DNA of 64,000 nt from Novosphingobium subterraneum (GTDB taxonomy: Bacteria > Pseudomonadota > Alphaproteobacteria > Sphingomonadales > Sphingomonadaceae). The stretch is taken from positions 1 through 64,000 of the forward strand of contig NZ_JRVC01000017.1 in assembly GCF_000807925.1 (NCBI RefSeq). The letters run 5' to 3'. A program made the position numbers and the translations under genes. Shown here piece by piece: positions 1 to 64,000 of this stretch (position 1 is its first letter; each line of letters starts with the position of its first letter). Below the pieces are notes generated by a model. It was not told the origin of the DNA, made no database searches, and saw only the letters and a program-made list of their open reading frames with translations.

Positions 1-576
1 GCGGGTTCAACGAGGGGCGTAAAGCCCAAGACCCACCGGGCAAACCCTGCCGTTACCCAAGGACAGACAGGACAACCCAGGGCTGATAGCACGGCGCCGA
101 ACCCTGAGCGACGCTGCGGATGCGGAACCCGCCATGATTGTGCGACTGTGTCAGCACAAACGACAGGTTCTTTTCACGCAGCCGCTTGCCAGAAGCCAAG
201 GCAGCAAGCGAGCCGCTGCCAAGGCTTCGTCCTTTCACAAATGTCCGACCATCAGGCTGAGCCGATCAGGGGTCCGGCACCGCCCCCCGGCCACTCGCAC
301 CCGGTCCCGCGCCCCATCCTTTGCGTGCCAAACGGCACCGCACCGGTCGCGCGATCTGCACCTCCCACAGGCGTTACCGTCCGCATTCGCCAGCGGATGC
401 CTACTCATGACACCCCCGCTTCCCCGCGCAGGCGGGGACCTCGGTGTCCTCACGGAACCTCAGCGCGAGTCGCCCGAGCCTCCCCGCCTGCGCGACGAGC
501 CGAAGGACGGGAGAGCGGGGGTGGCAAATCAGGCGCCCCCCTTGCAACCACCGCCTCTCCCCGCCACAGCAACGCC
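1..576. other. Leading non-coding stretch, no supported gene
   Basis: I see no convincing gene here. Open frames on both strands lack a usable ribosome binding site and read as low-complexity Pro/Arg-rich translations of GC-rich DNA. The first 132 bases are bounded by complementary ends (GCGGGTTC at 1-8, GAACCCGC at 125-132), so a structured RNA whose identity I do not recognise is possible. Bases 411-523 hold a palindromic repeat listed separately. The upstream neighbour lies outside the window. Confidence 0.4.
411..523. repeat. REP-like intergenic inverted repeat
   Basis: The outer arms are exact reverse complements (CACCCCCGCT at 411-420, AGCGGGGGTG at 514-523). The left arm also contains a self-complementary CCCCGCGCAGGCGGGG-type core (about 423-437), and TCCCCGCCTGCGCG recurs in opposite orientation at 481-494. 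Similar CCCCGCCTGCGCGGGG palindromes are, from memory, common between genes in sphingomonads. It lies just before the JAMM peptidase gene. Nothing suggests it is translated. Confidence 0.45.
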
Positions 577-987
577 ATGCCGTTTGAGATAGCCAGCAGC
601 GCAATTGCGACGATGACGGTTGCGGCCCGCGATGCCTGCCCCGACGAGGCGTGCGGCCTACTGCTTGGCTGTGGCACCCGCGTGGAAACCGCCGTTCGCA
701 CCGCCAATGTCGCGGCCGACCCGGCGCGCCATTTCGAGATCGATCCCGCCGCCCTCATCGCCGCGCACAAGGCGGCGCGGGCTGGCGGGCCGGACGTTCT
801 CGGCTATTTTCACACGCATCCCAACGGCCTTGCCTGCCCGTCATCCACCGACGCAGCCAGCGCCGCGCACGATGGCAAGGTCTGGGCGATTGCCGCGCCG
901 GTCCGCGACGGATCGTGGGCAATTACGTGTTGGCACGATGGCCCGAACGGGTTCGAAGCGCTTTCCTATGCGGTCATCGCTGGCTAA
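577..987 (+). CDS. JAMM/MPN-family (M67) metallopeptidase
   Basis: A 136-residue single-domain Mov34/MPN/PAD-1 protein. The JAMM zinc signature is visible: a Glu in the early EACGLLLG segment, then H-T-H-P and, eleven residues beyond the second His, a conserved Asp (SSTDAAS). Family members cleave isopeptide or Cys-linked peptide bonds; the substrate here is unknown. I start at ATG 577 because the same frame continues upstream only through repeat DNA with Pro/Arg-rich translation, while the MPN fold begins about ten residues after this Met. The next gene is chpT, 79 bases downstream on the same strand. The function is generic and not tied to the neighbours. Confidence 0.8.
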   Translation: MPFEIASSAIATMTVAARDACPDEACGLLLGCGTRVETAVRTANVAADPARHFEIDPAALIAAHKAARAGGPDVLGYFHTHPNGLACPSSTDAASAAHDGKVWAIAAPVRDGSWAITCWHDGPNGFEALSYAVIAG

Positions 988-1066
988 GGCTGTAAGGCAT
1001 CAACCCGTTTGCTCGCACAGAGCCCCTTGCGCAGACCACTGATCCAAAAAGGCCTTCCATCAGAAC

Positions 1067-1714
1067 ATGACAGCACCTGCTTCCGCGCTCGATCTCGCCA
1101 GCCTGCTCTGCTCGCGCCTTTGCCATGACATGCTCAGCCCGGTAGGCGCGCTTTCAAACGGTCTCGAACTCCTCGTCGAGGAGAAGGACCCCGAAATGCG
1201 CCAGCGCTGCTTCGAACTGCTCGAACAGAGCGCGAAGGCATCGGCAGACAAGCTCAAGTTCTTCCGTCTCGCCTTCGGTGCGGCAGGCGGCTTCGGCGAT
1301 TCCGTGCCGGTGAACGAGGCGCGCGCCCTGATCGATGCGCTGGCCGGCAGCAACGGGCGTGTCGCGGTGAACTGGATGTTCGGCGTCGATGCCTTGGCCA
1401 AGCCCGCGGTGAAGACCCTGCTCAATCTCGCCCTGATCGGGCTCGACGCGCTGGTCCGCGGCGGCACGCTCGATATCGGTGCAGAAGTGAACGGCGGCGC
1501 GATCGAGATCGTCGTGCGCGCCGCCGGGCAGCGCGTGGCGTTTGATCCGGCGGTCGGTCAGGCGCTTGAAGGCACGTTGGCTGCAAGCGAACTGTCCAGC
1601 AAGACGGCGCCCGCCGCGATGGTCCAGCAGCTTGCCGCCTCCGTCGGCGGCGGGGTGCAGGTCCACGTCACGGCGGAAAGCCTGGTCATGGGCGCAGTGC
1701 TCCCGGCAGCCTGA
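1067..1714 (+). CDS. chpT: ChpT-like histidine phosphotransferase
   Basis: A 215-residue protein resembling ChpT of alphaproteobacteria, which shuttles phosphate from the hybrid kinase CckA to CtrA and CpdR. The N-terminal helix carries the phosphoacceptor His20 followed by Asp21 in L-C-H-D-M-L-S-P, the hallmark of the dimerising HisKA-like hairpin. The rest resembles a degenerate HATPase fold without clear ATP-binding boxes (no N box, no GxG lid), as in ChpT. It sits four bases upstream of the amidase start, so the two are probably co-transcribed. CckA, CtrA and CpdR are not in this window, so the pathway link is from family knowledge only. Confidence 0.88.
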   Translation: MTAPASALDLASLLCSRLCHDMLSPVGALSNGLELLVEEKDPEMRQRCFELLEQSAKASADKLKFFRLAFGAAGGFGDSVPVNEARALIDALAGSNGRVAVNWMFGVDALAKPAVKTLLNLALIGLDALVRGGTLDIGAEVNGGAIEIVVRAAGQRVAFDPAVGQALEGTLAASELSSKTAPAAMVQQLAASVGGGVQVHVTAESLVMGAVLPAA

Positions 1715-1717
1715 TCC

Positions 1718-2425
1718 ATGATGCGCCGCTGGCTCGTCCATCGCGAGGTGCCATCGCCGAACTGGAACGAGCGCAAGCTGCCGGTCACCATGGTGGTTCT
1801 GCACTATACCGGCATGGAGACCGCACAGGCGGCGCTTGATCGGCTCTGCGATCCGGCAGCGGAAGTCTCGGCGCACTACATGATCGACGAGGACGGCACC
1901 GTCACCGGCCTGGTGGACGAGGACAAGCGCGCCTGGCACGCCGGGCGGTCCTCCTGGCGCGGGATCACCGATATAAACTCGGCGAGCGTCGGGATCGAAC
2001 TGGTAAATCCCGGCCACGAATTCGGCTACCGCCCGTTCCCCGACGCCCAGATCGAGGCGCTGCTGCCGCTGCTCGCCGATATCGTCAAGCGGCACAACGT
2101 GCCCCGCGCCAACGTCGTCGGCCATTCCGACGTCGCCCCGGCGCGCAAGGAAGATCCGGGCGAGTTGTTCCCGTGGGAATTGCTCGCACGGCACCGACTC
2201 TGCCTGCCCACACCCAAGCTCTCGATGCGGCTGCTCTACGACAACGAGGCTGCGTTCTTCCTCGCCCTCGAACGCTTCGGCTATGACATTTCCGATCAGG
2301 AAGCCGCAGTGCGCGCCTTCCAGCGGCGCTGGCGGCCACACCGGATCGATGGGCAGGTCGATGGCCAGATCGGCGCATTGCTGTTCGAACTCCTGTTGGA
2401 ACGCGATCTCGGTCATGCTAGGTGA
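1718..2425 (+). CDS. N-acetylmuramoyl-L-alanine amidase (Amidase_2, AmpD/AmiD-like) with C-terminal peptidoglycan-binding region
   Basis: A 235-residue zinc amidase predicted to cut the MurNAc-L-Ala bond of peptidoglycan fragments. Zinc-ligand candidates are the His in V-L-H-Y-T-G near residue 28, H at A-W-H-A-G-R, and H in V-G-H-S-D-V-A-P-x-R-K-x-D-P-G, the classic Amidase_2 C-terminal motif. Residues about 160-230 look like a PG_binding_1 repeat (YDISDQEAAVRAFQRRWRP). No signal peptide is apparent, which points to a cytosolic recycling enzyme or a non-classical location. The start codon follows the chpT stop by three bases; a second Met follows immediately. Its stop codon touches the 5' end of the RNase P RNA gene. 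Confidence 0.88.
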   Translation: MMRRWLVHREVPSPNWNERKLPVTMVVLHYTGMETAQAALDRLCDPAAEVSAHYMIDEDGTVTGLVDEDKRAWHAGRSSWRGITDINSASVGIELVNPGHEFGYRPFPDAQIEALLPLLADIVKRHNVPRANVVGHSDVAPARKEDPGELFPWELLARHRLCLPTPKLSMRLLYDNEAAFFLALERFGYDISDQEAAVRAFQRRWRPHRIDGQVDGQIGALLFELLLERDLGHAR

Positions 2426-2426
2426 C

Positions 2427-2845
2427 CGCTCGCCAGGGGGCCGGGCAGCCGCGTGATCGCAAGATCCCGAGGAAAGTCCGGGCTCCACGAAACAAGGGTG
2501 GCGGGTAACGCCCGCCGGGCCTGACACCGCAAGGTGGAAGGTCAAGGGAAAGTGCCACAGAGAGCAGACCGCTAGTCCGCAAGGACGAGTAAGGGTGAAA
2601 GGGTGCGGCAAGAGCGCACCGCGCGACCGGCAACGGAAGCGGCACGGCAAACCCCACCCGGAGCAAGATCGAATAGGGACTGCGCGCTCTTCCGAGCAGG
2701 CTTGTTTCGGGCCAGCAGTCCGGGTTGATTGCTTGAGCGTTCCGGCAACGGTCCGCCTAGAGGAATGGCTGCCAGCGGCGATACGGTCCACTTGTGGGAT
2801 ACCGTCGGCGCTACAGAACCCGGCTTACAGGCCCCCTGGCGCTTC
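2427..2845 (+). ncRNA. rnpB: RNase P RNA, bacterial type A
   Basis: The conserved 5' P4/CRI stretch GAGGAAAGTCCGGGCTCC begins near 2474, and its 3' partner ACAGAACCCGGCTTACAG lies at 2813-2830. Helix P1 can be drawn from CGCCAGGGGGCC (2431-2442) and GGCCCCCTGGCG (2830-2841), an exact 12-bp match that fixes the approximate ends. The size of about 415 nt suits type A. This is the catalytic RNA that matures tRNA 5' ends. The exact termini are estimates from the helix. The preceding amidase stops only a few bases before the RNA, so a promoter inside that gene or processing from a joint transcript is expected. Confidence 0.95.
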
Positions 2846-2885
2846 GATGGTTTCCTACAACGCTGCAAGTTGTTAGGACGGGTCC

Positions 2886-3845
2886 ATGTCCGGCGGCCAT
2901 CATCACCATCACGATCATCATGGGCATGGGCACGGGCATGACCACCATGGCCATGGCCATTCCCACGCTCCCGCCAGCTTCGGCCGGGCCTTTGCCGTCG
3001 GCATCACGCTGAACCTCGGCTTTGTCGTGGTCGAGGCGGTCTACGGTGTGATTGCCGGTTCGATGGCGCTGGTGGCAGATGCCGGACACAACCTGTCCGA
3101 CGTGCTCGGCCTCGTCATCGCCTGGACCGCCAGCGTGCTGGCAGCGCGGCCGCCCTCGGCCCGCTTCACCTATGGCTTCAAGTCCAGCTCGATCCTGGCC
3201 GCCCTCGGCAATGCCGCGTTCCTGCTGGTCGCGCTGGGCGCCATCCTGGTCGAGACGATCCGCCGGCTGATAGAGCCCGAGCCGGTTGCGGGTGGTCCGG
3301 TCATGGCGGTAGCCGCCGTCGGCATCGTGATCAACACCGTCACGGCGCTGATGTTCATGCGGGGGCGCAAGCACGATATCAACATCCGCGGCGCCTACCT
3401 GCACATGGCTGCAGACGCTGCGGTTTCGGCCGGCGTCGTTGTCGCAGGCCTGCTGATCACGCTGACAGGTGCGCAATGGATCGATCCGGTCACCAGCCTT
3501 GTCATTGTCGGCATCATCGCCGCAGGCACATGGGGGCTGCTCAAGGATTCGCTGCGCATGGGCCTGCACGCCGTTCCGCCCGGAATCGACGAGCAGAAAG
3601 TGCGGCACTTCCTCAACTCGCTGAGCGGGGTCGAGGCGGTGCACGATCTGCACATCTGGCCGATGAGCACGACCGAGACCGCGCTGACCGCGCACCTCGT
3701 GATGCCGGGCGGCCATCCGGGTGACAGCTTCCTCCACCAGCTCGCGCATGAACTGGACCATGATTTCGGCATTGGCCACGCAACCGTCCAGGTCGAGACG
3801 ATCGATGGCCACGAATGCGCGCTGTTGCACGATAACGTGGTGTAA
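2886..3845 (+). CDS. Cation diffusion facilitator (ZitB/CzcD-like) metal exporter
   Basis: A 319-residue inner-membrane CDF transporter that likely exports Zn2+ (or Cd2+/Co2+) in exchange for protons. The first 27 residues are dominated by His (alternating HH, HGH and DHH), a presumed metal-sensing tail. Six hydrophobic segments follow. The transport site is visible as D-A-G-H-N-L-S-D in TM2 and H-M-A-A-D-A-A in TM5, an HD-HD arrangement that favours zinc. A cytoplasmic C-terminal domain (after about residue 210) has the HDLHIW motif typical of the family. It stands alone between rnpB and a structured intergenic region. Metal specificity is inferred from the site residues only. Confidence 0.92.
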   Translation: MSGGHHHHHDHHGHGHGHDHHGHGHSHAPASFGRAFAVGITLNLGFVVVEAVYGVIAGSMALVADAGHNLSDVLGLVIAWTASVLAARPPSARFTYGFKSSSILAALGNAAFLLVALGAILVETIRRLIEPEPVAGGPVMAVAAVGIVINTVTALMFMRGRKHDINIRGAYLHMAADAAVSAGVVVAGLLITLTGAQWIDPVTSLVIVGIIAAGTWGLLKDSLRMGLHAVPPGIDEQKVRHFLNSLSGVEAVHDLHIWPMSTTETALTAHLVMPGGHPGDSFLHQLAHELDHDFGIGHATVQVETIDGHECALLHDNVV

Positions 3846-4196
3846 ACAGCCCCATCGTGCATCCCTCAATGTCCCAAGAGACAGGTCGCAGGGCACGGCA
3901 CAGAGGGCCATATCGGCATCAGGAGACGTTCCGATCGGGGCAGACTTACCCCTCCGCCCCGGTTCCTCCCTTGATCCCCGGCTACTCGTTCCCTTCGGCC
4001 GGGGGTACCAATTCTTCAGGCGCGCTGCCCCACGCAGCGCGCCTATTTTTTGCCAATTACACTTCGTAATCAAGCACATGCACCATGGGCCATGTGGAAT
4101 CGCCCCGGGCAGCTACCACCTCTGGTCGCGGAGGGGCGGGCCGGCAGCCTCAGATCTTGCGCCGGATACAGCCACGTTTCGACCAAGGAGTTACCG
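3846..4196. other. Intergenic region with two hairpins, possible small RNA
   Basis: No gene is supported in these 351 bases. Near its middle are two tandem hairpins: CCCCGGC (3976-3982) with GCCGGGG (3998-4004), then the strong terminator listed separately. The terminator lies about 175 bases past the CDF stop, further than usual for an operon end, so an independent small transcript ending there is possible. I could not match it to 6S, SRP or tmRNA. The last 40 bases contain the ribosome binding site AAGGAG for the fasciclin gene. Confidence 0.35.
4019..4051 (+). terminator. Rho-independent terminator
   Basis: A perfect 10-bp stem (GGCGCGCTGC / GCAGCGCGCC) with a five-base loop is followed by TATTTTTT. 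It ends transcription arriving from the CDF gene or from an unannotated small RNA upstream. Confidence 0.85.
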
Positions 4197-4772
4197 ATGA
4201 GCTCGAAGTTCCTGATCGCGGCCCTCGCCGCTACTGCCGCCACTGCAGCACCCGCGTTCGTCACGCCTGCCTTCGCCAACCACCATGAAGAGACCAAGAT
4301 GATCGGCGGCGCAGCGATGTATCCCTCGAAGACCATCGTCGAGAACGCGGTGAACTCCGCCGATCACACCACGCTGGTCGCCGCGGTCAAGGCCGCCGGC
4401 CTCGTCGATACGCTGAATGGCACCGGTCCGTTCACCGTCTTCGCTCCCACCAACGCTGCCTTCGCCAAGCTGCCTGCGGGCACTGTCGACACCCTGCTCA
4501 AGCCCGAGAACAAGGCCACGCTTACCAAGGTCCTGACATACCACGTGGTACCGGGCAAGGTGACGGCGGCGCAGCTCGTCGCCAAGATCAAGGCCGATGG
4601 CGGCAAGACCGAACTCACCACCGTCGCGGGCGGCAAGCTCACCGCCTCGCTGATGGGCGATACCGTCATGCTCACCGACGAAAAGGGCGGCATGGCCCAC
4701 GTGACGCAAGCCGATGTGATGCAGAAGAACGGCGTGATCCATGTGACCGACGCGGTCTCGCTGCCGAACTGA
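4197..4772 (+). CDS. Secreted fasciclin (FAS1) domain protein
   Basis: A 191-residue exported protein with a single FAS1 domain. An N-terminal signal peptide (hydrophobic Ala-rich core, likely cut after PAFA-N near residue 26) is followed by the FAS1 domain at about 45-188. That domain has the recognisable [13 protein letters not shown] box early and the YHVVPG and GVIHVTDAV boxes later. Fasciclin domains mediate adhesion or protein contacts in the envelope; no enzymatic function is known. The start is ATG 4197 because AAGGAG lies seven to eight bases upstream and the signal peptide begins there. It ends at a shared bidirectional terminator with clpX. Confidence 0.9.
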
Positions 4773-4815
4773 TCTTGCTTGCCCCTTCCAAACAGGGGGG
4801 CAGTGGCCAACAAAA

Positions 4816-4847
4816 AGGGCGGGTGCCTCTCGGTACCCGCCCTCTTT
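4816..4847. terminator. Bidirectional terminator between fasciclin gene and clpX
   Basis: A 9-bp stem (AGGGCGGGT / ACCCGCCCT) is flanked by AAAAA on the left (TTTTT when read on the minus strand) and CTCTTTC on the right. It can serve the plus-strand fasciclin gene and the convergent clpX. Confidence 0.8.
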
Positions 4848-4869
4848 CATGTTCAGTCGAAGCCAGAAA

Positions 4870-6126
4870 TCAGGCCGCTTCTTCCTTGCCCTTGTGGACG
4901 CGGATCGGTTCCTTGCGGCCTTCGACGACGTCCTTGTCGACCACGACCTCGTTGATGTCGGTCTCGGTCGGCACGTCGAACATGGTGTCGAGCAGCAGGC
5001 CTTCGACGATCGAGCGAAGCCCGCGCGCGCCGGTCTTGCGTTCGATGGCCTTCTTGGCGATCGCTTCCAGGGCGTCGTCGGTGAAGGTCAGCGTGACGTC
5101 TTCCAGCTCGAACAGCTTGGCGTACTGCTTGATCAGCGCGTTCTTCGGCTCCTTGAGGATCTTGACCAGCGCCTCGATGTCGAGGTCGTTCAGGGTCGCG
5201 ATCACCGGCAGGCGGCCGACGAATTCGGGGATCAGGCCGAACTTGAGGAGATCCTCAGGTTCCGACTTCTGGAGCAGTTCGCCCACGCGGCGCTTTTCGG
5301 GATCGGCAACGTGCGCGCCGAAGCCAATCGAGCGCTTCTGCAGGCGGTCGGCAATGATCTTGTCGAGGCCCGCAAAGGCGCCGCCGCAGATGAACAGGAT
5401 GTTCGTGGTGTCGACCTGCAGGAACTCCTGCTGCGGATGCTTGCGCCCGCCCTGCGGGGGAACCGAGGCGGTGGTGCCTTCCATCAGCTTGAGCAGCGCC
5501 TGCTGCACGCCTTCGCCCGAAACGTCGCGCGTGATCGATGGATTCTCGGCCTTGCGGCTGATCTTGTCGATCTCGTCGATGTAGACGATACCGTGCTGCG
5601 CCTTCTCGACGTTGTAGTCGGACGCCTGCAGCAGCTTGAGGATGATGTTCTCCACGTCCTCGCCCACGTAACCGGCTTCGGTCAGCGTGGTGGCATCGGC
5701 CATGGTGAAGGGCACGTCGAAGGTCTTGGCAAGCGTCTGTGCCAGCAGCGTCTTGCCCGAACCGGTCGGGCCGACGAGCAGGATGTTCGACTTCGACAGT
5801 TCGACATCGCCGCCCTTGCCGCTGTGCTTGAGGCGCTTGTAGTGGTTGTGGACCGCCACCGAGAGCACGCGCTTGGCGCGGTCCTGGCCGATCACGTAGT
5901 CGTTCAGAGTCTCGAAGATGTCGCGCGGGGTTGGTACGCCGCCATCCTTCTTGCCGGCGATGCCGGCCTTGGTCTCTTCACGGATGATGTCGTTGCACAG
6001 TTCGACGCATTCATCGCAGATGAACACGGTCGGCCCGGCGATGAGCTTGCGCACTTCGTGCTGCGATTTGCCGCAGAAGCTGCAGTAGAGGGTGCTCTTG
6101 GTATCCGATCCGGAAAGCTTGGTCAT
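4870..6126 (-). CDS. clpX: ClpX, ATP-dependent specificity subunit of ClpXP
   Basis: A 418-residue AAA+ unfoldase that recognises, unfolds and feeds substrates to ClpP. The N-terminal zinc-binding domain has Cys15, Cys18, Cys37 and Cys40. Walker A GPTGSGKT (about residue 115) and Walker B VYIDEIDK are present, with pore-loop and sensor regions in order and a C-terminal small domain. The length is typical. clpP lies upstream on the same strand across a 150-base gap (counting from the ClpP stop), the usual clpP-clpX order. In alphaproteobacteria ClpXP degrades cell-cycle regulators such as CtrA, a tentative link to the nearby chpT. Confidence 0.98.
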
Positions 6127-6276
6127 TCGTCCATCCCAGGCGCCTCTCCACGAGAGGCGGGCCCGATCATCCTACTACCGCAAGGGCATTAATCAACCGG
6201 ACTCGATTACAGTAACGTGATCCTAAGGGGCAAAGCCTTTCGCTGGGCTTAAGGCCTTGACCCTCAGGGTTATTCC

Positions 6277-6969
6277 TTATGCGGGTGCGCCGCCCGAACC
6301 TTCTTCGCCGCCGACCGAATCGGTCACCGGACGCGATTCGAACACCTTGTCGACGAGCCCGAAGTTCTTCGCTTCCTCGGCTTCGAGGAAGGTGTCGCGG
6401 TCCATCGCCTTCTCGATCTCGTCGAGCGAGCGGCCGGTGAACTTGACGTAAAGGTCGTTCATGCGCTTGCGGATGCGCAGGATCTCGCGCGCCTGGATCT
6501 CGATGTCCGAGGCCATGCCGCGTGCGCCGCCCGAAGGCTGGTGGACCATGATGCGCGCGTTGGGCAGCGCAATGCGCATGCCCGGCTCACCGGCAGCAAG
6601 CAGGAACGAGCCCATCGACGCAGCCTGGCCGATGCACACGGTCGACACGCGGGGGCGGATGTATTGCATGGTGTCGTAGATCGCGAGACCTGCCGTCACC
6701 ACGCCGCCCGGCGAGTTGATGTACATCGAGATGTCCTTCGACGGATTTTCCGATTCGAGGAACAGGAGCTGGGCGATGATCACCGAGGCCATGTGGTCCT
6801 CGACTTCGCCGGTCACGAAGATGATGCGTTCGCGCAGCAGGCGCGAATAGATGTCGAAGCTGCGTTCGCCGCGGCTCGATTGTTCGACCACGACCGGGAT
6901 CAGCGCGCCGGTGACGGGATCGGTGGTGAATTTGCCTTGCGCACTCGATGCGCCGAACAGGTCGAGCAT
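6277..6969 (-). CDS. clpP: ClpP, serine protease subunit of ClpXP/ClpAP
   Basis: A 230-residue S14 peptidase that forms the proteolytic double ring. Catalytic Ser lies in GQAASMG, catalytic His in MVHQPSGG, and the catalytic Asp follows further on. I start at ATG 6969 (MLDLFGAS...) because GAGGA lies six bases upstream. An in-frame ATG at 6981 lacks a Shine-Dalgarno sequence, and the longer frame up to 7197 is an unlikely extension. The C-terminal tail is Gly/Glu-rich (EEGSGGAPA). clpX follows downstream. The divergent amidase gene starts about 200 bases away. Confidence 0.97.
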
Positions 6970-7168
6970 GGAAATCCTCATATGGTTAGGCTTCGCTATG
7001 TCGCGTGCCACGACGCGATGTTCAAGGGCGTTAACCCCGAATCCGGGGATTTGCGGGTCGAAAGCCGGTTTGGTGACACGCCCGAAGGTGCTGCCGCCAT
7101 CAAGGCGCTTGCAAGTGCGGCGGGCCGTGCGCAGCATCCGGCGGAGATTCTGGCGTGGGGTCGGCTTG

Positions 7169-8632
7169 ATGAGAATGCTGTTTCTTTGCTCTGCCATGGC
7201 CGCTGCTGCACTACCTTCATGCGGCGCGGCGCAGAGTGTGTCCGATTACTTGGCACGGATCGCGGCGGTCGACGACTCCGGACCGAAGCTCAACGCGGTG
7301 TTGGCGATCAACCCCGATGCGGCGAAGGAGGAGGCTGCCGCCAGGAAGGTCAAGGGACCGCTTGCGGGCAAGGCAGTGCTGATCAAGGACAATATCGAGG
7401 TTGCAGGCCCAATGGCCACGACCGCCGGAAGCCTGGCCCTGAAAGACAACGTCACCGGCCGCGACGCTCCGCTTGTCGCAAGGCTGCGCAAGGCGGGAGT
7501 GGTGATCCTGGGCAAGACCAACCTTTCGGAATGGGCCAACATCCGCTCGTCCTCCTCGTCCAGCGGCTGGAGCGCGATCGGAGGACAGACGAAGAACCCC
7601 CACGCGATCGACCGGACGGCGTGCGGATCGTCATCAGGCAGCGGCTCGGCTGTTGCCGCGGGTCTTGCCTGGGCAGCCATCGGCACCGAGACCGACGGGT
7701 CGATCACCTGCCCGGCCTCGGTCAATGGCATCGTCGGCTTCAAGCCTACCGTCGGTATGGTCAGCCGCACCCATGTGGTCCCGATCAGCCACAGTCAGGA
7801 CACCGCGGGACCGATGACCCGCAGCGTAGCCGATGCCGCGCTGCTGATGAACGCGCTCGCCGGGACCGACCCCGCCGATAGCGCCACCGCCGAGGCCGAC
7901 AAGCGCAAGGCAGACTTCACCGCAGGCCTCGCCACCGCCAACCTGAAAGGCGTCCGCATCGGCGTGCTGCGCAAGCAGGCGGGCAACCACCCTGCCCTGC
8001 TTGCCCTGTTCGACAAGGCGCTGGCCGACCTGAAGGCGGCGGGCGCAGAGCTGGTCGAGATCGCGTTCGAACCCTCGCCCGAGATGGGCCGCGACGAGTT
8101 CACCGTGCTGCTCTACGAATTGCGCGAGGACATGGGCGCCTACCTGCGCTCCCTGCCCGCCAAGCAGGGGCCGAAGTCGCTTGCCGACCTGATCGCCTTC
8201 AACAAGGCGCATCCAGAGGAACTGCGCTGGTTCGGGCAGGACGTTTTCGAGCAGGCCGAAGCGACGACCGACCAGATCGGCTATACCGCCGCACGCGCCA
8301 ATTCGCTCAAGCTCGCCGGGGCCGAAGGCATCGACAGGCTGCTGCGCGAGAACAAGGTGACCTTCCTTGTCGCGCCGACAGAGGGCCCGGCCTGGCCGAT
8401 CGACCTGGTGCTGGGCGATCACTTCGTTGGCGTGGGCGCCGGCAATCTCTCGGCCATTGCGGGATATCCGCATCTGTCCGTGCCGATGGGCGCGGTAGAG
8501 GGCCTGCCCATCGGCCTTTCGATCATGGGCGCGAAGTGGGACGACAAGCGCGTATTGGAAGCGGGCGCTGCCTACGAACGCGCCCGGACCGCCGCAGTGC
8601 CTGTCCCCTCGTTCAAGCGCTGGGGGGAGTAA
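7169..8632 (+). CDS. Exported amidase-signature family amidase
   Basis: A 487-residue amidase-signature enzyme hydrolysing an unknown amide. The Ser-cisSer-Lys triad is visible: Lys in AVLIKDN, cis-Ser in the [13 protein letters not shown] box, and nucleophile Ser in [11 protein letters not shown]. An N-terminal signal peptide ([22 protein letters not shown]) contains a Cys in P-S-C-G that could be a degenerate lipobox, so the enzyme is periplasmic or possibly membrane-tethered. ATG 7169 is chosen because the signal peptide starts there. The frame stays open to 6851, but that stretch is antisense to clpP. The closest subfamily is the peptide-amidase type. It is monocistronic between divergent clpP and a convergent nuclease gene. 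Confidence 0.88.
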
Positions 8633-8637
8633 GGTCC

Positions 8638-9354
8638 CTAGCCGCCGCGGGACCGGCGGAAGCCTGCGGCCTGGGCCTCTTCCTCGGTGCAGAAGAGCCG
8701 CTCGGGCCGGGTCCCGTCATAGTACTTCATGCCGGGCAGGTAATAGATGTACTCGCCATTGCGCTGGCTGACATTGCCCTTGATCGCGCAGCCGAAGGCG
8801 TTGCGATAGACCTGGGCCCCGCCAGTCCGCGTCGATCGCGCAACCCCTTGCGCCCTCTGGCTGGCGCTGGCCGCAATACCGGCCTGAGGATGGGCCTTCC
8901 TCCAGTCTGATGGCGGATCGAATGTGCCCGCCCAGATGCCGGCCTTCGCGGTCTTCACGGCCTGCTCCACTTCCAGATAGGGCGCGTCGCCGGGGCTGTT
9001 TTCAATGGCAACGGCAAACCCGGCGGCGACCATGGCTTCGGACAGGTCCCGTTCGTCAATCATGCACTGGCCAACCGCGAGGCCTTGCGCGTTCTGCGCC
9101 CGGACGCTGCATTTCACCTCACCCGTCTGCAACAGCAGGCCAAGATGACGCTTCGCATCTGCGCCGCAGTCCCAGTTTGTGCCGCCGCGCGCGCATTTCT
9201 GGCCGAGTTCGGGCGCGTCGATGCCGAACAGGCGGATACGCTGGCCGGTCATGTCGATCGTGTCGCCATCGAGTGCCGTGGCATTGCCGCTGATGATCTG
9301 CGCGGCAGCGGGTAGCGGGGTCGTGGCGAGCAGCAGGGCTATGAAGGCGCGCAA
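8638..9354 (-). CDS. Secreted thermonuclease-family (SNase) protein
   Basis: A 238-residue staphylococcal-nuclease-like protein with a cleavable signal peptide (FIALLLATTPLPAAAQ). The SNase core begins D-G-D-T-I-D and R-L-F-G-I-D-A-P-E, which carry active-site Asp/Arg candidates. The C-terminal 60 residues (CAIKGN ... YYLPGMKYY ... FCTEEEAQAAGFRRS) match a small module often appended to bacterial SNases. The start is TTG 9354: AGGAGA lies six bases upstream and the signal peptide follows directly, while upstream extension would overlap the neighbouring gene and adds Arg-rich sequence. The upstream gene on the same strand ends 46 bases away. Its substrate in the periplasm or medium is unknown. 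Confidence 0.83.
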   Translation of the reverse strand: MRAFIALLLATTPLPAAAQIISGNATALDGDTIDMTGQRIRLFGIDAPELGQKCARGGTNWDCGADAKRHLGLLLQTGEVKCSVRAQNAQGLAVGQCMIDERDLSEAMVAAGFAVAIENSPGDAPYLEVEQAVKTAKAGIWAGTFDPPSDWRKAHPQAGIAASASQRAQGVARSTRTGGAQVYRNAFGCAIKGNVSQRNGEYIYYLPGMKYYDGTRPERLFCTEEEAQAAGFRRSRGG

Positions 9355-9400
9355 AGGGAATCTCCTGACCGGGGCAGGCCATTCCTTCGCGCAAGCAGGG

Positions 9401-10144
9401 TTAGGATTTGGTTTGCGCCTGAAATTGCGCCTGAATTTGCGTCTGCGACTGCAGGGCTTCGAGGGCTTCGAATTGCGATTGCAGCGCGCGCTGGCGGGCA
9501 TTGGCGCGAGCGAGGCTGCTGCGTTTCTGCGCGGTGTCCCTGCGCATCCTGCGCCAGACCGCCAGGCTGTGGAACCACTGCGAGATGACTTCCAGAAGGC
9601 CGCTGCCGCGCGGACGCATGGGGGCGTGCGAGCGCGGCAGCGGGGTGGGTTCGGCCACGGTTGCGGAGGCTGTGGCCGAATGGCGTGCAGGCAGTGCTTC
9701 GGGAACTTCGGGCTCCAGCGCGAGCGCGCGGTCGAGCAGGTCGATCGTGGTCATGGCAGCCGGAGCCTCCGTGGACGGCAGCGCAGCGATTGCTGCAGCC
9801 GAAGCTCGCTTCGCGGAGGCCCTGGTCCGATTTGCGGGCTTCTTGCGGCTGGCCTTGCGGGCGGTGGTGGGGCGGCGCTTTGCGCTCTTCCCCTTGGCGA
9901 CCTTGCGGGGCTTCTTCGATGAGGGCGTGGCTGGCGCTTCAGGCCACGGGATGCTGGCGATCACCGCGCCGCGCGGTGCTGGCAGGATAAGGTGATCGGG
10001 AAAGGCTGGCGGATTTGCCTGGCGCAGCAGGAAGGAAGGCTCTCGCAGCGAGACTGCCGACACTTTGGAGCGAGGCGCTTTCCCCCTGATGGAAGCGCGG
10101 GGCGGACGTGGACGCGAGGCAACACGATTGCGAACGGTGTGCAT
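9401..10144 (-). CDS. Basic hypothetical protein
   Basis: A 247-residue protein I do not recognise. The start is ATG 10144 with GGGGGAA five bases upstream. Residues about 80-130 form a very basic Lys/Arg/Ala tract (KKPRKVAKGKSAKRR and similar) like histone H1-type or trigger-factor-type tails. A middle part carries an acidic helix (MTTIDLLDRALALEPEVPEAL). Near the C-terminus a Trp-containing helix (EVISQWFHSLAVWRRMRRD) is followed by a Gln-rich coiled-coil-like tail. There is no signal peptide or obvious membrane span. DNA or RNA binding is possible from charge alone. It could be co-transcribed with the nuclease gene downstream. Confidence 0.6.
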   Translation of the reverse strand: MHTVRNRVASRPRPPRASIRGKAPRSKVSAVSLREPSFLLRQANPPAFPDHLILPAPRGAVIASIPWPEAPATPSSKKPRKVAKGKSAKRRPTTARKASRKKPANRTRASAKRASAAAIAALPSTEAPAAMTTIDLLDRALALEPEVPEALPARHSATASATVAEPTPLPRSHAPMRPRGSGLLEVISQWFHSLAVWRRMRRDTAQKRSSLARANARQRALQSQFEALEALQSQTQIQAQFQAQTKS

Positions 10145-10303
10145 GGCAGTTCCCCCAGACGAGGTTCCTTGCCGATGGATGCTGGCACAATGCGACTCGG
10201 GTGCGAACGGGAGATGGATCGGAAACCGAATGGTCTGCACTTTTCCTAACGAAATACGCATTCAAGCGGCGCGCAATTACGTAGCGCATGGCCAGAAACG
10301 CCA

Positions 10304-10335
10304 ACGGCCCGGCGTGCTGATGCGCGCCGGGCCGT
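10304..10335 (-). terminator. Hairpin downstream of trigger factor gene
   Basis: An 11-bp perfect stem (ACGGCCCGGCG / CGCCGGGCCGT) lies 44 bases past the tig stop on the minus strand. The following T-run is weak (TTGGCGTTTCT). A smaller hairpin (ATCCGGC / GCCGGAT, 10341-10362) sits between it and the stop codon. Confidence 0.6.
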
Positions 10336-10378
10336 CCGAAATCCGGCCTTCGCAAGCCGGATCAATCCGAAATGGAGA

Positions 10379-11947
10379 TCAGCCTTCGGCCTTCTTCTTC
10401 GGTGCAGCCTTCTTCTTCGGAGCAGGCGCTTCTTCAGCGGCGGCTTCGGCAGCAGGGGCTTCCTCGGCGGCCTTCTTCTTGGGAGCGGCCTTCTTCTTCG
10501 GCGCTTCGGCTTCAGCTTCAGCAGGAGCAGCAGCTTCCTCGGCCGGAGCTTCGTCCTTGGCAGCCTTCTTCTTGGCCGGAGCCTTCTTGGCGGCCTTGGC
10601 CGGAGCGGCGGCAGCGCCTTCCTCAGCCTCGATCGCGGCCTGCAGCTCTTCCTTGGTCACTTCTCGCTCGGTGACTTCGGCTTTGTCGAACAGGAAGTCG
10701 ACGACCTTGTCCTCATAGAGCGGCGCGCGCAGCTGGGCGGCGGCAAGCGGTTCCGAACGCACGTAGTCGACGAAGCGCTGGCGGTCCTGTTCGCGGTACT
10801 GCTGGGCAGCCTGGCGGATCAGCATTTCCATTTCTTGGGCAGAAACGGTCACGCCGTTGGCCTGGCCGATTTCCGACAGGAGCAGGCCGAGGCGCACGCG
10901 GCGTTCGGCGATCTTGCGGTAATCGTCCTTCTCGGCCTCGATTTCCTTCAGGGCCTCTTCAGGGTTCTCTTCGTTCTGGGCTTCCTGCTGAAGCTGGGCC
11001 CAGATCTGCTCGAACTCGGCATCGACCATCGAAGGCGGCACGGCGAAATCGTGACCGGCGGCAAGCTGATCGAGCAGCGCGCGCTTCATCTGGGTGCGGG
11101 TCAGGCCGGCAGTTTCCTGCTCCAGCTGGCCGCGCAGCAGGGTCTTCAATTGCTCGAGGCTTTCGAGGCCCAGCATCTTGGCGAATTCGTCGTTGGCTTC
11201 GAACTCACCGGGGTTCTTCACCGCCTTGACCTTGATGTCGAAGGTGGCTTCCTTGCCCTTGAGGTTCTCGGCCGGGTAGTCTTCCGGGAAGGTCACGGTG
11301 ATGACGGTTTCGTCACCGGCCTTCACGCCGACAAGCTGTTCCTCGAAGCCGGGGATGAAGCGGCCAGCGCCGAGTTCCAGCGGGGTGTCTTCAGCCGCGC
11401 CGCCTTCGAAGGCAACGCCATCGACCTTGCCGAGGAAGTCGATGATGATCTGGTCGCCGTCCTTGGCCTTCGCGCCCTTCTTGGCGTCGGTGAAGGACTT
11501 CTGGCCAGCGCCGATGCGGGCAACGGCTTCGTCGACTTCGGCTTCGGTGACGGGAACGGTCAGCTTTTCAAGCTTCAGGCCATCGAGCGACGGCGCTTCG
11601 ATCTGCGGCAGGACTTCCAGCTCGACTGTCAGCTCGGCGTCCTTGCCTTCGTCATAGCCTTCGCCGAGCGAGACGGCAGGTTGCATCGCGGGGCGCAGCT
11701 TGTTGTCGGCAACCAGCTTGTCCATCGCTTCGCGGATGGTGGTCTGCAGCGCTTCCTGGTGGAGCGCCGGGCCGTGCATCTTGCGGACGAGGTTGGCGGG
11801 CACCTTGCCGGGGCGGAAGCCGGGCATGCGCACCTGCGGCGCGATCTTCTTGACCTCACCTTCGACCCGGGCGGCGATGTCGGCCGCGGGGATGGTGACG
11901 GTGTAGGCGCGCTTCAGGCCCTCGTTGGTGGTTTCGACGATCTGCAT
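10379..11947 (-). CDS. tig: Trigger factor with long Ala/Lys/Glu C-terminal extension
   Basis: A 522-residue ribosome-associated chaperone and peptidyl-prolyl isomerase. The N-terminal ribosome-binding domain has the PGFRPGKVP signature near residue 45. The FKBP-type PPIase domain follows (about 150-240) and then the helical substrate-binding domain. Homologues are usually about 430 residues. The extra 90 or so are tandem, slightly variable blocks of K-A-A-P-K-K-K-A separated by acidic Ala/Glu stretches. ATG 11947 (MQIVETTNEGLKR) is the conserved start; the frame above it runs through the tRNA-Leu gene and is not coding. Clp protease genes lie nearby on the same strand, separated by other genes. 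Confidence 0.96.
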   Translation of the reverse strand: MQIVETTNEGLKRAYTVTIPAADIAARVEGEVKKIAPQVRMPGFRPGKVPANLVRKMHGPALHQEALQTTIREAMDKLVADNKLRPAMQPAVSLGEGYDEGKDAELTVELEVLPQIEAPSLDGLKLEKLTVPVTEAEVDEAVARIGAGQKSFTDAKKGAKAKDGDQIIIDFLGKVDGVAFEGGAAEDTPLELGAGRFIPGFEEQLVGVKAGDETVITVTFPEDYPAENLKGKEATFDIKVKAVKNPGEFEANDEFAKMLGLESLEQLKTLLRGQLEQETAGLTRTQMKRALLDQLAAGHDFAVPPSMVDAEFEQIWAQLQQEAQNEENPEEALKEIEAEKDDYRKIAERRVRLGLLLSEIGQANGVTVSAQEMEMLIRQAAQQYREQDRQRFVDYVRSEPLAAAQLRAPLYEDKVVDFLFDKAEVTEREVTKEELQAAIEAEEGAAAAPAKAAKKAPAKKKAAKDEAPAEEAAAPAEAEAEAPKKKAAPKKKAAEEAPAAEAAAEEAPAPKKKAAPKKKAEG

Positions 11948-12016
11948 CCTGATCCAACTTTCATGTATGTCACGCGCTTGCGCGGGAAAAGCTGACTCGG
12001 ACGCCGGCGCGCGGAC

Positions 12017-12101
12017 TGGTGCGGGCGAAGGGACTCGAACCCCCACATCTTGCGATACTGGAACCTAAATCCAGCGCGTCTACCAGTTCCGCCACGCCCG
12101 C
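12017..12101 (-). tRNA. tRNA-Leu (anticodon UAG)
   Basis: Read on the minus strand, the acceptor stem GCGGGCG pairs with CGCCCGC and is followed by an encoded ACCA end. The anticodon arm is CUGGA-UUUAGGU-UCCAG, giving anticodon UAG. A long variable arm (class II tRNA) precedes the T arm GGGGGTTCGAGTCCC. The total is 85 bases including CCA. It lies 69 bases upstream of the trigger factor start. Confidence 0.97.
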
Positions 12102-12233
12102 ATCCGGCGAAAAGCGAGCGGTGCCCCTATCGCAGTGGCCGGAAAAGGGCAAGCGCCTTGGAATTACGGCTCGGAACAGTGTATGAGGGCCTGAGTTGGG
12201 GAAGAAAGCGCAAACCTATCAAGGAGCCGCACG

Positions 12234-12416
12234 ATGGCCACGACCCCCGATTCCCCGCAACCAGACCGAATCGAACCCCAGTCCCCGCCCGAAAGCCCAC
12301 CGGTGATTGAACCGGACGGCGTTCCGCCCGTCATCCAGCCCGATGAGACGCCGGTGGTCGAGCCGGATCAGGTGCAGCCCGGTGCCCCGCAGGAGGTGCC
12401 AGCGCCGCCGGATTGA
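12234..12416 (+). CDS. Small Pro/Glu-rich acidic protein
   Basis: A 60-residue protein composed almost entirely of Pro, Glu, Asp, Gln and Val with near-repeats of PPVI(E/Q)PD and VEPDQV. AAGGAG lies seven bases before the ATG, which argues it is translated. No signal peptide, membrane span or fold is apparent, so it is presumably disordered. I do not know its function. It stands alone between the divergently read tRNA-Leu gene and the end of the sppA operon. Confidence 0.6.
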   Translation: MATTPDSPQPDRIEPQSPPESPPVIEPDGVPPVIQPDETPVVEPDQVQPGAPQEVPAPPD

Positions 12417-12425
12417 TCACGGCCC

Positions 12426-12713
12426 TCAAAGTGTAGCTGGTTGCGAGATATTGTCGGAACAAAGCGCACCCATGCCCTGCCTGCTTACCAACTTTACGGC
12501 CCTGTTGGCGCATCCACGGCAGCTCACTTTGGCGGATGTGATCCCGACAGTCGGATTGAAGCTGTAAGTGGTAGTTATCAAACCAGTATCGCTACGACAG
12601 GTAACGTTGAAAGAATTTTCAGCACCGGATCGTTCGCAATCGAAGCGATCTTTCTTCCAGCGCTCCCGGCTGGAAATATCACGAGGGACAATCAGCAGGT
12701 CGGTATGAGCCAT
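12426..12713 (-). CDS. Small Cys-containing hypothetical protein downstream of sppA
   Basis: A 95-residue protein I do not recognise. The start at 12713 has a plausible TGAGG eight bases upstream and lies 18 bases after the sppA stop, so it could be translated from the sppA transcript. Five cysteines are seen, including a C-R-G-C pair, which hints at metal binding or disulfides but proves nothing. There is no signal peptide. The local base composition is more AT-rich than neighbouring genes, which weakens the coding case or may indicate later acquisition. Confidence 0.4.
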   Translation of the reverse strand: MAHTDLLIVPRDISSRERWKKDRFDCERSGAENSFNVTCRSDTGLITTTYSFNPTVGITSAKVSCRGCANRAVKLVSRQGMGALCSDNISQPATL

Positions 12714-12731
12714 GGCAAAGCCTCAGGACAA

Positions 12732-14615
12732 CTAGGCTAGCAGTCTCATCAGCGTGCCCCAAAAGCCCGAAGATTGGCTCGCCGCCCCGATCTTGTCTGC
12801 GGACGCCCGAGGGATGTCCCCCCCACACTCCAGACAATAAGCCCTAATCCCGCCGCCTTCCATCAGGCGCATCACGTCAGCCTGCATCCGCGCAACCAAG
12901 CCCTGCTGTTGCGCCGCCAGCGCGCCCGCGAGGTCATGCGCCCGTGCCTCGGGCGCTTCGCCGGTTTCCATCTGGCGGAGGAGTTGGGCGAAGGGGCTGG
13001 GTTCGTCTTCGATGTAGGCAGCGTGGAAGGTTTCTGCCTTGGCCTGTTTGGCGACCCATGCCACCGCATCATCGAGGCCGCCGAACTGGTCGACGAGGCC
13101 GAGCTGGCGGGCGGTGCCACCGTCCCAGATGCGACCCTGCGCGATTCTGTCGATGTCGGCCGATGACTTGCCGCGCGCCTTGGCGACGAGGCCGAGGAAG
13201 CGGCTGTAGGTCTGTTCGACCTGGCCCTGCAACAGCGCCTCCACCTGCGGGCTGAGGCCACCCAGGAGATCCGGCTGGCCCGAAAGAGGGGTGGTGCGGA
13301 TCGAATCGGTGGTGACGCCATATTGCGGCAGAGTCTGTTCGAGCGTGGGCAGCACGGCAAAAACGCCGATCGAGCCGGTGATCGTGCTGGGTTCGGCAAA
13401 GATGCGCTGGGCGGGCGTGGAGACCCAGTACCCGCCGCTGGCGGCAAGGCTGCCCATCGAGACGGCGACCGGCAGGCCCTTGGCCTTCACCCGCTCCACC
13501 GCCGCGCGGATGCGTTCGGACGCCATGACCGAGCCGCCCGGCGAATCGACACGCAGGACGAGGCCCGCATAGTCATCGCTCTGCGCCACGCCGTCGACCA
13601 GATCGGCGATGCGATCGCCGCCCGCGGTGCCGGGGCCGGCATCGCCATCGACGATTTCGCCCGCGACGGTGACGACGGCGACGGCCCTGCCCTGCTTCGA
13701 GACGGGCTTGTCAGCCAGATAGACCAGGAGTTCGGTGGCCTTGAAGGCGCCAAGCCCGGCGTCTTCGTCTGCGCCGGCAATCTCGGCCACGCGCTTTCCG
13801 AAGGCCACGCGGTCACCGATCTTGTCGACAAGGCCGGACTTGAGCGCGGCTTGTGCAGCGTCGTTTCCGTTGTCGCGCACCCACTTGGCCGGGTCGGTGG
13901 TGGCGAGGGTCAGGTCTGCCTTGGGGCGGGCCTTCTTCACCTCGTCCTGCCAGTTCTGCCACAGCGTGCCATAGACTGCCTGCATCGCCTCGCGCGCTTC
14001 GGGCGACATTTCGGCGCGGATGTAGGGCTCCACCGCGCTCTTGTAGGTGCCGACCTTGAAGACGTGGACGTTGGCTTTCAGCTTGTCGATCAGGCCCTTG
14101 TAGAACAGCAGCGTGCCGCCGGGGCCGCTGATGGCAACGCCGCCCATGGGATCGACCCACGCTTCGGACGAATGCGCGGCCAGTTGCATCGCATCGTCGG
14201 TGTAGATCAGCGCGCGGACGAGCACGGGCTTCTTTGCCGCGCGCACCTTGTCCATCGCTGCGCCGATCTGGCTGAGGTGGACGGCCGAGCCGCCGCCGAA
14301 GGCTTCGAGATCGAGCACGACGGCCTTGATGCGCTTGTCGTCTGCCGCAGCGGCAATGGCGCGCGAGACGTCACGCGCGGTGTATTCCGGTTCGGGCGTC
14401 TGGCCTGACAGCAATTGCGTGGGCGAAATCTCGCTCGCTTCTTCCACCACGCGGCCTTCGAGCGGCAGGTAGAGCGCACCTTCGCGGACCATGCCGGGAG
14501 CGGGCCGCAGCGTGAGGACGGTGTAAAGGCCTGCGAAGAAAAGCAGCAGGAACAGCAGGACGAGACCGTCCTTGATGGCGACGAGGATCTTCCAGACCGA
14601 TTTGGCAAAGCTCAT
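12732..14615 (-). CDS. sppA: Signal peptide peptidase SppA (67K type)
   Basis: A 627-residue inner-membrane S49 peptidase that degrades cleaved signal peptides. An N-terminal membrane segment ([19 protein letters not shown]) anchors two tandem S49 domains. The catalytic dyad of this long form is visible: Lys in [10 protein letters not shown] in the first domain and Ser in [10 protein letters not shown] in the second. The length matches the E. coli-type double-domain enzyme. It is divergent from pyrB with 87 bases between starts. A small hypothetical gene follows it. Confidence 0.95.
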
Positions 14616-14702
14616 GGGGCGCAGACTATTGTGGACGGGCGCGCTTTGCCAGCAGGAAACGGCTTGAGAATGGTGGGCCTGCCCTCTAGGGAACTGGCTT
14701 TA

Positions 14703-15728
14703 ATGCAAAGCTCAACCAAATCCCAAGCGGGCCGCTATCCAGCGGGCGGCCTCGCCTACCCGCACCGTGACCTGACCGGCATCGGCCAGCTCGCGCGCCA
14801 CGAGATTCTCTACCTCCTCGACGAGGCGGAGCAGTGGGTGGAGCTGAACCGGCAGCCGAAGAAGAAGACCGATCTGCTGAACGGTCTGACGATCATCAAC
14901 GCCTTCTTCGAGAACTCCACCCGCACGCTCCTGAGCTTCGAGATCGCGGGCAAGCGGCTGGGCGCGGACGTGGTCAACATGCACGCCGCCACCAGCAGCG
15001 TGAAAAAGGGCGAGACGCTGATCGACACGGCGATGACCCTCAACGCCATGCGCGCCGATGCCATCGTGATCCGCCATGCGAGTTCCGGCGCGGTGCGGCT
15101 GATTGCCGAGAAGGTCGATTGCCCGGTGCTCAATGCGGGCGATGGCCAGCACGAGCATCCGACGCAGGCGCTGCTGGATGCGCTGACGATGCGCCACGCG
15201 CTGGGGCTGCCGGTGGGGTCAGACCTCAACGGGCTGAAGGTGACGATCTGCGGGGATATCCTGCACAGCCGCGTGGCGCGATCCAACATCCTGAGCCTGA
15301 CCGCACTGGGCGCGGACGTGCGGGTCTGCGCGCCGCCCGCGCTGATGCCGGCCGAGGTCGAGGCAATGGGTGTGACCCCGTTCCACGATTTCGATGCGGC
15401 ATTGAAGGGCGCCAACATCGTGATGATGCTGCGCCTGCAGCAGGAGCGCATGAGCGGGCAGTTCATCCCCTCGCCCCGCGAATACCGCCATCTTTACGGG
15501 CTTACGCCGGAGCGGCTGGCGAAGGCCGAGCCCGATGCCTTCGTGATGCATCCGGGTCCGATGAACCGCGGGATCGAGATCGATTCGACCGTGGCCGACC
15601 ACCCAACGCGCAGCCTGATCACGCGGCAGGTGGAAATGGGCGTGGCGATCCGCATGGCCTGTCTGGAAGTGCTGACTCGCCGGACGCGCGGCGTGCCGGG
15701 CTGGGAAACGGAAGGAGTTCCGGCATGA
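14703..15728 (+). CDS. pyrB: Aspartate carbamoyltransferase catalytic subunit
   Basis: A 341-residue enzyme joining carbamoyl phosphate and aspartate in pyrimidine synthesis. The carbamoyl-phosphate site F-E-N-S-T-R-T is near residue 76, H-P-T-Q follows, and the aspartate-site loop and C-terminal M-H-P-G-P-M-N-R-G motif are intact. The length exceeds the E. coli catalytic chain (about 310). The start at ATG 14703 is chosen over an in-frame ATG at 14670 by fit to the conserved [13 protein letters not shown] beginning, though neither has a strong ribosome site. The stop overlaps the dihydroorotase-like start (ATGA), so the two are translationally coupled. No regulatory-chain gene (pyrI) is present. 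Confidence 0.97.
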
Positions 15729-16954
15729 TCGCGCGGCCTCTGACGATCACCGGCGGAAGGCTGGTGCTGGGCACAGGCGAGCCTGTAGCCGGAGCCGTGC
15801 GCTGCGAGGGCGGGCGCATCGTGGCGCTCGGCGATGTGACGCCGCAGGAAGGGGACGAGGTCTTCGACGCTGGTGGAAAGCTGATCGCGCCGGGCCTCGT
15901 TGATCTGGGCGTCTTCGCCATCGACAAGCCCGCGTTCCACTTCGGTGGGATTACTCGGGCGGCGCTGATGCCCGACCAGGGGCCGCCGCTCGACCATCCG
16001 GCGCGGGTGCGCTTCGCCGCACAGTCTGGCAAGCCGGACATGTGGGTTCACCCGCTGGCCGCGGCAACGCGCGGGCTTGAAGGCAGCGAGCTGGCAGAGC
16101 TGGCTCTGATGCGCGATGCCGGGGCCAAGGCGGTGGCGACCGGGCGCGGCTGGATCGCGGATTCGGGCGTGATGCTTCGGTTGCTGCGCTATTGCGCGAT
16201 GCTGGGGCTGGTGGTCGTCACCCATGCCGAGGACGCAGGCATAACCGGCAGCGCGGTGGCGACGGCGGGCGACGTGGCGACGCGGCTGGGCCTGCCGAGC
16301 GCCCCTGCCGAAGCCGAAGCACTGGCCGTGGCGCGCGACATCGCGCTAGCTGAGATTTCCGGCGCGCGCGTCCATTTCCGGCAGGTGACGACCGCGCGGG
16401 CGCTCGATCTGGTGCGCGCAGCCAAGGCGCGTGGGGTGAAGGTGACGGCGGGGGTTACGCCGGCGCACTTCATCCTGTCTGACCTCGAACTCGTCGGGTT
16501 TCGCACCTTCTGCCGGATGTCCCCGCCGCTGCGGCAGGATGCGGACCGCAAGGCGGTGATCGCGGCGATCGGCGACGGCACGATCGACGTGATCTCATCC
16601 GGCCACGATCCGCGCGGGCCGGAGGACAAGCGCCTGCCCTTCGCGGATGCGGAACCGGGCATGGCCGGGGCCGAAACGCTGCTGCCGCTGACGCTCACGC
16701 TGGTCCGCGATGGCGTGATCACGATGGCCCGCGCATTCGAACTGCTCTGCGCCAACCCGGCGCGGCTGCTGGGCGTGGAGGCCGGGCGGCTTGAGGTGGG
16801 CACGGAAGCGGACATCGCGATTGTCGATCCTGCACGTCCGTGGATCGTCAATTCCGACAAGATGGCAGCGGCTGCCGGGAACACCCCGTTCGATCGCAGG
16901 CCCGTGGAAGGCCGCGTGACCGCGCTGTTCAAGGGCGGCGCGCGGATCGACTGA
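15725..16954 (+). CDS. Dihydroorotase-like protein lacking metal ligands (PyrX / pseudo-dihydroorotase type)
   Basis: A 409-residue amidohydrolase-fold protein. In active dihydroorotases a DxHxH motif after PGL(V/I)D binds zinc. Here residues 60-64 read D-L-G-V-F, so both His are gone. The later (C/Y)HVST-type His site reads F-R-Q-V-T-T, and the catalytic Asp in T-D-H-A-P-H reads S-G-H-D-P-R. One His (VVTHAED) remains. Known inactive homologues (for example in Pseudomonas) form a structural complex with PyrB. The four-base overlap with pyrB supports such a role. A working pyrC must then exist elsewhere. Annotation as an active dihydroorotase would be misleading. Confidence 0.88.
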
Positions 16955-16962
16955 TACGGCCA

Positions 16963-16990
16963 GGGCGCGGAACCTTTCGGTACCGCGCCC
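16963..16990 (+). terminator. Hairpin after the pyrB operon
   Basis: GGGCGCGGAACC and GGTACCGCGCCC pair with one mismatch around a TTTC loop, starting nine bases after the stop. There is no T-run, so termination efficiency is uncertain. Confidence 0.5.
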
Positions 16991-17015
16991 CCCGCCCGCT
17001 CTCACACGGTAACTT

Positions 17016-17206
17016 TAGAGCACTTTCCGACCAATCGGGCTCACCGTGACGGAGCCGATTTTGGCCGAGCGCGAGGATCGAGGAGGGAGCCCCTCGGACA
17101 GCGTCGCCTTGCTTGGACGGGCAACCAGCCCGCCCTGCACAAGGCTCCTTGCCGAGAAGCTCCCTGCGACAATCACGGTAAGCCCGATTGGTCGGAAAGT
17201 GCTCTA
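17016..17206. mobile_element. MITE-like element with 26-bp perfect terminal inverted repeats
   Basis: Bases 17016-17041 are the exact reverse complement of 17181-17206. Allowing one mismatch the arms extend inward to 34 bp. The ends begin TAGAGC and finish GCTCTA, so a TA target dinucleotide at each border is possible. The 191-bp total has no transposase-sized frame. It sits between the convergent pyrB operon and SPOR gene, a usual landing place. Presumably it was mobilised in trans, perhaps by an IS630/Tc1-type enzyme; that family assignment is a guess from the TA ends. Confidence 0.7.
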
Positions 17207-17211
17207 GAAAC

Positions 17212-18519
17212 TCAGCGCTTGGCCATGCGGCTTTCGGTCGGGCGCTGCGGGCCGGGCATCGCTGCACCGCTGCCACGCATGACAAGGCACACGCCGCCGC
17301 GCGATTTGACCGACCCGCACATGCTGTTGGCGGAAGCCTGTCCGCCAAAGCCGGCAGCCTGCACGCGCCAGAACGCCTTGCCATTGACCGAGACCTTGGT
17401 GGTCACGTTCGTGAAGCCCTTCAGTTCGGGATTGCGCGCGGTGTAATGGCGCCAGGCGCGGCGGGCACCCTCCGGCGTCGAGAAGGAGCCGAGCTGGACC
17501 AGATGGGTGCCAGCCTTTGCCGGGGCCGCGACGGGCTTTGCAGCCGGCACCTTCTTGCGCGCCGGAACGGCGGCGGGGCGGGCGTAAGGCTGCGACGCAG
17601 CCGGTTGCGAAGCAGGCAGGTCAATCAGGGCAAGCTGCGCCTGCTGCGATTGCGACGAGGAATCGGCGAGCGAAGGGGCTGGTGATTCAGGCTCTGTTGC
17701 AGGCAGTTCCCTGACCGCGGCTTCGGCCAGTGCCGGAGCGGCGGCAGGTTCCGCGCGGGTGGCGGCTTCTGCGGCCAGCTGTTCGGTCGCCGGGAAGTTT
17801 GCCAGCGCCAGCGCCTGCGGCTGGCCAGCGTCCCCCCGCAGCGGCACGCCGAGCAGACCGGCCACGCGATGGCGGGTGCGTTCGGAATAGCCCATGAGCG
17901 CCCACTGCTCCATGCGGTCGCCAAGCTCGCTGGCAGGCACGTCCTGCGCGGCCATGGTGCGCGCTTCGCGCCACTGGCCGGCCAGCGCATAGGCAAGCGC
18001 GAGGTTCTGCCGAACCTTGGGCGTGTTCTCACCACCGCGCAGGGCCTGGGCAAGCACTTGTGCCCCCTGCTGCGGCTGGCCGGCGAGCGCCAGCGCGAGG
18101 CCGTAGTCCGAAGCGGCAATGCTGTCACGGTAGGAATTGAGCGTGTCGATCGCCTCGGCATGGCGGCCAAGGGCAATGTCAGCCAGCGCCAGGCTGAGCG
18201 CGGTGCGGCTCGAGTCTTCGCCAAGCTCCATTGAATCGTCATAGGCCTGACGCGCGGATTCAAAGCGCCCGGCCTTGAGGTAGGCATTGCCGAGCAGCAC
18301 TCGGTATGCGGCGTTGCGCGGATCGGCGAGGACAGCCTTCTCGGCATTGTCGATCGCGGCCGTCGTGGTGCCCTTGGCCAGTGCGGCTTGGGCCGACGAT
18401 GCGTACTTGTCGGGGTGGGCGCCGCCGCTGGCACAGCCGGTCAGGACGCCGGCGGCCAGCGCGGTGGACATCACCAGGCGGGCGGCGCGGTTGGGTGCGA
18501 ATGCGGTGATCATGTCCAT
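17212..18519 (-). CDS. TPR/SPOR-domain lipoprotein
   Basis: A 435-residue envelope protein. The signal peptide ends in the lipobox L-T-G-C (Cys29). Residues about 40-200 hold TPR-like helical repeats (for example AVLADPRNAAYRVLLGNAYLKAGRFESARQ as two helices). A Pro/Ala-rich linker with an AKP-repeat precedes a C-terminal SPOR domain (about 340-415, HLVQLGSFSTPEGARRAW), which binds denuded septal glycan. This predicts a cell-division-site or polar location. ATG 18513 is an alternative start with AGGGGA eight bases upstream. It lies downstream of the small protein and ParA genes, probably one operon. The MITE-like repeat adjoins its 3' end. Confidence 0.85.
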   Translation of the reverse strand: MDMITAFAPNRAARLVMSTALAAGVLTGCASGGAHPDKYASSAQAALAKGTTTAAIDNAEKAVLADPRNAAYRVLLGNAYLKAGRFESARQAYDDSMELGEDSSRTALSLALADIALGRHAEAIDTLNSYRDSIAASDYGLALALAGQPQQGAQVLAQALRGGENTPKVRQNLALAYALAGQWREARTMAAQDVPASELGDRMEQWALMGYSERTRHRVAGLLGVPLRGDAGQPQALALANFPATEQLAAEAATRAEPAAAPALAEAAVRELPATEPESPAPSLADSSSQSQQAQLALIDLPASQPAASQPYARPAAVPARKKVPAAKPVAAPAKAGTHLVQLGSFSTPEGARRAWRHYTARNPELKGFTNVTTKVSVNGKAFWRVQAAGFGGQASANSMCGSVKSRGGVCLVMRGSGAAMPGPQRPTESRMAKR

Positions 18520-18533
18520 GGTCCCCTCAGGCG

Positions 18534-19058
18534 TCAGTTGCGCGTCACGGCGCGGCGGGCGAGGTCTTCAAGCCCGGGAAGTTCGGCCAGAAAGCGGTCG
18601 AGCGCCTCGGTCACCAGTTCCTGCGCGCTGCGATCTTCGAGCGTGCAGGCCAGGCGAAGGCGCATGTGGCGGTAGTTATCGAGGCGTAGCGTGAAAGCGG
18701 CCTTGCGGCCTTCCTGCAGTGCGGACCGGACCGGCTTGCCGCCCTTCAGGCGATTGCGGACGATCTTTATCGAAGCTGCCGAGGCAAATTCGTTCGACGG
18801 CGCAGGCTTCTCGAAGGCGGCGACCTTTTCGGCCAGCGCTTCGATCTGCTGGACGACCACGGGCTGCTCCACCTGAGCCGGAGCGGCGACTTCGGCGATG
18901 TCTTCGCCAAGGTCATTCCAGCCGAGATCGTCCTGCGAGAGGAAGCGGCTCTGCTCATCGTAGCTGATGGCCAGTTGCGGGCGCATCGCCGGACGGGCAG
19001 CCCCCTTGCGGGCAAGCAGGCTGGGCGAAAGCGAGGCGAGAGGCTTGGCGGCACTCAT
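18534..19058 (-). CDS. Conserved small protein paired with ParA
   Basis: A 174-residue protein of unknown function. The start at 19058 has GAGGAGG eight bases upstream. Translating upstream of this would overlap parA. The N-terminal half is low complexity with an acidic patch. The C-terminal 75 residues (about 98-172: IVRNRLKGGKPVRSALQEGRKAAF ... RSAQELVTEALDRFLAEL) look like a compact helical domain with a ribbon-helix-helix-like pattern (TLRLDNYRHMRLRLACTLEDRSAQELV). A DNA-binding partner for the ParA ATPase is therefore a reasonable guess. It lies 13 bases after parA and 14 bases before the SPOR gene. Confidence 0.65.
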   Translation of the reverse strand: MSAAKPLASLSPSLLARKGAARPAMRPQLAISYDEQSRFLSQDDLGWNDLGEDIAEVAAPAQVEQPVVVQQIEALAEKVAAFEKPAPSNEFASAASIKIVRNRLKGGKPVRSALQEGRKAAFTLRLDNYRHMRLRLACTLEDRSAQELVTEALDRFLAELPGLEDLARRAVTRN

Positions 19059-19071
19059 GGGCGGCGCCTCC

Positions 19072-19797
19072 TCAGGAACCGACGACGCGGCGGCCGAAGC
19101 CACCCATCGGGCGCGGCGCGCCTGCCATCGGGATGGCAGCGGCCTGCTGCGGCACGGCAAAGACGGTGCGGCGGAAGTTCTTTTCGAGTCGCTCGGAAAT
19201 GTAGGTCCACAATGCAGCCACTTCCGCCGCCGACTTGCCGCCGGGATCGCATTCCATGACGGTGCGGCCATCGATCATCGAGGCAGCAAAATCGGTGCGA
19301 TGATGCAGCGTCACCGGGGCTACCGTGCCGTGCTGCGAAAGTGCCACGGCGGCTTCCGAGGTGATGCGCGCCTTGGGCGTGGCGGCGTTGACCACGAAGA
19401 TCAGCGGCTTGCCGGCGCGATCGCACAGGTCAACCGTGGCACCGACGGCGCGCAGGTCGTGCGGACTCGGGCGGGTTGGCACGACGATCAGTTCGGCGAC
19501 CGAGATCACCGACTGGATGGCCATGGTGATGGCGGGCGGGGTATCGATGACCGCAAGCTTGAAGCCCTGCTGGCGCAGGATCATGAGGTCGGAAGCGAGG
19601 CGGGCAACAGTCGTCTGGGCAAAGGCCGGAAATTCGGCCTCGCGCTCGTTCCACCAATCGGAAAGGGAGCCTTGGGGGTCAATGTCGATCAGCACGACGG
19701 GCCCTGCTCCAGCGCGCTGGGCCTGGACGGCGAGGTGACCGGACAGCGTAGTCTTGCCCGATCCGCCTTTCTGCGATGCCAATGCCAGTACGCGCAA
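19072..19797 (-). CDS. ParA/MinD-family ATPase
   Basis: A 241-residue deviant Walker-A ATPase (KGGSGKTT at residues 10-17, with the signature Lys10). DIDPQGS and VIDTPPA provide the A' and Walker-B motifs. Such ATPases position DNA, septa or chemotaxis and flagellar complexes. The start is TTG 19797 because GGGGG lies eight bases upstream and the beta strand RVLALASQKGG follows at once; the ATG at 19842 would add an unconserved leader. Its operon partners are a small possible DNA-binding protein and a SPOR lipoprotein. No parB or parS is seen, so it is probably not the chromosomal ParA. Confidence 0.85.
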   Translation of the reverse strand: MRVLALASQKGGSGKTTLSGHLAVQAQRAGAGPVVLIDIDPQGSLSDWWNEREAEFPAFAQTTVARLASDLMILRQQGFKLAVIDTPPAITMAIQSVISVAELIVVPTRPSPHDLRAVGATVDLCDRAGKPLIFVVNAATPKARITSEAAVALSQHGTVAPVTLHHRTDFAASMIDGRTVMECDPGGKSAAEVAALWTYISERLEKNFRRTVFAVPQQAAAIPMAGAPRPMGGFGRRVVGS

Positions 19798-20132
19798 AGC
19801 CAAACCCCCTGATATTCGCACCTCGCAATGATGCAGGCGCACGCCACGTTCTCTTCGCGTCCGGATTCGCAGATCGGGCTGAAATTTCGGTTAACGTCGG
19901 TTCCATTCCGCGAATGGCCAATCGGCGACGTGCTACGGCCAGACGTCGGGGCCACTGCACTTTTCAGCCACAATCCGTTGCTAAGACTTCGCTAACGCCT
20001 CGTTGACTATACGGCTCGCGCAGCAAGGCCAGGATCGCAACTGGCACTGACCGAACGGGGTGGCTGCGGGTTGCAGGAACGATCGGGACAAGACTTTTTA
20101 CTGGCATTCCACCGGGACGGACTTTGGCGACC
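19798..20132. other. Divergent intergenic region parA-like / SPOR gene
   Basis: No gene is supported. It must hold the promoters of the two divergent transcripts. A small hairpin-capable dyad CCATTC-CGC-GAATGG lies at 19903-19917. No clear sigma-54 or CtrA-type site is seen. Confidence 0.4.
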
Positions 20133-21266
20133 ATGAGAGACTTCAAGCGCAATTCCAGTCTGGCGATCACCGCTGCGGCGATGACGCTTGCCGCTGCTCC
20201 GGCACAGGCCGATACCAAGACGGGCGTCGAGGCGTGGTCGCGCGGGGAGCATGAAGCGGCGGTGAAGGAATGGCTCGGCCCTGCTGCCAAGGGTGATGCC
20301 GATGCGCAGTTCAACATGGGGCAGGCCTACAAGCTGGGCAAAGGGGTGCCGCAGGATCTGAAGCGCGCCGAAGCATGGTATCGCAAGGCCGCCGAGCTGG
20401 GCCATATCAAGGCGTCCGACACGCTGGGGCTGTTGCTGTTCCAGGACAACCGCAAGGCCGATGCCATGCCTTTCCTGCAGGCATCGGCCGAACGCGGCGA
20501 GCCGCGCGCGATGTACATCCTGGGCATTGCGCACTTCAATGGCGACACGGTGGGCAAGGACTGGGTTCGCGCCTATGCCCTGATGAGCCGGGCCTCGTCG
20601 AACGGGCTGGAACAGGCCACGCGGGCGCTGGCCATGATGGACAACATGGTTCCGCTCGAACAGCGCCAGCTTGGCGTATCGCTGGCGGCCGACCTTGAAC
20701 AGAAGGCTCAAGCCAAGCGCGCGGAGCAGTTTGCGGCGGCCGATCTGGGTGCCAAGGCCATGCCGACCGCGCCGGTCCGTCCGAGCACCCCGACGAGCTC
20801 GCTGGAGAAGACAGAGGTGCCGCCATCGATCATTACCGCAGGCGCAGACTTTGCCAATCCGGTGCCAATGCCCGCCCCCAAGCGCGTGGTCGGCAGCAAT
20901 GCCCCGGCAGCAAAGCCGATCGTGAAGGCACCATCGGCTGCTGCGCAAATGGCGGAACTTCCGGCAGCAAAGCCGGTCGCACCCAAAGCGCCGAAGCCTG
21001 CTGCCGCTGCTCCTGTTCCCCCTGCCCCACAGGCCAAAGGCAACTGGCGCATCCAGCTGGGTGCATTCGGCGTGAAGTCCAATGCGGATGGGCTGTGGAG
21101 CAAGGTCAAGGCCCGACCCGAACTGGCAGGCCACGGCCGCATCGATCTTCCGTCCGGTTCGGTCACGCGCCTGCTTGCCGGGGGGTTTGCCGGTCAGGCC
21201 GAGGCAGACAGGGCTTGCGGCGCGCTCAAGGCTGGTGGCTTCACTTGCCTGGTGGTAAAGCCCTGA
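20133..21266 (+). CDS. Sel1-repeat and SPOR-domain secreted protein
   Basis: A 377-residue exported protein. The signal peptide is MRDFKRNSSLAITAAAMTLAAAPAQA with likely cleavage at AQA-D. Sel1/TPR-type repeats occupy about 35-190 (DADAQFNMGQAYKLGKGVPQDLKRAEAWYRKAAELGH is one clear unit). A Pro/Ala/Lys linker follows, then a C-terminal SPOR domain (about 300-377, NWRIQLGAFGVKSNADGLW) for glycan binding. It is divergent from the parA-SPOR operon and shares its architecture class, so both may serve septum or pole organisation. ATG 20133 is preferred to TTG 20124. The following membrane protein begins five bases after the stop. Confidence 0.83.
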   Translation: MRDFKRNSSLAITAAAMTLAAAPAQADTKTGVEAWSRGEHEAAVKEWLGPAAKGDADAQFNMGQAYKLGKGVPQDLKRAEAWYRKAAELGHIKASDTLGLLLFQDNRKADAMPFLQASAERGEPRAMYILGIAHFNGDTVGKDWVRAYALMSRASSNGLEQATRALAMMDNMVPLEQRQLGVSLAADLEQKAQAKRAEQFAAADLGAKAMPTAPVRPSTPTSSLEKTEVPPSIITAGADFANPVPMPAPKRVVGSNAPAAKPIVKAPSAAAQMAELPAAKPVAPKAPKPAAAAPVPPAPQAKGNWRIQLGAFGVKSNADGLWSKVKARPELAGHGRIDLPSGSVTRLLAGGFAGQAEADRACGALKAGGFTCLVVKP

Positions 21267-21270
21267 TGAC

Positions 21271-22497
21271 TTGGACGAAGACCTTCCCCCTACCCGCGCT
21301 GCCACTGCCCGCATAGACGCGATCGATTTCCTTCGCGGCGTGGCCGTGCTGGGGATTCTGGCGATCAATGTCACCGGGTTCTGGGGGCCCTCGCTCGCCA
21401 CCTTCTCCCCGGCGATACCCAGAGCCGAGCCTGCCTCTTACGGCTGGTTCGCGTTTGCCTTCGTGGTGTTCGAGGGCAAGATGCGGGCGCTGTTCAGCAT
21501 GCTGTTCGGAGCCAGCATGGTGCTGTTCGCCCAAGCTGCGGAGCGCAAGGGCGTGGACCCTGACGTAGCGCAAATCCGGCGGCTGCTGTGGCTCGCGCTG
21601 TTCGGCTACCTGCACTTCGCGCTGCTGTGGTGGGGCGACATCCTGTTTCTCTACGCGGTGTGCGGCTTGGCTGCGCTGCTGCTGCGCCGGCTGGAGCCGC
21701 GACAGCTGGTACTGATCGCCCTGCCCTTCTACGTGCTGGTTCACGTTATCGAAGCGCTGACCGCCCTGCCCGGCGCGCTGACCGAGCAGGCAGTGCTGGC
21801 GGGCACTGCGTCCCAGCCCGACGTTGCCGGACATGCCGCGATGGTGGGGCGCATTGCCGCGTCGGTGGCAAAGGACACCGCTGTGCTGAACGCGGGGTTC
21901 CTCCAGGCAATCTGGCTCAAGCTGACCGACAACCCCCTCCAGCCTCTGACCACAACGCTTTCAACCTTCACCGAGACGGTGCCGCTGATGCTGCTGGGCA
22001 TGGCGATGGTGCGCGGCGGGTTCTTCACGGGCTGGCCACGCCGGCGGCTGGCAATGCTGGCCGGGTCGGGCATTGTCATCGGTGGGGTCCCGACCGTTAT
22101 TGCGGTGCGGTGGCTGGAAGGGCACGGCTGGCCGCCGCAGGCAATGTTTCTGGCGATCGAGGACGGCATGGCCCTGCCGCACCTGCTGATGGCACTGGGC
22201 TATGCCGCCTTGCTGGTTCTGATCTTCCCAACCGTGCGGCAGTGGCAGATCGGCAAGGCGCTGGCCGCCGCGGGGCGCTGTGCGTTCAGCAACTATCTCG
22301 GGACGACCGTGCTGATGACGGCGATCTTCTCGGGGTACGGCCTTGGCCTTGGGCCGGAGATGCCGCGCGCCTGGCTCCCGGCGTTCGTGCTGCTGGGCTG
22401 GGTGGCGATGCTGGCCTGGCCACAGTGGTGGCTGCGGCGCTTCGGGCAAGGTCCGCTGGAGCGGGCGTGGCGCCGACTGGCGCTTGGGGCGCGTTAA
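21271..22497 (+). CDS. DUF418-family multi-pass membrane protein
   Basis: A 408-residue protein with about ten hydrophobic segments. The opening RIDAIDFLRGVAVLGILAIN and the C-terminal region with FSNYLGTT (about residue 340) are typical of DUF418/YeiB-like proteins, related to acyltransferase-type membrane folds. The function is unknown. The only in-frame start before the conserved opening is TTG 21271; the ATG overlapping the SPOR stop (21266) reads a different frame that closes at 21316. Translation may therefore be coupled to the SPOR gene. I considered a frameshift but found no disrupted motif. Confidence 0.8.
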   Translation: MDEDLPPTRAATARIDAIDFLRGVAVLGILAINVTGFWGPSLATFSPAIPRAEPASYGWFAFAFVVFEGKMRALFSMLFGASMVLFAQAAERKGVDPDVAQIRRLLWLALFGYLHFALLWWGDILFLYAVCGLAALLLRRLEPRQLVLIALPFYVLVHVIEALTALPGALTEQAVLAGTASQPDVAGHAAMVGRIAASVAKDTAVLNAGFLQAIWLKLTDNPLQPLTTTLSTFTETVPLMLLGMAMVRGGFFTGWPRRRLAMLAGSGIVIGGVPTVIAVRWLEGHGWPPQAMFLAIEDGMALPHLLMALGYAALLVLIFPTVRQWQIGKALAAAGRCAFSNYLGTTVLMTAIFSGYGLGLGPEMPRAWLPAFVLLGWVAMLAWPQWWLRRFGQGPLERAWRRLALGAR

Positions 22498-22610
22498 CCA
22501 AGCTTGGTAATCTGCCAAATCCCCGCCGTCCCGCAGCGGGACGCGGGCGGATCGGGACTGGCACCCCCAAGCGTTAACGCCTATTCCTTAAGGGGAAAGG
22601 AGTGGCGCGA

Positions 22611-23294
22611 ATGGCCGGGCAATCGGGTTGGTGGACAAAGCGCTGGGTGCGGATGCCGTTGGGCATGATCGCCACGGGCGCCGCTTCGCTGCTCGCCTTC
22701 CACGCCGGACAAGACATCGCGCAAATCGCCTTTGGCAACGGCACTGCAGAAGCCGCGCCTGCCATTGTCGCAGTGCCCAAGCCCGTTCCCGCCGTGGCGC
22801 CAAAGCCGGTCGACGGGCCGTTCGTGGTCAAGTCGATCCTGCCGATCAACGAGCCGATCCGCTTCGGCAAGTTCTACTGGGACGAAAGCCGCGCACCTGC
22901 TTCGGGCGCGCTGGTGGTGACCGTCGACCTTGCCGCACGGGTCATCTCGGTATTCCGCGACGGGCACGAGATCGGTGCGGCGGCGATCCTCAAGGGCTAT
23001 GGCGAGAAGCCGACCCCGACCGGCGTTTTCCCGATCACCGAAAAGGACGCCGACCACGTATCGAACATCTACGACGCGCCAATGCCGTGGATGATGCGCC
23101 TGACCAACGACGGTATCTCGATCCACGGCAGCAAGGTGGAAAAAGGCTATGCCACCAATGGCTGCATTGGCGTGCCCGATGCCTTTGCCGAAAAGCTGTT
23201 CCGCATCGCCAGCCTTGGGGACAAGGTGATCGTCACCGACGGCAGGACCATGCAGGTGGGCGACCCGATCCTGACGGGCGAACACGCCAGCTGA
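22611..23294 (+). CDS. L,D-transpeptidase (YkuD family)
   Basis: A 227-residue envelope enzyme expected to cross-link peptidoglycan (3-3 links) or attach proteins to it. An N-terminal membrane anchor or signal (MPLGMIATGAASLLAFHAG) is followed by a linker and the YkuD domain (about 95-215). Catalytic His is in S-I-H-G-S and the nucleophile Cys in N-G-C-I-G-V; the Arg usual after C-I is Gly here. The start ATG 22611 has AAAGGAG eight bases upstream, better than GTG 22602. The upstream gap contains a 12-bp palindrome ACCAAGCTTGGT at 22498-22509. Confidence 0.88.
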   Translation: MAGQSGWWTKRWVRMPLGMIATGAASLLAFHAGQDIAQIAFGNGTAEAAPAIVAVPKPVPAVAPKPVDGPFVVKSILPINEPIRFGKFYWDESRAPASGALVVTVDLAARVISVFRDGHEIGAAAILKGYGEKPTPTGVFPITEKDADHVSNIYDAPMPWMMRLTNDGISIHGSKVEKGYATNGCIGVPDAFAEKLFRIASLGDKVIVTDGRTMQVGDPILTGEHAS

Positions 23295-23311
23295 CGAGTG
23301 CCCCCCTCCAA

Positions 23312-23331
23312 CCCTCCCGCTTGAGGGAGGG
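23312..23331. terminator. Hairpin between convergent genes
   Basis: CCCTCCC and GGGAGGG pair around GCTTGA between the L,D-transpeptidase gene and the convergent SDR gene. There is no T-run. It may be a copy of a CCCTCCC-type genomic repeat rather than a true terminator. Confidence 0.4.
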
Positions 23332-23339
23332 GAGCAAGA

Positions 23340-24134
23340 TCAGGCCAGGCCTTTGCTCGTGCTGGTCCTTGAAGCATCGCCGACCGAGCTGCCCCCGTCG
23401 ACATCGAGAATTGCGCCGGTCACGTAGCTGGCGGCGGGGGTGGACAGGTAGACTGCAGCTTCAGCAATCTCATAAGCTGTACCCCAGCGCTTCATCGGGA
23501 TGCGGGCGTAGTGTGCCTGCCGGGTGGTCTCGTCGGGTGCAAGACGCGCCATGCCTTCGGTGTCCGCAATCGGCCCAGGCGAGATGCCGTTGACACGCAC
23601 GTCCGGGCCCCACTCAATCGCAAGCGTGCGGACAAGCTGATTGATCCCGGCCTTGGCCGCGCAGGCATGGGCCTGCATCGCCATCGCCTGTTCGGCTTGC
23701 CCCGCCGTGATCGCGATCAGCGAGGCGCCGGGGTTGAGCAGTTCGTGGCAGCCGCGAAAGACGTTGAACGTGCCGAGCAGATCAATATCGACCACGGTCT
23801 TGAAGGCATTGGCCGACATGCCGAGGACGGGCGCGAGGAAGTTGCCCGCCGCGCCCGAGATGACAATGTCGAGCGCGCCGATTTCATCGCCCACGGACTT
23901 CATCGCTTCGCAGATCGCGCCGTAATCACGCACGTCGGCGGCTCGCCATACAGCGTCCTGGCCGATCTTGGCAGCAGCGTTGGCAGCCTTCTCGGGATTG
24001 CGGCCAAGCACCGCCACGCGGGCGCCAAGTTCTGCAAAGCGCCTGGCAATGCCAAGGTTGATGCCGCTGGTGCCGCCCGCGATGAACGCGGTCTTTCCGG
24101 CGAGGACGTCGTCACGGAACGGGGAGTGGGTCAT
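23340..24134 (-). CDS. SDR oxidoreductase resembling 2,4-dienoyl-CoA reductase
   Basis: A 264-residue short-chain dehydrogenase. The cofactor loop is G-G-T-S-G-I near residue 20, and G-A-A-G-N-F-L-A-P near residue 90 is characteristic of 2,4-dienoyl-CoA reductases. The canonical Ser-Tyr-Lys triad is altered: the Tyr position reads H/A in QAHACAAKAG while the Lys is kept. That also fits the dienoyl reductase group, which uses a different Tyr/Asn arrangement. The start ATG 24134 has GAGGA six bases upstream. It is the last gene of a three-gene minus-strand operon. Acyl-CoA substrates are inferred. Confidence 0.82.
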   Translation of the reverse strand: MTHSPFRDDVLAGKTAFIAGGTSGINLGIARRFAELGARVAVLGRNPEKAANAAAKIGQDAVWRAADVRDYGAICEAMKSVGDEIGALDIVISGAAGNFLAPVLGMSANAFKTVVDIDLLGTFNVFRGCHELLNPGASLIAITAGQAEQAMAMQAHACAAKAGINQLVRTLAIEWGPDVRVNGISPGPIADTEGMARLAPDETTRQAHYARIPMKRWGTAYEIAEAAVYLSTPAASYVTGAILDVDGGSSVGDASRTSTSKGLA

Positions 24135-24144
24135 GCGGAAATCC

Positions 24145-24927
24145 TCAGCGGGGGGCCATGCGGATCGCGCCGTCAAGACGGATCGCCTGGCCGTTGAAGT
24201 AGCTGTTGCGGACCAGTTCCATGGCAAGGCTGGCGAACTCCTCGGGCTTGCCGAGGCGCTTGGGGAACGGGACGGAAGCGTTGAGGCTGTCGAGCACCTT
24301 GTCGGGCAGCCGGCCCAGCAGTGGCGTGCCGAAGATCCCCGGCATGATCGCGTTGACGCGAATGCCGAGGTCCATCAGATCGCGCGCCATCGGCAGGACG
24401 AGGCCGTTGACCCCGGCCTTGAGCGAGCCGTAGGCCACCTGCCCCACTTGCGCGTCCTGCGCCGCGACCGAGGCGGTGAGGATGATCGAGCCGCGTTCGC
24501 CATCTTCGAGCGGTTCGAGGCTCGCCATGCCGAGCGCCGCGAGCGAGGCCACACGGTAGCTGGCAATCAGGATGCCCTGCGCGGCGTACTCGTAGTCCTC
24601 GGTCGAAAGTCTTGTGAACTCACCGGTCTCGCGGTTGCGGCTGACGGTCTTGCCCTTGCGATGGGTCATCGCGCAGTGGACGCAGACGCGCTCCTGCCCG
24701 TGGGCCGCCCGGGCCGTGGCGAAGCCTGCGACGACCGAGTCCTCCGAGGTAATGTCGACCTTGCAGAACAGGCCACTGATGGCCTGAGCCACGGCTTCGC
24801 CCTGCTCCTCGTTGACGTCGAAGATCGCGACCTTCACGCCCGCCGCGGCCAGTGCTTGTGCTGTCGCGCGGCCGAGCCCGGATGCGCCCCCGGTGACGAC
24901 AGCGCTGATCGAACCATCGATCTTCAT
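24145..24927 (-). CDS. SDR oxidoreductase, 3-hydroxyacyl-CoA dehydrogenase type II-like
   Basis: A 260-residue SDR. The NAD-binding loop is TGGASGLG at about 13-20, with DVNEEQG giving an acidic residue after beta-2, which favours NAD. The catalytic Ser is in ILTASVAAQ and the Tyr-x3-Lys in VAYGSLKAG. It resembles HSD10-type enzymes acting on 3-hydroxyacyl-CoA or hydroxysteroids. The start at 24927 overlaps the stop of the upstream flavin oxidoreductase gene by four bases (ATGA), so the genes are coupled. The next SDR begins 11 bases downstream. Confidence 0.86.
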   Translation of the reverse strand: MKIDGSISAVVTGGASGLGRATAQALAAAGVKVAIFDVNEEQGEAVAQAISGLFCKVDITSEDSVVAGFATARAAHGQERVCVHCAMTHRKGKTVSRNRETGEFTRLSTEDYEYAAQGILIASYRVASLAALGMASLEPLEDGERGSIILTASVAAQDAQVGQVAYGSLKAGVNGLVLPMARDLMDLGIRVNAIMPGIFGTPLLGRLPDKVLDSLNASVPFPKRLGKPEEFASLAMELVRNSYFNGQAIRLDGAIRMAPR

Positions 24928-25904
24928 GCCAGCAGGCCCCCGAGGCGACCGCGGATGATGCTTTCGGCATCGCCGACGATGCGGTCGATCAGTTGCTGGC
25001 AGGTCGGGATATCGTGAATCAGGCCCTGCACCATGCCCGCCCAGAACACGCCCTTGGACAAGTCGCCAGTCTCGAGCAGTTGCTTGCCGGCGCGGCCGTT
25101 GACCAGTTCCTGCACGTCTTCGAACTTCGCATCGGGCTTCGACAGGCGGCGGACGACTTCTTCGGACACTTCGCTGCGGCCGACGCGGGCGGTGTTCTTG
25201 AAATTGCGGAAGATCAGGAAGCTGCCGCGCTCGTCGTTGTCGATATAGGCCTGCTTGACGTTGTCGTGGATCGGCGCCTCGACCGTCGCGCAGAAGCGGG
25301 TGCCCATGTTGATGCCCTCGGCGCCGAGCGAAAGCGCCGCGACAAGGCCGCGCCCATCGCCGAAGCCGCCGCTGGCGAGCAGCGGGATCTTCACCTTGTC
25401 GGCAGCCGCCGGAATCAGGATCAGGCCCGGAATGTCGTCTTCTCCGGGGTGGCCAGCACATTCGAAGCCATCGATCGAGATGATGTCGCACCCGGCGCGC
25501 TCGGCAGAAAGCGCGTGGCGCACGGCGGTGCACTTGTGCAGGATCGTCACGCCGTGCGGCTTGAGCATTTCCCAGATCTCGCGGACGGCCTGCGTGCCCG
25601 CCGTTTCGACGATCTTCACGCCGCCATCGATGATCGCCTGGGCATAGGCCTTGTAGTCCGGCGAATTGACGGTCGGGAAGATCGTCATGTTCACGCCGAA
25701 GGGCTTGCCGGTCATTGCGCGGGTGCGCTCGATCTCTTCGCGCAAGGCTTGCGGGCTGGGCTGGGTCAGCGCCGTGATGATGCCGAGGCCACCGGCGTTC
25801 GAGACCGCAGCCGCCAGTTCGGCATAGCCGACATTCATCATGCCGCCCTGCACGATCGGATGCTCGATGCCGAGCATTTCGGTGATACGGGTCCTGATCG
25901 CCAT
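24924..25904 (-). CDS. FMN-dependent nitronate monooxygenase / enoyl-reductase-like protein
   Basis: A 326-residue TIM-barrel flavoprotein of the nitronate monooxygenase (2-nitropropane dioxygenase) superfamily. Visible family features are the opening PIVQGGMMNVGYAELAAAVSNAGGLGII, the phosphate-binding S-G-G-F-G-D-G near residue 185, and a central G-F-E-C-A-G-H-P-G loop with His. The ATG at 25904 is preceded by a purine-rich GAGAGGCAGGA. It heads the operon with two acyl-CoA-type SDRs and lies 20 bases from a TetR-like operator, so a catabolic reductase role is as likely as nitronate detoxification. Confidence 0.85.
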   Translation of the reverse strand: MAIRTRITEMLGIEHPIVQGGMMNVGYAELAAAVSNAGGLGIITALTQPSPQALREEIERTRAMTGKPFGVNMTIFPTVNSPDYKAYAQAIIDGGVKIVETAGTQAVREIWEMLKPHGVTILHKCTAVRHALSAERAGCDIISIDGFECAGHPGEDDIPGLILIPAAADKVKIPLLASGGFGDGRGLVAALSLGAEGINMGTRFCATVEAPIHDNVKQAYIDNDERGSFLIFRNFKNTARVGRSEVSEEVVRRLSKPDAKFEDVQELVNGRAGKQLLETGDLSKGVFWAGMVQGLIHDIPTCQQLIDRIVGDAESIIRGRLGGLLA

Positions 25905-25924
25905 TCCTGCCTCTCCCAAAGCAC

Positions 25925-25944
25925 GTTTAACTGATCGGTTAAAC
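25925..25944. promoter_or_regulatory. TetR-family-like operator
   Basis: GTTTAAC and GTTAAAC are exact inverted repeats separated by TGATCG, a 20-bp dyad. It lies 20 bases upstream of the flavin oxidoreductase start, where it would cover the promoter. TetR-family repressors of fatty-acid or isoprenoid operons often bind such TTAAC-centred dyads. No regulator gene is adjacent. Confidence 0.6.
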
Positions 25945-25970
25945 TGACTCAGGGAACTTGGCAAGCGGGG

Positions 25971-26705
25971 TCAGAGAATATCGTAGCCTTCGCCAAGCGC
26001 TGACCGCAGCTTGTCGAGTGCCTGGGCCTTCAACTGATGGACCCGCGGGATGCTGACGCCGAGGACTTCGGCGATTTCGGCAAGGTTCAGTTCCTCGACG
26101 AAGTAGAGCTGAATGATCATCTGCAGCCGCTCCGGCAAGTCGGCGACCGCCGACGCTACCGCGCCGCGCATCTCGTCATCCGCGAGCATGGCGAAGGCAT
26201 CCGGGCGATCGTCAGCAAAGGCAGCGTTGCTGTCGGAATAGGCATCGTCGATGGTTTCGAAGCGCAGGGGTTCGTCGGCGGCCTGCTGGTCTGCCAGCTC
26301 GCGCTCGGTCAGGCCCATGGCAGCGGCAAGTTCGGCATCACTGGGCGGACGACCGAGATCGTTCGTCAGCGCCGTGATCTTCTCGCGCAGAAGCCGACGG
26401 CGTTCGGTCGCCGAGCGCGAGAGCGGCGTCGAGCGGCGCACAAGGTCGACCATGGCGCCACGCACGCGCAGCTTGGCATAGGCGGCAAAGCCATCCTCGG
26501 TGGGGCCATCGTGGCGCTGGGCGCATTCGGTCAGCGCCACCAAGCCGGCCTGGATGAGGTCCTCGATCTCGATCCCGGCTCGGCCCGATCCGTGGACGTG
26601 CCAGGCAAGGCGCTTCACCAGCGGCAGGAAGCGGCGGATTCTGTCGGCGGCCTCGTTCTTCGCATAGGCGCGGGCGGCGGCGAAACCGCGATGGTCGTGT
26701 TTCAT
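25971..26705 (-). CDS. fliA: Flagellar sigma factor FliA (sigma-28)
   Basis: A 244-residue sigma factor for late flagellar promoters. Region 2 is seen at about 30-95 (LVKRLAWHV ... DLIQAGLVALTECAQRHD ... YAKLRVRGAMVDLVRR). Region 3 lies in the middle and region 4 at the C-terminus (LNLAEIAEVLGVSIPRVHQLKAQALDKLR). Its ATG overlaps the flhA stop by four bases. It is the third gene behind the sigma-54-type promoter at 29755-29771, so it would be made as a middle-class gene. FlgM, its antagonist, is encoded 3.7 kb away on the same strand. FliA is unusual among Caulobacter/Rhizobium-type flagellar sets. Confidence 0.95.
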   Translation of the reverse strand: MKHDHRGFAAARAYAKNEAADRIRRFLPLVKRLAWHVHGSGRAGIEIEDLIQAGLVALTECAQRHDGPTEDGFAAYAKLRVRGAMVDLVRRSTPLSRSATERRRLLREKITALTNDLGRPPSDAELAAAMGLTERELADQQAADEPLRFETIDDAYSDSNAAFADDRPDAFAMLADDEMRGAVASAVADLPERLQMIIQLYFVEELNLAEIAEVLGVSIPRVHQLKAQALDKLRSALGEGYDIL

Positions 26706-28810
26706 GCGGCAAGTCCCTCAGGGATAGGCAGCTCTGGACGGGCAGGTTGCGGCGGTGCTTCTCCGCCGATGACCGAGATGACCTCGATCGGCTGCGAAGG
26801 CGGCAGTTCGGAAATCGACATGACAAGGCAGTTCGGCGCGCGCAGGCGCAGCAATGCGGCAAGCGGGCGGCGGGCGCGGGGCTGGACGATCAGGGCAATC
26901 GACGGCGCGGCGGGCCCGCGCTCGGCGATCAGCGTGGAGATGCGCTCGCCGATGCCGCGCGCGAGATCGGGTTCTATCACCGGCTGGCCGGTGGCAGGAT
27001 CGTGCATTCCGCCTACGATCATCTGTTCGAGCCCGGCTTCGAGCGTGACGACAGGCAGGCACTCGTCAGGACCGCAAATGCGCCCGACGATCATGGCACC
27101 AAGGTCTGCGCGCAGCAGGTCCACCAAGCGATCGTGGTCGTTGGTCTGCTGCAGTGCCTCGCTCAGCGCCGAAAGGATCGGGAGCGGGTGGGCGATGGAG
27201 ATGCCGTCGTCGAGCAGGGCATGGAACAGGCGGGTAAGCGCACCCAGGGACATCGGCTGCGGATGGATCGTCTCGACAAGGCCCGCGGCGCGTTCCTTGA
27301 CGCCCTCGAGAATGGCCTTGACCTCGTCAGGGCCGAGCAGCGCCGAGGGACGGTCGCCCAGAACCTGATTGAGATGGGTGGCGACCACGGTGCTGGCATC
27401 GACCGTGAGGAAACCCTCGGCAATGGCCAGATCGCGCTGCGCCGGATCGATCCAGATAGCCGGGCAGCCAAAGCTGGGATCGCGGGTGGCTTCGCCGCGC
27501 AGGCCATGGTCCGGGCTGGCGTCGCCCGCATCGATGGCGAGGATCTTTTCGGGGCGCATGTCGGCAACGCCGACGGGCACGCCGCCGAGCAGGATGCGGT
27601 AGGCGTTGGCGCCAAGTTCCAGCGAATCCCGCACGCGAAACTGGGGAACGATGAAGCCGAAGGCCTGGCTGAGCTGCTTGCGCACGCCGGTGAGCCTGGC
27701 GACCAGCGGCGAGCCGCGCCTTTCGTCGACCAGATGGATCAGGCCATAGCCCATCTCGATGGTCACAAGGGTGTGGTCGCTGACATCCTCGAGCGTGATG
27801 CGGTTGGGATCGATCGGCTCTGGCGCGACGACGGGCTCGACCACCGGGCGTTCGGCGCGCTTCTTGAGCGCCCACCACAGCCAACCGGCAAGCGCGGCGG
27901 CAGGCAGGAACACGATCTGCGGCATCGCCGGAATCGCGCCGATCGCACCCATGATCACGGCAACGGGCAGCCAGATGGCAGGGTTGGCGAACTGGCCGCC
28001 GATCTGGCCGGTAAGGTCGCGGCTGTCCGACACGCGGGTGACGATCACGGCAGCGGCGATCGAGAGCAGGAGCGAGGGGACCTGGGCCACCAGCGCATCG
28101 CCGATGGCGAGCGTGATATAGAACTCTGCGGCTTGGGATGCGGTCAAGCCGTGGCTGATCATGCCGAGGCAGAAGCCGGCAATGATGTTCACCCCCAGGA
28201 TCAGCAGCGCGGCGATGGCATCGCCCTTCACGAACTTGGACGAACCGTCCATCGAGCCGTAGAAATCGGCCTCGGTCGCAACTTCGCGGCGGCGTGCCTT
28301 GGCTTCATCGGCCGTGAGCAGGCCAGCGGCGAGATCGGAGTCGATCGCCATCTGCTTGCCCGGCAGGGCGTCAAGCGTGAAGCGCGCGGACACTTCCGAG
28401 ACGCGGCCCGCGCCCTTGGTGACGACGACCATGTTGATGATCATCAGGATCATGAAGACGAACAGGCCGACCGCGAAGTTGCCGCCGATCAGGAACGCGC
28501 CAAAGGCCTCGATGACGTGGCCTGCTGCCGCGCCGCCCTCATGGCCATTCACCAGCACGATGCGTGTGGATGCGACGTTGAGTGCCAGACGCAGCAGCGT
28601 GGCAAAAAGCAGGACCGAGGGGAACGCCGAGAAATCGAGCGGCTTTTCAGCATTCATCGCCGCCATCAGGATGGCGACCGAAAGCGCCATGTTCAGCACG
28701 AAGAATACGTCGAGCAGGATGGCCGGGATCGGCACGACCATCAGGACGATGAGCATGAGGATGCCAGCGGGCAAGGCCATCGCGGCGGGGGAGCCGAAGC
28801 GCTTCAGCAT
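26702..28810 (-). CDS. flhA: FlhA, flagellar type III export gate
   Basis: A 702-residue protein forming the nonameric export ring. The N-terminal half has eight hydrophobic segments (from LPAGILMLIVLMVVPIP onward) and the FHIPEP-family cytoplasmic loop with FVKGDAIAALLI. The C-terminal half is the substrate-docking cytoplasmic domain. The length is typical. The lytic transglycosylase gene ends three bases upstream and fliA overlaps downstream, so it is the middle of a three-gene transcript. It works with FlhB, FliP, FliQ, FliR and FliO encoded at 54760-58064. Confidence 0.97.
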   Translation of the reverse strand: MLKRFGSPAAMALPAGILMLIVLMVVPIPAILLDVFFVLNMALSVAILMAAMNAEKPLDFSAFPSVLLFATLLRLALNVASTRIVLVNGHEGGAAAGHVIEAFGAFLIGGNFAVGLFVFMILMIINMVVVTKGAGRVSEVSARFTLDALPGKQMAIDSDLAAGLLTADEAKARRREVATEADFYGSMDGSSKFVKGDAIAALLILGVNIIAGFCLGMISHGLTASQAAEFYITLAIGDALVAQVPSLLLSIAAAVIVTRVSDSRDLTGQIGGQFANPAIWLPVAVIMGAIGAIPAMPQIVFLPAAALAGWLWWALKKRAERPVVEPVVAPEPIDPNRITLEDVSDHTLVTIEMGYGLIHLVDERRGSPLVARLTGVRKQLSQAFGFIVPQFRVRDSLELGANAYRILLGGVPVGVADMRPEKILAIDAGDASPDHGLRGEATRDPSFGCPAIWIDPAQRDLAIAEGFLTVDASTVVATHLNQVLGDRPSALLGPDEVKAILEGVKERAAGLVETIHPQPMSLGALTRLFHALLDDGISIAHPLPILSALSEALQQTNDHDRLVDLLRADLGAMIVGRICGPDECLPVVTLEAGLEQMIVGGMHDPATGQPVIEPDLARGIGERISTLIAERGPAAPSIALIVQPRARRPLAALLRLRAPNCLVMSISELPPSQPIEVISVIGGEAPPQPARPELPIPEGLAA

Positions 28811-28813
28811 GGC

Positions 28814-29707
28814 CTAGAGCCCCATTGCCGAAAGGCGGCCATAGGCCTGCCGCACATGCGCGGGCGCCGATGCGCCGTCGTTGAGGGCGAAGGCCTGCTT
28901 GAGTGTATCGGCCATCGAGCTGGCTGCCGCCGGCACAGGATTGCCGCTACCTGCCGCCGCGCTCTGGAATTCGCGGGCGATCGGTCCGCCGGTGAATTGC
29001 TGCGCCTGCGCCGTGGCCGGGGTGACGCCCAAGCTCGCGGCCCATTGCAGCGCTTCGTCGCCGCTTGCACCCTCGCTGGCTGCTGCCATGCGGTTGCGGA
29101 TAAGGGACATGACGTCGCTGACCGAGCGCGGCGATCCGCTGCGGTCGTAGAAGGTGGAGCGATTGGCAGCCGCTGCCGAAGGCAGCAAGGCGGCGGCTGA
29201 TTGCGAGGGATCGTTGCCCAGGGCGGTCAGGAAGCGCCCTGCCCCTTCGGCTCCGAAGAAATGGGCAAGGTAAAGCTCGGCATGGTCAGGCTGTCGGCCG
29301 AGCACCCCGCTCAGGTAATCGCCATTGTCGCCCGCCAGCTCACCCGCCATCGTTGCGGCGACTTGCGGATCGAAACGCAGTGCAAGCAACTGGGCGCGGG
29401 CAGCAGGATCGCTCGCCGCGCCGCTGCGGATCATGTCACTGGCCCAGGCGAGGCCGTGTTCGGCGCCATGCTTTTCGAGCGTGCGCAGCCAGGTTCCGGT
29501 GGTGAACTGGTAGAGCCCCGAAGCACTCGATGTGCGCGACCGGGCGGACGGATCGAGGCTCGACTCCAGCTTGGCCTGCGCCATGAGATAGGCAAAGTCG
29601 GTGCCCGTAGCCTGCGCGGCCCCGGCAATCGCCCCACGCACGCTTACCCCGGCTCCGCTGATGGCGGCCGGGGATTGGGGTAAGGCAAAGGTCTCGGCTG
29701 AACTCAC
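28814..29707 (-). CDS. Flagellum-associated lytic transglycosylase
   Basis: A 297-residue soluble transglycosylase domain protein. The catalytic Glu is in A-K-L-E-S-S-L-D-P (about residue 48) and the follow-on S-A-S-G-L-Y-Q-F-T box (about 63-71) is SLT-like. There is no signal peptide, so I infer export by the flagellar machinery or a pore-local role, opening peptidoglycan for the rod. FlgJ here lacks a hydrolase domain, and this gene would supply that function, as SltF does in Rhodobacter. It is the first gene behind the sigma-54-type promoter at 29755-29771. The last 90 residues are Ala/Gly/Ser-rich and unassigned. Confidence 0.85.
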   Translation of the reverse strand: MSSAETFALPQSPAAISGAGVSVRGAIAGAAQATGTDFAYLMAQAKLESSLDPSARSRTSSASGLYQFTTGTWLRTLEKHGAEHGLAWASDMIRSGAASDPAARAQLLALRFDPQVAATMAGELAGDNGDYLSGVLGRQPDHAELYLAHFFGAEGAGRFLTALGNDPSQSAAALLPSAAAANRSTFYDRSGSPRSVSDVMSLIRNRMAAASEGASGDEALQWAASLGVTPATAQAQQFTGGPIAREFQSAAAGSGNPVPAAASSMADTLKQAFALNDGASAPAHVRQAYGRLSAMGL

Positions 29708-29754
29708 TGAACTGTCCTTCCGGCCGCAGGTTGGCGGCGTGTCGGAGAGCGTTC

Positions 29755-29771
29755 AGCAAGGGGCGTGCCAA
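29755..29771 (-). promoter_or_regulatory. Sigma-54 promoter of transglycosylase-flhA-fliA
   Basis: On the minus strand the sequence is TTGGCACGCCCCTTGCT, a full match to the -24/-12 consensus with GG and GC 12 apart. It is identical over 17 bp to the flgB promoter at 32463-32479. Transcription would start near 29744, 37 bases before the transglycosylase ATG. Confidence 0.88.
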
Positions 29772-29789
29772 TTTGGGAGCGCCCGGAAA

Positions 29790-30137
29790 TCAGGCCGTGC
29801 GAAGGCGGTGGACCTGCGGGTTCGCGCGGTAGAGCGGCGCCGATCCCGAAAGCGCGTCGAGACGGGCCGAGACATTGGCCGCAATCAGGTTGCGGACCTT
29901 GCGATTGGCCTCGTTCTGGCGGCGCGCGGCTTCAAGAAGGCCACGGCATTCCTCGTCCACCAGGGTCTGGTCGACATCGGCGAGCGTGCCGCACAGATCC
30001 GCCTTGTTCGACGCGCAGCCCATGATCATGTCGAGATCGAGCCCGGCAAGCGCATGCCGCTCCTGCTGCAGGACGGCAAGCATCTGCCGAAGCGTCTCGC
30101 GAAGGTCCGATGGGCGAGCAACGGTAGAGGTGGCCAT
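29790..30137 (-). CDS. flgN: FlgN-family flagellar export chaperone
   Basis: A 115-residue helical protein. It has the FlgN-like layout of an N-terminal helix pair (LRETLRQMLAVLQQERHALAGLDLD) and a C-terminal long amphipathic helix (ECRGLLEAARRQNEANRKVRNLIAANV). FlgN escorts the hook-filament junction proteins FlgK and FlgL, both encoded here. Its start overlaps the flgM stop by one base. Assignment rests on size, helix pattern and position; sequence conservation in this family is low. Confidence 0.8.
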   Translation of the reverse strand: MATSTVARPSDLRETLRQMLAVLQQERHALAGLDLDMIMGCASNKADLCGTLADVDQTLVDEECRGLLEAARRQNEANRKVRNLIAANVSARLDALSGSAPLYRANPQVHRLRTA

Positions 30138-30436
30138 TACTGTGCAGTCCTCAGCAGCATGCCGGCCGCGATCATGGCGTCGGCGATCTTGGTGGGGATG
30201 ATGGGGTAGTTTCCGGTCTCGATGGCGTGCCGGATGTCCTTGACCCGCTCGGCATCGACCGGCGCGGCCTGCCCTGCGTCGAGTGCGACAGAGCGTTCGA
30301 TCTGTGCAGCTGCGCCGGCATCGGCAACGGGGGCATTGTCGACGGTCGGGGCCGCCACTGCAGCCTTCGTGGACTTGGGCGTACTGACCTGCACCGGCCC
30401 AACCGGGCGCGATGCACCGATTTCAATAGGTGACAT
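30137..30436 (-). CDS. flgM: FlgM, anti-sigma-28 factor
   Basis: A 99-residue protein that holds FliA inactive until the hook is finished and it is exported. The C-terminal region V-D-A-E-R-V-K-D-I-R-x-A-I-E-x-G-N-Y-P-I has the FlgM signature helices. The N-terminal half is Pro/Ala/Val-rich and probably disordered, as needed for export. The start ATG 30436 has AGGAG seven bases upstream; a possible upstream start at 30466 has none. flgN follows in the same transcript. A half-dyad CCGGCAAAAATTTTCCGC lies at 30501-30518 on the minus strand, about 65 bases before the start. Confidence 0.92.
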   Translation of the reverse strand: MSPIEIGASRPVGPVQVSTPKSTKAAVAAPTVDNAPVADAGAAAQIERSVALDAGQAAPVDAERVKDIRHAIETGNYPIIPTKIADAMIAAGMLLRTAQ

Positions 30437-30544
30437 GGTTCCGCTCCTAGCGTTTGATACAGGCAAGAACGGTGGTCTTGCCGATCTCTTAAGGGTGGGA
30501 GCGGAAAATTTTTGCCGGTTTGTTAAAATTGGCGATCGCGGGCG

Positions 30545-31069
30545 TCAGTCGATAGGCACGACGACAAGCCCGGGCCGCTCGATACGCGCGCGGATCGGGG
30601 TGGCGCGAGCACTGGTCCGCACGCGTATCCAGCTGCCCAAGGCACCCGAATCCAAAGCTTCGCCTGACTGCGCGACCGAGAATCCCTCGCCCGCTGCGGT
30701 GATCGTTACCGCTTCGCCGCGGGAGATTGCCGGTGCAGCGGCAGGAGCTTGCCGGGCGTTGCCGGATAGCGCCACGAAAAGCCGCCAGCCTCCGGCATCG
30801 GGACATTGGACGAGAACAGTATCCTGCCGGTTGCCCTGCCAGTCTAGCGACAAGGGCGAGCGGCACGCAGCAAGGCGCAGACGGCGGTCAACCGGCAGCG
30901 TTGCGCCACCTGGCTCACCGATACCGGCGCCGGTAAAAGCCGCCACGGCGCGGTCGATCGCAACGAGATCGTGGAACGGAGAGCTCTGCGCCGAAGAGGG
31001 CGCAGCAGCGGCGCAGGCAATGATCGCACTGGCGACAAGGGTACTGGCAAGAGGATTACGATTGGTCAT
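30545..31069 (-). CDS. flgA: FlgA, P-ring assembly chaperone
   Basis: A 174-residue periplasmic protein that assists FlgI polymerisation. The signal peptide runs to about residue 27 (SAIIACAAAAPSSAQS). Two Cys (LAACRSPL and VLVQCPDAGG) fit the conserved SAF-domain N-terminal part, and the C-terminal SAF-like region includes ISRGEAVTITAAGEGFSV and the final R-P-G-L-V-V-V. The ATG at 31069 is supported by the sigma-54 promoter at 31103-31119, whose start site near 31092 would exclude the longer frame from 31111. Confidence 0.9.
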   Translation of the reverse strand: MTNRNPLASTLVASAIIACAAAAPSSAQSSPFHDLVAIDRAVAAFTGAGIGEPGGATLPVDRRLRLAACRSPLSLDWQGNRQDTVLVQCPDAGGWRLFVALSGNARQAPAAAPAISRGEAVTITAAGEGFSVAQSGEALDSGALGSWIRVRTSARATPIRARIERPGLVVVPID

Positions 31070-31102
31070 TTTCAGGCATCCAGACTGGAGATGCCCATGC
31101 CC

Positions 31103-31119
31103 AGCAATCATCGTGCCAG
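31103..31119 (-). promoter_or_regulatory. Sigma-54 promoter of flgA
   Basis: Read on the minus strand: CTGGCACGATGATTGCT, full match to the consensus with 12-base GG-GC spacing. The expected start is near 31092, 23 bases before the flgA ATG. It lies between flgA and the MotB-like gene, which shows these belong to separate transcripts. Confidence 0.85.
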
Positions 31120-31123
31120 AGCC

Positions 31124-31585
31124 CTAGGTTCCAGACTGGATCACCGGACGGGCCGCGTCGTTGGTCTGCCGCCTGGCCGAGACTTCGCTGGTGTAGACCA
31201 GCGTCACGCTGGCCCCCGCACGCTGGCCGGGCTCAACGAAGATGCGCGCCTGACTTGCGCGCGGGCCGCCACTCTCAGCCAATTGCGCCGCCTGCGCCAT
31301 CGCTGCTGAGCGGCTGTCGCCAGTATATCGGATGACGATCCGCACCTCGAGCCGAGGATCCTTGGCGACCTGGTCCAACCATATGTCCAAGGGTGGCGCG
31401 TTGCTGCCCGCGCTCCAGACCGCAACGGGTTCGCTTTCGGAAACAGCGGCAACGGGCAGGACGGCAGTGGCCGACTGGTGAGCCTTGTCACCTGCCTGGG
31501 AAAGCGCGGAAGCAGTGGCGAGAAAGAGGATCAGGGAAAGGTCGGCAAGGGCGTATTGCCACCCAGTTCCGGCGCGAACGATCAT
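31124..31585 (-). CDS. MotB-like small membrane protein without OmpA domain
   Basis: A 153-residue single-span protein. Residues 9-27 (W-Q-Y-A-L-A-D-L-S-L-I-L-F-L) parallel the MotB transmembrane start W-K-V-A-Y-A-D-F and keep the proton-carrying Asp (Asp15). True MotB proteins then carry a periplasmic OmpA-like peptidoglycan-binding domain; here about 100 residues with no such motif follow. The gene overlaps the MotA-like gene by four bases. ExbD, with the same topology and a conserved membrane Asp, is the alternative reading. Conventional motB is present at 41403-42242. Confidence 0.6.
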   Translation of the reverse strand: MIVRAGTGWQYALADLSLILFLATASALSQAGDKAHQSATAVLPVAAVSESEPVAVWSAGSNAPPLDIWLDQVAKDPRLEVRIVIRYTGDSRSAAMAQAAQLAESGGPRASQARIFVEPGQRAGASVTLVYTSEVSARRQTNDAARPVIQSGT

Positions 31586-32304
31586 GCGGCGGTGCCGCCA
31601 TGGCCGTGCTGGGGGCGCATTCCATGGCCGTGCCCATGCGAAGCGCCGGATACCAGAGATACCGATGTTGGGTGCAGCGAGGATGGCAAGGCCGGTTCGA
31701 TCTGCGCCGAGAGCCAGTCGATCACCTCCTGTCGGTGCCGTTCCTCGTCCTGGGAGCGCCGCTCAACCGCCCGGGCAAGGGGCGCAAGCACGAGATTGGC
31801 CAGCAGCAGGCCATAAAGCGTGGTCAGCACGGCCATCGAGATCGCGCCGCTGAGTGCGCCTTGTTCAAGCCCGGTCGCGGGCAGGCGGCTGAGCGAGACC
31901 AGCGTGCCGACCATGCCGAACACCGGCCCGAGTTCGGCGGCCTGGGCCAATGTGCGGACAGCCGCGTTGGCTGCCGCGATCCTGTTGCGGCGATGGTCAT
32001 GGTGTCGTTCGATCAAGGCATCGAGCGAGCGCGAGCGGATCAGCACGTCGGTCACGTCGTCGAACTCGCGGTCGCCGATCGCGCTGGTGCTGGCGCGCAG
32101 GAGCCCATCGCGGCGAATTGCCGAAACCTGTGCGGCAAGATCAGCCTTGGCCTGAACCGCAGAGAAGCGCTTCGCAAACAGTCCGGCGATGGCCCGGGCA
32201 GTGACCACCAGTTCATGCCGTCCCGAGCGCAGCACGGTGGCCAGCGCGGTTCCGGCAAGGACAATCGACAATGACAGGCCGTCGAAAAGAAGGGCAGGTG
32301 GCAT
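31582..32304 (-). CDS. MotA/TolQ/ExbB proton-channel family protein
   Basis: A 240-residue membrane protein. The C-terminal half contains LGPVFGMVGTLVSL ... AISMAVLTTLYGLLLANLVLAPLARAVERR, closely like the two core helices of MotA/PomA, including the TTLYG motif and conserved Pro positions. The N-terminal part has one clear membrane helix. A His/Gly-rich tail (GHGHGM...HGHGG) ends the protein. It is coupled to the MotB-like gene. ATG 32304 with AGGAGA ten bases upstream is preferred to GTG 32325. A second stator or an accessory energiser of the flagellum are both possible; it diverges from flgB by 216 bases. Confidence 0.72.
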   Translation of the reverse strand: MPPALLFDGLSLSIVLAGTALATVLRSGRHELVVTARAIAGLFAKRFSAVQAKADLAAQVSAIRRDGLLRASTSAIGDREFDDVTDVLIRSRSLDALIERHHDHRRNRIAAANAAVRTLAQAAELGPVFGMVGTLVSLSRLPATGLEQGALSGAISMAVLTTLYGLLLANLVLAPLARAVERRSQDEERHRQEVIDWLSAQIEPALPSSLHPTSVSLVSGASHGHGHGMRPQHGHGGTAA

Positions 32305-32392
32305 GAGCGGAACGTCTCCTGTCACAAGAGAACGGCCGCGCCTTCAGGAATTTCAGTCTGTTGCAAAGCGACGGGCGCGTTTCTGCCGCCAT

Positions 32393-32410
32393 CCGGCAAG
32401 CCCTTGCCGG
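32393..32410. promoter_or_regulatory. CCGGC-N8-GCCGG dyad upstream of flgB
   Basis: CCGGCAAGCCCTTGCCGG is an 18-bp perfect-arm dyad whose centre lies about 88 bases before the predicted flgB transcription start, a normal enhancer distance for a sigma-54 activator. It shares arms and spacing with the two dyads at 44671-44688 and 44703-44720. The arms also resemble, from memory, the Caulobacter ftr element bound by FlbD. Confidence 0.6.
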
Positions 32411-32462
32411 TCATCGCCTGCCAGTACCTCGAATGGTGCCGGTTTCCGGCGCCTTCGGGCAA

Positions 32463-32479
32463 TTGGCACGCCCCTTGCT
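32463..32479 (+). promoter_or_regulatory. Sigma-54 promoter of the flgB-motB operon
   Basis: TTGGCACGCCCCTTGCT matches the -24/-12 consensus fully (GG and GC 12 apart) and equals the promoter at 29755-29771. The start site would be near 32490, 31 bases before the flgB ATG. Genes from flgB to motB are closely packed and share one strand. Confidence 0.9.
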
Positions 32480-32520
32480 GAAACACCGGCAGAGTTTTGA
32501 CAGCCAGTGAAGGCAACCCC

Positions 32521-32868
32521 ATGAGCAACTCCCTTTTCGGCATTCACGGCGCGGCGCTGGAATTGCGTTCGCAACGCATGGGCCTGCTGACCTCGAACAT
32601 CGCCAATGCCGCGACGCCCGGCTTCAAGGCCAAGGACATAGACTTCGCAGCTGCGCTCAAGGCCCGCAACGCCGGCATGAGCGAGGACAAGGCGATCGCC
32701 TCGGCCACGCGCTTCCGCGTGCCGGTAATGCCGAGCCTTGATGGCAACACGGTGGAGATGGCGACCGAACAGACGGCATTTGCCGAAAATGCCGTGGGAT
32801 ACTCGGCCACGCTCAACTTCCTCAAGGGCCGGGTCGAGACGATCACCCGCGCGATCAAGGGAGAATAA
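32521..32868 (+). CDS. flgB: FlgB, proximal rod protein
   Basis: A 115-residue rod protein. It carries the flagellar rod N-terminal signature (about 13-38: LRSQRMGLLTSNIANAATPGFKAKDIDF). The C-terminal region AENAVGYSATLNFLKGRVETITRAI has the coiled D0 helix pattern. It is slightly shorter than E. coli FlgB (138). The start ATG 32521 follows AAGG at nine bases. It leads the flgB-motB operon; flgC starts three bases after its stop. Confidence 0.95.
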   Translation: MSNSLFGIHGAALELRSQRMGLLTSNIANAATPGFKAKDIDFAAALKARNAGMSEDKAIASATRFRVPVMPSLDGNTVEMATEQTAFAENAVGYSATLNFLKGRVETITRAIKGE

Positions 32869-32871
32869 GCC

Positions 32872-33282
32872 ATGGCTGGCAGCACTCCCCTTACCCTGTT
32901 CCAGGTCACCGGCCGGGCGATGTCGGCGCAACTCGTGCGGATGAACGCCGCCGCGTCGAATCTCGCGAATGCCGGAACCGTCACCACGACCGAACAGGAG
33001 GCCTATCGCCCCCTGCGTCCGGTCTTTGCCGAGCAGCTCGATCAGGCCAATGGCCTTTCGACCGTGCGCGTTGCCGCAGTCCAGCGCTCGGACGCCACGC
33101 CCATTCGCCAGCACGATCCGGGCCACCCGCTCGCCGATGCCAATGGCGATGTCTGGACCGCACCGGTCGATGAGAACGCCGAGATGGTCGAGATGCTCGA
33201 AAGCTCGCGCCAGTACCAGAACGTGGTCGAGGCGATGCAGACCGCAAAGCAGCTCATGCTCGAAACGATGAGGATGAAATAA
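32872..33282 (+). CDS. flgC: FlgC, proximal rod protein
   Basis: A 136-residue rod protein, the usual FlgC length. The N-terminal rod motif is ARAMSAQLVRMNAAASNLANAGT-like (about 13-34), and C-terminal E-N-A-E-M-V-E-M-L-E-S-S-R-Q-Y-Q-N-V-V-E is the D0 helix found in all FlgC. The stop overlaps the flgD start (TAATG). It stacks with FlgB and FlgF to form the rod between the MS ring and the distal rod. Confidence 0.95.
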   Translation: MAGSTPLTLFQVTGRAMSAQLVRMNAAASNLANAGTVTTTEQEAYRPLRPVFAEQLDQANGLSTVRVAAVQRSDATPIRQHDPGHPLADANGDVWTAPVDENAEMVEMLESSRQYQNVVEAMQTAKQLMLETMRMK

Positions 33283-33626
33283 TGTCGATCGCTTCCGTCA
33301 CTTCCAGCACCGGCGTCAACGGCGCCACTACCTCCTCGAAAGCCGGCCAAGGCTGGGGCGCAATGGGCGCGGAGGACTTCGTCAAGCTGCTGACCACGCA
33401 GTTGCAGAACCAGGACCCGACCGAGCCGGTCGACAACACCCAGATGCTGGCCCAGCTGGCGCAGTTCTCGTCGCTGTCGAACCTCAACGACATGAAGGAC
33501 TCGCTCGGCACCATTACCGGGCAGTCCGAAACGCTTTCCGCCATCGCGACCAAGCTCGACACGCTGAACAGCACCGTGGCGCAACTGCTAGCCAGCCAGC
33601 CCACTTCGACCTCGACTAACGCCTAA
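33282..33626 (+). CDS. flgD: FlgD, short hook-cap scaffold
   Basis: A 114-residue hook-assembly cap. The conserved N-terminal FlgD box is present: DFVKLLTTQLQNQDPTEPVDN, then QMLAQLAQFSSLSNLNDM (about 28-65). Known FlgD proteins are about 220-240 residues with C-terminal tudor and Ig-like domains; here the protein stops after the N-terminal region and a short helix. The frame is clean and the next gene starts 18 bases later, with no remnant, so this looks like a genuinely short form. Only the N-terminal part of FlgD is essential for hook assembly in Salmonella. Confidence 0.9.
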   Translation: MSIASVTSSTGVNGATTSSKAGQGWGAMGAEDFVKLLTTQLQNQDPTEPVDNTQMLAQLAQFSSLSNLNDMKDSLGTITGQSETLSAIATKLDTLNSTVAQLLASQPTSTSTNA

Positions 33627-33644
33627 GCCCCGCAGGAGACGCGC

Positions 33645-34472
33645 ATGTCCTTCTACACCTCGCTCAACGGCCTCAAGAATGCCCAGACCGATCTTGGCGT
33701 AATCAGCCACAACATCGCAAATGCCGAAACCACCGGCTTCAAGAAGAGCCGCACCGAGTTTGCCGACATCGTGGTGGGCAGCGCCTTCACCAACCCGAAG
33801 CTGGTCGTCGGCATCGGCGCGGCGGTGGAATCGATTAACCAGAACTTCGCGCTCGGTCCGGTCGAGCAGACGGGTTCGGCGCTCGACCTTGCCATCAACG
33901 GCGATGGCTTCTTTACCACGAAAAATGTCGTCACCGGCCAGACCTTGTTTACCCGCAACGGCAGCCTGACGGTCGATGGCGCAGGATACATCAGCGATGG
34001 CTCGGGCAACCGGCTGCAGGTTTTCCCGACGGATGCGGTGGGCACGATCACCTCGACCACCCCTGCCGATGCGCTGATCCCAGCGACCAACGGAACCGAC
34101 GCCAACGGCAATCCGATCGAGTTCGCCGGCATCACCGTGGGCGACGATGGGGCCGTGACCGCCTCGTACGCCGATGGTTCCAACGTGATCATCGGCAAGG
34201 TCGCTCTGGCCAGCTTCATCGCGCCGCAAGGGCTGAAGCAGGTCGGCTCGTCCAACTGGGTGACGACCGGCATCTCGGGTGCCCCAACGTTTGGCCAGCC
34301 CAGCACAGGTCAGTACGGCTCGTTGCTTTCGGGCGCTCTTGAACGCTCGAACGTCGACATCGCCGAAGAACTGGTCAGCCTGATCACCGCGCAGCGCAAC
34401 TTCCAGGCCAACGCAAAGGCGATCGATACGGCAACGCAGATCTCGCAGACGGTGATCCAGCTGCAAAGCTGA
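33645..34472 (+). CDS. flgE: FlgE-like hook protein, short form
   Basis: A 275-residue hook-basal body protein in the FlgE position. The N-terminal rod/hook motif (SLNGLKNAQTDLGVISHNIANAETTGFKK) and C-terminal D0 helix (ERSNVDIAEELVSLITAQRNFQANAKAIDTATQISQ) are typical. The Salmonella hook protein has 403 residues. This one fits D0-D1 plus a small D2 only. Because FlgF and FlgG follow separately, it is the hook candidate and not a rod protein. GAGACGC precedes the ATG weakly. It is co-transcribed with flgD, and its small size matches the reduced cap. Confidence 0.88.
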   Translation: MSFYTSLNGLKNAQTDLGVISHNIANAETTGFKKSRTEFADIVVGSAFTNPKLVVGIGAAVESINQNFALGPVEQTGSALDLAINGDGFFTTKNVVTGQTLFTRNGSLTVDGAGYISDGSGNRLQVFPTDAVGTITSTTPADALIPATNGTDANGNPIEFAGITVGDDGAVTASYADGSNVIIGKVALASFIAPQGLKQVGSSNWVTTGISGAPTFGQPSTGQYGSLLSGALERSNVDIAEELVSLITAQRNFQANAKAIDTATQISQTVIQLQS

Positions 34473-34498
34473 TCCTGAACGCTCCCGGAGCCTGACCG

Positions 34499-35251
34499 AT
34501 GGACCGCCTGATCTACACCGCCTATTCCGGCATGACCGGTTCGACCGTGCGCCAGCGCGTGATCGCCAGCAACATGGCGAACGCACAGACGATCGGCTTT
34601 CGCGCCGAGATGCTGACCGCCACGCCGATGACACTGAAGGGCCCCAGCCTCGAAGCGCGGGCAATGACCGAAGGCGAAGTGCGCGGATCGTCGATGGCGC
34701 AGGGCACGCTGATCTCCACCGGCAAGCCGCTCGACGTTGCGCTCACCGGCGACACCATGCTTGCACTGCAGGCAGAAGATGGCAGCGAAGCCTATTCGCG
34801 GCGCGGCGATCTGGCGGTCAGCGCGGGCGGCGTTCTGGAAAACGGCGATGGCCGACCGGTCATCGGCGAAAACGGGCCGATCACCGTTCCGCTCGGCTCG
34901 AAGGTCACGATTTCCCCCGATGGCGGCGTTTCCGTCGCCAATCCCGAGACGCCCGACCAGCCCCCCCAGCTGGTCGGGCGCATCAAGATCGCATCGACCA
35001 CCGGCAGCAGGATCGAGAAAGGCCTTGATGGCCTGTTCCGCGTCCCCGGCCAGAATGGCCAGCCCGGCATCCTGCCGCAGGACGAAGAGGCCAAGCTGAT
35101 GGTCGGCAGCCTTGAACAGTCCAATGTCGATCCCACCCGCATCCTTGTCGAGATGGTCGAAGCCCAGCGCCTGTTCGACATGCGCACCAAGGTCGTCGCC
35201 CAGGCCAAGGAAGTCGACGAATCCAGCGCATCGCTGATGCGCATTTCCTGA
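34499..35251 (+). CDS. flgF: FlgF, proximal rod protein
   Basis: A 250-residue rod protein. The N-terminal signature (MDRLIYTAYSGMTGSTVRQRVIASNMANAQT) matches FlgF openings, with a central region of beta hairpins and a C-terminal EQSNVDPTRILVEMVEAQRLFDMRTKVV helix. The length equals E. coli FlgF. It lies 26 bases after flgE and 18 bases before flgG, in the usual EFG order of rod and hook genes. Confidence 0.95.
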   Translation: MDRLIYTAYSGMTGSTVRQRVIASNMANAQTIGFRAEMLTATPMTLKGPSLEARAMTEGEVRGSSMAQGTLISTGKPLDVALTGDTMLALQAEDGSEAYSRRGDLAVSAGGVLENGDGRPVIGENGPITVPLGSKVTISPDGGVSVANPETPDQPPQLVGRIKIASTTGSRIEKGLDGLFRVPGQNGQPGILPQDEEAKLMVGSLEQSNVDPTRILVEMVEAQRLFDMRTKVVAQAKEVDESSASLMRIS

Positions 35252-35269
35252 TCGCAAAGGTAACCCACG

Positions 35270-36058
35270 ATGCCCAGCTCCGCTCTTCACGTCGCCCGCA
35301 CCGGTCTCGAGGCACAGGACACGCGGATGCGCGTGATTGCCAACAATCTTGCCAACGTCGGCACCACCGGCTTCAAGCGCGACCGCGCCAACTTTGCCAC
35401 CCTTGCCTATCAGGACGCGCGCGTGGCCGGTCAGCAATCGTCGAACGAGACCGCCTATGCCACGGGCCTCAACCTCGGCACCGGCGTTGCCGTGCAGGCG
35501 ACCACCCGCATCGACAGCCAGGGCACGCTGCAAAGCACCAGCAACGCGCTCGACCTTGCGCTCGATGGCGACGGCTACTTTCAGGTGACGATGCCGGGCG
35601 GACAGCTGGCCTACACACGCGCCGGAAACTTCTCGCGCTCGGCGGAAGGCGTGCTGGTGACCGCGCAGGGCTATCCGCTCAACCCCGCGATCACCATTCC
35701 CGAGGGCGCGAGCGCCATCACCATCGCCAATGACGGCACCGTATCTGCAACCATTGCCGGGCAGAACGAGCCCGCGCAGCTTGGCCAGATCACCGTCGCC
35801 AGCTTTGCCAACCCGGGCGGCCTCAGGTCGATGGGTGACAACTTCCTGCAGGAAACCGCAGCCTCGGGCGCGGCACAGGTGGGCGTTCCGGGAGAACTGG
35901 GACGCGGCAACATTCGCCAGGGCTACCTTGAGGGTTCGAACGTCAACGTGGTCGAGGAACTGGTCGACATGATCGAATGCCAGCGCGCCTACGAGATCAA
36001 TTCCAAGATGATCTCGGCCGTCGACGACATGCTCCAGAACGCGAACCAGACTCTGTGA
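35270..36058 (+). CDS. flgG: FlgG, distal rod protein
   Basis: A 262-residue distal rod protein of standard length. The N-terminal motif is A-R-T-G-L-E-A-Q-D-T-R-M-R-V-I-A-N-N-L-A-N-V and the Gly-rich central LDLALDGDGYFQVTMPGG segment is highly conserved in FlgG. The C-terminal E-G-S-N-V-N-V-V-E-E-L-V-D-M-I helix completes it. Five bases separate its stop from the flgH start. Its sequence is the most canonical of the rod set here. Confidence 0.96.
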   Translation: MPSSALHVARTGLEAQDTRMRVIANNLANVGTTGFKRDRANFATLAYQDARVAGQQSSNETAYATGLNLGTGVAVQATTRIDSQGTLQSTSNALDLALDGDGYFQVTMPGGQLAYTRAGNFSRSAEGVLVTAQGYPLNPAITIPEGASAITIANDGTVSATIAGQNEPAQLGQITVASFANPGGLRSMGDNFLQETAASGAAQVGVPGELGRGNIRQGYLEGSNVNVVEELVDMIECQRAYEINSKMISAVDDMLQNANQTL

Positions 36059-36063
36059 CACCG

Positions 36064-36804
36064 ATGCAAACGCCCTTCGATCGCCATTTCACCTCCGAAC
36101 GCTTCGGCAGCCCTCGCCGCCGCCGAACCGCCCTGCGCGCGCTGCTGGTGGGATCGCTGGTGGCCGCTGCTGTCGTTTTCGGCATGGAGCCGGCCTCTGC
36201 CGCCAAGCCCAAGAAAGGCTTCGAGCCGGTGGTCGCGCCGCCTCTGCCGGTCCAGACCGCAGCACCGACCGCTGGTTCGATCTTCAATGCCAGCGCCGGC
36301 TACACCGGCTTTGTCGAGGGCCGCCGTGCCCATGCGGTGGGCGATCTGGTCACGGTCATGCTGGTCGAGAACATGACCAGCGCCAAGACGGCCGGATCGA
36401 AGACGCAGAAGTCCGGCCAGTTCTCCGTGACACCGCCAACCACCGGCCCGCTGTCGTTCATCAAGCCCAGCGCCCTTAATGCTTCGGGCGGTTCGTCGTT
36501 CAATGGTCAGGGCAATGCCTCGCAGACGAGCACGCTTGCCGGCGAGGTTGCGGTGACGATCGCGGAAGTGAGGTCCAATGGCACGGCACTGGTACGCGGT
36601 GAAAAGCGCATGATGCTGAGCCAGGGACAGGAATGGGTGCAGTTCTCGGGCATCGTGCGACTTGGTGACATCGATCAGGAGAACCGCATTCTTTCCAGCC
36701 AGGTCGCGGATGCGCGGGTTGAATACACCGGCAACGGGTCGGTCGGCCGGGCAAGCCGCGAAGGCTGGCTTTCGAAGTTCTTCAACGCGATTTCGCCCTT
36801 CTGA
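36064..36804 (+). CDS. flgH: FlgH, L-ring protein without lipobox
   Basis: A 246-residue outer-membrane ring subunit. FlgH is normally a lipoprotein; this one contains no Cys at all. Instead it has an Arg-rich N-terminus, a hydrophobic core (ALRALLVGSLVAAAVVFG) and an A-S-A-A cleavage site, an ordinary Sec signal. The body matches FlgH: GRRAHAVGDLVTVMLVENMTSAK and later the GIVRLGDIDQENRILSSQVADARVEYTGNGSV segment. ATG 36064 is five bases after flgG. The ring must then anchor in the outer membrane without lipid. Confidence 0.92.
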   Translation: MQTPFDRHFTSERFGSPRRRRTALRALLVGSLVAAAVVFGMEPASAAKPKKGFEPVVAPPLPVQTAAPTAGSIFNASAGYTGFVEGRRAHAVGDLVTVMLVENMTSAKTAGSKTQKSGQFSVTPPTTGPLSFIKPSALNASGGSSFNGQGNASQTSTLAGEVAVTIAEVRSNGTALVRGEKRMMLSQGQEWVQFSGIVRLGDIDQENRILSSQVADARVEYTGNGSVGRASREGWLSKFFNAISPF

Positions 36805-36815
36805 AGGTTGATGCA

Positions 36816-37916
36816 ATGCTGGTCCGGTACATCCTCCCTGTTCTTGCAGCCTTCGCGGCGGCCCTGCCCATGCCCGCCCTGGCCGAGCGTGTGCGCGACC
36901 TTGGCGAGTTCCAGGGCGTGCGCGCAAACCAGCTCACCGGCTATGGCGTGGTGGTTGGCCTTGCCGGAACGGGCGACGACAATCTCGAATACCTGACCCA
37001 GGCGATGAAGGGCACCGCAGGCCGGTTGGGCGTGCAGCTCCCCGCCGGCATCTCGCCCGGCCTCAAGAACGCCGCCGCCGTGCTGGTGACGGCAGAACTT
37101 CCCGCCTTCGCCAAGCCCGGCCAGCGCATCGACGTGACTGTCTCGACCATCGGCAAGGCCAAGTCCCTGCGCGGGGGTGCGCTGATCCTCGCACCGCTCT
37201 ATGGTGCGGACGGCCAGATCTACGCGATGGCGCAGGGCAACCTTGCCGTCGGCGGCCTCGGCATTGCCGCCCGCGATGGCTCGCAGCTGACCGTCAACGT
37301 GCCGACCGTGGGCCGCATCGCCGAAGGGGCCAGTGTAGAGCGCGCCGTCGCCACCGGGTTCGACAGTGGCGAAGTGCTGCGCTGGAACCTGTTCGACGCC
37401 GATTTCATGACCGCCCAGCGCGTGCGCGACGCGATCAACGCCCGCTTTCCCCAGTCTGCGACGATCGAGGACGGCGTAACGCTGGCGCTGCGCCTGCCTG
37501 CAGGCGCCGACAGCCGCGCGACGACGATGGCGGCGATCGAGATGCTCGAGGTGACGCCTGCCGAAACCGCGGCCAAGGTCATCGTCAACAGCCGCACCGG
37601 CACGGTGGTGATCAACAGCGCGGTGCGTCTCTCTCCCGCAGCGATAAGCCACGGCAAGCTGGTGGTGAAGATCGACGAGAAGCCGCAGGTCTCCCAGCCC
37701 GCTCCATTCAGCCGCGGCCAGACGGCCGTGGTCCCCAACAGCCAGATCGACGCGGTCGAGAAGGAGGCCAAGGTTGCCTTGTTCAAGCCGGGTGCCTCGC
37801 TCTCGTCACTGGTCGATGCGCTGAACAAGCTCGGCACCAGCCCTTCGGACCTCGTCGCAATCCTCGAAGCGCTCAAGCAGGCAGGTGCGCTCAAGGCGGA
37901 GATGGTGGTGATATGA
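36816..37916 (+). CDS. flgI: FlgI, P-ring protein
   Basis: A 366-residue periplasmic ring subunit of normal length. The signal peptide ends PALA-E (about residue 20), followed by RVRDLGEFQGVRANQLTGYGVVVGLAGTGDD, the FlgI hallmark. The N-terminal part continues as the long conserved domain with GAALI-type LRGGALILAPLYGADGQIYAMAQG. The C-terminal SLVDALNKLGTSPSDLVAILEALKQAGALKAEMVV is present in all FlgI. The ATG follows AAGG. The stop overlaps flgJ by four bases. Confidence 0.96.
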   Translation: MLVRYILPVLAAFAAALPMPALAERVRDLGEFQGVRANQLTGYGVVVGLAGTGDDNLEYLTQAMKGTAGRLGVQLPAGISPGLKNAAAVLVTAELPAFAKPGQRIDVTVSTIGKAKSLRGGALILAPLYGADGQIYAMAQGNLAVGGLGIAARDGSQLTVNVPTVGRIAEGASVERAVATGFDSGEVLRWNLFDADFMTAQRVRDAINARFPQSATIEDGVTLALRLPAGADSRATTMAAIEMLEVTPAETAAKVIVNSRTGTVVINSAVRLSPAAISHGKLVVKIDEKPQVSQPAPFSRGQTAVVPNSQIDAVEKEAKVALFKPGASLSSLVDALNKLGTSPSDLVAILEALKQAGALKAEMVVI

Positions 37917-38224
37917 CCACGATTTCCACATCCGCCGCCAACCTTTCGCTCACGCCCAAGGCGCAGACCGAGCGGGAAAAGCTTTCGGGCGCGGCGAAGC
38001 AGTTCGAGGCGATCTTCGTGCGCCAGATGCTGTCCGCCGCGCGCGCCAGCAACTTCGGGGACGATGACGTCTTCGGAAAGATGGACCAGACTTTCGTGCA
38101 GATGCGCGACGACCGCTTTGCCGAAATCGCCTCGCAAACCGGCGCGCTCGGCTTTGCCCGGCAGATCGAGAACCACCTCGCCGCGCTCCTGCCCCAAGGC
38201 ACTACGCCAGAGGGAGGCGCCTAA
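37913..38224 (+). CDS. flgJ: FlgJ N-terminal rod-scaffold domain only
   Basis: A 103-residue protein matching the FlgJ rod-cap domain (AAKQFEAIFVRQMLSAARASNFGDD near 27-51, then SQTGALGFARQIE). The C-terminal muramidase domain of Salmonella FlgJ is absent, as in many alphaproteobacteria. The transglycosylase at 28814-29707 likely supplies that activity. The start overlaps the flgI stop, and flgK follows three bases after its own stop. Confidence 0.92.
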   Translation: MTTISTSAANLSLTPKAQTEREKLSGAAKQFEAIFVRQMLSAARASNFGDDDVFGKMDQTFVQMRDDRFAEIASQTGALGFARQIENHLAALLPQGTTPEGGA

Positions 38225-38227
38225 GCC

Positions 38228-39571
38228 ATGGCATCCGATCTCCTCTCGATCGCTCGCAGCGGCGTCCAGGCTGCCCGCATCGGCCTAGACATCACGGCGC
38301 AGAACATCGCCAATGCCTCGTCCACCGGCTATGTCCGGCGTTCGGCCGCGTTCAGCGAAGTGGCTTCGACTGGCGGCGCCTATCGTATTGGCGATCTTTC
38401 CCTTTCAGGCGTGCGGCTGAACAGCATCGTGCGCAATGCCGATGCTTTTCGCCAGGCCGAAGTCCGCCGTACCAATTCGGACGTGGCGCGAGCCAGTGCC
38501 GAAGTTTCTGGGCTGGAGAACATCGAAGCCGCGATCGAGCAGTCGGGCGTCTATGACGCAATTGTCGGCTTCGAGTCCTCCCTCCAGCAACTGACGCAGA
38601 ACCCCACGGATACGAGCCTGCGCGCCTCGGTGATCGAGAAGGCGCGCACCATGGCCGGCACGTTCCAGATCGCCTCGCAGGAGTTGGACGCGGCGGCCGA
38701 CGGTCTGCGCTTTCTGGCCTCGGACGGGGTGACGCAGGTCAACCGCATTGCCCAGGAGCTTGCCCGCACCAACACCCGCCTTGCCCGGGCGTCCGACGCC
38801 AGCAGCGACAAGACCGCCCTGCTCGATCAGCGCGACCAATTGCTCGAGGAATTGAGCGGCTTTGCGAACATCTCGACCGAATTCTCCGCCGATGGGCAGG
38901 TTGCGATCAAGATCGGCGGGAGCAGCGGGGCGGACCTCGTGACGGGCAACACTGCCGCCACCCTGGGTATGACCACATCTCCAACTGACGGCACCATCAG
39001 CTTCACTGTCGGCAGCACGGCGCTGACTCTCGCTGGCGGATCGCTGGCAGGCCAGCAACTCGCATTGGCGAAGGGCGCACAGCTCAAGACCGATCTCGAC
39101 ACGCTTGCCGGTGACATCGTTGATGCCTTCAACACGGCCCAGACCGGGGGTCGCGATCTCGACGGCGCGATGGGTGTCGCAATCTTCTCGGGCACGAGCG
39201 CCGCGACGATGGCACTCGCTGTCGAGGACGGCCGCAAGATCGCCACCGCTCCTGCCAGCGAGACGACGCCGGGCAGCCGCGATGCGGCAAACCTTACCGC
39301 GATCCGCACAGCGCTGGCGGGCGTCAATCCGTCGGGCACGATGGATGCGATCCTGTTCGACGTTTCAGGCACGCTGGCCGGGCGCAACGTGACGTTGGGC
39401 GCGCTACAGACGATTGCCGACACCGCGAAAGTTGCCCTCTCTGCGCAATCGGGCGTCGATCTCGATCAGGAAGCGGTCAACCTAGTAAGATTCCAGCAGG
39501 CCTTTCAGGCGTCCGGCAAGGTCATGCAGGTATCATCCGACATCTTCGACACCCTTCTGGGAATCAGGTAA
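38228..39571 (+). CDS. flgK: FlgK, hook-filament junction protein 1
   Basis: A 447-residue junction protein. N-terminal D0 (LLSIARSGVQAARIGLDITAQNIANASSTGYVRRSA) is classic, followed by coiled segments and a variable middle of about 250 residues. The C-terminal helix is QSGVDLDQEAVNLVRFQQAFQASGKVMQVSSDIFDTLL. It is shorter than Salmonella FlgK (553) but within the normal spread. flgL starts six bases downstream. FlgN (29790-30137) is its expected chaperone. Confidence 0.95.
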   Translation: MASDLLSIARSGVQAARIGLDITAQNIANASSTGYVRRSAAFSEVASTGGAYRIGDLSLSGVRLNSIVRNADAFRQAEVRRTNSDVARASAEVSGLENIEAAIEQSGVYDAIVGFESSLQQLTQNPTDTSLRASVIEKARTMAGTFQIASQELDAAADGLRFLASDGVTQVNRIAQELARTNTRLARASDASSDKTALLDQRDQLLEELSGFANISTEFSADGQVAIKIGGSSGADLVTGNTAATLGMTTSPTDGTISFTVGSTALTLAGGSLAGQQLALAKGAQLKTDLDTLAGDIVDAFNTAQTGGRDLDGAMGVAIFSGTSAATMALAVEDGRKIATAPASETTPGSRDAANLTAIRTALAGVNPSGTMDAILFDVSGTLAGRNVTLGALQTIADTAKVALSAQSGVDLDQEAVNLVRFQQAFQASGKVMQVSSDIFDTLLGIR

Positions 39572-39577
39572 CCGGCC

Positions 39578-40498
39578 ATGAGCACGATCTTTGGCACATC
39601 TACAGCCGCGTTCTTCGAGCGGTCCCTCATGGACCTTACTGCCTTGCGCAAGCAGGCCGAGGACACGCAGGCCGAGATGTCGACCGGAGAACGCCTGCAG
39701 CGCTCCTCCGACGACCCGGTCGCCGCCTCGCGGCTGCGCCAGCTCGCCCGCGCAGGGGTTTTCGACGACATCGACACCGCCGCGACCAACCGCGCCACGA
39801 CTGACCTGACGCTGACCGACACCGCACTGTCGCAGTTCGCCAGCATCGTCACCCGCCTGCAGGAGTTGACGACGCAGGCCGCGAACTCGACCGTCAACGA
39901 CAGCCAGCGCGCGGGCATCGGCGAGGAAATAGCGCAATTGCGGGACAGCCTCGTCGCACTCGCCAATTCGCGGGATGGCAATGGTAACGCCCTGTTCGGT
40001 GGCGAAAGTGCAGCCGATGCCTACACCCTCGATGCTTCGGGCAACGCCACGTATGCCGGCACCAGCGCGGCAGGGACCATCTCTATCGGCGGCGGTCAAT
40101 CTGTCGCGCGGGGGGTGACAGGACCCGAGTTCCTGCAGTTCCAGTCAGGAGGCGGAACGGTTGACCTGCTGGCAATGACCAAGGCCCTGGCGGACGACCT
40201 GAAATCCGGTGCCGGTGGCGTGGCCACGGCCAATGCCGCCCTCACCGCCCTGGGTGATGGCCTCAATGCAATCACCACGGCGCAGACCGTGGTCGGATCG
40301 CGGCTCAACTGGATCGACCTCAACACCGAGCGCCGCACCACGCTTTCCGAGATGCGCACCACCGAACAAACCGAGGTCGGCGGCGCGGACCTGACCGAAT
40401 CCATCGCCCACCTGCAGAACACCATGCTGGTGCTGCAGGCCAGCCAGGCGAGCTTTGCCAAGCTCGCCAACCTTTCGCTGTTCAGCGTGCTGAACTGA
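39578..40498 (+). CDS. flgL: FlgL, hook-filament junction protein 3
   Basis: A 306-residue flagellin-related junction protein. The N-terminal region (about 15-60: LMDLTALRKQAEDTQAEMSTGERLQRSSDDPVAASRLRQL) and C-terminal helix (IAHLQNTMLVLQASQASFAKLANLSLFSVL) match FlgL. The size is close to Salmonella FlgL (317). It links FlgK to the filament. motA follows after 28 bases, apparently in the same transcript. Confidence 0.95.
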   Translation: MSTIFGTSTAAFFERSLMDLTALRKQAEDTQAEMSTGERLQRSSDDPVAASRLRQLARAGVFDDIDTAATNRATTDLTLTDTALSQFASIVTRLQELTTQAANSTVNDSQRAGIGEEIAQLRDSLVALANSRDGNGNALFGGESAADAYTLDASGNATYAGTSAAGTISIGGGQSVARGVTGPEFLQFQSGGGTVDLLAMTKALADDLKSGAGGVATANAALTALGDGLNAITTAQTVVGSRLNWIDLNTERRTTLSEMRTTEQTEVGGADLTESIAHLQNTMLVLQASQASFAKLANLSLFSVLN

Positions 40499-40526
40499 GC
40501 GCGCAAGCTCACCGGGAACCTGTTTC

Positions 40527-41390
40527 ATGTTCGTGATTGTCGGCATCGTCATCCTGCTCGCCATGGTTTTCGGCGGCTTCGCCATCACTGGCGGTGACCT
40601 TGGACCGGTCCTGCATGCACTTCCCCACGAGATGCTCATCATCGGCGGGGCCGCCGTCGGCGCGCTCGTCACTGGAAACTCGATGCACGAACTCAAAGGC
40701 ATCGGCGCTGGCTTCACCAAGACCTTCAAGGGCCCCAAGCACAACAAGCAGGATCACGTAGACGTTATCGTGCTGTGCACCAAACTGATGAAGATCTTGC
40801 GCAGCGATGGACCGGTCGCGCTTGAAAGCCATGTCACCGATCCGAAGAACTCTCCGATCTTCGCCGAGTATCCCCGCCTACTGGCCAACCCTGCCCTGAC
40901 TTCGCTGATCTGCGACACGCTGACCTTGATCGTCGTATCTTCGGGCACGCTGGAAGTGCATGCGGTGGAGGAGGTGATGGATCATGCGATGAAGACGCAT
41001 TTCCATGAGGAGCACGAAGCCCAGCACGCCATCCAGGGCTTGGCGGATGCGCTGCCGGCGCTGGGCATCGTCGCGGCAGTACTCGGCGTGGTGAAGACCA
41101 TGGGATCGATCGACAAGCCGCCGGCCATTCTCGGCGCGATGATCGGTTCGGCGCTCGTCGGCACGTTCCTCGGCATTCTGCTCGCCTACGGGATGGTTGG
41201 CCCGATCGCAGGCCGGCTCAAGCAGGTGCTCGAGCAGGACGAGATGATTTTCCAGGCGGTAAAGCAGGTCATCATCGCCAGCCTCCACGGCTGGCCGCAA
41301 CCCCTCGTCGTCGAAAGCGCGCGCTCCGGTCTGGGGCATGCCTTCCGCCCGGGACTTTCCGAACTGCTCGACGCGATGCGCGGCCGCTAA
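40527..41390 (+). CDS. motA: MotA, flagellar stator proton channel
   Basis: A 287-residue four-span stator protein. The opening FVIVGIVILLAMVFGGFAITGG is a membrane helix. The cytoplasmic loop has Arg/Glu-rich parts that contact FliG. The signature helices 3-4 include ALPALGIVAAVLGVVKTMGS and GSALVGTFLGILLAYGMVGPIA with the two conserved Pro. The length equals E. coli MotA (295). GTG-started motB follows twelve bases downstream. This conventional pair is distinct from the smaller MotA/MotB-like genes at 31124-32304. Confidence 0.96.
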   Translation: MFVIVGIVILLAMVFGGFAITGGDLGPVLHALPHEMLIIGGAAVGALVTGNSMHELKGIGAGFTKTFKGPKHNKQDHVDVIVLCTKLMKILRSDGPVALESHVTDPKNSPIFAEYPRLLANPALTSLICDTLTLIVVSSGTLEVHAVEEVMDHAMKTHFHEEHEAQHAIQGLADALPALGIVAAVLGVVKTMGSIDKPPAILGAMIGSALVGTFLGILLAYGMVGPIAGRLKQVLEQDEMIFQAVKQVIIASLHGWPQPLVVESARSGLGHAFRPGLSELLDAMRGR

Positions 41391-41402
41391 GGAGCCCTGC
41401 AC

Positions 41403-42242
41403 GTGGCCAAGGCACCGACCAAGGGGAAGAACGAACCCCCGAAGCCCATCATCGTCAAGAAGATCACCATCGTTGCCGGTGGGCATCACGGCGGCGCCTG
41501 GAAAGTGGCCTATGCCGACTTCGTGACCGCGATGATGGCGTTCTTCCTGCTGATGTGGCTGCTGGGCGCAACGACCGAAAAGCAGCGCAAGGGCATTGCC
41601 GACTACTTCACTCCTACACTCGTCAAGATGCGGCAGGGAAGTGCCGGCGGGTATGGCGTACTCGGCGGATCATCGCTGACCGATGCCGACGACTATCCGC
41701 ATCGCGCCGGCCAGACCGGCAACAAGACCCTGTCGGTGCCCCGCGATGCCACAGGCGGCCCCAAGGAGGGAGGCAGCAAGATCAAGCGCTCCCAGGTGAT
41801 GAAGGAACGTATCGCCCAGAAGCTCGCGCAATCCGAAAAGCTCAAGAAGCTGGCCCGGCAGGTTCGCATGACCGAGACTCCCGAAGGCGTCCGCCTGGAT
41901 CTGGTGGACGATGCGGATTTCTCGATGTTCCTGCTGGGCACGACCGTGCTGACGCCTGACGCCGCCGAACTTCTCCGCGCGATCGGCCAGGCCATCGCGC
42001 CCGACCCGACCCAGCTGACGATCCGCGGCCACACGGACTCCCTGCCGTGGAAGAACGGCGTGGCCAACAACTGGTCGCTGTCAGCCGGTCGCGCCGAAAC
42101 GACACGCCAGACCTTGATGCGCCAGGGCATTGCCGAGCCCCGCTTCCGCCGGATCGAGGGCGTTGCCGACCGCGAACCGCTGGTGCAGAACAATCCGGCC
42201 GACCCGCGCAATCGGCGTATGTCGATTTTGATTACCGGCTGA
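41403..42242 (+). CDS. motB: MotB, flagellar stator peptidoglycan anchor
   Basis: A 279-residue stator protein. The transmembrane proton site is G-A-W-K-V-A-Y-A-D-F with Asp39. A periplasmic linker leads to an OmpA-like domain (about 185-278) with IRGHTDSLPW and NNWSLSAGRAETTRQ, which binds peptidoglycan. The start is GTG 41403 with AAGGAG eight bases upstream. It closes the flgB operon; no clear terminator follows before the S8 peptidase gene. Confidence 0.96.
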   Translation: MAKAPTKGKNEPPKPIIVKKITIVAGGHHGGAWKVAYADFVTAMMAFFLLMWLLGATTEKQRKGIADYFTPTLVKMRQGSAGGYGVLGGSSLTDADDYPHRAGQTGNKTLSVPRDATGGPKEGGSKIKRSQVMKERIAQKLAQSEKLKKLARQVRMTETPEGVRLDLVDDADFSMFLLGTTVLTPDAAELLRAIGQAIAPDPTQLTIRGHTDSLPWKNGVANNWSLSAGRAETTRQTLMRQGIAEPRFRRIEGVADREPLVQNNPADPRNRRMSILITG

Positions 42243-42389
42243 TTAAGCAATAAACTGACACTATCATGAAATATTGGTGAAAGTTCCGGTTGCAAGTGCA
42301 ACTGCTTCACTGCAGCTTCCTGTCATTGCGGGGTGCGTCGTGCGCAAGCCACGAACCGCAACACCCAAGGGACAGGGAGTTCAATCCAG

Positions 42390-43616
42390 ATGCGCAAGTT
42401 TGCAGCTTTGGCCACCGTATCGGCGGTGGCATTGGCCGGAATAGTTTTTGCCGCCGCGGGGGGCGGGAAGGCCACGGGTTCGGGAGCGGTGCTGCTGCCC
42501 GCAACGTCGGGTTCTATTGCCGCAGTTTCAGCCCGGCCCACTGCAGCGGCAGTCGCCGAATCGGCCATCCCCGACAGCTGGATCTGTGTCTTCAAGAAGG
42601 GCAGCGTCGCGCCGGGTGCCGAGCAGGCCGAGGCCAGCAAGGTCACCGGCAAGGCTGGCGGCAAGATCGGGCACGTCTACCGTTACGCACTGCAGGGCTT
42701 CTCGATCAATCTGCCAGCGCAAGGTGCCGCAGCCGTCGCCAAGCACAACCCGAACATCGAGTATTGCGAGGCCGACCAGGTCGCCACCGTGATCGACCCG
42801 ATCAATGCGTTGGCGAAGCCGGGCGGCGGCGGCGGTTCAACCACCGAGACGACGCCCGCAGGCATCACGCGAGTTGGTGGTGGAGCGGCTTATGCCGGCT
42901 CCGGACGGGCATTCGTGATCGATAGCGGCATCTTCCTGACGCATCCCGATCTGAACGTCGACACCGCCCTCAGCCGCAACTTCGTGGCGCGCGAAACCTC
43001 GCCGAATGACCTGAACGGCCATGGTACGCACGTAGCCGGTACGATTGCCGCCAAGCTCAATGGCGCCGGCGTCGTCGGCGTAGCAGCCGGGGCAAAGGTC
43101 GTCGCGGTGCGCGTGCTCGATCGCCGTGGCAGCGGTGCCTATTCCGATGTCATCGCTGGAGTCGATTACGTCGCCTCGGTGGGCCAGGCGGGCGACGTCG
43201 CCAACATGAGCCTTGGCGGACCAGTATCCGACGCACTCGACACGGCAGTGATCAACGCCTCCAACAGCAGCAAGGTCATCTTTGCCCTTGCCGCCGGTAA
43301 CGAAACCGATGATGCCAACAATCACTCGCCCGCGCGCGCCGATGGCCCGTATATCTACACCGTGGCGGCGGTGAACAGCTCGGACACATTTGCCAGCTTC
43401 TCGAACTACTCCGTGATCAACGATCCGGTGGACTTTGCCGAACCGGGCGTATCGATCCTCTCGACGTGGCTCAACGGCGGCTACAACACGATCTCCGGCA
43501 CATCCATGGCGACACCGCACCTTGCCGGTCTTGTCCTCATCGGTGGCCCGCGCAGCGACGGGCGCCTGTCCACCGCAGCGCCGAATGGCGTCAGGTTCCC
43601 GATCGGCGTGAAATGA
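42390..43616 (+). CDS. Secreted subtilase (S8) serine peptidase
   Basis: A 408-residue secreted peptidase. The signal peptide lies at residues 1-22 (LATVSAVALAGIVFAAAGG). An I9-like propeptide spans about 60-130 with SWICVFKKGS and IEYCEADQ, whose two Cys may pair. The S8 domain has the triad Asp (VIDSGIFLTHPD), His (NGHGTHVAGT) and Ser (SGTSMATPHLAG). The upstream 147 bases contain a GTTGCA-AG-TGCAAC dyad (42287-42300). It sits between motB and flagellin, but nothing else ties it to motility. The start ATG 42390 is chosen for the signal peptide; the upstream frame lacks one. Confidence 0.92.
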   Translation: MRKFAALATVSAVALAGIVFAAAGGGKATGSGAVLLPATSGSIAAVSARPTAAAVAESAIPDSWICVFKKGSVAPGAEQAEASKVTGKAGGKIGHVYRYALQGFSINLPAQGAAAVAKHNPNIEYCEADQVATVIDPINALAKPGGGGGSTTETTPAGITRVGGGAAYAGSGRAFVIDSGIFLTHPDLNVDTALSRNFVARETSPNDLNGHGTHVAGTIAAKLNGAGVVGVAAGAKVVAVRVLDRRGSGAYSDVIAGVDYVASVGQAGDVANMSLGGPVSDALDTAVINASNSSKVIFALAAGNETDDANNHSPARADGPYIYTVAAVNSSDTFASFSNYSVINDPVDFAEPGVSILSTWLNGGYNTISGTSMATPHLAGLVLIGGPRSDGRLSTAAPNGVRFPIGVK

Positions 43617-43640
43617 TCAGGGTGCCTTGCTGAAACGTCG

Positions 43641-43675
43641 AAGGGCGGCCCCGCAAGGGGCCGCCCTTCTTCTTT
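43641..43675 (+). terminator. Terminator after the S8 peptidase gene
   Basis: A 12-bp perfect stem (AAGGGCGGCCCC / GGGGCCGCCCTT) with a GCAA loop is followed by CTTCTTT. It is a strong Rho-independent terminator. Confidence 0.85.
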
Positions 43676-43693
43676 ACCGGGGAACGCACGAAG

Positions 43694-43722
43694 GCCCGGC
43701 GGCCTGGGATGGGCCGCCGGGC
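43694..43722 (-). terminator. Probable flagellin terminator
   Basis: An 11-bp stem (GCCCGGCGGCC / GGCCGCCGGGC) with a seven-base loop lies 40 bases past the flagellin stop on the minus strand. The T-run is short. Confidence 0.6.
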
Positions 43723-43761
43723 TTGTGATCACGCCTGGTGGAGACAGGCGGAGGTCATGGC

Positions 43762-44589
43762 TTAGCGCAGCAGCGACAGCACGTTCTGCTGGCTCTGGTT
43801 GGCCTGGGCGATCATCGCGGTCGATGCCTGCGAAAGGATCTGGGCCTTGGCCATCTGCGTCGTTTCGGTCGAGTAGTCGGTGTCCTGAATGCGCGAACGG
43901 GCATCCGACAGGTTGGTGATGTTGTCGTTGAGGTTGTTCACCACCGATTCCAGGCGGTTCATGCCGGCACCGAGCGTTGCACGGGCGCTCGAAATCGAGT
44001 CCAGCTCGGTGTCAAGCGTGCCGAGGAGCGTGTTCGCCGCCGTTGCGCTGGACACGTCGTACGACCCTGCAGCACCGCCGTTCGCCGAAAGGGTGGTGAG
44101 GTCTGCCATGGTCAGGTCGACGGTGTCAGAACCGTTCGCACCAGTCTGAACGGTCACGGTCGCTTGCGAGCCGTCGAACAGCTGAGTGCCATTGAACTTG
44201 GTGTTGTCGATGATCTGGCCGATCTGCGCGGTCAGTTCGTCAACTTCCGTCTGCATGTAGGCACGGTCCGTGGCGTCCTGATACGTGCCCGAAGCCGACT
44301 GCACGGCCAGTTCGCGGACACGCTGGAGCATGTTCGAAACTTCGTTCAGCGCGCCTTCCGCGGTCTGTGCCAGCGAGATGCCGTCGTTCGAGTTGCGAAC
44401 GCCCTGGTTCATGCCCTTGATCTGGGCAGTCATGCTGGTGGCAATTGCCAGACCGGCCGCGTCGTCCTTGGCGCCGTTGATGCGCTTGCCGGTCGACAGT
44501 CGCTCCATCGCCTGGCCAAGCATCTTGTTGGCCGTGTTGGAGGAGTTCGTCGCCTTCAAGGCGCTGATGTTTGTATTGATAACCGCCAT
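43762..44589 (-). CDS. fliC: Flagellin
   Basis: A 275-residue filament protein. The conserved N-terminal D0-D1 block (INTNISALKATNSSNTANKMLGQAMERLSTGKRINGAKDDAAGLAIA) and C-terminal block (QDTDYSTETTQMAKAQILSQASTAMIAQANQSQQNVLSLL) occupy most of the protein. The variable D2/D3 part is tiny, as is common in alphaproteobacteria. It is transcribed away from the regulator gene. FliS, its chaperone, lies at 59514-59897. No flaF or flbT, the usual alphaproteobacterial flagellin helpers, is seen. Only one flagellin gene is in the window. Confidence 0.97.
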   Translation of the reverse strand: MAVINTNISALKATNSSNTANKMLGQAMERLSTGKRINGAKDDAAGLAIATSMTAQIKGMNQGVRNSNDGISLAQTAEGALNEVSNMLQRVRELAVQSASGTYQDATDRAYMQTEVDELTAQIGQIIDNTKFNGTQLFDGSQATVTVQTGANGSDTVDLTMADLTTLSANGGAAGSYDVSSATAANTLLGTLDTELDSISSARATLGAGMNRLESVVNNLNDNITNLSDARSRIQDTDYSTETTQMAKAQILSQASTAMIAQANQSQQNVLSLLR

Positions 44590-44667
44590 TTTCCATTCTC
44601 CGGTAGGGTGGTGTGTCGTTCCCGAAAGGACCGCCGGGTCAGAGGATCGACACGGCTGTCGGGACTA

Positions 44668-44693
44668 AGACCGGCAAATGGCAGCCGGTTTTA
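44668..44693 (-). promoter_or_regulatory. Possible sigma-28 promoter of flagellin
   Basis: On the minus strand TAAA (44690-44693) is followed by GCCGGTCT (44668-44675) at a spacing of 14, near the sigma-28 pattern TAAA-N15-GCCGATAA with three mismatches in the second box. The dyad at 44671-44688 lies between and over these boxes. Either regulation by its binding protein or a different promoter is possible. Confidence 0.3.
44671..44688. promoter_or_regulatory. CCGGC-N8-GCCGG dyad (flagellin side)
   Basis: CCGGCAAATGGCAGCCGG has perfect five-base arms eight apart, identical in layout to 44703-44720 and 32393-32410. Its centre is about 32 bases (three helical turns) from that of the neighbouring dyad, so proteins bound at both would face the same side. 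Confidence 0.6.
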
Positions 44694-44702
44694 AGTTGCC
44701 GC

Positions 44703-44720
44703 CCGGCAAAAGAATGCCGG
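44703..44720. promoter_or_regulatory. CCGGC-N8-GCCGG dyad (regulator side)
   Basis: CCGGCAAAAGAATGCCGG, preceded by C, has perfect arms. Its shape is close to the CGGC..AAA..GC pattern I recall for Caulobacter ftr elements that bind FlbD. It lies between the divergent flagellin and regulator genes. Confidence 0.6.
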
Positions 44721-44755
44721 ACTTAGGTAGTCGCCCTTAGGGTTACCCGTCCCCT

Positions 44756-44781
44756 TAAAGTTTCAACCTGTTTGTCGGTCC
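44756..44781 (+). promoter_or_regulatory. Weak sigma-28-like promoter of the regulator gene
   Basis: TAAAGTTT (44756-44763) equals the enteric sigma-28 -35 box, followed after ten bases by GTCGGTCC, which shares only four of eight bases with GCCGATAA. It lies about 50 bases before the regulator start. Treat it as a candidate only. Confidence 0.25.
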
Positions 44782-44827
44782 CGCGCGAAAGAAGGTCACA
44801 GACAGGATGGTTAACAGGGGTCTTGAA

Positions 44828-46107
<1,280 letters not shown>

Positions 46108-46111
<4 letters not shown>

Positions 46112-46482
46112 GCGTTTCCGGCATCGGCGGCCGGGCTTCCGGCATCCAGGACATCATGGCGCTGCGCCAGCAGATCATGGAGCGCTCGCAGCTGCTCCAG
46201 CAGGTCAAGTCACCCGAAGCGACGCAGGGTGCACAAGGACCACAGGCCAGCACCGGCCCGGCTGGTAGCTTTACCGAGAGCCTCAAGGGTGCGCTCGATA
46301 ACGTCAACGCCAGCCAGCAGAAGGCAAGTGCGATCAGCGAAGCCTATGAAAAAGGCGAAGTGGTCGACGTGGCCAAGGTGATGCTGGCGCGGCAGGAAGC
46401 TGGCGTTGCCTTCGAGGCCACGCTGCAGGTGCGCAACAAGCTGCTGAACGCCTACCAGGACATCATGCGGATGGGAGTGTGA
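46108..46482 (+). CDS. fliE: FliE, MS-ring/rod adaptor
   Basis: A 124-residue adaptor between the MS ring and rod. The C-terminal half is typical (SFTESLKGALDNVNASQQKASAISEAYEKGEVVDVAKVMLARQEAGVAFEATLQVRNKLLNAYQDIMRM). The N-terminal part is a variable Gln-rich stretch. The length is slightly over Salmonella FliE (104). Overlapping starts with the regulator gene and a four-base gap to fliF show tight operon packing. Confidence 0.94.
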
Positions 46483-46486
46483 TTGA

Positions 46487-48208
46487 ATGGCTGACCTCGT
46501 TCCCGCCTCTGGCCTTGCCACGCCAGCTCCATCCACTTTCGGCGTCCTGACCGATCCCGCAGCCGGAAGCTTCGGCACGCGGGCCAAGGCGTTTCTGGCG
46601 CAGCCGCCCGTGAGGCGCACCCTTCCGTGGTTCGCCGGCGTTTCCGCAGCCGGCCTGACCGGCGTGCTGTGGCTGACCATGGCGCCCGCACCGCAGCGCA
46701 TGCTCTACAGCCAGCTTTCCGACAGCGAGCGGTCCGAAGTTACCGCCAGCCTCGAAAAGGCCAATATCGCCTACCAGATCGACAACGCAACCGGTGCGAT
46801 CACGGTGGGCGAGGACGACCTATACAGGGCGCGCATGGCCGCCGCATCGGACGGCGCGATCGCCACGCCCGAAACCGGAACGCAGATGCTCGACAAGCTG
46901 CCGATGGGCGCGAGCCGGGGGCTTGAGGGCCAGCGCCTGCAGGCCGCGCGCGAGCGCGAGCTTGAGCTGACGATCATGGAGATCGACGGCGTGGAGGCCG
47001 TGCGCGTCCATCTCGCCGAACCGGAAAAGTCGGTCTTCGTGCGCGAGAACCTGCCGCCATCGGCCTCGGTCATGGTCAAATTGAAGCGCGGACGGCAGCT
47101 TTCCGAAAGCCAGGTCCGCGCGATCGTCAACCTGGTCGCGGGTTCCGTGCCCGGGCTTTCGATAGACGCGGTGCGGGTCGTTGACCAGCACGGCGCATTG
47201 CTCTCCGACCCTTCCGGCCCCGATGGCGACCGGCTCGAGCTCCAGCAGCGCATGGAGGAGAAGCTTCGCCAGCAGGTCGCGCAACTGCTCACGCCGATGC
47301 TGGGCGAAGGGAACTTCTCGTCCGAGATCCAGCTCGATCTCGACATGGACCAGGTGACGTCGGCGCGCGAAAGCTATGACAAGCAAGGCGTCGTCCGGCA
47401 GGAAACGCAAAGCGCCTCGCAGCAGACCGGCGCCGGCACTGCCCAGGGCGTGCCCGGCGTCACCGCCAACACGCCGCCCCCTGCCACGACTGCCCAGCCC
47501 GGCGCCCCGCAAGGAACGCCCGCGGCTGCGGCAACGCCCGGCGCCAACGGCGAATCCAGTTCCTCGCGCACCTATGAACTCGGCCGCGAGGTTGCGGTAT
47601 CGAACCAGACCCCTGGCAAGATCAAGCGCCTGTCCGTCGCTGTCGCGCTGAGCGCCGAGACCATGGCCAAGGCCAAGCCGCAGGACATCGAGCAGATCAA
47701 GCAGCTGGTCAGCGCTGCGGTCGGCGCCGACCCCGCCCGCGGCGATCAGGTTGCCGTGGCCGTCCGTGCCTTCAAGCCCGCAGACGTTGCCCCCGCACCG
47801 TTCTGGGAAACGCCGTGGTTCGCCACGATCCTGCGCAATGCCGTGGCGCTGATCGCGGTCCTGCTTGTCCTGCTGCTCGGCGTCCGTCCGTTGATCAAGG
47901 CGCTGAAGAAGGAACCCGCGCCGGCCGAAGTGAAGGTTGCAAAGAAGCGCAAGAAAGGTGAAGCGACGGGCGACGAGGACGAGGACGCCAGAGAGGCCGA
48001 AGAAGGGGCGATCGAGGCTGTCACCGCTGATGAAGTCGCACAGGCAATCCAGCCCGCGCAAGATCCCGAAACGGGCGTCGTCGATGCCGAGGCACTGGCC
48101 CGGCAGGTCAGCCTTGCCCAGCGGCTTGTCGTCGAAAAGCCCGACAGTGCGCTGGTTGCCCTCAAGCAGATGCTGAAAGAGCCTGAAGAGGAAGGTGCCA
48201 GCGCATGA
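46487..48208 (+). CDS. fliF: FliF, MS-ring protein
   Basis: A 573-residue basal-body ring protein. Two membrane helices flank the periplasmic part: FAGVSAAGLTGVLWLTMAPA near residue 50 and LRNAVALIAVLLVLLLGVRPLI near 440. The YscJ/FliF domain contains MLYSQLSDSERSEVTASLEKANIAYQI. The acidic/basic C-terminal cytoplasmic tail (VSLAQRLVVEKPDSALVALKQML) contacts FliG, whose start overlaps by four bases. The length fits the family. A Pro/Ala/Gln-rich insertion lies at about 305-355. Confidence 0.96.
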   Translation: MADLVPASGLATPAPSTFGVLTDPAAGSFGTRAKAFLAQPPVRRTLPWFAGVSAAGLTGVLWLTMAPAPQRMLYSQLSDSERSEVTASLEKANIAYQIDNATGAITVGEDDLYRARMAAASDGAIATPETGTQMLDKLPMGASRGLEGQRLQAARERELELTIMEIDGVEAVRVHLAEPEKSVFVRENLPPSASVMVKLKRGRQLSESQVRAIVNLVAGSVPGLSIDAVRVVDQHGALLSDPSGPDGDRLELQQRMEEKLRQQVAQLLTPMLGEGNFSSEIQLDLDMDQVTSARESYDKQGVVRQETQSASQQTGAGTAQGVPGVTANTPPPATTAQPGAPQGTPAAAATPGANGESSSSRTYELGREVAVSNQTPGKIKRLSVAVALSAETMAKAKPQDIEQIKQLVSAAVGADPARGDQVAVAVRAFKPADVAPAPFWETPWFATILRNAVALIAVLLVLLLGVRPLIKALKKEPAPAEVKVAKKRKKGEATGDEDEDAREAEEGAIEAVTADEVAQAIQPAQDPETGVVDAEALARQVSLAQRLVVEKPDSALVALKQMLKEPEEEGASA

Positions 48209-49224
48209 GCGATCTCATGGAAGCCCCCGCCATTTCCGATCCCGAACGCGCAGCCGTCATGGTCATGCTGCTGGAGGACGATCAGGCCGCGCAGATCCTC
48301 GCGCAGCTGGAGCCCGCAGAACTTCGCCTGCTGGGCGAAAAGATGTGTGCGCTGGGCGAGATCGGCCCGGTTGCGATCGCACAGGCGATTGCCGGCTTTG
48401 TCGAGAAGACCGAGCGGCTTGGCCTGATCGCGCACGATCGCGTCGGACAAGTGCGCTCGCTCATGACTCGCGCCGTGGGCGAGATAAAGGCAGACAGCCT
48501 GATGCAGCGCATCCTGCCTGACGACCCCTCGCGCACGCCCAGCATCGAGCTTGCCAGATGGCTGACTCCGCAAGTGATCGTGCCTCTGATCCGTGACGAG
48601 CATCCCCAGGCGATTGCCGTGCTGCTGGTTCAGCTGGATCCGGAAGTGGCCGCGGCTGTCCTGCATGGCTTGCCCGACGAGGTGCAACCGCAGGTCGTCC
48701 ACCGCATCGCCACGCTCGGACCGGTTGCACCCGAAGCCATCGCGATGCTCGAGGAAATGCTGCACCAGCGTATCGGCGAACGGCACGGCCAGGGCGCCTT
48801 TGCCATGGGCGGGCCGCGCGAAGCGGCCGACATCATCAACGCCTCCGTCCGGGCGGTCGAAAAGCGCGTCATGCCCGAGATCGCCAAGCAGGATCGCCAG
48901 CTTGCCAAGGCGATCGAGAACGAAATGTTCAAGTTCGAGCACCTCTTCGCGCTCGACGACAAGTCGATGGGAGCACTGCTGCGCGAGGTAGACAGCGATG
49001 CGCTGATCGCCGCGCTCAAGGGCATTCCCGAAGAGCAGCGCGAATGCTTCTTCCGCGCCATGTCGAGCCGTGCTGCGGACGGCGTGCGCGACGAGATTGC
49101 CGCGCGTGGCCGGATGAAGATGGCCGGAGTGATCGAGGCGCAAAAGGCCATGGTCACGGCAGCCCGCCGTCTCTCGGCCGAAGGCGTGATCGTGTTCGGC
49201 GCGGGCGACGACGACTATGTCTGA
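48205..49224 (+). CDS. fliG: FliG, rotor switch protein
   Basis: A 339-residue rotor protein of canonical length. The N-terminal ERAAVMVMLLEDDQAAQILAQLEPAELRLLGEKM contacts FliF, the middle has the EHPQAIAVLLVQLDPEVAAAVLHGLPDEVQ block, and the C-terminal torque domain carries DKSMGALLREVDSDALIAALKG with charged residues for MotA. It interacts with both stator-type pairs in principle. The start overlaps fliF and its end overlaps fliH by eight bases. Confidence 0.96.
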   Translation: MSDLMEAPAISDPERAAVMVMLLEDDQAAQILAQLEPAELRLLGEKMCALGEIGPVAIAQAIAGFVEKTERLGLIAHDRVGQVRSLMTRAVGEIKADSLMQRILPDDPSRTPSIELARWLTPQVIVPLIRDEHPQAIAVLLVQLDPEVAAAVLHGLPDEVQPQVVHRIATLGPVAPEAIAMLEEMLHQRIGERHGQGAFAMGGPREAADIINASVRAVEKRVMPEIAKQDRQLAKAIENEMFKFEHLFALDDKSMGALLREVDSDALIAALKGIPEEQRECFFRAMSSRAADGVRDEIAARGRMKMAGVIEAQKAMVTAARRLSAEGVIVFGAGDDDYV

Positions 49225-49831
49225 CAGCTTGCGGGCGATCTCGCTGGCGGACCTTGGGCAAGTGCCCACAGGTTTCGCGCGTGATCGCCGCTTCTTCCGC
49301 GAATTTGCAGCGCCCGAACCGGAACCTGTCATGGTGCCGGTGGAAGACGAGCGCGAGCCGCACGACCCTATCGCGGAGGCGTGGGCCGATGGCTATGCCA
49401 AGGGTCTGGGCGAGGCGCAGGAAGCCGCTGCGCAGCTCATTGCCGAACAGGAAGCAGCGCGTCAGAAGATCGAATTCGCGCTCGGCAAGCTGGATGTGGC
49501 GATGCAGACCGAACTGCAAGACCGACTGCGCGAGACGGTGATCGCCTTGTGCGAGGCTGCCATTGCGCCTGCGGCCCTTGACCCCGACGCGCTGACCCGC
49601 CGGGTCGAGGCCGCCGCCACCATGCTCGCCCGCGCCGAAGACCAGCGCGTGATACGGCTCCATCCCGAAGACCTTGCCCTGATTGCCGCGCGATTGCCGG
49701 AAGACTGGCACTTCGAACCCGACGCTTCGCTCGAACGCGGCGCTCTGCGCGTGGAAGGCGCGACCGGCGGAGTCGAGGATGGACCTGAACAATGGCGCCG
49801 GGCCATCCATGAGGCGCTCCGCCAATGCTGA
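49217..49831 (+). CDS. fliH: FliH, export ATPase regulator
   Basis: A 204-residue protein that binds the ATPase FliI. A Gly-containing helical stretch (AWADGYAKGLGEAQEAAAQLIAEQEAARQKIEFALGKLD) and the C-terminal YscL/FliH-like part with RVIRLHPEDLALIAARLPEDWHFEPD support the call. The usual GxxxG repeats are minimal. It overlaps fliG at the 5' side (eight bases) and fliI at the 3' side (seven bases). Position and length fit well. Confidence 0.9.
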   Translation: MSDSLRAISLADLGQVPTGFARDRRFFREFAAPEPEPVMVPVEDEREPHDPIAEAWADGYAKGLGEAQEAAAQLIAEQEAARQKIEFALGKLDVAMQTELQDRLRETVIALCEAAIAPAALDPDALTRRVEAAATMLARAEDQRVIRLHPEDLALIAARLPEDWHFEPDASLERGALRVEGATGGVEDGPEQWRRAIHEALRQC

Positions 49832-51162
49832 TGGGGCCCACTTTCTCCGTGCTCGACCGGGCGCTGGATTCCCTGGCACTGTGCGAACCCGACTTCACGC
49901 CTGCGCGCTATGGCTTGCTGGCCGCGTGTGATGGCGGAATGCTTGAAGTGTCGGGGCTGTCGGTCCCCATTGGCACGCAATGCCGCATCGCTCATGGGTC
50001 GGGATCGCTGACGGCAGAGACCATCGGCTTCCGCAATGGTCGTACCTTGATGATGCTTCTGGGCGATCCGGTGTTGCTGCGCCCCGGCGCCAGGGTAAGG
50101 CCCGAAGGCCGCCCCGGGATGGTGCCGGTAGGCGAGGCTTTTCTCGGCCGCGCGATCGATGGCGAGGGCAAGCCGATTGATGGCAAGGGGCCGATCCACA
50201 ACCGCCGCGAATGGCCGGCAGGCGGCATTCGGGCCGCCGCGCTCGACCGCTCGCCAGTGCGCGAGAGCTTCGATACCGGCGTGCGCGCGCTCAATGCGCT
50301 GACGACCTTCGGCATCGGCCAGCGTATCGGCATCATGGCGGGATCAGGCGTCGGCAAGTCGGTGCTGCTCGACATGATCGCGCACGGCGCCGAGGCCGAG
50401 ATCGTCATCGTCGGCCTGATTGGCGAACGTGCACGAGAAGTCTCCGACTTCGTCGAGCGGCACATGCAGGGCTCCAAGCGCGAACGCTCCGTCGTTGTCG
50501 CGGTCCCTGCCGACCATGCGCCCAACTTGCGCATACGCGGCGCGATGATGGCGACGGCGCTCGCCGAATACTTTCGAGCCCAAGGCAAGCGCGTGCTGCT
50601 GATCATGGACAGCCTGACGCGTGTGGCCCACGCGGGCCGTGAAATCGCGCTGCTGCTGGGCGAACCGGGCGCGGCGCGCGGCTATCCGCCCTCGGCCCTC
50701 GCGACGATCACCAAGCTGGTCGAACGCGCCGGCAATTCGGCGGAAAGCGGCGGGTCGGTGACGGGGCTCTACACGGTCCTTGCCGATGGCGACAACCAGG
50801 ACGATCCGGTGGTCGACACCGCGCGTTCGATCCTCGACGGACACATCGTGCTCTCGCGCGATCTGGCGCAGCGTGGGCAATACCCGGCCATCGACATTGC
50901 GGCATCCTTGAGCCGCGTGATGAACGACATCACTGCACCCGAGCACCAGCGCGCCGCCCGCACCTTCCGTGCGCTTGTGGCAAGTTACGAGGCCAACCGC
51001 GATCTGGTCCTGATGGGCGCCTATCGCAGCGGGGCCGATCCCCAGCTCGACAGGGCCATCGCCATGCATGAGGCGCTGACCGGGTTCATCAGCCAGCCGC
51101 AGCGTGAAGTCGTGTCGATGGCGGCAAGCGTCGCCGCGCTCAGCCAGCTGATCGGTGCATGA
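49825..51162 (+). CDS. fliI: FliI, flagellar export ATPase
   Basis: A 445-residue F1-beta-like ATPase that energises export. Walker A is G-S-G-V-G-K-S near residue 170; GERAREVSDFVE, the Walker-B VLLIMDSLTRVAHAGREIAL and PS-type nucleotide-sensing TKLVERAGN follow. The length is typical. ATG 49825 overlaps fliH. It works with FliH and FliJ; fliJ overlaps its stop by four bases. Confidence 0.97.
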   Translation: MLMGPTFSVLDRALDSLALCEPDFTPARYGLLAACDGGMLEVSGLSVPIGTQCRIAHGSGSLTAETIGFRNGRTLMMLLGDPVLLRPGARVRPEGRPGMVPVGEAFLGRAIDGEGKPIDGKGPIHNRREWPAGGIRAAALDRSPVRESFDTGVRALNALTTFGIGQRIGIMAGSGVGKSVLLDMIAHGAEAEIVIVGLIGERAREVSDFVERHMQGSKRERSVVVAVPADHAPNLRIRGAMMATALAEYFRAQGKRVLLIMDSLTRVAHAGREIALLLGEPGAARGYPPSALATITKLVERAGNSAESGGSVTGLYTVLADGDNQDDPVVDTARSILDGHIVLSRDLAQRGQYPAIDIAASLSRVMNDITAPEHQRAARTFRALVASYEANRDLVLMGAYRSGADPQLDRAIAMHEALTGFISQPQREVVSMAASVAALSQLIGA

Positions 51163-51590
51163 AGGCTGAGCGCGAGCGTCTGGCGCGCCTGAAACGGCTT
51201 GAGCGCATCCGGGACATCGCCCGCCAGACCGCGCTCGCCGAAGCGGGCAAGGCCGAGGGCACGCTGGCGCAGTTGCAGGGGCTGGCAGACAGGACTCAAC
51301 GTCTTTCGACGGAGTACGCCGCCCGCACCGATGCGCGCGACGCGCACGGGTTGCAGCAATTGCGGCAGTTCGTGGCCGGACTCGACCGGATCACGTCGGG
51401 CACACGCGCCGATGCCGATGCTGCGCGCAGGATCGCCGATGCCAAGGCGCAGGAGGCCGCCGCCGCAGAACGTCGGCGCGCCGCCGTGGAAGAGCGCGCC
51501 GAGGCGCAGGAGCGTCTGATCGCGCGCAAGGTGGCATCCGCAACAACACCTACTACCGGCAAAAGGCAATCTGGCACGGGTCTTGAATAA
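51159..51590 (+). CDS. fliJ: FliJ, export chaperone/ATPase coupling protein
   Basis: A 143-residue predicted coiled-coil protein, rich in Ala, Arg, Glu and Gln, with heptad-like helices across most of its length (KAERERLARLKRLERIRDIARQTALAEAGKAEG, then RRIADAKAQEAAAAERRRAA). FliJ sequences are poorly conserved; assignment rests on operon place after fliI, size and coiled coil. A sigma-54-like promoter overlaps its 3' end. Confidence 0.85.
   Translation: MKAERERLARLKRLERIRDIARQTALAEAGKAEGTLAQLQGLADRTQRLSTEYAARTDARDAHGLQQLRQFVAGLDRITSGTRADADAARRIADAKAQEAAAAERRRAAVEERAEAQERLIARKVASATTPTTGKRQSGTGLE
51571..51587 (+). promoter_or_regulatory. Sigma-54-like promoter before fliK
   Basis: CTGGCACGGGTCTTGAA matches the consensus except that the conserved -12 C is A. 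Spacing is correct (GG to G of TTGA, 12). Transcription would begin near 51598, 26 bases before the fliK ATG. Upstream CCGGCAAAAGGC resembles half of the flagellar dyad. It may reinforce fliK and distal genes. Confidence 0.45.
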
Positions 51591-51623
51591 ACACGGTTAA
51601 CGCACCGCCACGGAGCCTTGCTG

Positions 51624-52871
51624 ATGTTTGATCTTGCCGCCCTTTCCCAGCCGACAGCCGCTCCTGCCCTGCAGGCTGCGCCGTTGCAGAATGGCGGAAA
51701 TGGGCCGGAATCGGCGGATGGCATCACTGCTGCCCCTGGTATTGCCTTCGATGCACTCCTTGCCATGCAGTTCGCCTCGGCAGAACCGGCAGACGCGCCC
51801 TTGCCGGAAAGCGGCAAGATCTTGCCGGATGCGGCAAAGCTGCTTGCCGCCTTGCCGCAAGTGCGCCCGACTGATGTTCAGGTGCGCCCGCAGCCGACGA
51901 AAGCGCGCACCGATGCCGAGCAGGCCGAAGACGACTTCCGGGATGCACCGGAACTGCCGGACGGCACCCTGCCCGACTCGGCCCTTATCGCTGCGCTCTT
52001 CGCCGCGCCGGATCGGCTGGTGCCGGCCGAGGGTGCCGGTGCCCGCCCTTCAACTGAAGTCCCTTGCGCAACCGTTGCCTCGGCGGCGCCAGCACCGACT
52101 GCACCGCAATCCCCCGCTCAGACAGCAATTGCGCTGGCCCGCACGGCACAGATCGAACTGACGACAGAGCCGGAGACGGCTGCTGCCCCGGTCCAGCCCG
52201 AAGCGGTCGCAGCCACGCCGACCGCGCAGATCATGGCCGCACGTCAGGTTCGCCAGAACAAGTCAACGGGCGCAGAAGGTGAAACATCCGAAGCATCGGC
52301 GCAGCCTGCCCTGGTTGCCGGTGCGAAGCCACTTATGGACAGCGAACGGGCCGAAACACCGCGCGTCGAAGCGACCAGTACCACGAGCCTGCTCGCGGAC
52401 CGTTCCCTCCCAACGCCAGACAACACTGCCCCGTCGTCGGTCCGCCACGAAGCCCGCAGTGAGCGCGTCGATTTCGCCGCGCTGGTCGACAATCTGGCCC
52501 GCGCTCGCGAGGAAGCCTCGCCGCGTGCCGTGACCGCGTCGATCAACCACGCCGAGTTCGGCCGGGTCACCCTGCGCTTCGACCAGGGCGAGGATCGCGG
52601 CATGTCGGTGGCGATGACCAGCGCCGATCCCGGCTTTGCGCGCGCGGTCAGCGCCACTGCCGAAGCAGCGCGTGCCTCCGGCGAAAGCGCCGGCCAGAAC
52701 CATCAGCCGCAAGCCGATTCGCGCACGCAGGGCGGCCAGGGCGAAAGCCAGCGCCAGCAGCCGCGCCAGGCCGAGCAGGCTCCGACCCGCCCATTCTCCG
52801 GCAATGGCACTTCGTCCCGCGAGGAAGAAGCGCCCCGCCGCCGCAGCGACGATCGCGGCATCTACGCCTGA
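51624..52871 (+). CDS. fliK: FliK, hook-length control protein
   Basis: A 415-residue protein. The first 280 residues are Ala/Pro/Thr-rich and low complexity, the flexible ruler. The C-terminal part has the FliK fold motif (AVTASINHAEFGRVTLRFDQGEDRGMSVAMTSADPGFARAV, about 300-340), then a Gln/Arg-rich tail. GGAG lies eight bases before ATG 51624; TTG 51618 is less likely. It sets the hook length and switches FlhB specificity. Its own sigma-54-like promoter lies just upstream. Confidence 0.88.
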   Translation: MFDLAALSQPTAAPALQAAPLQNGGNGPESADGITAAPGIAFDALLAMQFASAEPADAPLPESGKILPDAAKLLAALPQVRPTDVQVRPQPTKARTDAEQAEDDFRDAPELPDGTLPDSALIAALFAAPDRLVPAEGAGARPSTEVPCATVASAAPAPTAPQSPAQTAIALARTAQIELTTEPETAAAPVQPEAVAATPTAQIMAARQVRQNKSTGAEGETSEASAQPALVAGAKPLMDSERAETPRVEATSTTSLLADRSLPTPDNTAPSSVRHEARSERVDFAALVDNLARAREEASPRAVTASINHAEFGRVTLRFDQGEDRGMSVAMTSADPGFARAVSATAEAARASGESAGQNHQPQADSRTQGGQGESQRQQPRQAEQAPTRPFSGNGTSSREEEAPRRRSDDRGIYA

Positions 52872-52901
52872 TCCTGATCCCCATTTCCTGAGAGAACCCC
52901 G

Positions 52902-53501
52902 ATGAGCGACAAGAGCGACAAGGAAGACAAGCCCAAGAAGAAAAAGGGCGGTGGCATGATCATCAAGATCGTCGGCGCTGTCGCACTGCTGGGCGTCGGC
53001 GCGGGCGGCGTGTTCGGACTGGTTGCTGCCGGCATCATCGGCGGCGGCACGCATGAAGTCGTCAAGGTGGACAACAATCCCAAGCTGGTGCGCAAGGGCG
53101 AGGAAGACCCCTACGCCCCGGTCGCCAAGGAAGGTGAAGGCGAAGGCGGGGCTGGCGAAACCGATGGTGAAGGCGGCAGCGAGTTCCGCACTGTCTATTA
53201 CAACTTCGCCGAAGACTTCACCTCGAACCTGAAGAACACCGATGCGCTGCTGCAGGTGAACATCTCGGCCTCCACTCGCCGCGACTATCGCGTGGTGCTG
53301 TGGATGAAGAAGCACGAGCTGGCAATCCGCTCGGCGCTGCTCATCGCCATTGCCGATACGCCCGAGGAAGAGGTCATCAGCCCGGAAGGCAAGGCACGCC
53401 TGCAGAAGCGCCTGACTGCCGCGATCAACAAGGTCCTCACCGAGAACGAAGGCTTTGGCGGCGTCGACAACGTCTACTTCAAGACCTTCATCGTTCAGTA
53501 A
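52902..53501 (+). CDS. fliL: FliL, stator-associated membrane protein
   Basis: A 199-residue single-span protein. A Lys/Asp-rich N-terminal tail precedes the transmembrane helix (IIKIVGAVALLGVGAGGVFGLVAAGII). The periplasmic part has FYNFAEDFTSNL-like (YYNFAEDFTSNLK) and the final FGGVDNVYFKTFIVQ, conserved in FliL. A Gly/Glu-rich linker lies between. FliL rings around the stators and supports torque. Confidence 0.93.
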   Translation: MSDKSDKEDKPKKKKGGGMIIKIVGAVALLGVGAGGVFGLVAAGIIGGGTHEVVKVDNNPKLVRKGEEDPYAPVAKEGEGEGGAGETDGEGGSEFRTVYYNFAEDFTSNLKNTDALLQVNISASTRRDYRVVLWMKKHELAIRSALLIAIADTPEEEVISPEGKARLQKRLTAAINKVLTENEGFGGVDNVYFKTFIVQ

Positions 53502-53542
53502 TTCTGGCATCGTCCAGCAAGCCGGAAAGCTCCAGCGCCCCC

Positions 53543-54430
53543 ATGAAACCAGAACGCGCCTTCATCGCCGAACGTGCCATTGCCCGGCACGATCCGGCCC
53601 TGCTGCGCCCCGGTCCCAGTGCCGCGGAACTGATCCCGGCGCTCACCCGGATGAGCGAACGCCTGGCCAAGGCGGTGCGCGGGGCGCTCGTCCCCCTTCT
53701 CGGCGGAGCCGAACCGCAGATCAATCCGATGAAGCCGATGGACACGGACTTTGCCGATTTCTGCTCGGAAATCCCGCGACTTGCCGCCAACAGCCTGATG
53801 CACATCGGCAGCGCCCCCTTCATGGTCACCGTCGAAGGCGAGAACGTGCTGCGCCTGGTCGACCGCGCTTTTGGCGGTCCCGGCGATACCCCTTCGTCGC
53901 TGCCGAAGGAATTCCCGCTTTCTGCCGAGCTGATGATCGGCCGGATCGAACAGCTCGTCGCCTCCGCGCTCACCGTCGCATTGGGTGGCAATGGCGGTCC
54001 AATCCGTGCGGTGCGGCGCGATGCCAGCCTTGCCCAGCTTCAGGCGATGCCCGATGCGACCAGGGTTGCCGGACTGACGCTGAACGTCGTCGAGCAGGGA
54101 CGGATGCCCTGGGCCATCTCGATTGCCTTCCCGCACGATACGCTTGGCCTGATGTTCGCCCACGGCGATGCCAAGCGCCCCACCAAGCCCCGGCGCGGTC
54201 CGGCGCAGCCGACCGACGCCCCCTTTGCCGACCTGCCGGTCGAGCTTGCGGCGGTGCTGGTCGACATGCGGCTCCCGCTCGCGGTCGTCTCGGGCCTGCG
54301 CATCGGACAGGTCCTGCCCGTGCCGATCGCACGCAACGTGCCGGTCAAGGTCGGCGACAAGACTTACGCCACCGGCACAATCGGCGCGCTCGAAGACCGC
54401 GTCGCCATCCAGCTCAACCAGCTTTCCTGA
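53543..54430 (+). CDS. fliM: FliM, rotor switch protein lacking the N-terminal CheY-binding peptide
   Basis: A 295-residue C-ring protein. The FliM middle domain is visible (LMHIGSAPFMVTVEGENVLRLVDRAFGG; SAELMIGRIEQLVASALTVAL) and the C-terminal SpoA domain is present (VELAAVLVDMRLPLAVVSGLRIGQVLPVPIARNVPVKVGDKTYATGTIG). FliM is normally about 330 residues and opens with an LSQxEIDALL-type peptide that docks CheY-P. The sequence from Met 53543 lacks this, and no in-frame start upstream supplies it before the fliL stop region. No ribosome site is clear, so the start is uncertain. Confidence 0.88.
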   Translation: MKPERAFIAERAIARHDPALLRPGPSAAELIPALTRMSERLAKAVRGALVPLLGGAEPQINPMKPMDTDFADFCSEIPRLAANSLMHIGSAPFMVTVEGENVLRLVDRAFGGPGDTPSSLPKEFPLSAELMIGRIEQLVASALTVALGGNGGPIRAVRRDASLAQLQAMPDATRVAGLTLNVVEQGRMPWAISIAFPHDTLGLMFAHGDAKRPTKPRRGPAQPTDAPFADLPVELAAVLVDMRLPLAVVSGLRIGQVLPVPIARNVPVKVGDKTYATGTIGALEDRVAIQLNQLS

Positions 54431-54454
54431 TTTACCCGAAGAGGCCCTGACCCC

Positions 54455-54760
54455 ATGACCTTCCAGCCCCGCGGTTTCGATTTCCTCAAGGACGTGGACG
54501 TTCGCCTGACCGTCGAACTCGGCCGCACATCGATGAAGCTGAAGGACGTGCTCGGCCTTACCGAGGAGTCCGTGGTCATGCTCGACCGCCTGACCGATGA
54601 ACTGCTCGACGTAATGGTCAACGGCAAGCTCATCGCGCGCGGCGAAGTGGTTGCACAAGGCGACCGCTTCGGCCTCAGGATCGTCGAGCTTGCCGGCAGC
54701 GAGCCCGAGGAAGCCCCTGCGGCCCCGGCGAAGAAAGCCGCCAAGGGGGATGTCGCCTGA
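54455..54760 (+). CDS. fliN: FliN, rotor switch protein
   Basis: A 101-residue C-ring protein with a single SpoA domain: DVDVRLTVELGRTSMKLKDVLGLTEESVVMLDRLTDELLDVMVNGKLIARGEVVAQGDRFGLRIVE, textbook FliN. An Ala/Lys/Glu tail ends it. The length is typical. The stop overlaps the fliO start by one base. Confidence 0.95.
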   Translation: MTFQPRGFDFLKDVDVRLTVELGRTSMKLKDVLGLTEESVVMLDRLTDELLDVMVNGKLIARGEVVAQGDRFGLRIVELAGSEPEEAPAAPAKKAAKGDVA

Positions 54761-55041
54761 TGTTCTGGTACGTCCTCAAGCTCCTGGTGCTGCTGCCGCT
54801 GATCGGCGGCCTCGCCTGGGCCAGTCTCAAGTTCGCCAAGCGCATGGAAGGCCGCTTCATGGCGGGCAGCGCGCCCAAGTCGGTGCGCATCGTCGAGACG
54901 CAGATGCTCAGCCCCACCCTGCGGCTTGCCGTGATCGAGTTTCACGGCCGCGAGATTCTCGTTTCTGCCGGCAAGAACGGCCTCGTCCGCCTTGCCGAAG
55001 CCCCGGCGCGGCCCAGGGTGGAAGCGGAGGACGCACAGTGA
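54760..55041 (+). CDS. fliO: FliO, export gate assembly protein
   Basis: A 93-residue single-span protein. The N-terminal helix is YVLKLLVLLPLIGGLAWASLKFA, followed by a small FliO domain (VRIVETQMLSPTLRLAVIEFHGREILVSAGKNGLVRLAE). It assists FliP ring assembly. The stop overlaps the GTG of fliP by four bases. Assignment is supported by order N-O-P. Confidence 0.9.
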   Translation: MFWYVLKLLVLLPLIGGLAWASLKFAKRMEGRFMAGSAPKSVRIVETQMLSPTLRLAVIEFHGREILVSAGKNGLVRLAEAPARPRVEAEDAQ

Positions 55042-55823
55042 AGCGCCTTTTCGCGATCCTTGTCACGACGCTGACACTGCTGCCGCATTACGCGATGGCA
55101 CAGGCTGCCGGCCCCGCCCCGGCCCAGCAACCGGCCGCAATCTCAGGCGCGCTTGACCGCGCCTTCGGGCAAATGGCAGGCGCACAGAGCGGCGGCTCGC
55201 TGTCGCTGTCGTTGCAGCTGCTGCTCATCATGGGCCTGCTGACGATCCTGCCGTCGCTGATCCTGATGATGACCAGCTTCACCCGCGTGCTGGTTGTCCT
55301 GTCGATCCTGCGCCAGGCCATGGGCCTGCAGCAATCGCCGCCCAATCAGGTGCTGATCGGCCTGTCGCTGTTCCTCTCGCTGTTCATCATGGGCCCGACG
55401 CTCGACAAGGTGAACGCCAACGCCATCCAGCCCTATTCCGCCGGGCAAATCGGTGCCGAACAGGCCTTCGTTGCCGGCGGGCGCGAATTTCACGCCTTCA
55501 TGATCCGCCAGACCCGCGAAACCGACCTGCGCATGTTCTCGGAAATGGCACGGGCGCCCAAGTTCGCGACTCCGGCCGACGTGCCCTATTCGATCCTGCT
55601 CCCGGCCTACGTGACGAGCGAACTCAAGACAGCCTTCCAGATCGGGTTCATGCTGTTCCTGCCCTTCCTTGTGATCGACCTCGTCGTCTCCTCGGTGCTG
55701 ATGAGCCTGGGCATGATGATGATGAGCCCGACGATCGTCTCGCTCCCGTTCAAGCTGCTGCTGTTCGTCCTCGTCGATGGCTGGGCGCTGCTGATGGGCA
55801 GCCTTGCGGCCAGCTTCGGGTAA
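55038..55823 (+). CDS. fliP: FliP, flagellar export gate subunit
   Basis: A 261-residue export gate protein. The signal peptide (FAILVTTLTLLPHYAMAQ) is followed by membrane helices including LLLIMGLLTILPSLILMMTSFTRVLVVLSILRQAMG and the conserved QIGFMLFLPFLVIDLVVSSVLMSLGMMMMSP. The start is GTG 55038: GGAGG lies seven bases upstream and it overlaps the fliO stop. FliP, FliQ and FliR form the gate core. Confidence 0.96.
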   Translation: MKRLFAILVTTLTLLPHYAMAQAAGPAPAQQPAAISGALDRAFGQMAGAQSGGSLSLSLQLLLIMGLLTILPSLILMMTSFTRVLVVLSILRQAMGLQQSPPNQVLIGLSLFLSLFIMGPTLDKVNANAIQPYSAGQIGAEQAFVAGGREFHAFMIRQTRETDLRMFSEMARAPKFATPADVPYSILLPAYVTSELKTAFQIGFMLFLPFLVIDLVVSSVLMSLGMMMMSPTIVSLPFKLLLFVLVDGWALLMGSLAASFG

Positions 55824-55828
55824 GGGCG

Positions 55829-56104
55829 ATGGAAGACACTGCCTCCCTCCTCGCGCTGGCTGACCGGATGCTGTGGATCACCGCACTGGTGGCCGCGCCG
55901 ATCCTCATTGCTTCGCTCGCCGTCGGCCTCGTCGTCGGCGTGATTCAGGCGGCAACTTCGGTCAACGAACAGACGCTGACCTTTGTACCCAAGCTTGCCG
56001 TCACCGCACTCGTGCTTGTGCTGTTCGGTTCGGCCATGCTCGGCCTCGTCGGGGATTTCACCAAGGAAATCTTTGACCAGATCGCCATGACCGGAAAAGG
56101 CTGA
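55829..56104 (+). CDS. fliQ: FliQ, flagellar export gate subunit
   Basis: A 91-residue gate protein with two membrane helices (LWITALVAAPILIASLAVGLVVGVIQAAT and KLAVTALVLVLFGSAMLGLVGDF). The conserved Q-A-A-T-x-V-N-E-Q-T-L-T-F-V-P-K lies between. The length is standard. fliR follows four bases after its stop. Confidence 0.95.
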   Translation: MEDTASLLALADRMLWITALVAAPILIASLAVGLVVGVIQAATSVNEQTLTFVPKLAVTALVLVLFGSAMLGLVGDFTKEIFDQIAMTGKG

Positions 56105-56108
56105 TCCT

Positions 56109-56891
56109 GTGCTGCAGCTGAACTTCGGCTTTGGCGCGCTGGAGGCGGACTTCTGGCGCTGGCTGTTCGTGATGACACGGATTGCCGCCGCCATGTTTGC
56201 AGCGCCGCTGTTCGGCACCGGCACCGTGCCTTACCAGATCCGCATCGTCGCCTCGGGCGCGATCGCGATGCTGGTGTGCGGCTGGACCCCGGTTGAAGCG
56301 CCGACCGCGCTGCTTTCGATCAATGGCCTGCTCAGCGCGGCCAACGAAGTCCTGATCGGCCTTGCCATGGGTTTTGCCCTGCAGCTTTCCTTTGCCGCGC
56401 CTACGCTTGCCGCCGAAGTGATCGGCGGCGGCATGGGCATGTCCATTGCCACCACGGCCGACCCGGTCAGCGGCGCGCACTCCCCGGCGATGGGCCAGTA
56501 CTTCGCCGTCGTTCTCACCGTGATCTTCCTCGGCACCGGCGCGCACCTCAACTGGATCGCTCTGCTGGTCGACAGCTACCGCACCTTCCCACCCGGCACG
56601 TCGTGGCTGGCGGCCAACCGCATCGACCTGATCGGCCAGTTCGCCACGCAGATGTTCGTAACCGCGATCCTCATCGCCTTGCCCGTCACGTTGATCCTGC
56701 TGCTGGTTCAGGTGACCACCGGCATCATCAGCCGCTCGGCCCCTAGCCTGAACCTGTTCTCGCTCGGCCTGCCCGCAGGCGTGCTTGCCGGCCTTGCCGC
56801 CATGATCGCCGCCGCCCCGATGCTGACCGACGTTATGGTCGACATCTCCGCCACCGCCGTCGCCAATGCCGGCGCGCTGGTCCTGAAGTAG
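56109..56891 (+). CDS. fliR: FliR, flagellar export gate subunit
   Basis: A 260-residue protein with six membrane helices. It has the FliR-type N-terminal part with FAAPLFGTGTVPYQIRIV and the P-x3-P-type region ISRSAPSLNLFSLGLPAGVLAGL. GTG 56109 is the start; the ribosome site is weak, and translation is probably coupled to fliQ. flhB follows nine bases downstream. Confidence 0.94.
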   Translation: MLQLNFGFGALEADFWRWLFVMTRIAAAMFAAPLFGTGTVPYQIRIVASGAIAMLVCGWTPVEAPTALLSINGLLSAANEVLIGLAMGFALQLSFAAPTLAAEVIGGGMGMSIATTADPVSGAHSPAMGQYFAVVLTVIFLGTGAHLNWIALLVDSYRTFPPGTSWLAANRIDLIGQFATQMFVTAILIALPVTLILLLVQVTTGIISRSAPSLNLFSLGLPAGVLAGLAAMIAAAPMLTDVMVDISATAVANAGALVLK

Positions 56892-56900
56892 GAGGCGGGG

Positions 56901-58064
56901 ATGGCCGAGCAGGAAGGCGAAAAGACCTTTGCCCCGACAGAGAAGCGCAAGAAGGACGCCGCCAGGAATGGCGATGTCTTGCGCTCGAAGGACCTGGCAA
57001 CCGCCGTCGGCGTGCTGGTAGGCGCGGTTTGGTTGAAGTTCGCGGGGCCGTGGATGATGGACGCCCTGCAGGACACGCTGCGCGCCTCGTTTACACTCGA
57101 TCGCGCGGCTATCGAGGACTTCGCCCCGGCAAAGCTGCTGACGGGCGCTATGGTTGCCGTCCTGCCGCCGGTTTTCCTGCTCGGCCTGATGGTGCTGGCC
57201 GCTTCGGTCTTTTCACAGATCGGCCTGTCCGACGGGCGCTGGATCCCTGCCAATCTCGCGCCCAAGGCTTCACGCATCAATCCGCTGTCGGGCCTGAAGC
57301 GCATGTTCGGCCCGCAAGGCTGGATCGAACTGGCCAAGGGCCTCGCCAAGCTCGTACTGCTTGGCTCGATTGCATACTTCTGGGCGTCAGGGCGCATCGC
57401 GGCGATCGTCGGCCTCGGCCAAGGCAGCATCCACGGCCAGCTTGTCACCGCGTGGGATACGATCACCTCGCTTGCCTTCGCGCTTGCGTCCGGGCTGATC
57501 GTGATCGCCCTGATCGACTTCCCGATCCAATGGGTCCGCCGCTTGCTGCGTCTTCGCATGACACTGCAGGAAGTGAAGGACGAGCACAAGGAAGCCGAAG
57601 GCTCGCCCGAGAAGAAGGCCGCCATCCGCAACAAGCAGCGTCAGCTGGCGATGGGGGCGATGCAGCAGGCGATGCAGAAGGCGCAGTTCGTCATCACCAA
57701 CCCGACGCACTTCTCGGTCGCCATGGTCTACGACCCTGAACTTGCCCCCGCGCCAGTCGTGCTGGCCAAGGGACGTGGCGAAAAGGCGCTGGCCATGCGC
57801 GAGCTGGCAGCAGAACTCGGCGTTCCGACGCTCGAACTGCCGCCGCTTGCCCGTTCCGTCTACTTCACCACGCGCGAAAACCAGATGATCCGCGAGGATC
57901 TTTATGCCGCCGTCGCGTCGGTCCTGGCCTTCGTGCTCTCGCTCAAGCGGGGCGATCAGGTGCAACTGCCCGCCATCGACTTGCCGATCCACATGCGGTT
58001 CGACGCAGATGGCCGCCCCGAAGCGGTGATCGACCTTAAGACCGCATCAAGGCAGCCGTCCTAG
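56901..58064 (+). CDS. flhB: FlhB, export substrate-specificity switch
   Basis: A 387-residue protein. Four membrane helices lie in the first 220 residues after a charged start (EKTFAPTEKRKKDAARNGDVLRSKD). The cytoplasmic domain contains the autocleavage N-P-T-H motif in VITNPTHFSVAMVY near residue 265. The expected E-x-K-x motifs and C-terminal helix follow. Cleavage permits switching from rod/hook to filament export on FliK input. FliD follows five bases downstream. Confidence 0.97.
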   Translation: MAEQEGEKTFAPTEKRKKDAARNGDVLRSKDLATAVGVLVGAVWLKFAGPWMMDALQDTLRASFTLDRAAIEDFAPAKLLTGAMVAVLPPVFLLGLMVLAASVFSQIGLSDGRWIPANLAPKASRINPLSGLKRMFGPQGWIELAKGLAKLVLLGSIAYFWASGRIAAIVGLGQGSIHGQLVTAWDTITSLAFALASGLIVIALIDFPIQWVRRLLRLRMTLQEVKDEHKEAEGSPEKKAAIRNKQRQLAMGAMQQAMQKAQFVITNPTHFSVAMVYDPELAPAPVVLAKGRGEKALAMRELAAELGVPTLELPPLARSVYFTTRENQMIREDLYAAVASVLAFVLSLKRGDQVQLPAIDLPIHMRFDADGRPEAVIDLKTASRQPS

Positions 58065-58069
58065 CAACC

Positions 58070-59512
58070 ATGGCAACGACCACATCCTCCACGGCATCCA
58101 CGTCCGCCACGGCGCAGATCGTCTCGGCGCTGGGCGCGGGTAGTGGCATCAACACCGCACAGCTTGCCGAACAGCTGGCGGCTGCGCAGTTCGCAACACG
58201 GATCGATCAGCTCTCGGCAAAGACCGAGAAGCTCGAAGCCCAGATCTCCAGCGCGTCGAACCTCAAGTCCCTTATCAGCACGCTATCGTCATCGATCGGC
58301 ACGCTGATCCGAACCGGCGATCTGGCGGTGAAGCCCTCGATCTCGAACAGCAGCGTGGCGACCGTGAGCAAGGGCACGTTGAGCGGCAGCGGCACCTACA
58401 GCCTGGAAGTGACTTCGCTTGCCAATGCGCAAAAGCTGGTGATGCCGGCCTACGCCTCGTCGACCTCGACGGTGGGCGAAGGCACGTTGACACTACGCTT
58501 CGGCACCGTTTCGGGCGGTGCATTCACTGCGGATGCCGCGCAGGACGCCGTTGACATCAACGTCCCGGCCGGAGCGACGCTTGCCGATGTAGCCAGTGCC
58601 ATCAACGCTTCGGGCGCGGGCGTATCGGCCTATGTCGCCAACGGTTCTGCCGGCGCGCAACTGGTGATCAAGGGCAAGGAAGGCGCGAACAGCGGCTTTA
58701 TCATCGAGGCAAGCCCGGCGGTCGGCGGCGAAGCGCTTTCGGACCTTGCGTGGACACCTGCGACGAACACCACCCAGCTCAAGTCGACCGCAACCGATGC
58801 TGCCTATTTGCTCGACGGTGTGGCCTATACGGGTACGAGCAACACGATCAATGACGCGCTCCCCGGCCTCAACCTCAAGCTGACGGCAACGAACGTCGGC
58901 AATCCGGCAACGATCAGCTTCAGCGATCCATCGTCGGGCATTGCCACGGCGATGAGCGACCTCAAAGATGCGCTCAATGAAGTTGCCTCGCAGCTCAACC
59001 AGGCCATGAACAAGGACACGGGCGAGCTAAACAACGACCCCGGCGCCCGCGCACTGCGCAACGCGCTGATGTCGCTCGCCGGTCAGAAGATCATGGTCAA
59101 TGCCGCACCCGGCGCTCCGTCAACCCTGGCGGACCTGGGTCTCAAGACCGAGCGGGACGGCACTTTCAGCCTTGATGCGGATCGCCTGAACCAGACGCTC
59201 AAGAACTCGCCCCAGGAAGCCGGAGCGATGTGGACGACCGGCATTTTCGGCGTTTTTGCAGCGATCGACAAGATCGCGCGCAATGCCAATTCAACGACCG
59301 GAATCTCGCTGGGCAGTTCCGTCACGCGCAACACAGCCCTGCAGAAGACGCTGGCCGACCGTTCCGCCACCCTTGCCGAAAAGCAGGAGACGTTGCGCCA
59401 GCAGCTCGTCACCCGCTTTGCCGCCATGGACACGCGCGTCAGCGGTTCGCAATCCACCCTGTCCTTCCTGAAGGCCCAGATCGAAGCCTGGAACGCATCG
59501 AGCAACAACTGA
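58070..59512 (+). CDS. fliD: FliD, filament cap
   Basis: A 480-residue cap protein. The N-terminal region GAGSGINTAQLAEQLAAAQF (about 22-41) and the C-terminal coiled coil (LADRSATLAEKQETLRQQLVTRFAAMDTRVSGSQSTLSFLKAQIEAW) are typical. The middle is Ser/Thr/Ala-rich, as in other cap proteins. The length matches Salmonella FliD (467). fliS starts one base after its stop. Confidence 0.95.
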   Translation: MATTTSSTASTSATAQIVSALGAGSGINTAQLAEQLAAAQFATRIDQLSAKTEKLEAQISSASNLKSLISTLSSSIGTLIRTGDLAVKPSISNSSVATVSKGTLSGSGTYSLEVTSLANAQKLVMPAYASSTSTVGEGTLTLRFGTVSGGAFTADAAQDAVDINVPAGATLADVASAINASGAGVSAYVANGSAGAQLVIKGKEGANSGFIIEASPAVGGEALSDLAWTPATNTTQLKSTATDAAYLLDGVAYTGTSNTINDALPGLNLKLTATNVGNPATISFSDPSSGIATAMSDLKDALNEVASQLNQAMNKDTGELNNDPGARALRNALMSLAGQKIMVNAAPGAPSTLADLGLKTERDGTFSLDADRLNQTLKNSPQEAGAMWTTGIFGVFAAIDKIARNANSTTGISLGSSVTRNTALQKTLADRSATLAEKQETLRQQLVTRFAAMDTRVSGSQSTLSFLKAQIEAWNASSNN

Positions 59513-59513
59513 T

Positions 59514-59897
59514 ATGCTGCACCATCGAAAAGACCCGACCGAAGCCTATCGCCGCGTTGATTTCGACGCCCGTGTTCGCGGTGCCGATTCACGCCAGCTG
59601 GTGGACTTGTGCCTCGAACAGGTCATCGGCTCGGTCGGCCGCGCCGTCCATGCGCAGGAGCGTGGCGACAACGCCGCCAAGAGTGCAGCGCTCACACGTG
59701 CAATCTCCGCTCTTACCGCGCTGCAGATGGGCGTGGACTTGGCCAATCCAACCGCCGGCGCGCTGATCCAGCTGTATCAATCGGCCCGCAATGCGATCCT
59801 CGATTGCGTGACGCGTTTCGATGCGCGCACGCTACAGGCCATCCGACAGGATTTCACCGAAATCCGCGAGGCCATGCTGCGCAGCATCCCGGCCTGA
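59514..59897 (+). CDS. fliS: FliS, flagellin export chaperone
   Basis: A 127-residue chaperone. It has FliS-like helices: opening AYRRVDFDARVRGADSRQLVDLCLEQVIGSVGRAVHAQERGD, and ALTRAISALTALQMGVDLANPTAGALIQLYQ. The FliD-FliS order is the usual one. Presence of FliS with FliA, FlgM and FlgN marks this set as gamma/beta-type in helper content. A hairpin terminator follows. Confidence 0.9.
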   Translation: MLHHRKDPTEAYRRVDFDARVRGADSRQLVDLCLEQVIGSVGRAVHAQERGDNAAKSAALTRAISALTALQMGVDLANPTAGALIQLYQSARNAILDCVTRFDARTLQAIRQDFTEIREAMLRSIPA

Positions 59898-59927
59898 TAC
59901 CGGTTCTCGGCCGCTAGCCGTCAAGAA

Positions 59928-59958
59928 AAGGCCCGGAACCTTGTCGGTTCCGGGCCTT
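59928..59958. terminator. Terminator between fliS and convergent cheB
   Basis: A perfect 13-bp stem (AAGGCCCGGAACC / GGTTCCGGGCCTT) with a TTGTC loop is flanked by AAGAAA on the left and CCTC on the right. The T-run is better for the minus-strand cheB transcript. Confidence 0.75.
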
Positions 59959-60010
59959 CCTCACCTGCGCGGACGGGGACGGACCGCGCAGGATCTCCAG
60001 GACATGGTTC

Positions 60011-61039
60011 CTACCCGATGTTGCAGGCTGCGATCAGCGCCTCGCCCAGACCATCGAGGTCAAGCTCGCTCTCGGCCGCGCCGGCATCGATGGCGGCAGC
60101 CGGCGCTTCGGCGACCAGCGCCGACTGACGCGCCTGGGCAAAAGTCTTGCACCCGTTATCGCGCATCAGCTTCAGGCCCTTGGCGCCGTCGGCGCCCATG
60201 CCGGTCAGGATCGCGCCTGCCGCCGGGACTGAACCGCGCGCGATCGAACCGTAAAGCAGATTGGCCGAAGGCCGCATGCCATCCACCGGATCGCGATCAA
60301 TCAGGCGCAACTTCGCCGGAGTGCCCGGCTCTATCACCACGTGACGTTCGGGGTCATATGCAATGTGGATGGTGCCCTGCGTCAGGGGTGTGGCGTCCTT
60401 GGCCGCCTTGACGTTGCACTTCAGCTCGCCGTCCATGCGCTTGATGAACGTCTCGACAATGCCTGGCTCGGCGTTGAGGGCAATCACCGTGGGAGGGCAC
60501 TTTTCGGGAAAATAGGAAAGCAGCTGGGTCAGGGCGTCGATGCCGCCCATCGAAGCGGACAGCGCAAGAAGGTGTCCGTTCCATTCGAAGTGCGCTTCAG
60601 CCTGCTTGTGTTCGCGTGGCGCCTTGCGGTCCTTCACGTTGCTGTTTGCCGCCGCCAGCACGATCTTGCCGAGCTTGCCCACGGTCTTGCTGAACTGTTC
60701 GGGCGTTGCCTTGAGCGGCTTGGGAAAGCACTCGACCGCACCCAGTTCATATGCCTTCAGCGACGTCTCGGTTCCGGCTTGGGTCAAGCTGGAAAGCATG
60801 ACCACCGGCAAGGGGTTGGAGCCCATGATCTCTTCCAGGAACTCGATGCCGCTCATGCCGGGCATCTCGACGTCGAGCGTCACCACGTTGGGTCGCAGTT
60901 CCTTGATCTGTTCACGCGCTTCGGCCGCATTTGCCGCCGCGCCGATAACGGTCACGTTCTTGGACTGATCGAGGATGTCGGAAAACAGAGCCCGCATTGC
61001 TGCGGAATCATCGACTACAAGAACACGGGCTTCGTGCAT
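60011..61039 (-). CDS. cheB: CheB-like chemoreceptor methylesterase with Asn for catalytic His
   Basis: A 342-residue chemotaxis protein. The receiver domain has acidic DD residues 10-11, phosphoacceptor Asp56 and the conserved Lys in CFPKPLK. The methylesterase domain has Ser163 (S-A-S-M-G-G) and a candidate Asp in T-G-M-G-A-D-G, but the position of the third triad member aligns as IALNAEPG against canonical IAQHMPxG, so His is Asn189. Catalysis would be impaired or altered. It is transcribed toward fliS and divergently from the STAS-cheA-cheR group. Confidence 0.88.
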   Translation of the reverse strand: MHEARVLVVDDSAAMRALFSDILDQSKNVTVIGAAANAAEAREQIKELRPNVVTLDVEMPGMSGIEFLEEIMGSNPLPVVMLSSLTQAGTETSLKAYELGAVECFPKPLKATPEQFSKTVGKLGKIVLAAANSNVKDRKAPREHKQAEAHFEWNGHLLALSASMGGIDALTQLLSYFPEKCPPTVIALNAEPGIVETFIKRMDGELKCNVKAAKDATPLTQGTIHIAYDPERHVVIEPGTPAKLRLIDRDPVDGMRPSANLLYGSIARGSVPAAGAILTGMGADGAKGLKLMRDNGCKTFAQARQSALVAEAPAAAIDAGAAESELDLDGLGEALIAACNIG

Positions 61040-61240
61040 TTCAAGAGAAACCTTCCAAGGCGCTGTTTCGCCTCGGTTCGTTCTACGCGCGAAGCACCAT
61101 CAATTCATGTTCCGGCCCTTACGTATCTCACCGTAGGCCCGGCGAAAGCCCGCCTTTTCCCTCGTGCTCTATTCCGGAAGACCAGTTGCCGCGTCGGGTC
61201 TCCCCGGTCGGCCCAACCGAGCCGGAGGAAGAGCATCTCC

Positions 61241-61501
61241 ATGACATCGATCACCCTGCCAGAGCGCTGCGACCGCGCCGCTGCCGAAGCCTTGTTGCCC
61301 GAAATGCTGGCAGCGCTGGGATCCGGCCCGCTCGAGATCGATGCGCGCGAGTGCCGGCAGATCGGACAGGCCATGTTGCAACTGCTGGTGAGCGCCCGCC
61401 AGACGGGTGACGGCGCGGTGATTCTCCCTTCCGATGCCCTGAGCGAAGCCGCCGCGCTGACCGGGCTCGCTGACGAACTCTTCTCGGGAGTGCTGGCATG
61501 A
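61241..61501 (+). CDS. STAS-domain protein upstream of cheA
   Basis: An 86-residue STAS-like protein. A short N-terminal half (LPERCDRAAAEALLPEMLAALGSGPLEIDARECRQIGQAMLQLLVSARQTGD) follows the beta-alpha pattern of anti-sigma-antagonist-like STAS domains, with VILPSDALSEAAALTGL near the end. The start ATG 61241 follows GGAGGA at eleven bases. The stop overlaps the cheA start (ATGA). It may relay or scaffold in the chemosensory complex; its role is unknown. Confidence 0.75.
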   Translation: MTSITLPERCDRAAAEALLPEMLAALGSGPLEIDARECRQIGQAMLQLLVSARQTGDGAVILPSDALSEAAALTGLADELFSGVLA

Positions 61502-63714
61502 CCGCCGACGAAATCCAGGCGATCTTCTTTGCCGAATGCGAAGAATCGCTGGCCGCAGCCGAACAGGGTCTCGCCGCTTGCCGCGAAGGCACCCAGGACA
61601 GCGATACCGTCAACGCCGTGTTCCGCGGAGTCCATTCGATCAAGGGCGGCGCGGGTGCGTTCGGCTACGTCGCGCTGCAGGGCTTCACCCATACCTTCGA
61701 AACGCTGCTGTCCGATGTACGCGACGGCACCGTGCCGATCACCGGCCCGCTTACCGACCTTCTCCTGCGTGCGCTCGATACGCTGAGCGATCATGTGACT
61801 GCCGCGCGCGATGGTACCGAGCCCCCCGAGGACGGCGCGCTCCAGGCCGATCTTACCGCGGCAATGGCTGCCAATGCCGGTGTCGCCCCTGCGGCAGCTC
61901 CGGCACCAGCCCCGCAGCCCGAGCTGGCAGTCGCCGTCGAGCCGATTGCCGTCGAAGCATCAAGCGACGACGGCGACGATTTCGACTTCGATCTCGATGC
62001 TCTGCTTGACGACATTTCAGGCGAAATCACGCCAGAAGCCGGGCCTGCCCCTGATGTCGAAACGACGCAGGAACGGTGGCACATGCGCCTTCGCCCCCAC
62101 AGCGGCGCGATGCGCAATGGCAGCGAGCCTCTGCTGATGCTGCGCGAAATGGCGGCTCTGGGCGGCCGGTGCGAAGTCTGCGACGTTTCCTCGGTCCCAC
62201 CACTCGATTCCTTCGATCCCAGCCGCGGCTACCTCGGCTGGGCGTTCAGCTTTCCCTCAAACGTTGCCGAAGCCAGCATCCGCGACATCTTCGACTTCGT
62301 CGGCGATGATTGCTCGCTGGCGTTCGGAGCCGACGCGGAGATGCCGCCGGTGCAGATAGCCGAGTCTGCGCCGCCGTCACCTGCGGCACCGCAGACCCCG
62401 GCTCCCGTCGCAGTCGAGGCACCGGCGCCTGCCCCCGTTTCAAGCGCTCCCGCCGCTGCCGAGGATGCTACGCCATCGCGCGCCGCCGCCTCGACCAGTT
62501 CGGCACCGCCCGCGCCCCCCGCTCCGGGTCAGTCCATTCGCATCGAACTTGGCAAGCTCGACAAGCTTATCGATGCTGTCGGCGAGCTCGTGATCGCGCA
62601 AGCCATGATGGCGCAGCGCCTTGCCGGACAAGGCCTCGCCGTTGCCGAGGAGATGGCGATGATCGAGGGTCTGACCCGCGACATCCAGGAATCGGCCATG
62701 TCGATCCGTGCGCAACCGATCGGCTCGGTCTTCAGCCGCGTACCGCGCATCCTGCGTGAACTGTCGTCCACCACGGGCAAGCATGTCCGCCTGGAAGTAT
62801 CGGGCGAAAGCACCGAACTCGACAAGACCGTGATCGAGCGTCTGGGCGAACCTTTGACCCACCTCATCCGCAACGCCGTGGACCATGGCATCGAACCGGC
62901 CGACGAGCGTATCGCTGCGGGGAAGGCGGCCGAGGGCACGCTGACCCTTTCGGCCGAGCATCGTTCCGGCCGGATTCTCATCCGCATTGGCGACGACGGC
63001 AAGGGCATCGATCGCGAGCGTGTCTTTGCCAAGGCCGTTGAAAAGGGCCTGATCGCACCCGATGCCATCCTGTCCAAGGAAGAGATCGACCTGCTGATCT
63101 TCGCCCCTGGTTTCTCCACCGCGCAACAGGTCTCGAACATTTCGGGTCGCGGGGTCGGGATGGACGTGGTCCGCCAGAACGTGAAGGACCTTGGCGGGCG
63201 CATCACGATTGATTCCGAACCGGGCAAGGGCACGACATTTACCCTGACCCTGCCGCTCACCCTGGCCATCTCGGACGGCATGGTCGTCAACGTCGGCGAC
63301 CAGACGCTGGTCGTGCCGCTCGCGAACGTTGTCGAAAGCCTGCGCCCGGAACCGCATGAAGTGCAGGGCCTTGGCGCCAGCCGCAGCATGATCAACGTGC
63401 GCGGCAGGTTCATTCCCGTCATCTCGCTGGCCCATTCGGTCGGCGCGGCGCAAGCCGTCAGCGACCCGCGCGAGGCCGTGCTCATCGTGGTCGAAACCGA
63501 GGGCGCAGGCCGAGCCGCGCTGATGGTCGATGCCATCTGTGACCAGCGCCAGGTCGTGATCAAGAGCCTAGACACCCATTACCGGTCTGTCGAAGGCGTC
63601 GCCGGGGCTACCATCCTGGGTGATGGCCGGGTTGCCCTTATCATTGACGTGGACGGGCTGGTCTCGCGCAGCCTTTCATCGGCCTCATCCGCTGCCATGG
63701 CCGAAGCCGCATGA
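61498..63714 (+). CDS. cheA: CheA, chemotaxis histidine kinase
   Basis: A 738-residue kinase. P1 Hpt domain: phosphoacceptor His46 in G-V-H-S-I-K-G-G-A-G. A second region (about 205-280: QERWHMRLRPHSGAMRNGSEPLLMLREMAALGG) resembles a P2-like domain. A Pro/Ala linker precedes P3 (RIELGKLDKLIDAVGELVIAQAMMAQRL). P4 HATPase boxes are the N-box HLIRNAVDHGIE, G1 DDGKGID and G2 GRGVGMD. The P5 CheW-like domain ends it. cheR overlaps its stop. No CheW or CheY gene is in the window. Confidence 0.97.
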   Translation: MTADEIQAIFFAECEESLAAAEQGLAACREGTQDSDTVNAVFRGVHSIKGGAGAFGYVALQGFTHTFETLLSDVRDGTVPITGPLTDLLLRALDTLSDHVTAARDGTEPPEDGALQADLTAAMAANAGVAPAAAPAPAPQPELAVAVEPIAVEASSDDGDDFDFDLDALLDDISGEITPEAGPAPDVETTQERWHMRLRPHSGAMRNGSEPLLMLREMAALGGRCEVCDVSSVPPLDSFDPSRGYLGWAFSFPSNVAEASIRDIFDFVGDDCSLAFGADAEMPPVQIAESAPPSPAAPQTPAPVAVEAPAPAPVSSAPAAAEDATPSRAAASTSSAPPAPPAPGQSIRIELGKLDKLIDAVGELVIAQAMMAQRLAGQGLAVAEEMAMIEGLTRDIQESAMSIRAQPIGSVFSRVPRILRELSSTTGKHVRLEVSGESTELDKTVIERLGEPLTHLIRNAVDHGIEPADERIAAGKAAEGTLTLSAEHRSGRILIRIGDDGKGIDRERVFAKAVEKGLIAPDAILSKEEIDLLIFAPGFSTAQQVSNISGRGVGMDVVRQNVKDLGGRITIDSEPGKGTTFTLTLPLTLAISDGMVVNVGDQTLVVPLANVVESLRPEPHEVQGLGASRSMINVRGRFIPVISLAHSVGAAQAVSDPREAVLIVVETEGAGRAALMVDAICDQRQVVIKSLDTHYRSVEGVAGATILGDGRVALIIDVDGLVSRSLSSASSAAMAEAA

Positions 63715-64000
63715 GCCTGATGGATGTTCTTGACGCGAGCATGCCGGGGGTCAGCCCCGGAGTGTTCGACGAGGCCGATTTCCGCGCGATCTCGGAGATC
63801 GCCCATGCGGAAGCCGGCATCGTGCTGCCGCCGGGCAAGGCCATGCTGGTCTATTCCCGCCTTGCGCCGCTGGTGCGCGATTCCGGATGCGTCACATTCG
63901 GGGCCTATGTCCTGCGCATCCGCGAAAACCTTGCCGAACGGCAGAAGGCCATCTGCGCGCTGACCACGAACCACACCTTCTTCTATCGCGAGGCACATCA
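63711..64000 (+). CDS. cheR: CheR, chemoreceptor methyltransferase (5' part)
   Basis: Only the first 96 codons are inside the window. The N-terminal CheR domain is seen, ending with TNHTFFYREAHH, in which T-x-F-F-R/Y-E is the signature just before the SAM domain. ATG 63711 overlaps the cheA stop (ATGA); a second Met is three codons on. It methylates receptors opposite CheB. The gene is cut by the window end. Confidence 0.9.
   Translation, partial: MSLMDVLDASMPGVSPGVFDEADFRAISEIAHAEAGIVLPPGKAMLVYSRLAPLVRDSGCVTFGAYVLRIRENLAERQKAICALTTNHTFFYREAH

Follow-up and report, generated by a model that had tools for sequence, protein, structure and literature searches.

The window analysed, a 64,000-nucleotide stretch of contig NZ_JRVC01000017.1 of Novosphingobium subterraneum, carries on its minus strand, between flgB and flgA, a pair of genes referred to below as A and B. 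Relatives of the pair are divided into a near group, to which the window's own genes belong, and divergent members. The features of the locus, together with the canonical stator genes of the same window, are as follows.

30545..31111, minus strand: flgA (P-ring chaperone), downstream neighbour of B
31104..31118, minus strand: sigma-54-type site TGGCACGATGATTGC between B and flgA (pattern match, no mismatch)
31124..31585, minus strand: subunit B, a mini-MotB of 153 residues
31582..31585, minus strand: ATGA overlap of four bases between the stop of A and the start of B
31582..32304, minus strand: subunit A, a PomA/MotA-type stator A subunit without TM1, 240 residues
32393..32410, no strand assigned: palindrome CCGGCA-N6-TGCCGG (18 bases) between flgB and A
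32464..32478, plus strand: sigma-54-type site facing the flgB operon (pattern match, no mismatch)
32497..32868, plus strand: flgB, divergent neighbour of A
40527..41390, plus strand: canonical motA (TIGR03818, 328 bits, cut-off 303.8)
41403..42242, plus strand: canonical motB (MotB_plug and OmpA domains)

A starts with an ATG, and initiation at the in-frame GTG at 32325 would lengthen it by seven residues. A and B are likely to be translationally coupled through the ATGA overlap; among the other near-group pairs the overlap was four bases in 41 of 43 and one base in the remaining two, with starts picked by script. Behind B the minus-strand order continues with flgA, flgM, flgN (a call below the Pfam cut-off), a gene for an SLT-domain protein and flhA, and in the opposite direction from the pair lie flgB, flgC, flgD and flgE. 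The canonical motA–motB genes were found about 8 kb away. The original prediction, which had described a coupled MotA/MotB-like pair beside flgA and a separate complete motA–motB pair, was correct on both counts. Four MotA_ExbB matches were found in the genome, namely the canonical MotA, A and two stronger matches that were taken for TolQ/ExbB.

When a relaxed pattern was used, sigma-54-type sites facing flgB and between B and flgA were present in 12/12 Novosphingobium loci including the window; none was found facing A in any of the 12. The pattern had three exact matches in the window, the ones used here; with one mismatch it had 39 against 34.1 expected, which is not an enrichment. The site between B and flgA covers the first ATG of flgA, so that by inspection translation may begin instead at the ATG at 31069. 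The CCGGCA-N6-TGCCGG palindrome lay between flgB and A in 11/12 loci (relaxed pattern); in the window it was found ten times with at most one mismatch against 0.79 expected, the exact occurrences being at 32393 and 44703. It resembles an FlbD (ftr) site. The sigma-54 activator gene at 44807–46111 was taken for FlbD, which binds ftr sites (PMC3930126), and the ten palindromes possibly represent an FlbD regulon.

Subunit A matched Pfam MotA_ExbB with 41.8 bits (cut-off 22.9) and contains the core motifs G-M-V-G-T and T-T-L-Y-G, as expected from its earlier description as a 240-residue protein with a MotA/PomA core. Pfam MotA_N, which is present in the canonical MotA, is absent from A. The best NCBIfam model was PomA, with the match starting at profile position 28; at a threshold of E <= 1e-3 this model was matched by 46 of 47 A homologues, and 46 also matched MotP. 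A profile search of the PDB with the 47 A proteins returned PomA (3e-26), followed by MotA chains and a single chance match; ExbB and TolQ were absent from the matches at E <= 10.

The AlphaFold model of A (pLDDT 88.9) was superposed on PomA 24–229 with Z 18.6 over 203 residues at 2.4 Å; the best PomA chain gave Z 18.9, compared with at most 10.7 for TolQ/ExbB. The fold comparison proposed with the original prediction, made here for A on its own, thus came out on the stator side. In the model, helix 9–26 is followed by helices 29–42, 49–66 and 79–91, which precede the long helix 94–139, and by a further long helix 148–205; helix 94–139 (TM3) is continuous and unbroken. TM1 is missing, the alignment beginning at PomA residue 24 and profile position 28, and by eye the divergent members also have no TM1 ahead of TM2. 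Because of the PomA profile match, the PomA superposition from residue 24 and the lack of MotA_N, A is assigned as a PomA-type A subunit without TM1. The His-rich tail remarked on earlier is present in the window's A, where it is modelled with low confidence; at least five His occur in 5/47 A proteins, and the tail is not a conserved feature.

Among the near-group A rows P127, T134, Y164 and P175 were found in 45/45, T162 in 44/45 and T161 in 41/45 (Ser in four). PomA T158, T185 and T186 have a role in Na+ use, and the residues at these positions are kept in A. MotA R90 and E98 are FliG contacts (PMC12505986); their positions were transferred to PomA numbering via the A-profile/PDB alignment. 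Canonical MotA from the window and ten further loci has both residues in 11/11, whereas near-group A has R at the R90 position in 26/45 and E at the E98 position in 11/45, the window having S72 there. The corresponding counts were R in 3/15 and D in 15/15 for divergent A (15 rows; 3 of 18 were gapped), and R in 27/28 and E in 15/28 for the FlbD-linked orphan proteins described below (28 rows with letters out of 41; 13 were gapped). The argument from missing FliG-contact charges would, as judged from these alignments, apply to the near group alone. Apart from the contact charges, the cytoplasmic domain of A is PomA-like.

The N-terminal part of B contains GWQYALADLSLILF, and W9, D15, L16, I19, L20, F21 and R114 are invariant in all 44 near-group members, in keeping with the MotB-type Asp15 that had been proposed for this 153-residue protein. 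The window's B gave nothing better than 0.1 in Pfam and nothing in NCBIfam, none of the 44 near-group proteins had a MotB or OmpA match in Pfam, and a sequence search of the PDB with the window's B (P0002) returned chance-like matches only. The AlphaFold model of B has a mean pLDDT of 86.4, with ten-residue means of 94–97 over residues 51–130. It consists of one long helix (8–36), a short linker of about 18 residues to strand 55–58 and elements 55–58, 66–73, 79–87, 92–110, 114–119 and 124–131 in b-a-b-a-b-b order, residues 52–133 being modelled as a compact OmpA-like domain; the corresponding E. coli reference stretch comprises 52 residues (PMC12505986). In a second-look structural alignment SiiA was the top match (Z 7.4, 3.0 Å, 76 residues), with OmpA-like domains at Z 7.3–6.6 and Helicobacter pylori MotB at 6.8–6.7; eight of the 50 rows were other folds (dihydrodipicolinate reductases or DegV, Z 6.4–5.5). 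Foldseek alone returned nothing at E <= 0.001, and neither did a search of a viral fold library at the same threshold. Taken alone, the structural matches of the model are only suggestive of an OmpA-like fold. This fold is nevertheless taken as probable here because divergent B proteins in the same gene slot match Pfam OmpA, and in our view it is the relatives that decide the question.

The divergent B proteins that could be aligned (n = 17) are 147–218 residues long and, in a joint alignment, match up with the MotB of the window. Seven were run against Pfam, of which six matched OmpA at E <= 0.001 and MotB_plug at E <= 0.01; two of the OmpA matches were above the cut-off and one was equal to it, and three of the MotB_plug matches were above theirs. 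The seventh matched MotB_plug and OmpA weakly (0.025 and 0.046). L075, which carries a B of the near kind, gave no Pfam match. The earlier statement that B has no OmpA-like domain thus holds for the sequence libraries but not for the modelled fold, nor for the divergent relatives.

MotB contacts peptidoglycan through the Arg of LSxxRA and the Asp of GHTD. The window's B has Gln at the Arg position. In the corresponding alignment column, where the alignment is gapped, R was found in 15/44 near-group and 17/17 divergent proteins and Q in 14/44 of the near group, window included. D occupied the GHTD Asp column in 0/44 near-group and 4/17 divergent proteins, and a plug-like [AFL][FL]G segment was recognized in 3/44 and 10/17, respectively. 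Loss of wall binding is not proven by these columns, since the Arg is kept in 15/44 near-group proteins and the Asp is rare among divergent B.

The retained Arg in these near-group proteins, and the OmpA domain with Arg in the divergent relatives, are what would be expected if A–B were a genuine second stator that generates torque and is exchanged with MotAB in certain circumstances (such as the use of another coupling ion), its anchor being either a partner protein or the small OmpA-like domain used in a non-standard way. Dual stators are common, and a PomA-type A that keeps the residues at PomA T158, T185 and T186, a PomA-like cytoplasmic domain and an unbroken helix 94–139 would suit such a role. 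In Cereibacter the periplasmic proteins MotK and MotE serve the stator MotB2 (PMC10954123). A true stator is, however, difficult to reconcile with the lack of TM1, with the shortness of the linker (about 18 residues) and of the periplasmic part, which would limit the reach to the wall, and with the poor conservation of FliG-contact and peptidoglycan-contact residues in the near group; we regard this reading as rather unlikely.

Near-group A adjoined flgB in 46/46 loci other than the window, and flgA was detected within the fetched stretch in 41/46; the constant place beside flgB and the dN/dS values given below show the pair to be more than a chance finding. A B-like frame followed A in 63/65 slot loci; the exceptions were L059, at a contig end, and L045, where B is absent. 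At L045 (genome G019) B is gone, flgA stands directly after A, and the motifs GT and TTLYG have disappeared from A, which gives the impression that the two subunits decay together.

In an 86-row tree without outgroup, near and divergent A formed one side of a branch (100/99) and the FlbD-linked orphans a separate group (98/97). Near-group A formed a single group (100/100) on a long stem of 1.52, which joins the divergent rows L044 and L056–L059 (96/84). A tree with outgroup split 27 stator-side rows from three TolQ/ExbB rows at 100/100; in this small tree the A family was a single clade in just 36% of the bootstrap trees. The alignments did not include L047 and L048, which share their contigs with L009 and L010, or L054, where the contig ends and A is missing. 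The Pfam matches of the divergent relatives, the residue columns and the tree together indicate that B arose from a MotB-like ancestor that had an OmpA domain, and that the wall signature was given up in the near group along its fast-changing stem.

The dN/dS values were 0.149 (A) and 0.173 (B) against N. jiangmenense and 0.143 (A) and 0.262 (B) against N. taihuense, at dS of 0.9–1.2, which is near saturation; they place A–B under purifying selection. Values of 0.14–0.26, the invariant D15 (44/44) and the presence of B in every FliG-positive genome of the genus sample make it highly improbable that A–B is a relic of a former second stator under loss, even though TM1, plug and wall residues would have been lost stepwise and L045 has no B and an A without GT and TTLYG motifs.

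The family sample comprised 149 genomes, with FliG_C in 95 and MotA1 above the cut-off in 93. Matches to A were obtained in 72 genomes and accepted in 68; G017, G050 and G057 were dropped because the only match was a weak one in a frame of about 1,080–1,090 residues, and G105 because the match was motA. All 68 accepted loci were read, and 65 lay in the flgB slot; the remaining three (G007, G052 and G056) were FlbD-linked orphans situated before an FlbD-like gene. Slot A was thus found in 63/95 FliG-positive and 2/54 FliG-negative genomes. Both FliG-negative carriers (G117 and G143) are assemblies in about 300 contigs, and in both flgB and flgA adjoin A. In a genus sample of 25 genomes, the window's included, B was present in 20/20 FliG-positive and 0/5 FliG-negative genomes. 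The genomes behind the family and genus counts are related and not independent. The proposed tie of a second stator-like pair to the flagellum is borne out by this distribution.

A–B is dispensable for having a flagellum, because slot A is missing from 32/95 FliG-positive family genomes. MotA1 was above the cut-off in 63/65 slot-A genomes, the exceptions being G036 and G143; the latter is a fragmented assembly, in which the MotA1 match is A itself. In G122 the flgB and flgA matches lie 248 bases apart with no A–B between them, G030 has a flagellar cluster and no A match, and the PF01618 matches of G005 are TolQ/ExbB-like and motA only. A–B is therefore regarded as an accessory insert, given MotA1 in 63/65 carriers and syntenic clusters without the pair. 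Outside the family, the best 30 matches per search were taken from 289 genomes belonging to the class and 118 belonging to the order; of the 38 loci read among these best matches, 37 were FlbD-linked orphans and one was a PomA with PomB (L098). A query with the window's B (P0002), which is blind to divergent B, found nothing in 16 genomes from the order's other families.

A–B was compared with known systems. It shares with ExbBD/TolQR (the GIT class) a three-TM A subunit and a short B without plug but differs from them in that A is distant in sequence, fold score and tree, TM3 of A is unbroken and the modelled elements of B follow the OmpA-like b-a-b-a-b-b order. TM3 of ExbB/TolQ is kinked or broken (PMC12505986). 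Profile, fold, tree and loci all gave the opposite of a TolQR/ExbBD homology without flagellar association, the counter-case named with the original prediction. Neither TonB nor TolA was found among the 28 window proteins scanned.

A flagellum-dedicated energiser of the ExbBD/TolQR kind, without plug or firm anchor, might still drive a nearby periplasmic step, for which the FlgA/FlgI P-ring, passage of the L-ring and the operon's lytic enzyme are candidates. Such a function would agree with the place of A–B ahead of flgA, flgM and flgN being frequently detected further on, and the reductions seen in A–B (three TM helices, no long plug and linker, a compact periplasmic domain) mirror those of non-flagellar units as given in PMC12505986. 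It is nonetheless judged unlikely on account of the descent and fold of A, which are those of a stator and not of Exb/Tol, the lack of TonB/TolA among the scanned window genes and the unbroken TM3, unlike that of ExbB/TolQ as described there.

With PomAB/MotAB, A–B has in common the sequence and fold of A from PomA residue 24 on, the channel Pro, Thr and Tyr of A and the Asp of B, the A-then-B order with overlap, the flagellar locus and, as predicted for B, an OmpA-like periplasmic fold. It differs in that A is without TM1 and B without a long plug and linker, in that the peptidoglycan- and FliG-contact residues are not conserved in the near group, and in that A–B is additional to MotA1 in 63/65 family genomes. 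According to PMC12505986, FIT flagellar stators share a four-helix fold, a plug and linker and an expanded OmpA domain. A torque-generating interface of at least four helices is another FIT trait; the model of A has helices 29–42, 49–66 and 79–91 ahead of helix 94–139 and superposes on PomA, and the contact charges are not conserved in the near group. When checked for the other FIT traits, A was found to have a flagellar-type domain with the channel residues and, in the model, a continuous TM3, but not the four-helix square fold, and B had neither the plug and linker nor the expanded OmpA domain. Because these three traits are lacking, A–B is not filed as a flagellar stator, and it is not filed as Exb/Tol either.

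Two further systems resemble the pair in part. SiiAB of Salmonella SPI-4 is a stator-like channel that serves another machine, the SPI-4 secretion system, and the peptidoglycan-binding domain of SiiA was the top structural match of B; machine and genomic setting differ from those of A–B, and the Z score is below the level that would prove kinship. AglRQS, the gliding motor of Myxococcus, works in motility and is not known to have a wall-binding domain of its own; unlike A–B, it is not flagellar. It is named as a 5:2 motor in PMC9389320. No description of the A–B pair was found among the titles and abstract beginnings of the open-licence literature searched.

The reading that we favour, with a confidence slightly above even, is that A–B is an accessory of the flagellum, an ion-driven unit derived from a stator whose anchoring to the wall has been weakened, and is not the main torque generator. 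By analogy, it most likely works like any 5:2 ion-driven motor: five A subunits would assemble with two B subunits, and ions passing Asp15 would make the ring of A subunits rotate around the two B subunits, as happens in other motors of the 5:2 type. B probably does without the usual wall grip, and because of this it may instead either dock on a basal-body component in the periplasm or move a partner there. The motion would then serve an auxiliary step, such as basal-body assembly or gating or the fine control of the motor, with the bulk torque coming from MotAB.

As a tentative extension of the favoured reading, which we consider possible though doubtful, a stator may have been converted stepwise within the family into a weakly anchored or unanchored motor that powers another flagellar step and does not act on FliG. 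If so, a second motor with a new job would be at work inside the flagellum alongside ordinary MotAB, and intermediates that keep the wall-binding Arg would survive in sister genera. The interest of A–B is that it combines stator descent and a family-wide tie to the flagellum with the lack, in the window's group, of the three shared FIT traits. Relatives in the same slot keep part of these traits and so offer a natural series in which the need for each stator part can be followed, and it becomes testable whether a flagellum can be served by a 5:2 motor with weak anchoring.

G036, with A–B and FliG and no MotA1 or MotB match, was considered as a case of A–B acting as the only stator. The idea was rejected because the flagellar locus of this genome shows decay. 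Within the 160 kb that were searched, both flgB and flgF are split, fliF is matched in its C-terminal part only, and no flgK, flgL, motA, motB or flbD nor any frame labelled fliE or fliM was found, several of the gene labels being guessed by position. This decaying cluster (L151–L158) lies in a one-contig genome, and its A and B frames are still open.

A separate PomA-like protein of four-TM length, with no MotB beside it and directly before an FlbD-like sigma-54 activator, was observed in 39/41 loci (L080–L105, L119–L131, L068 and L074); the exceptions in this list are L098, a PomA with full PomB, and L128, an A in the flgB slot. By eye, the orphan often stands behind a frame that ends like FliN. 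It resembles A in being PomA-type, in lying in a flagellar cluster and in being separate from the canonical MotA, and differs from A in having room for TM1 before TM2, no adjoining B and another gene slot. To judge from these loci, an orphan stator A subunit appears to be widespread in Alphaproteobacteria.

Weak matches to A were also seen within frames of about 1,080–1,090 residues, for example at G000:C13:51446-52015 and at similar places in other genomes of the family; they are possibly due to chance. In the window, motB is followed on the plus strand by a frame (42333–43616) for a subtilase-like protease, in which GHGTHVAG and SGTSMATPHLAG were read by eye.
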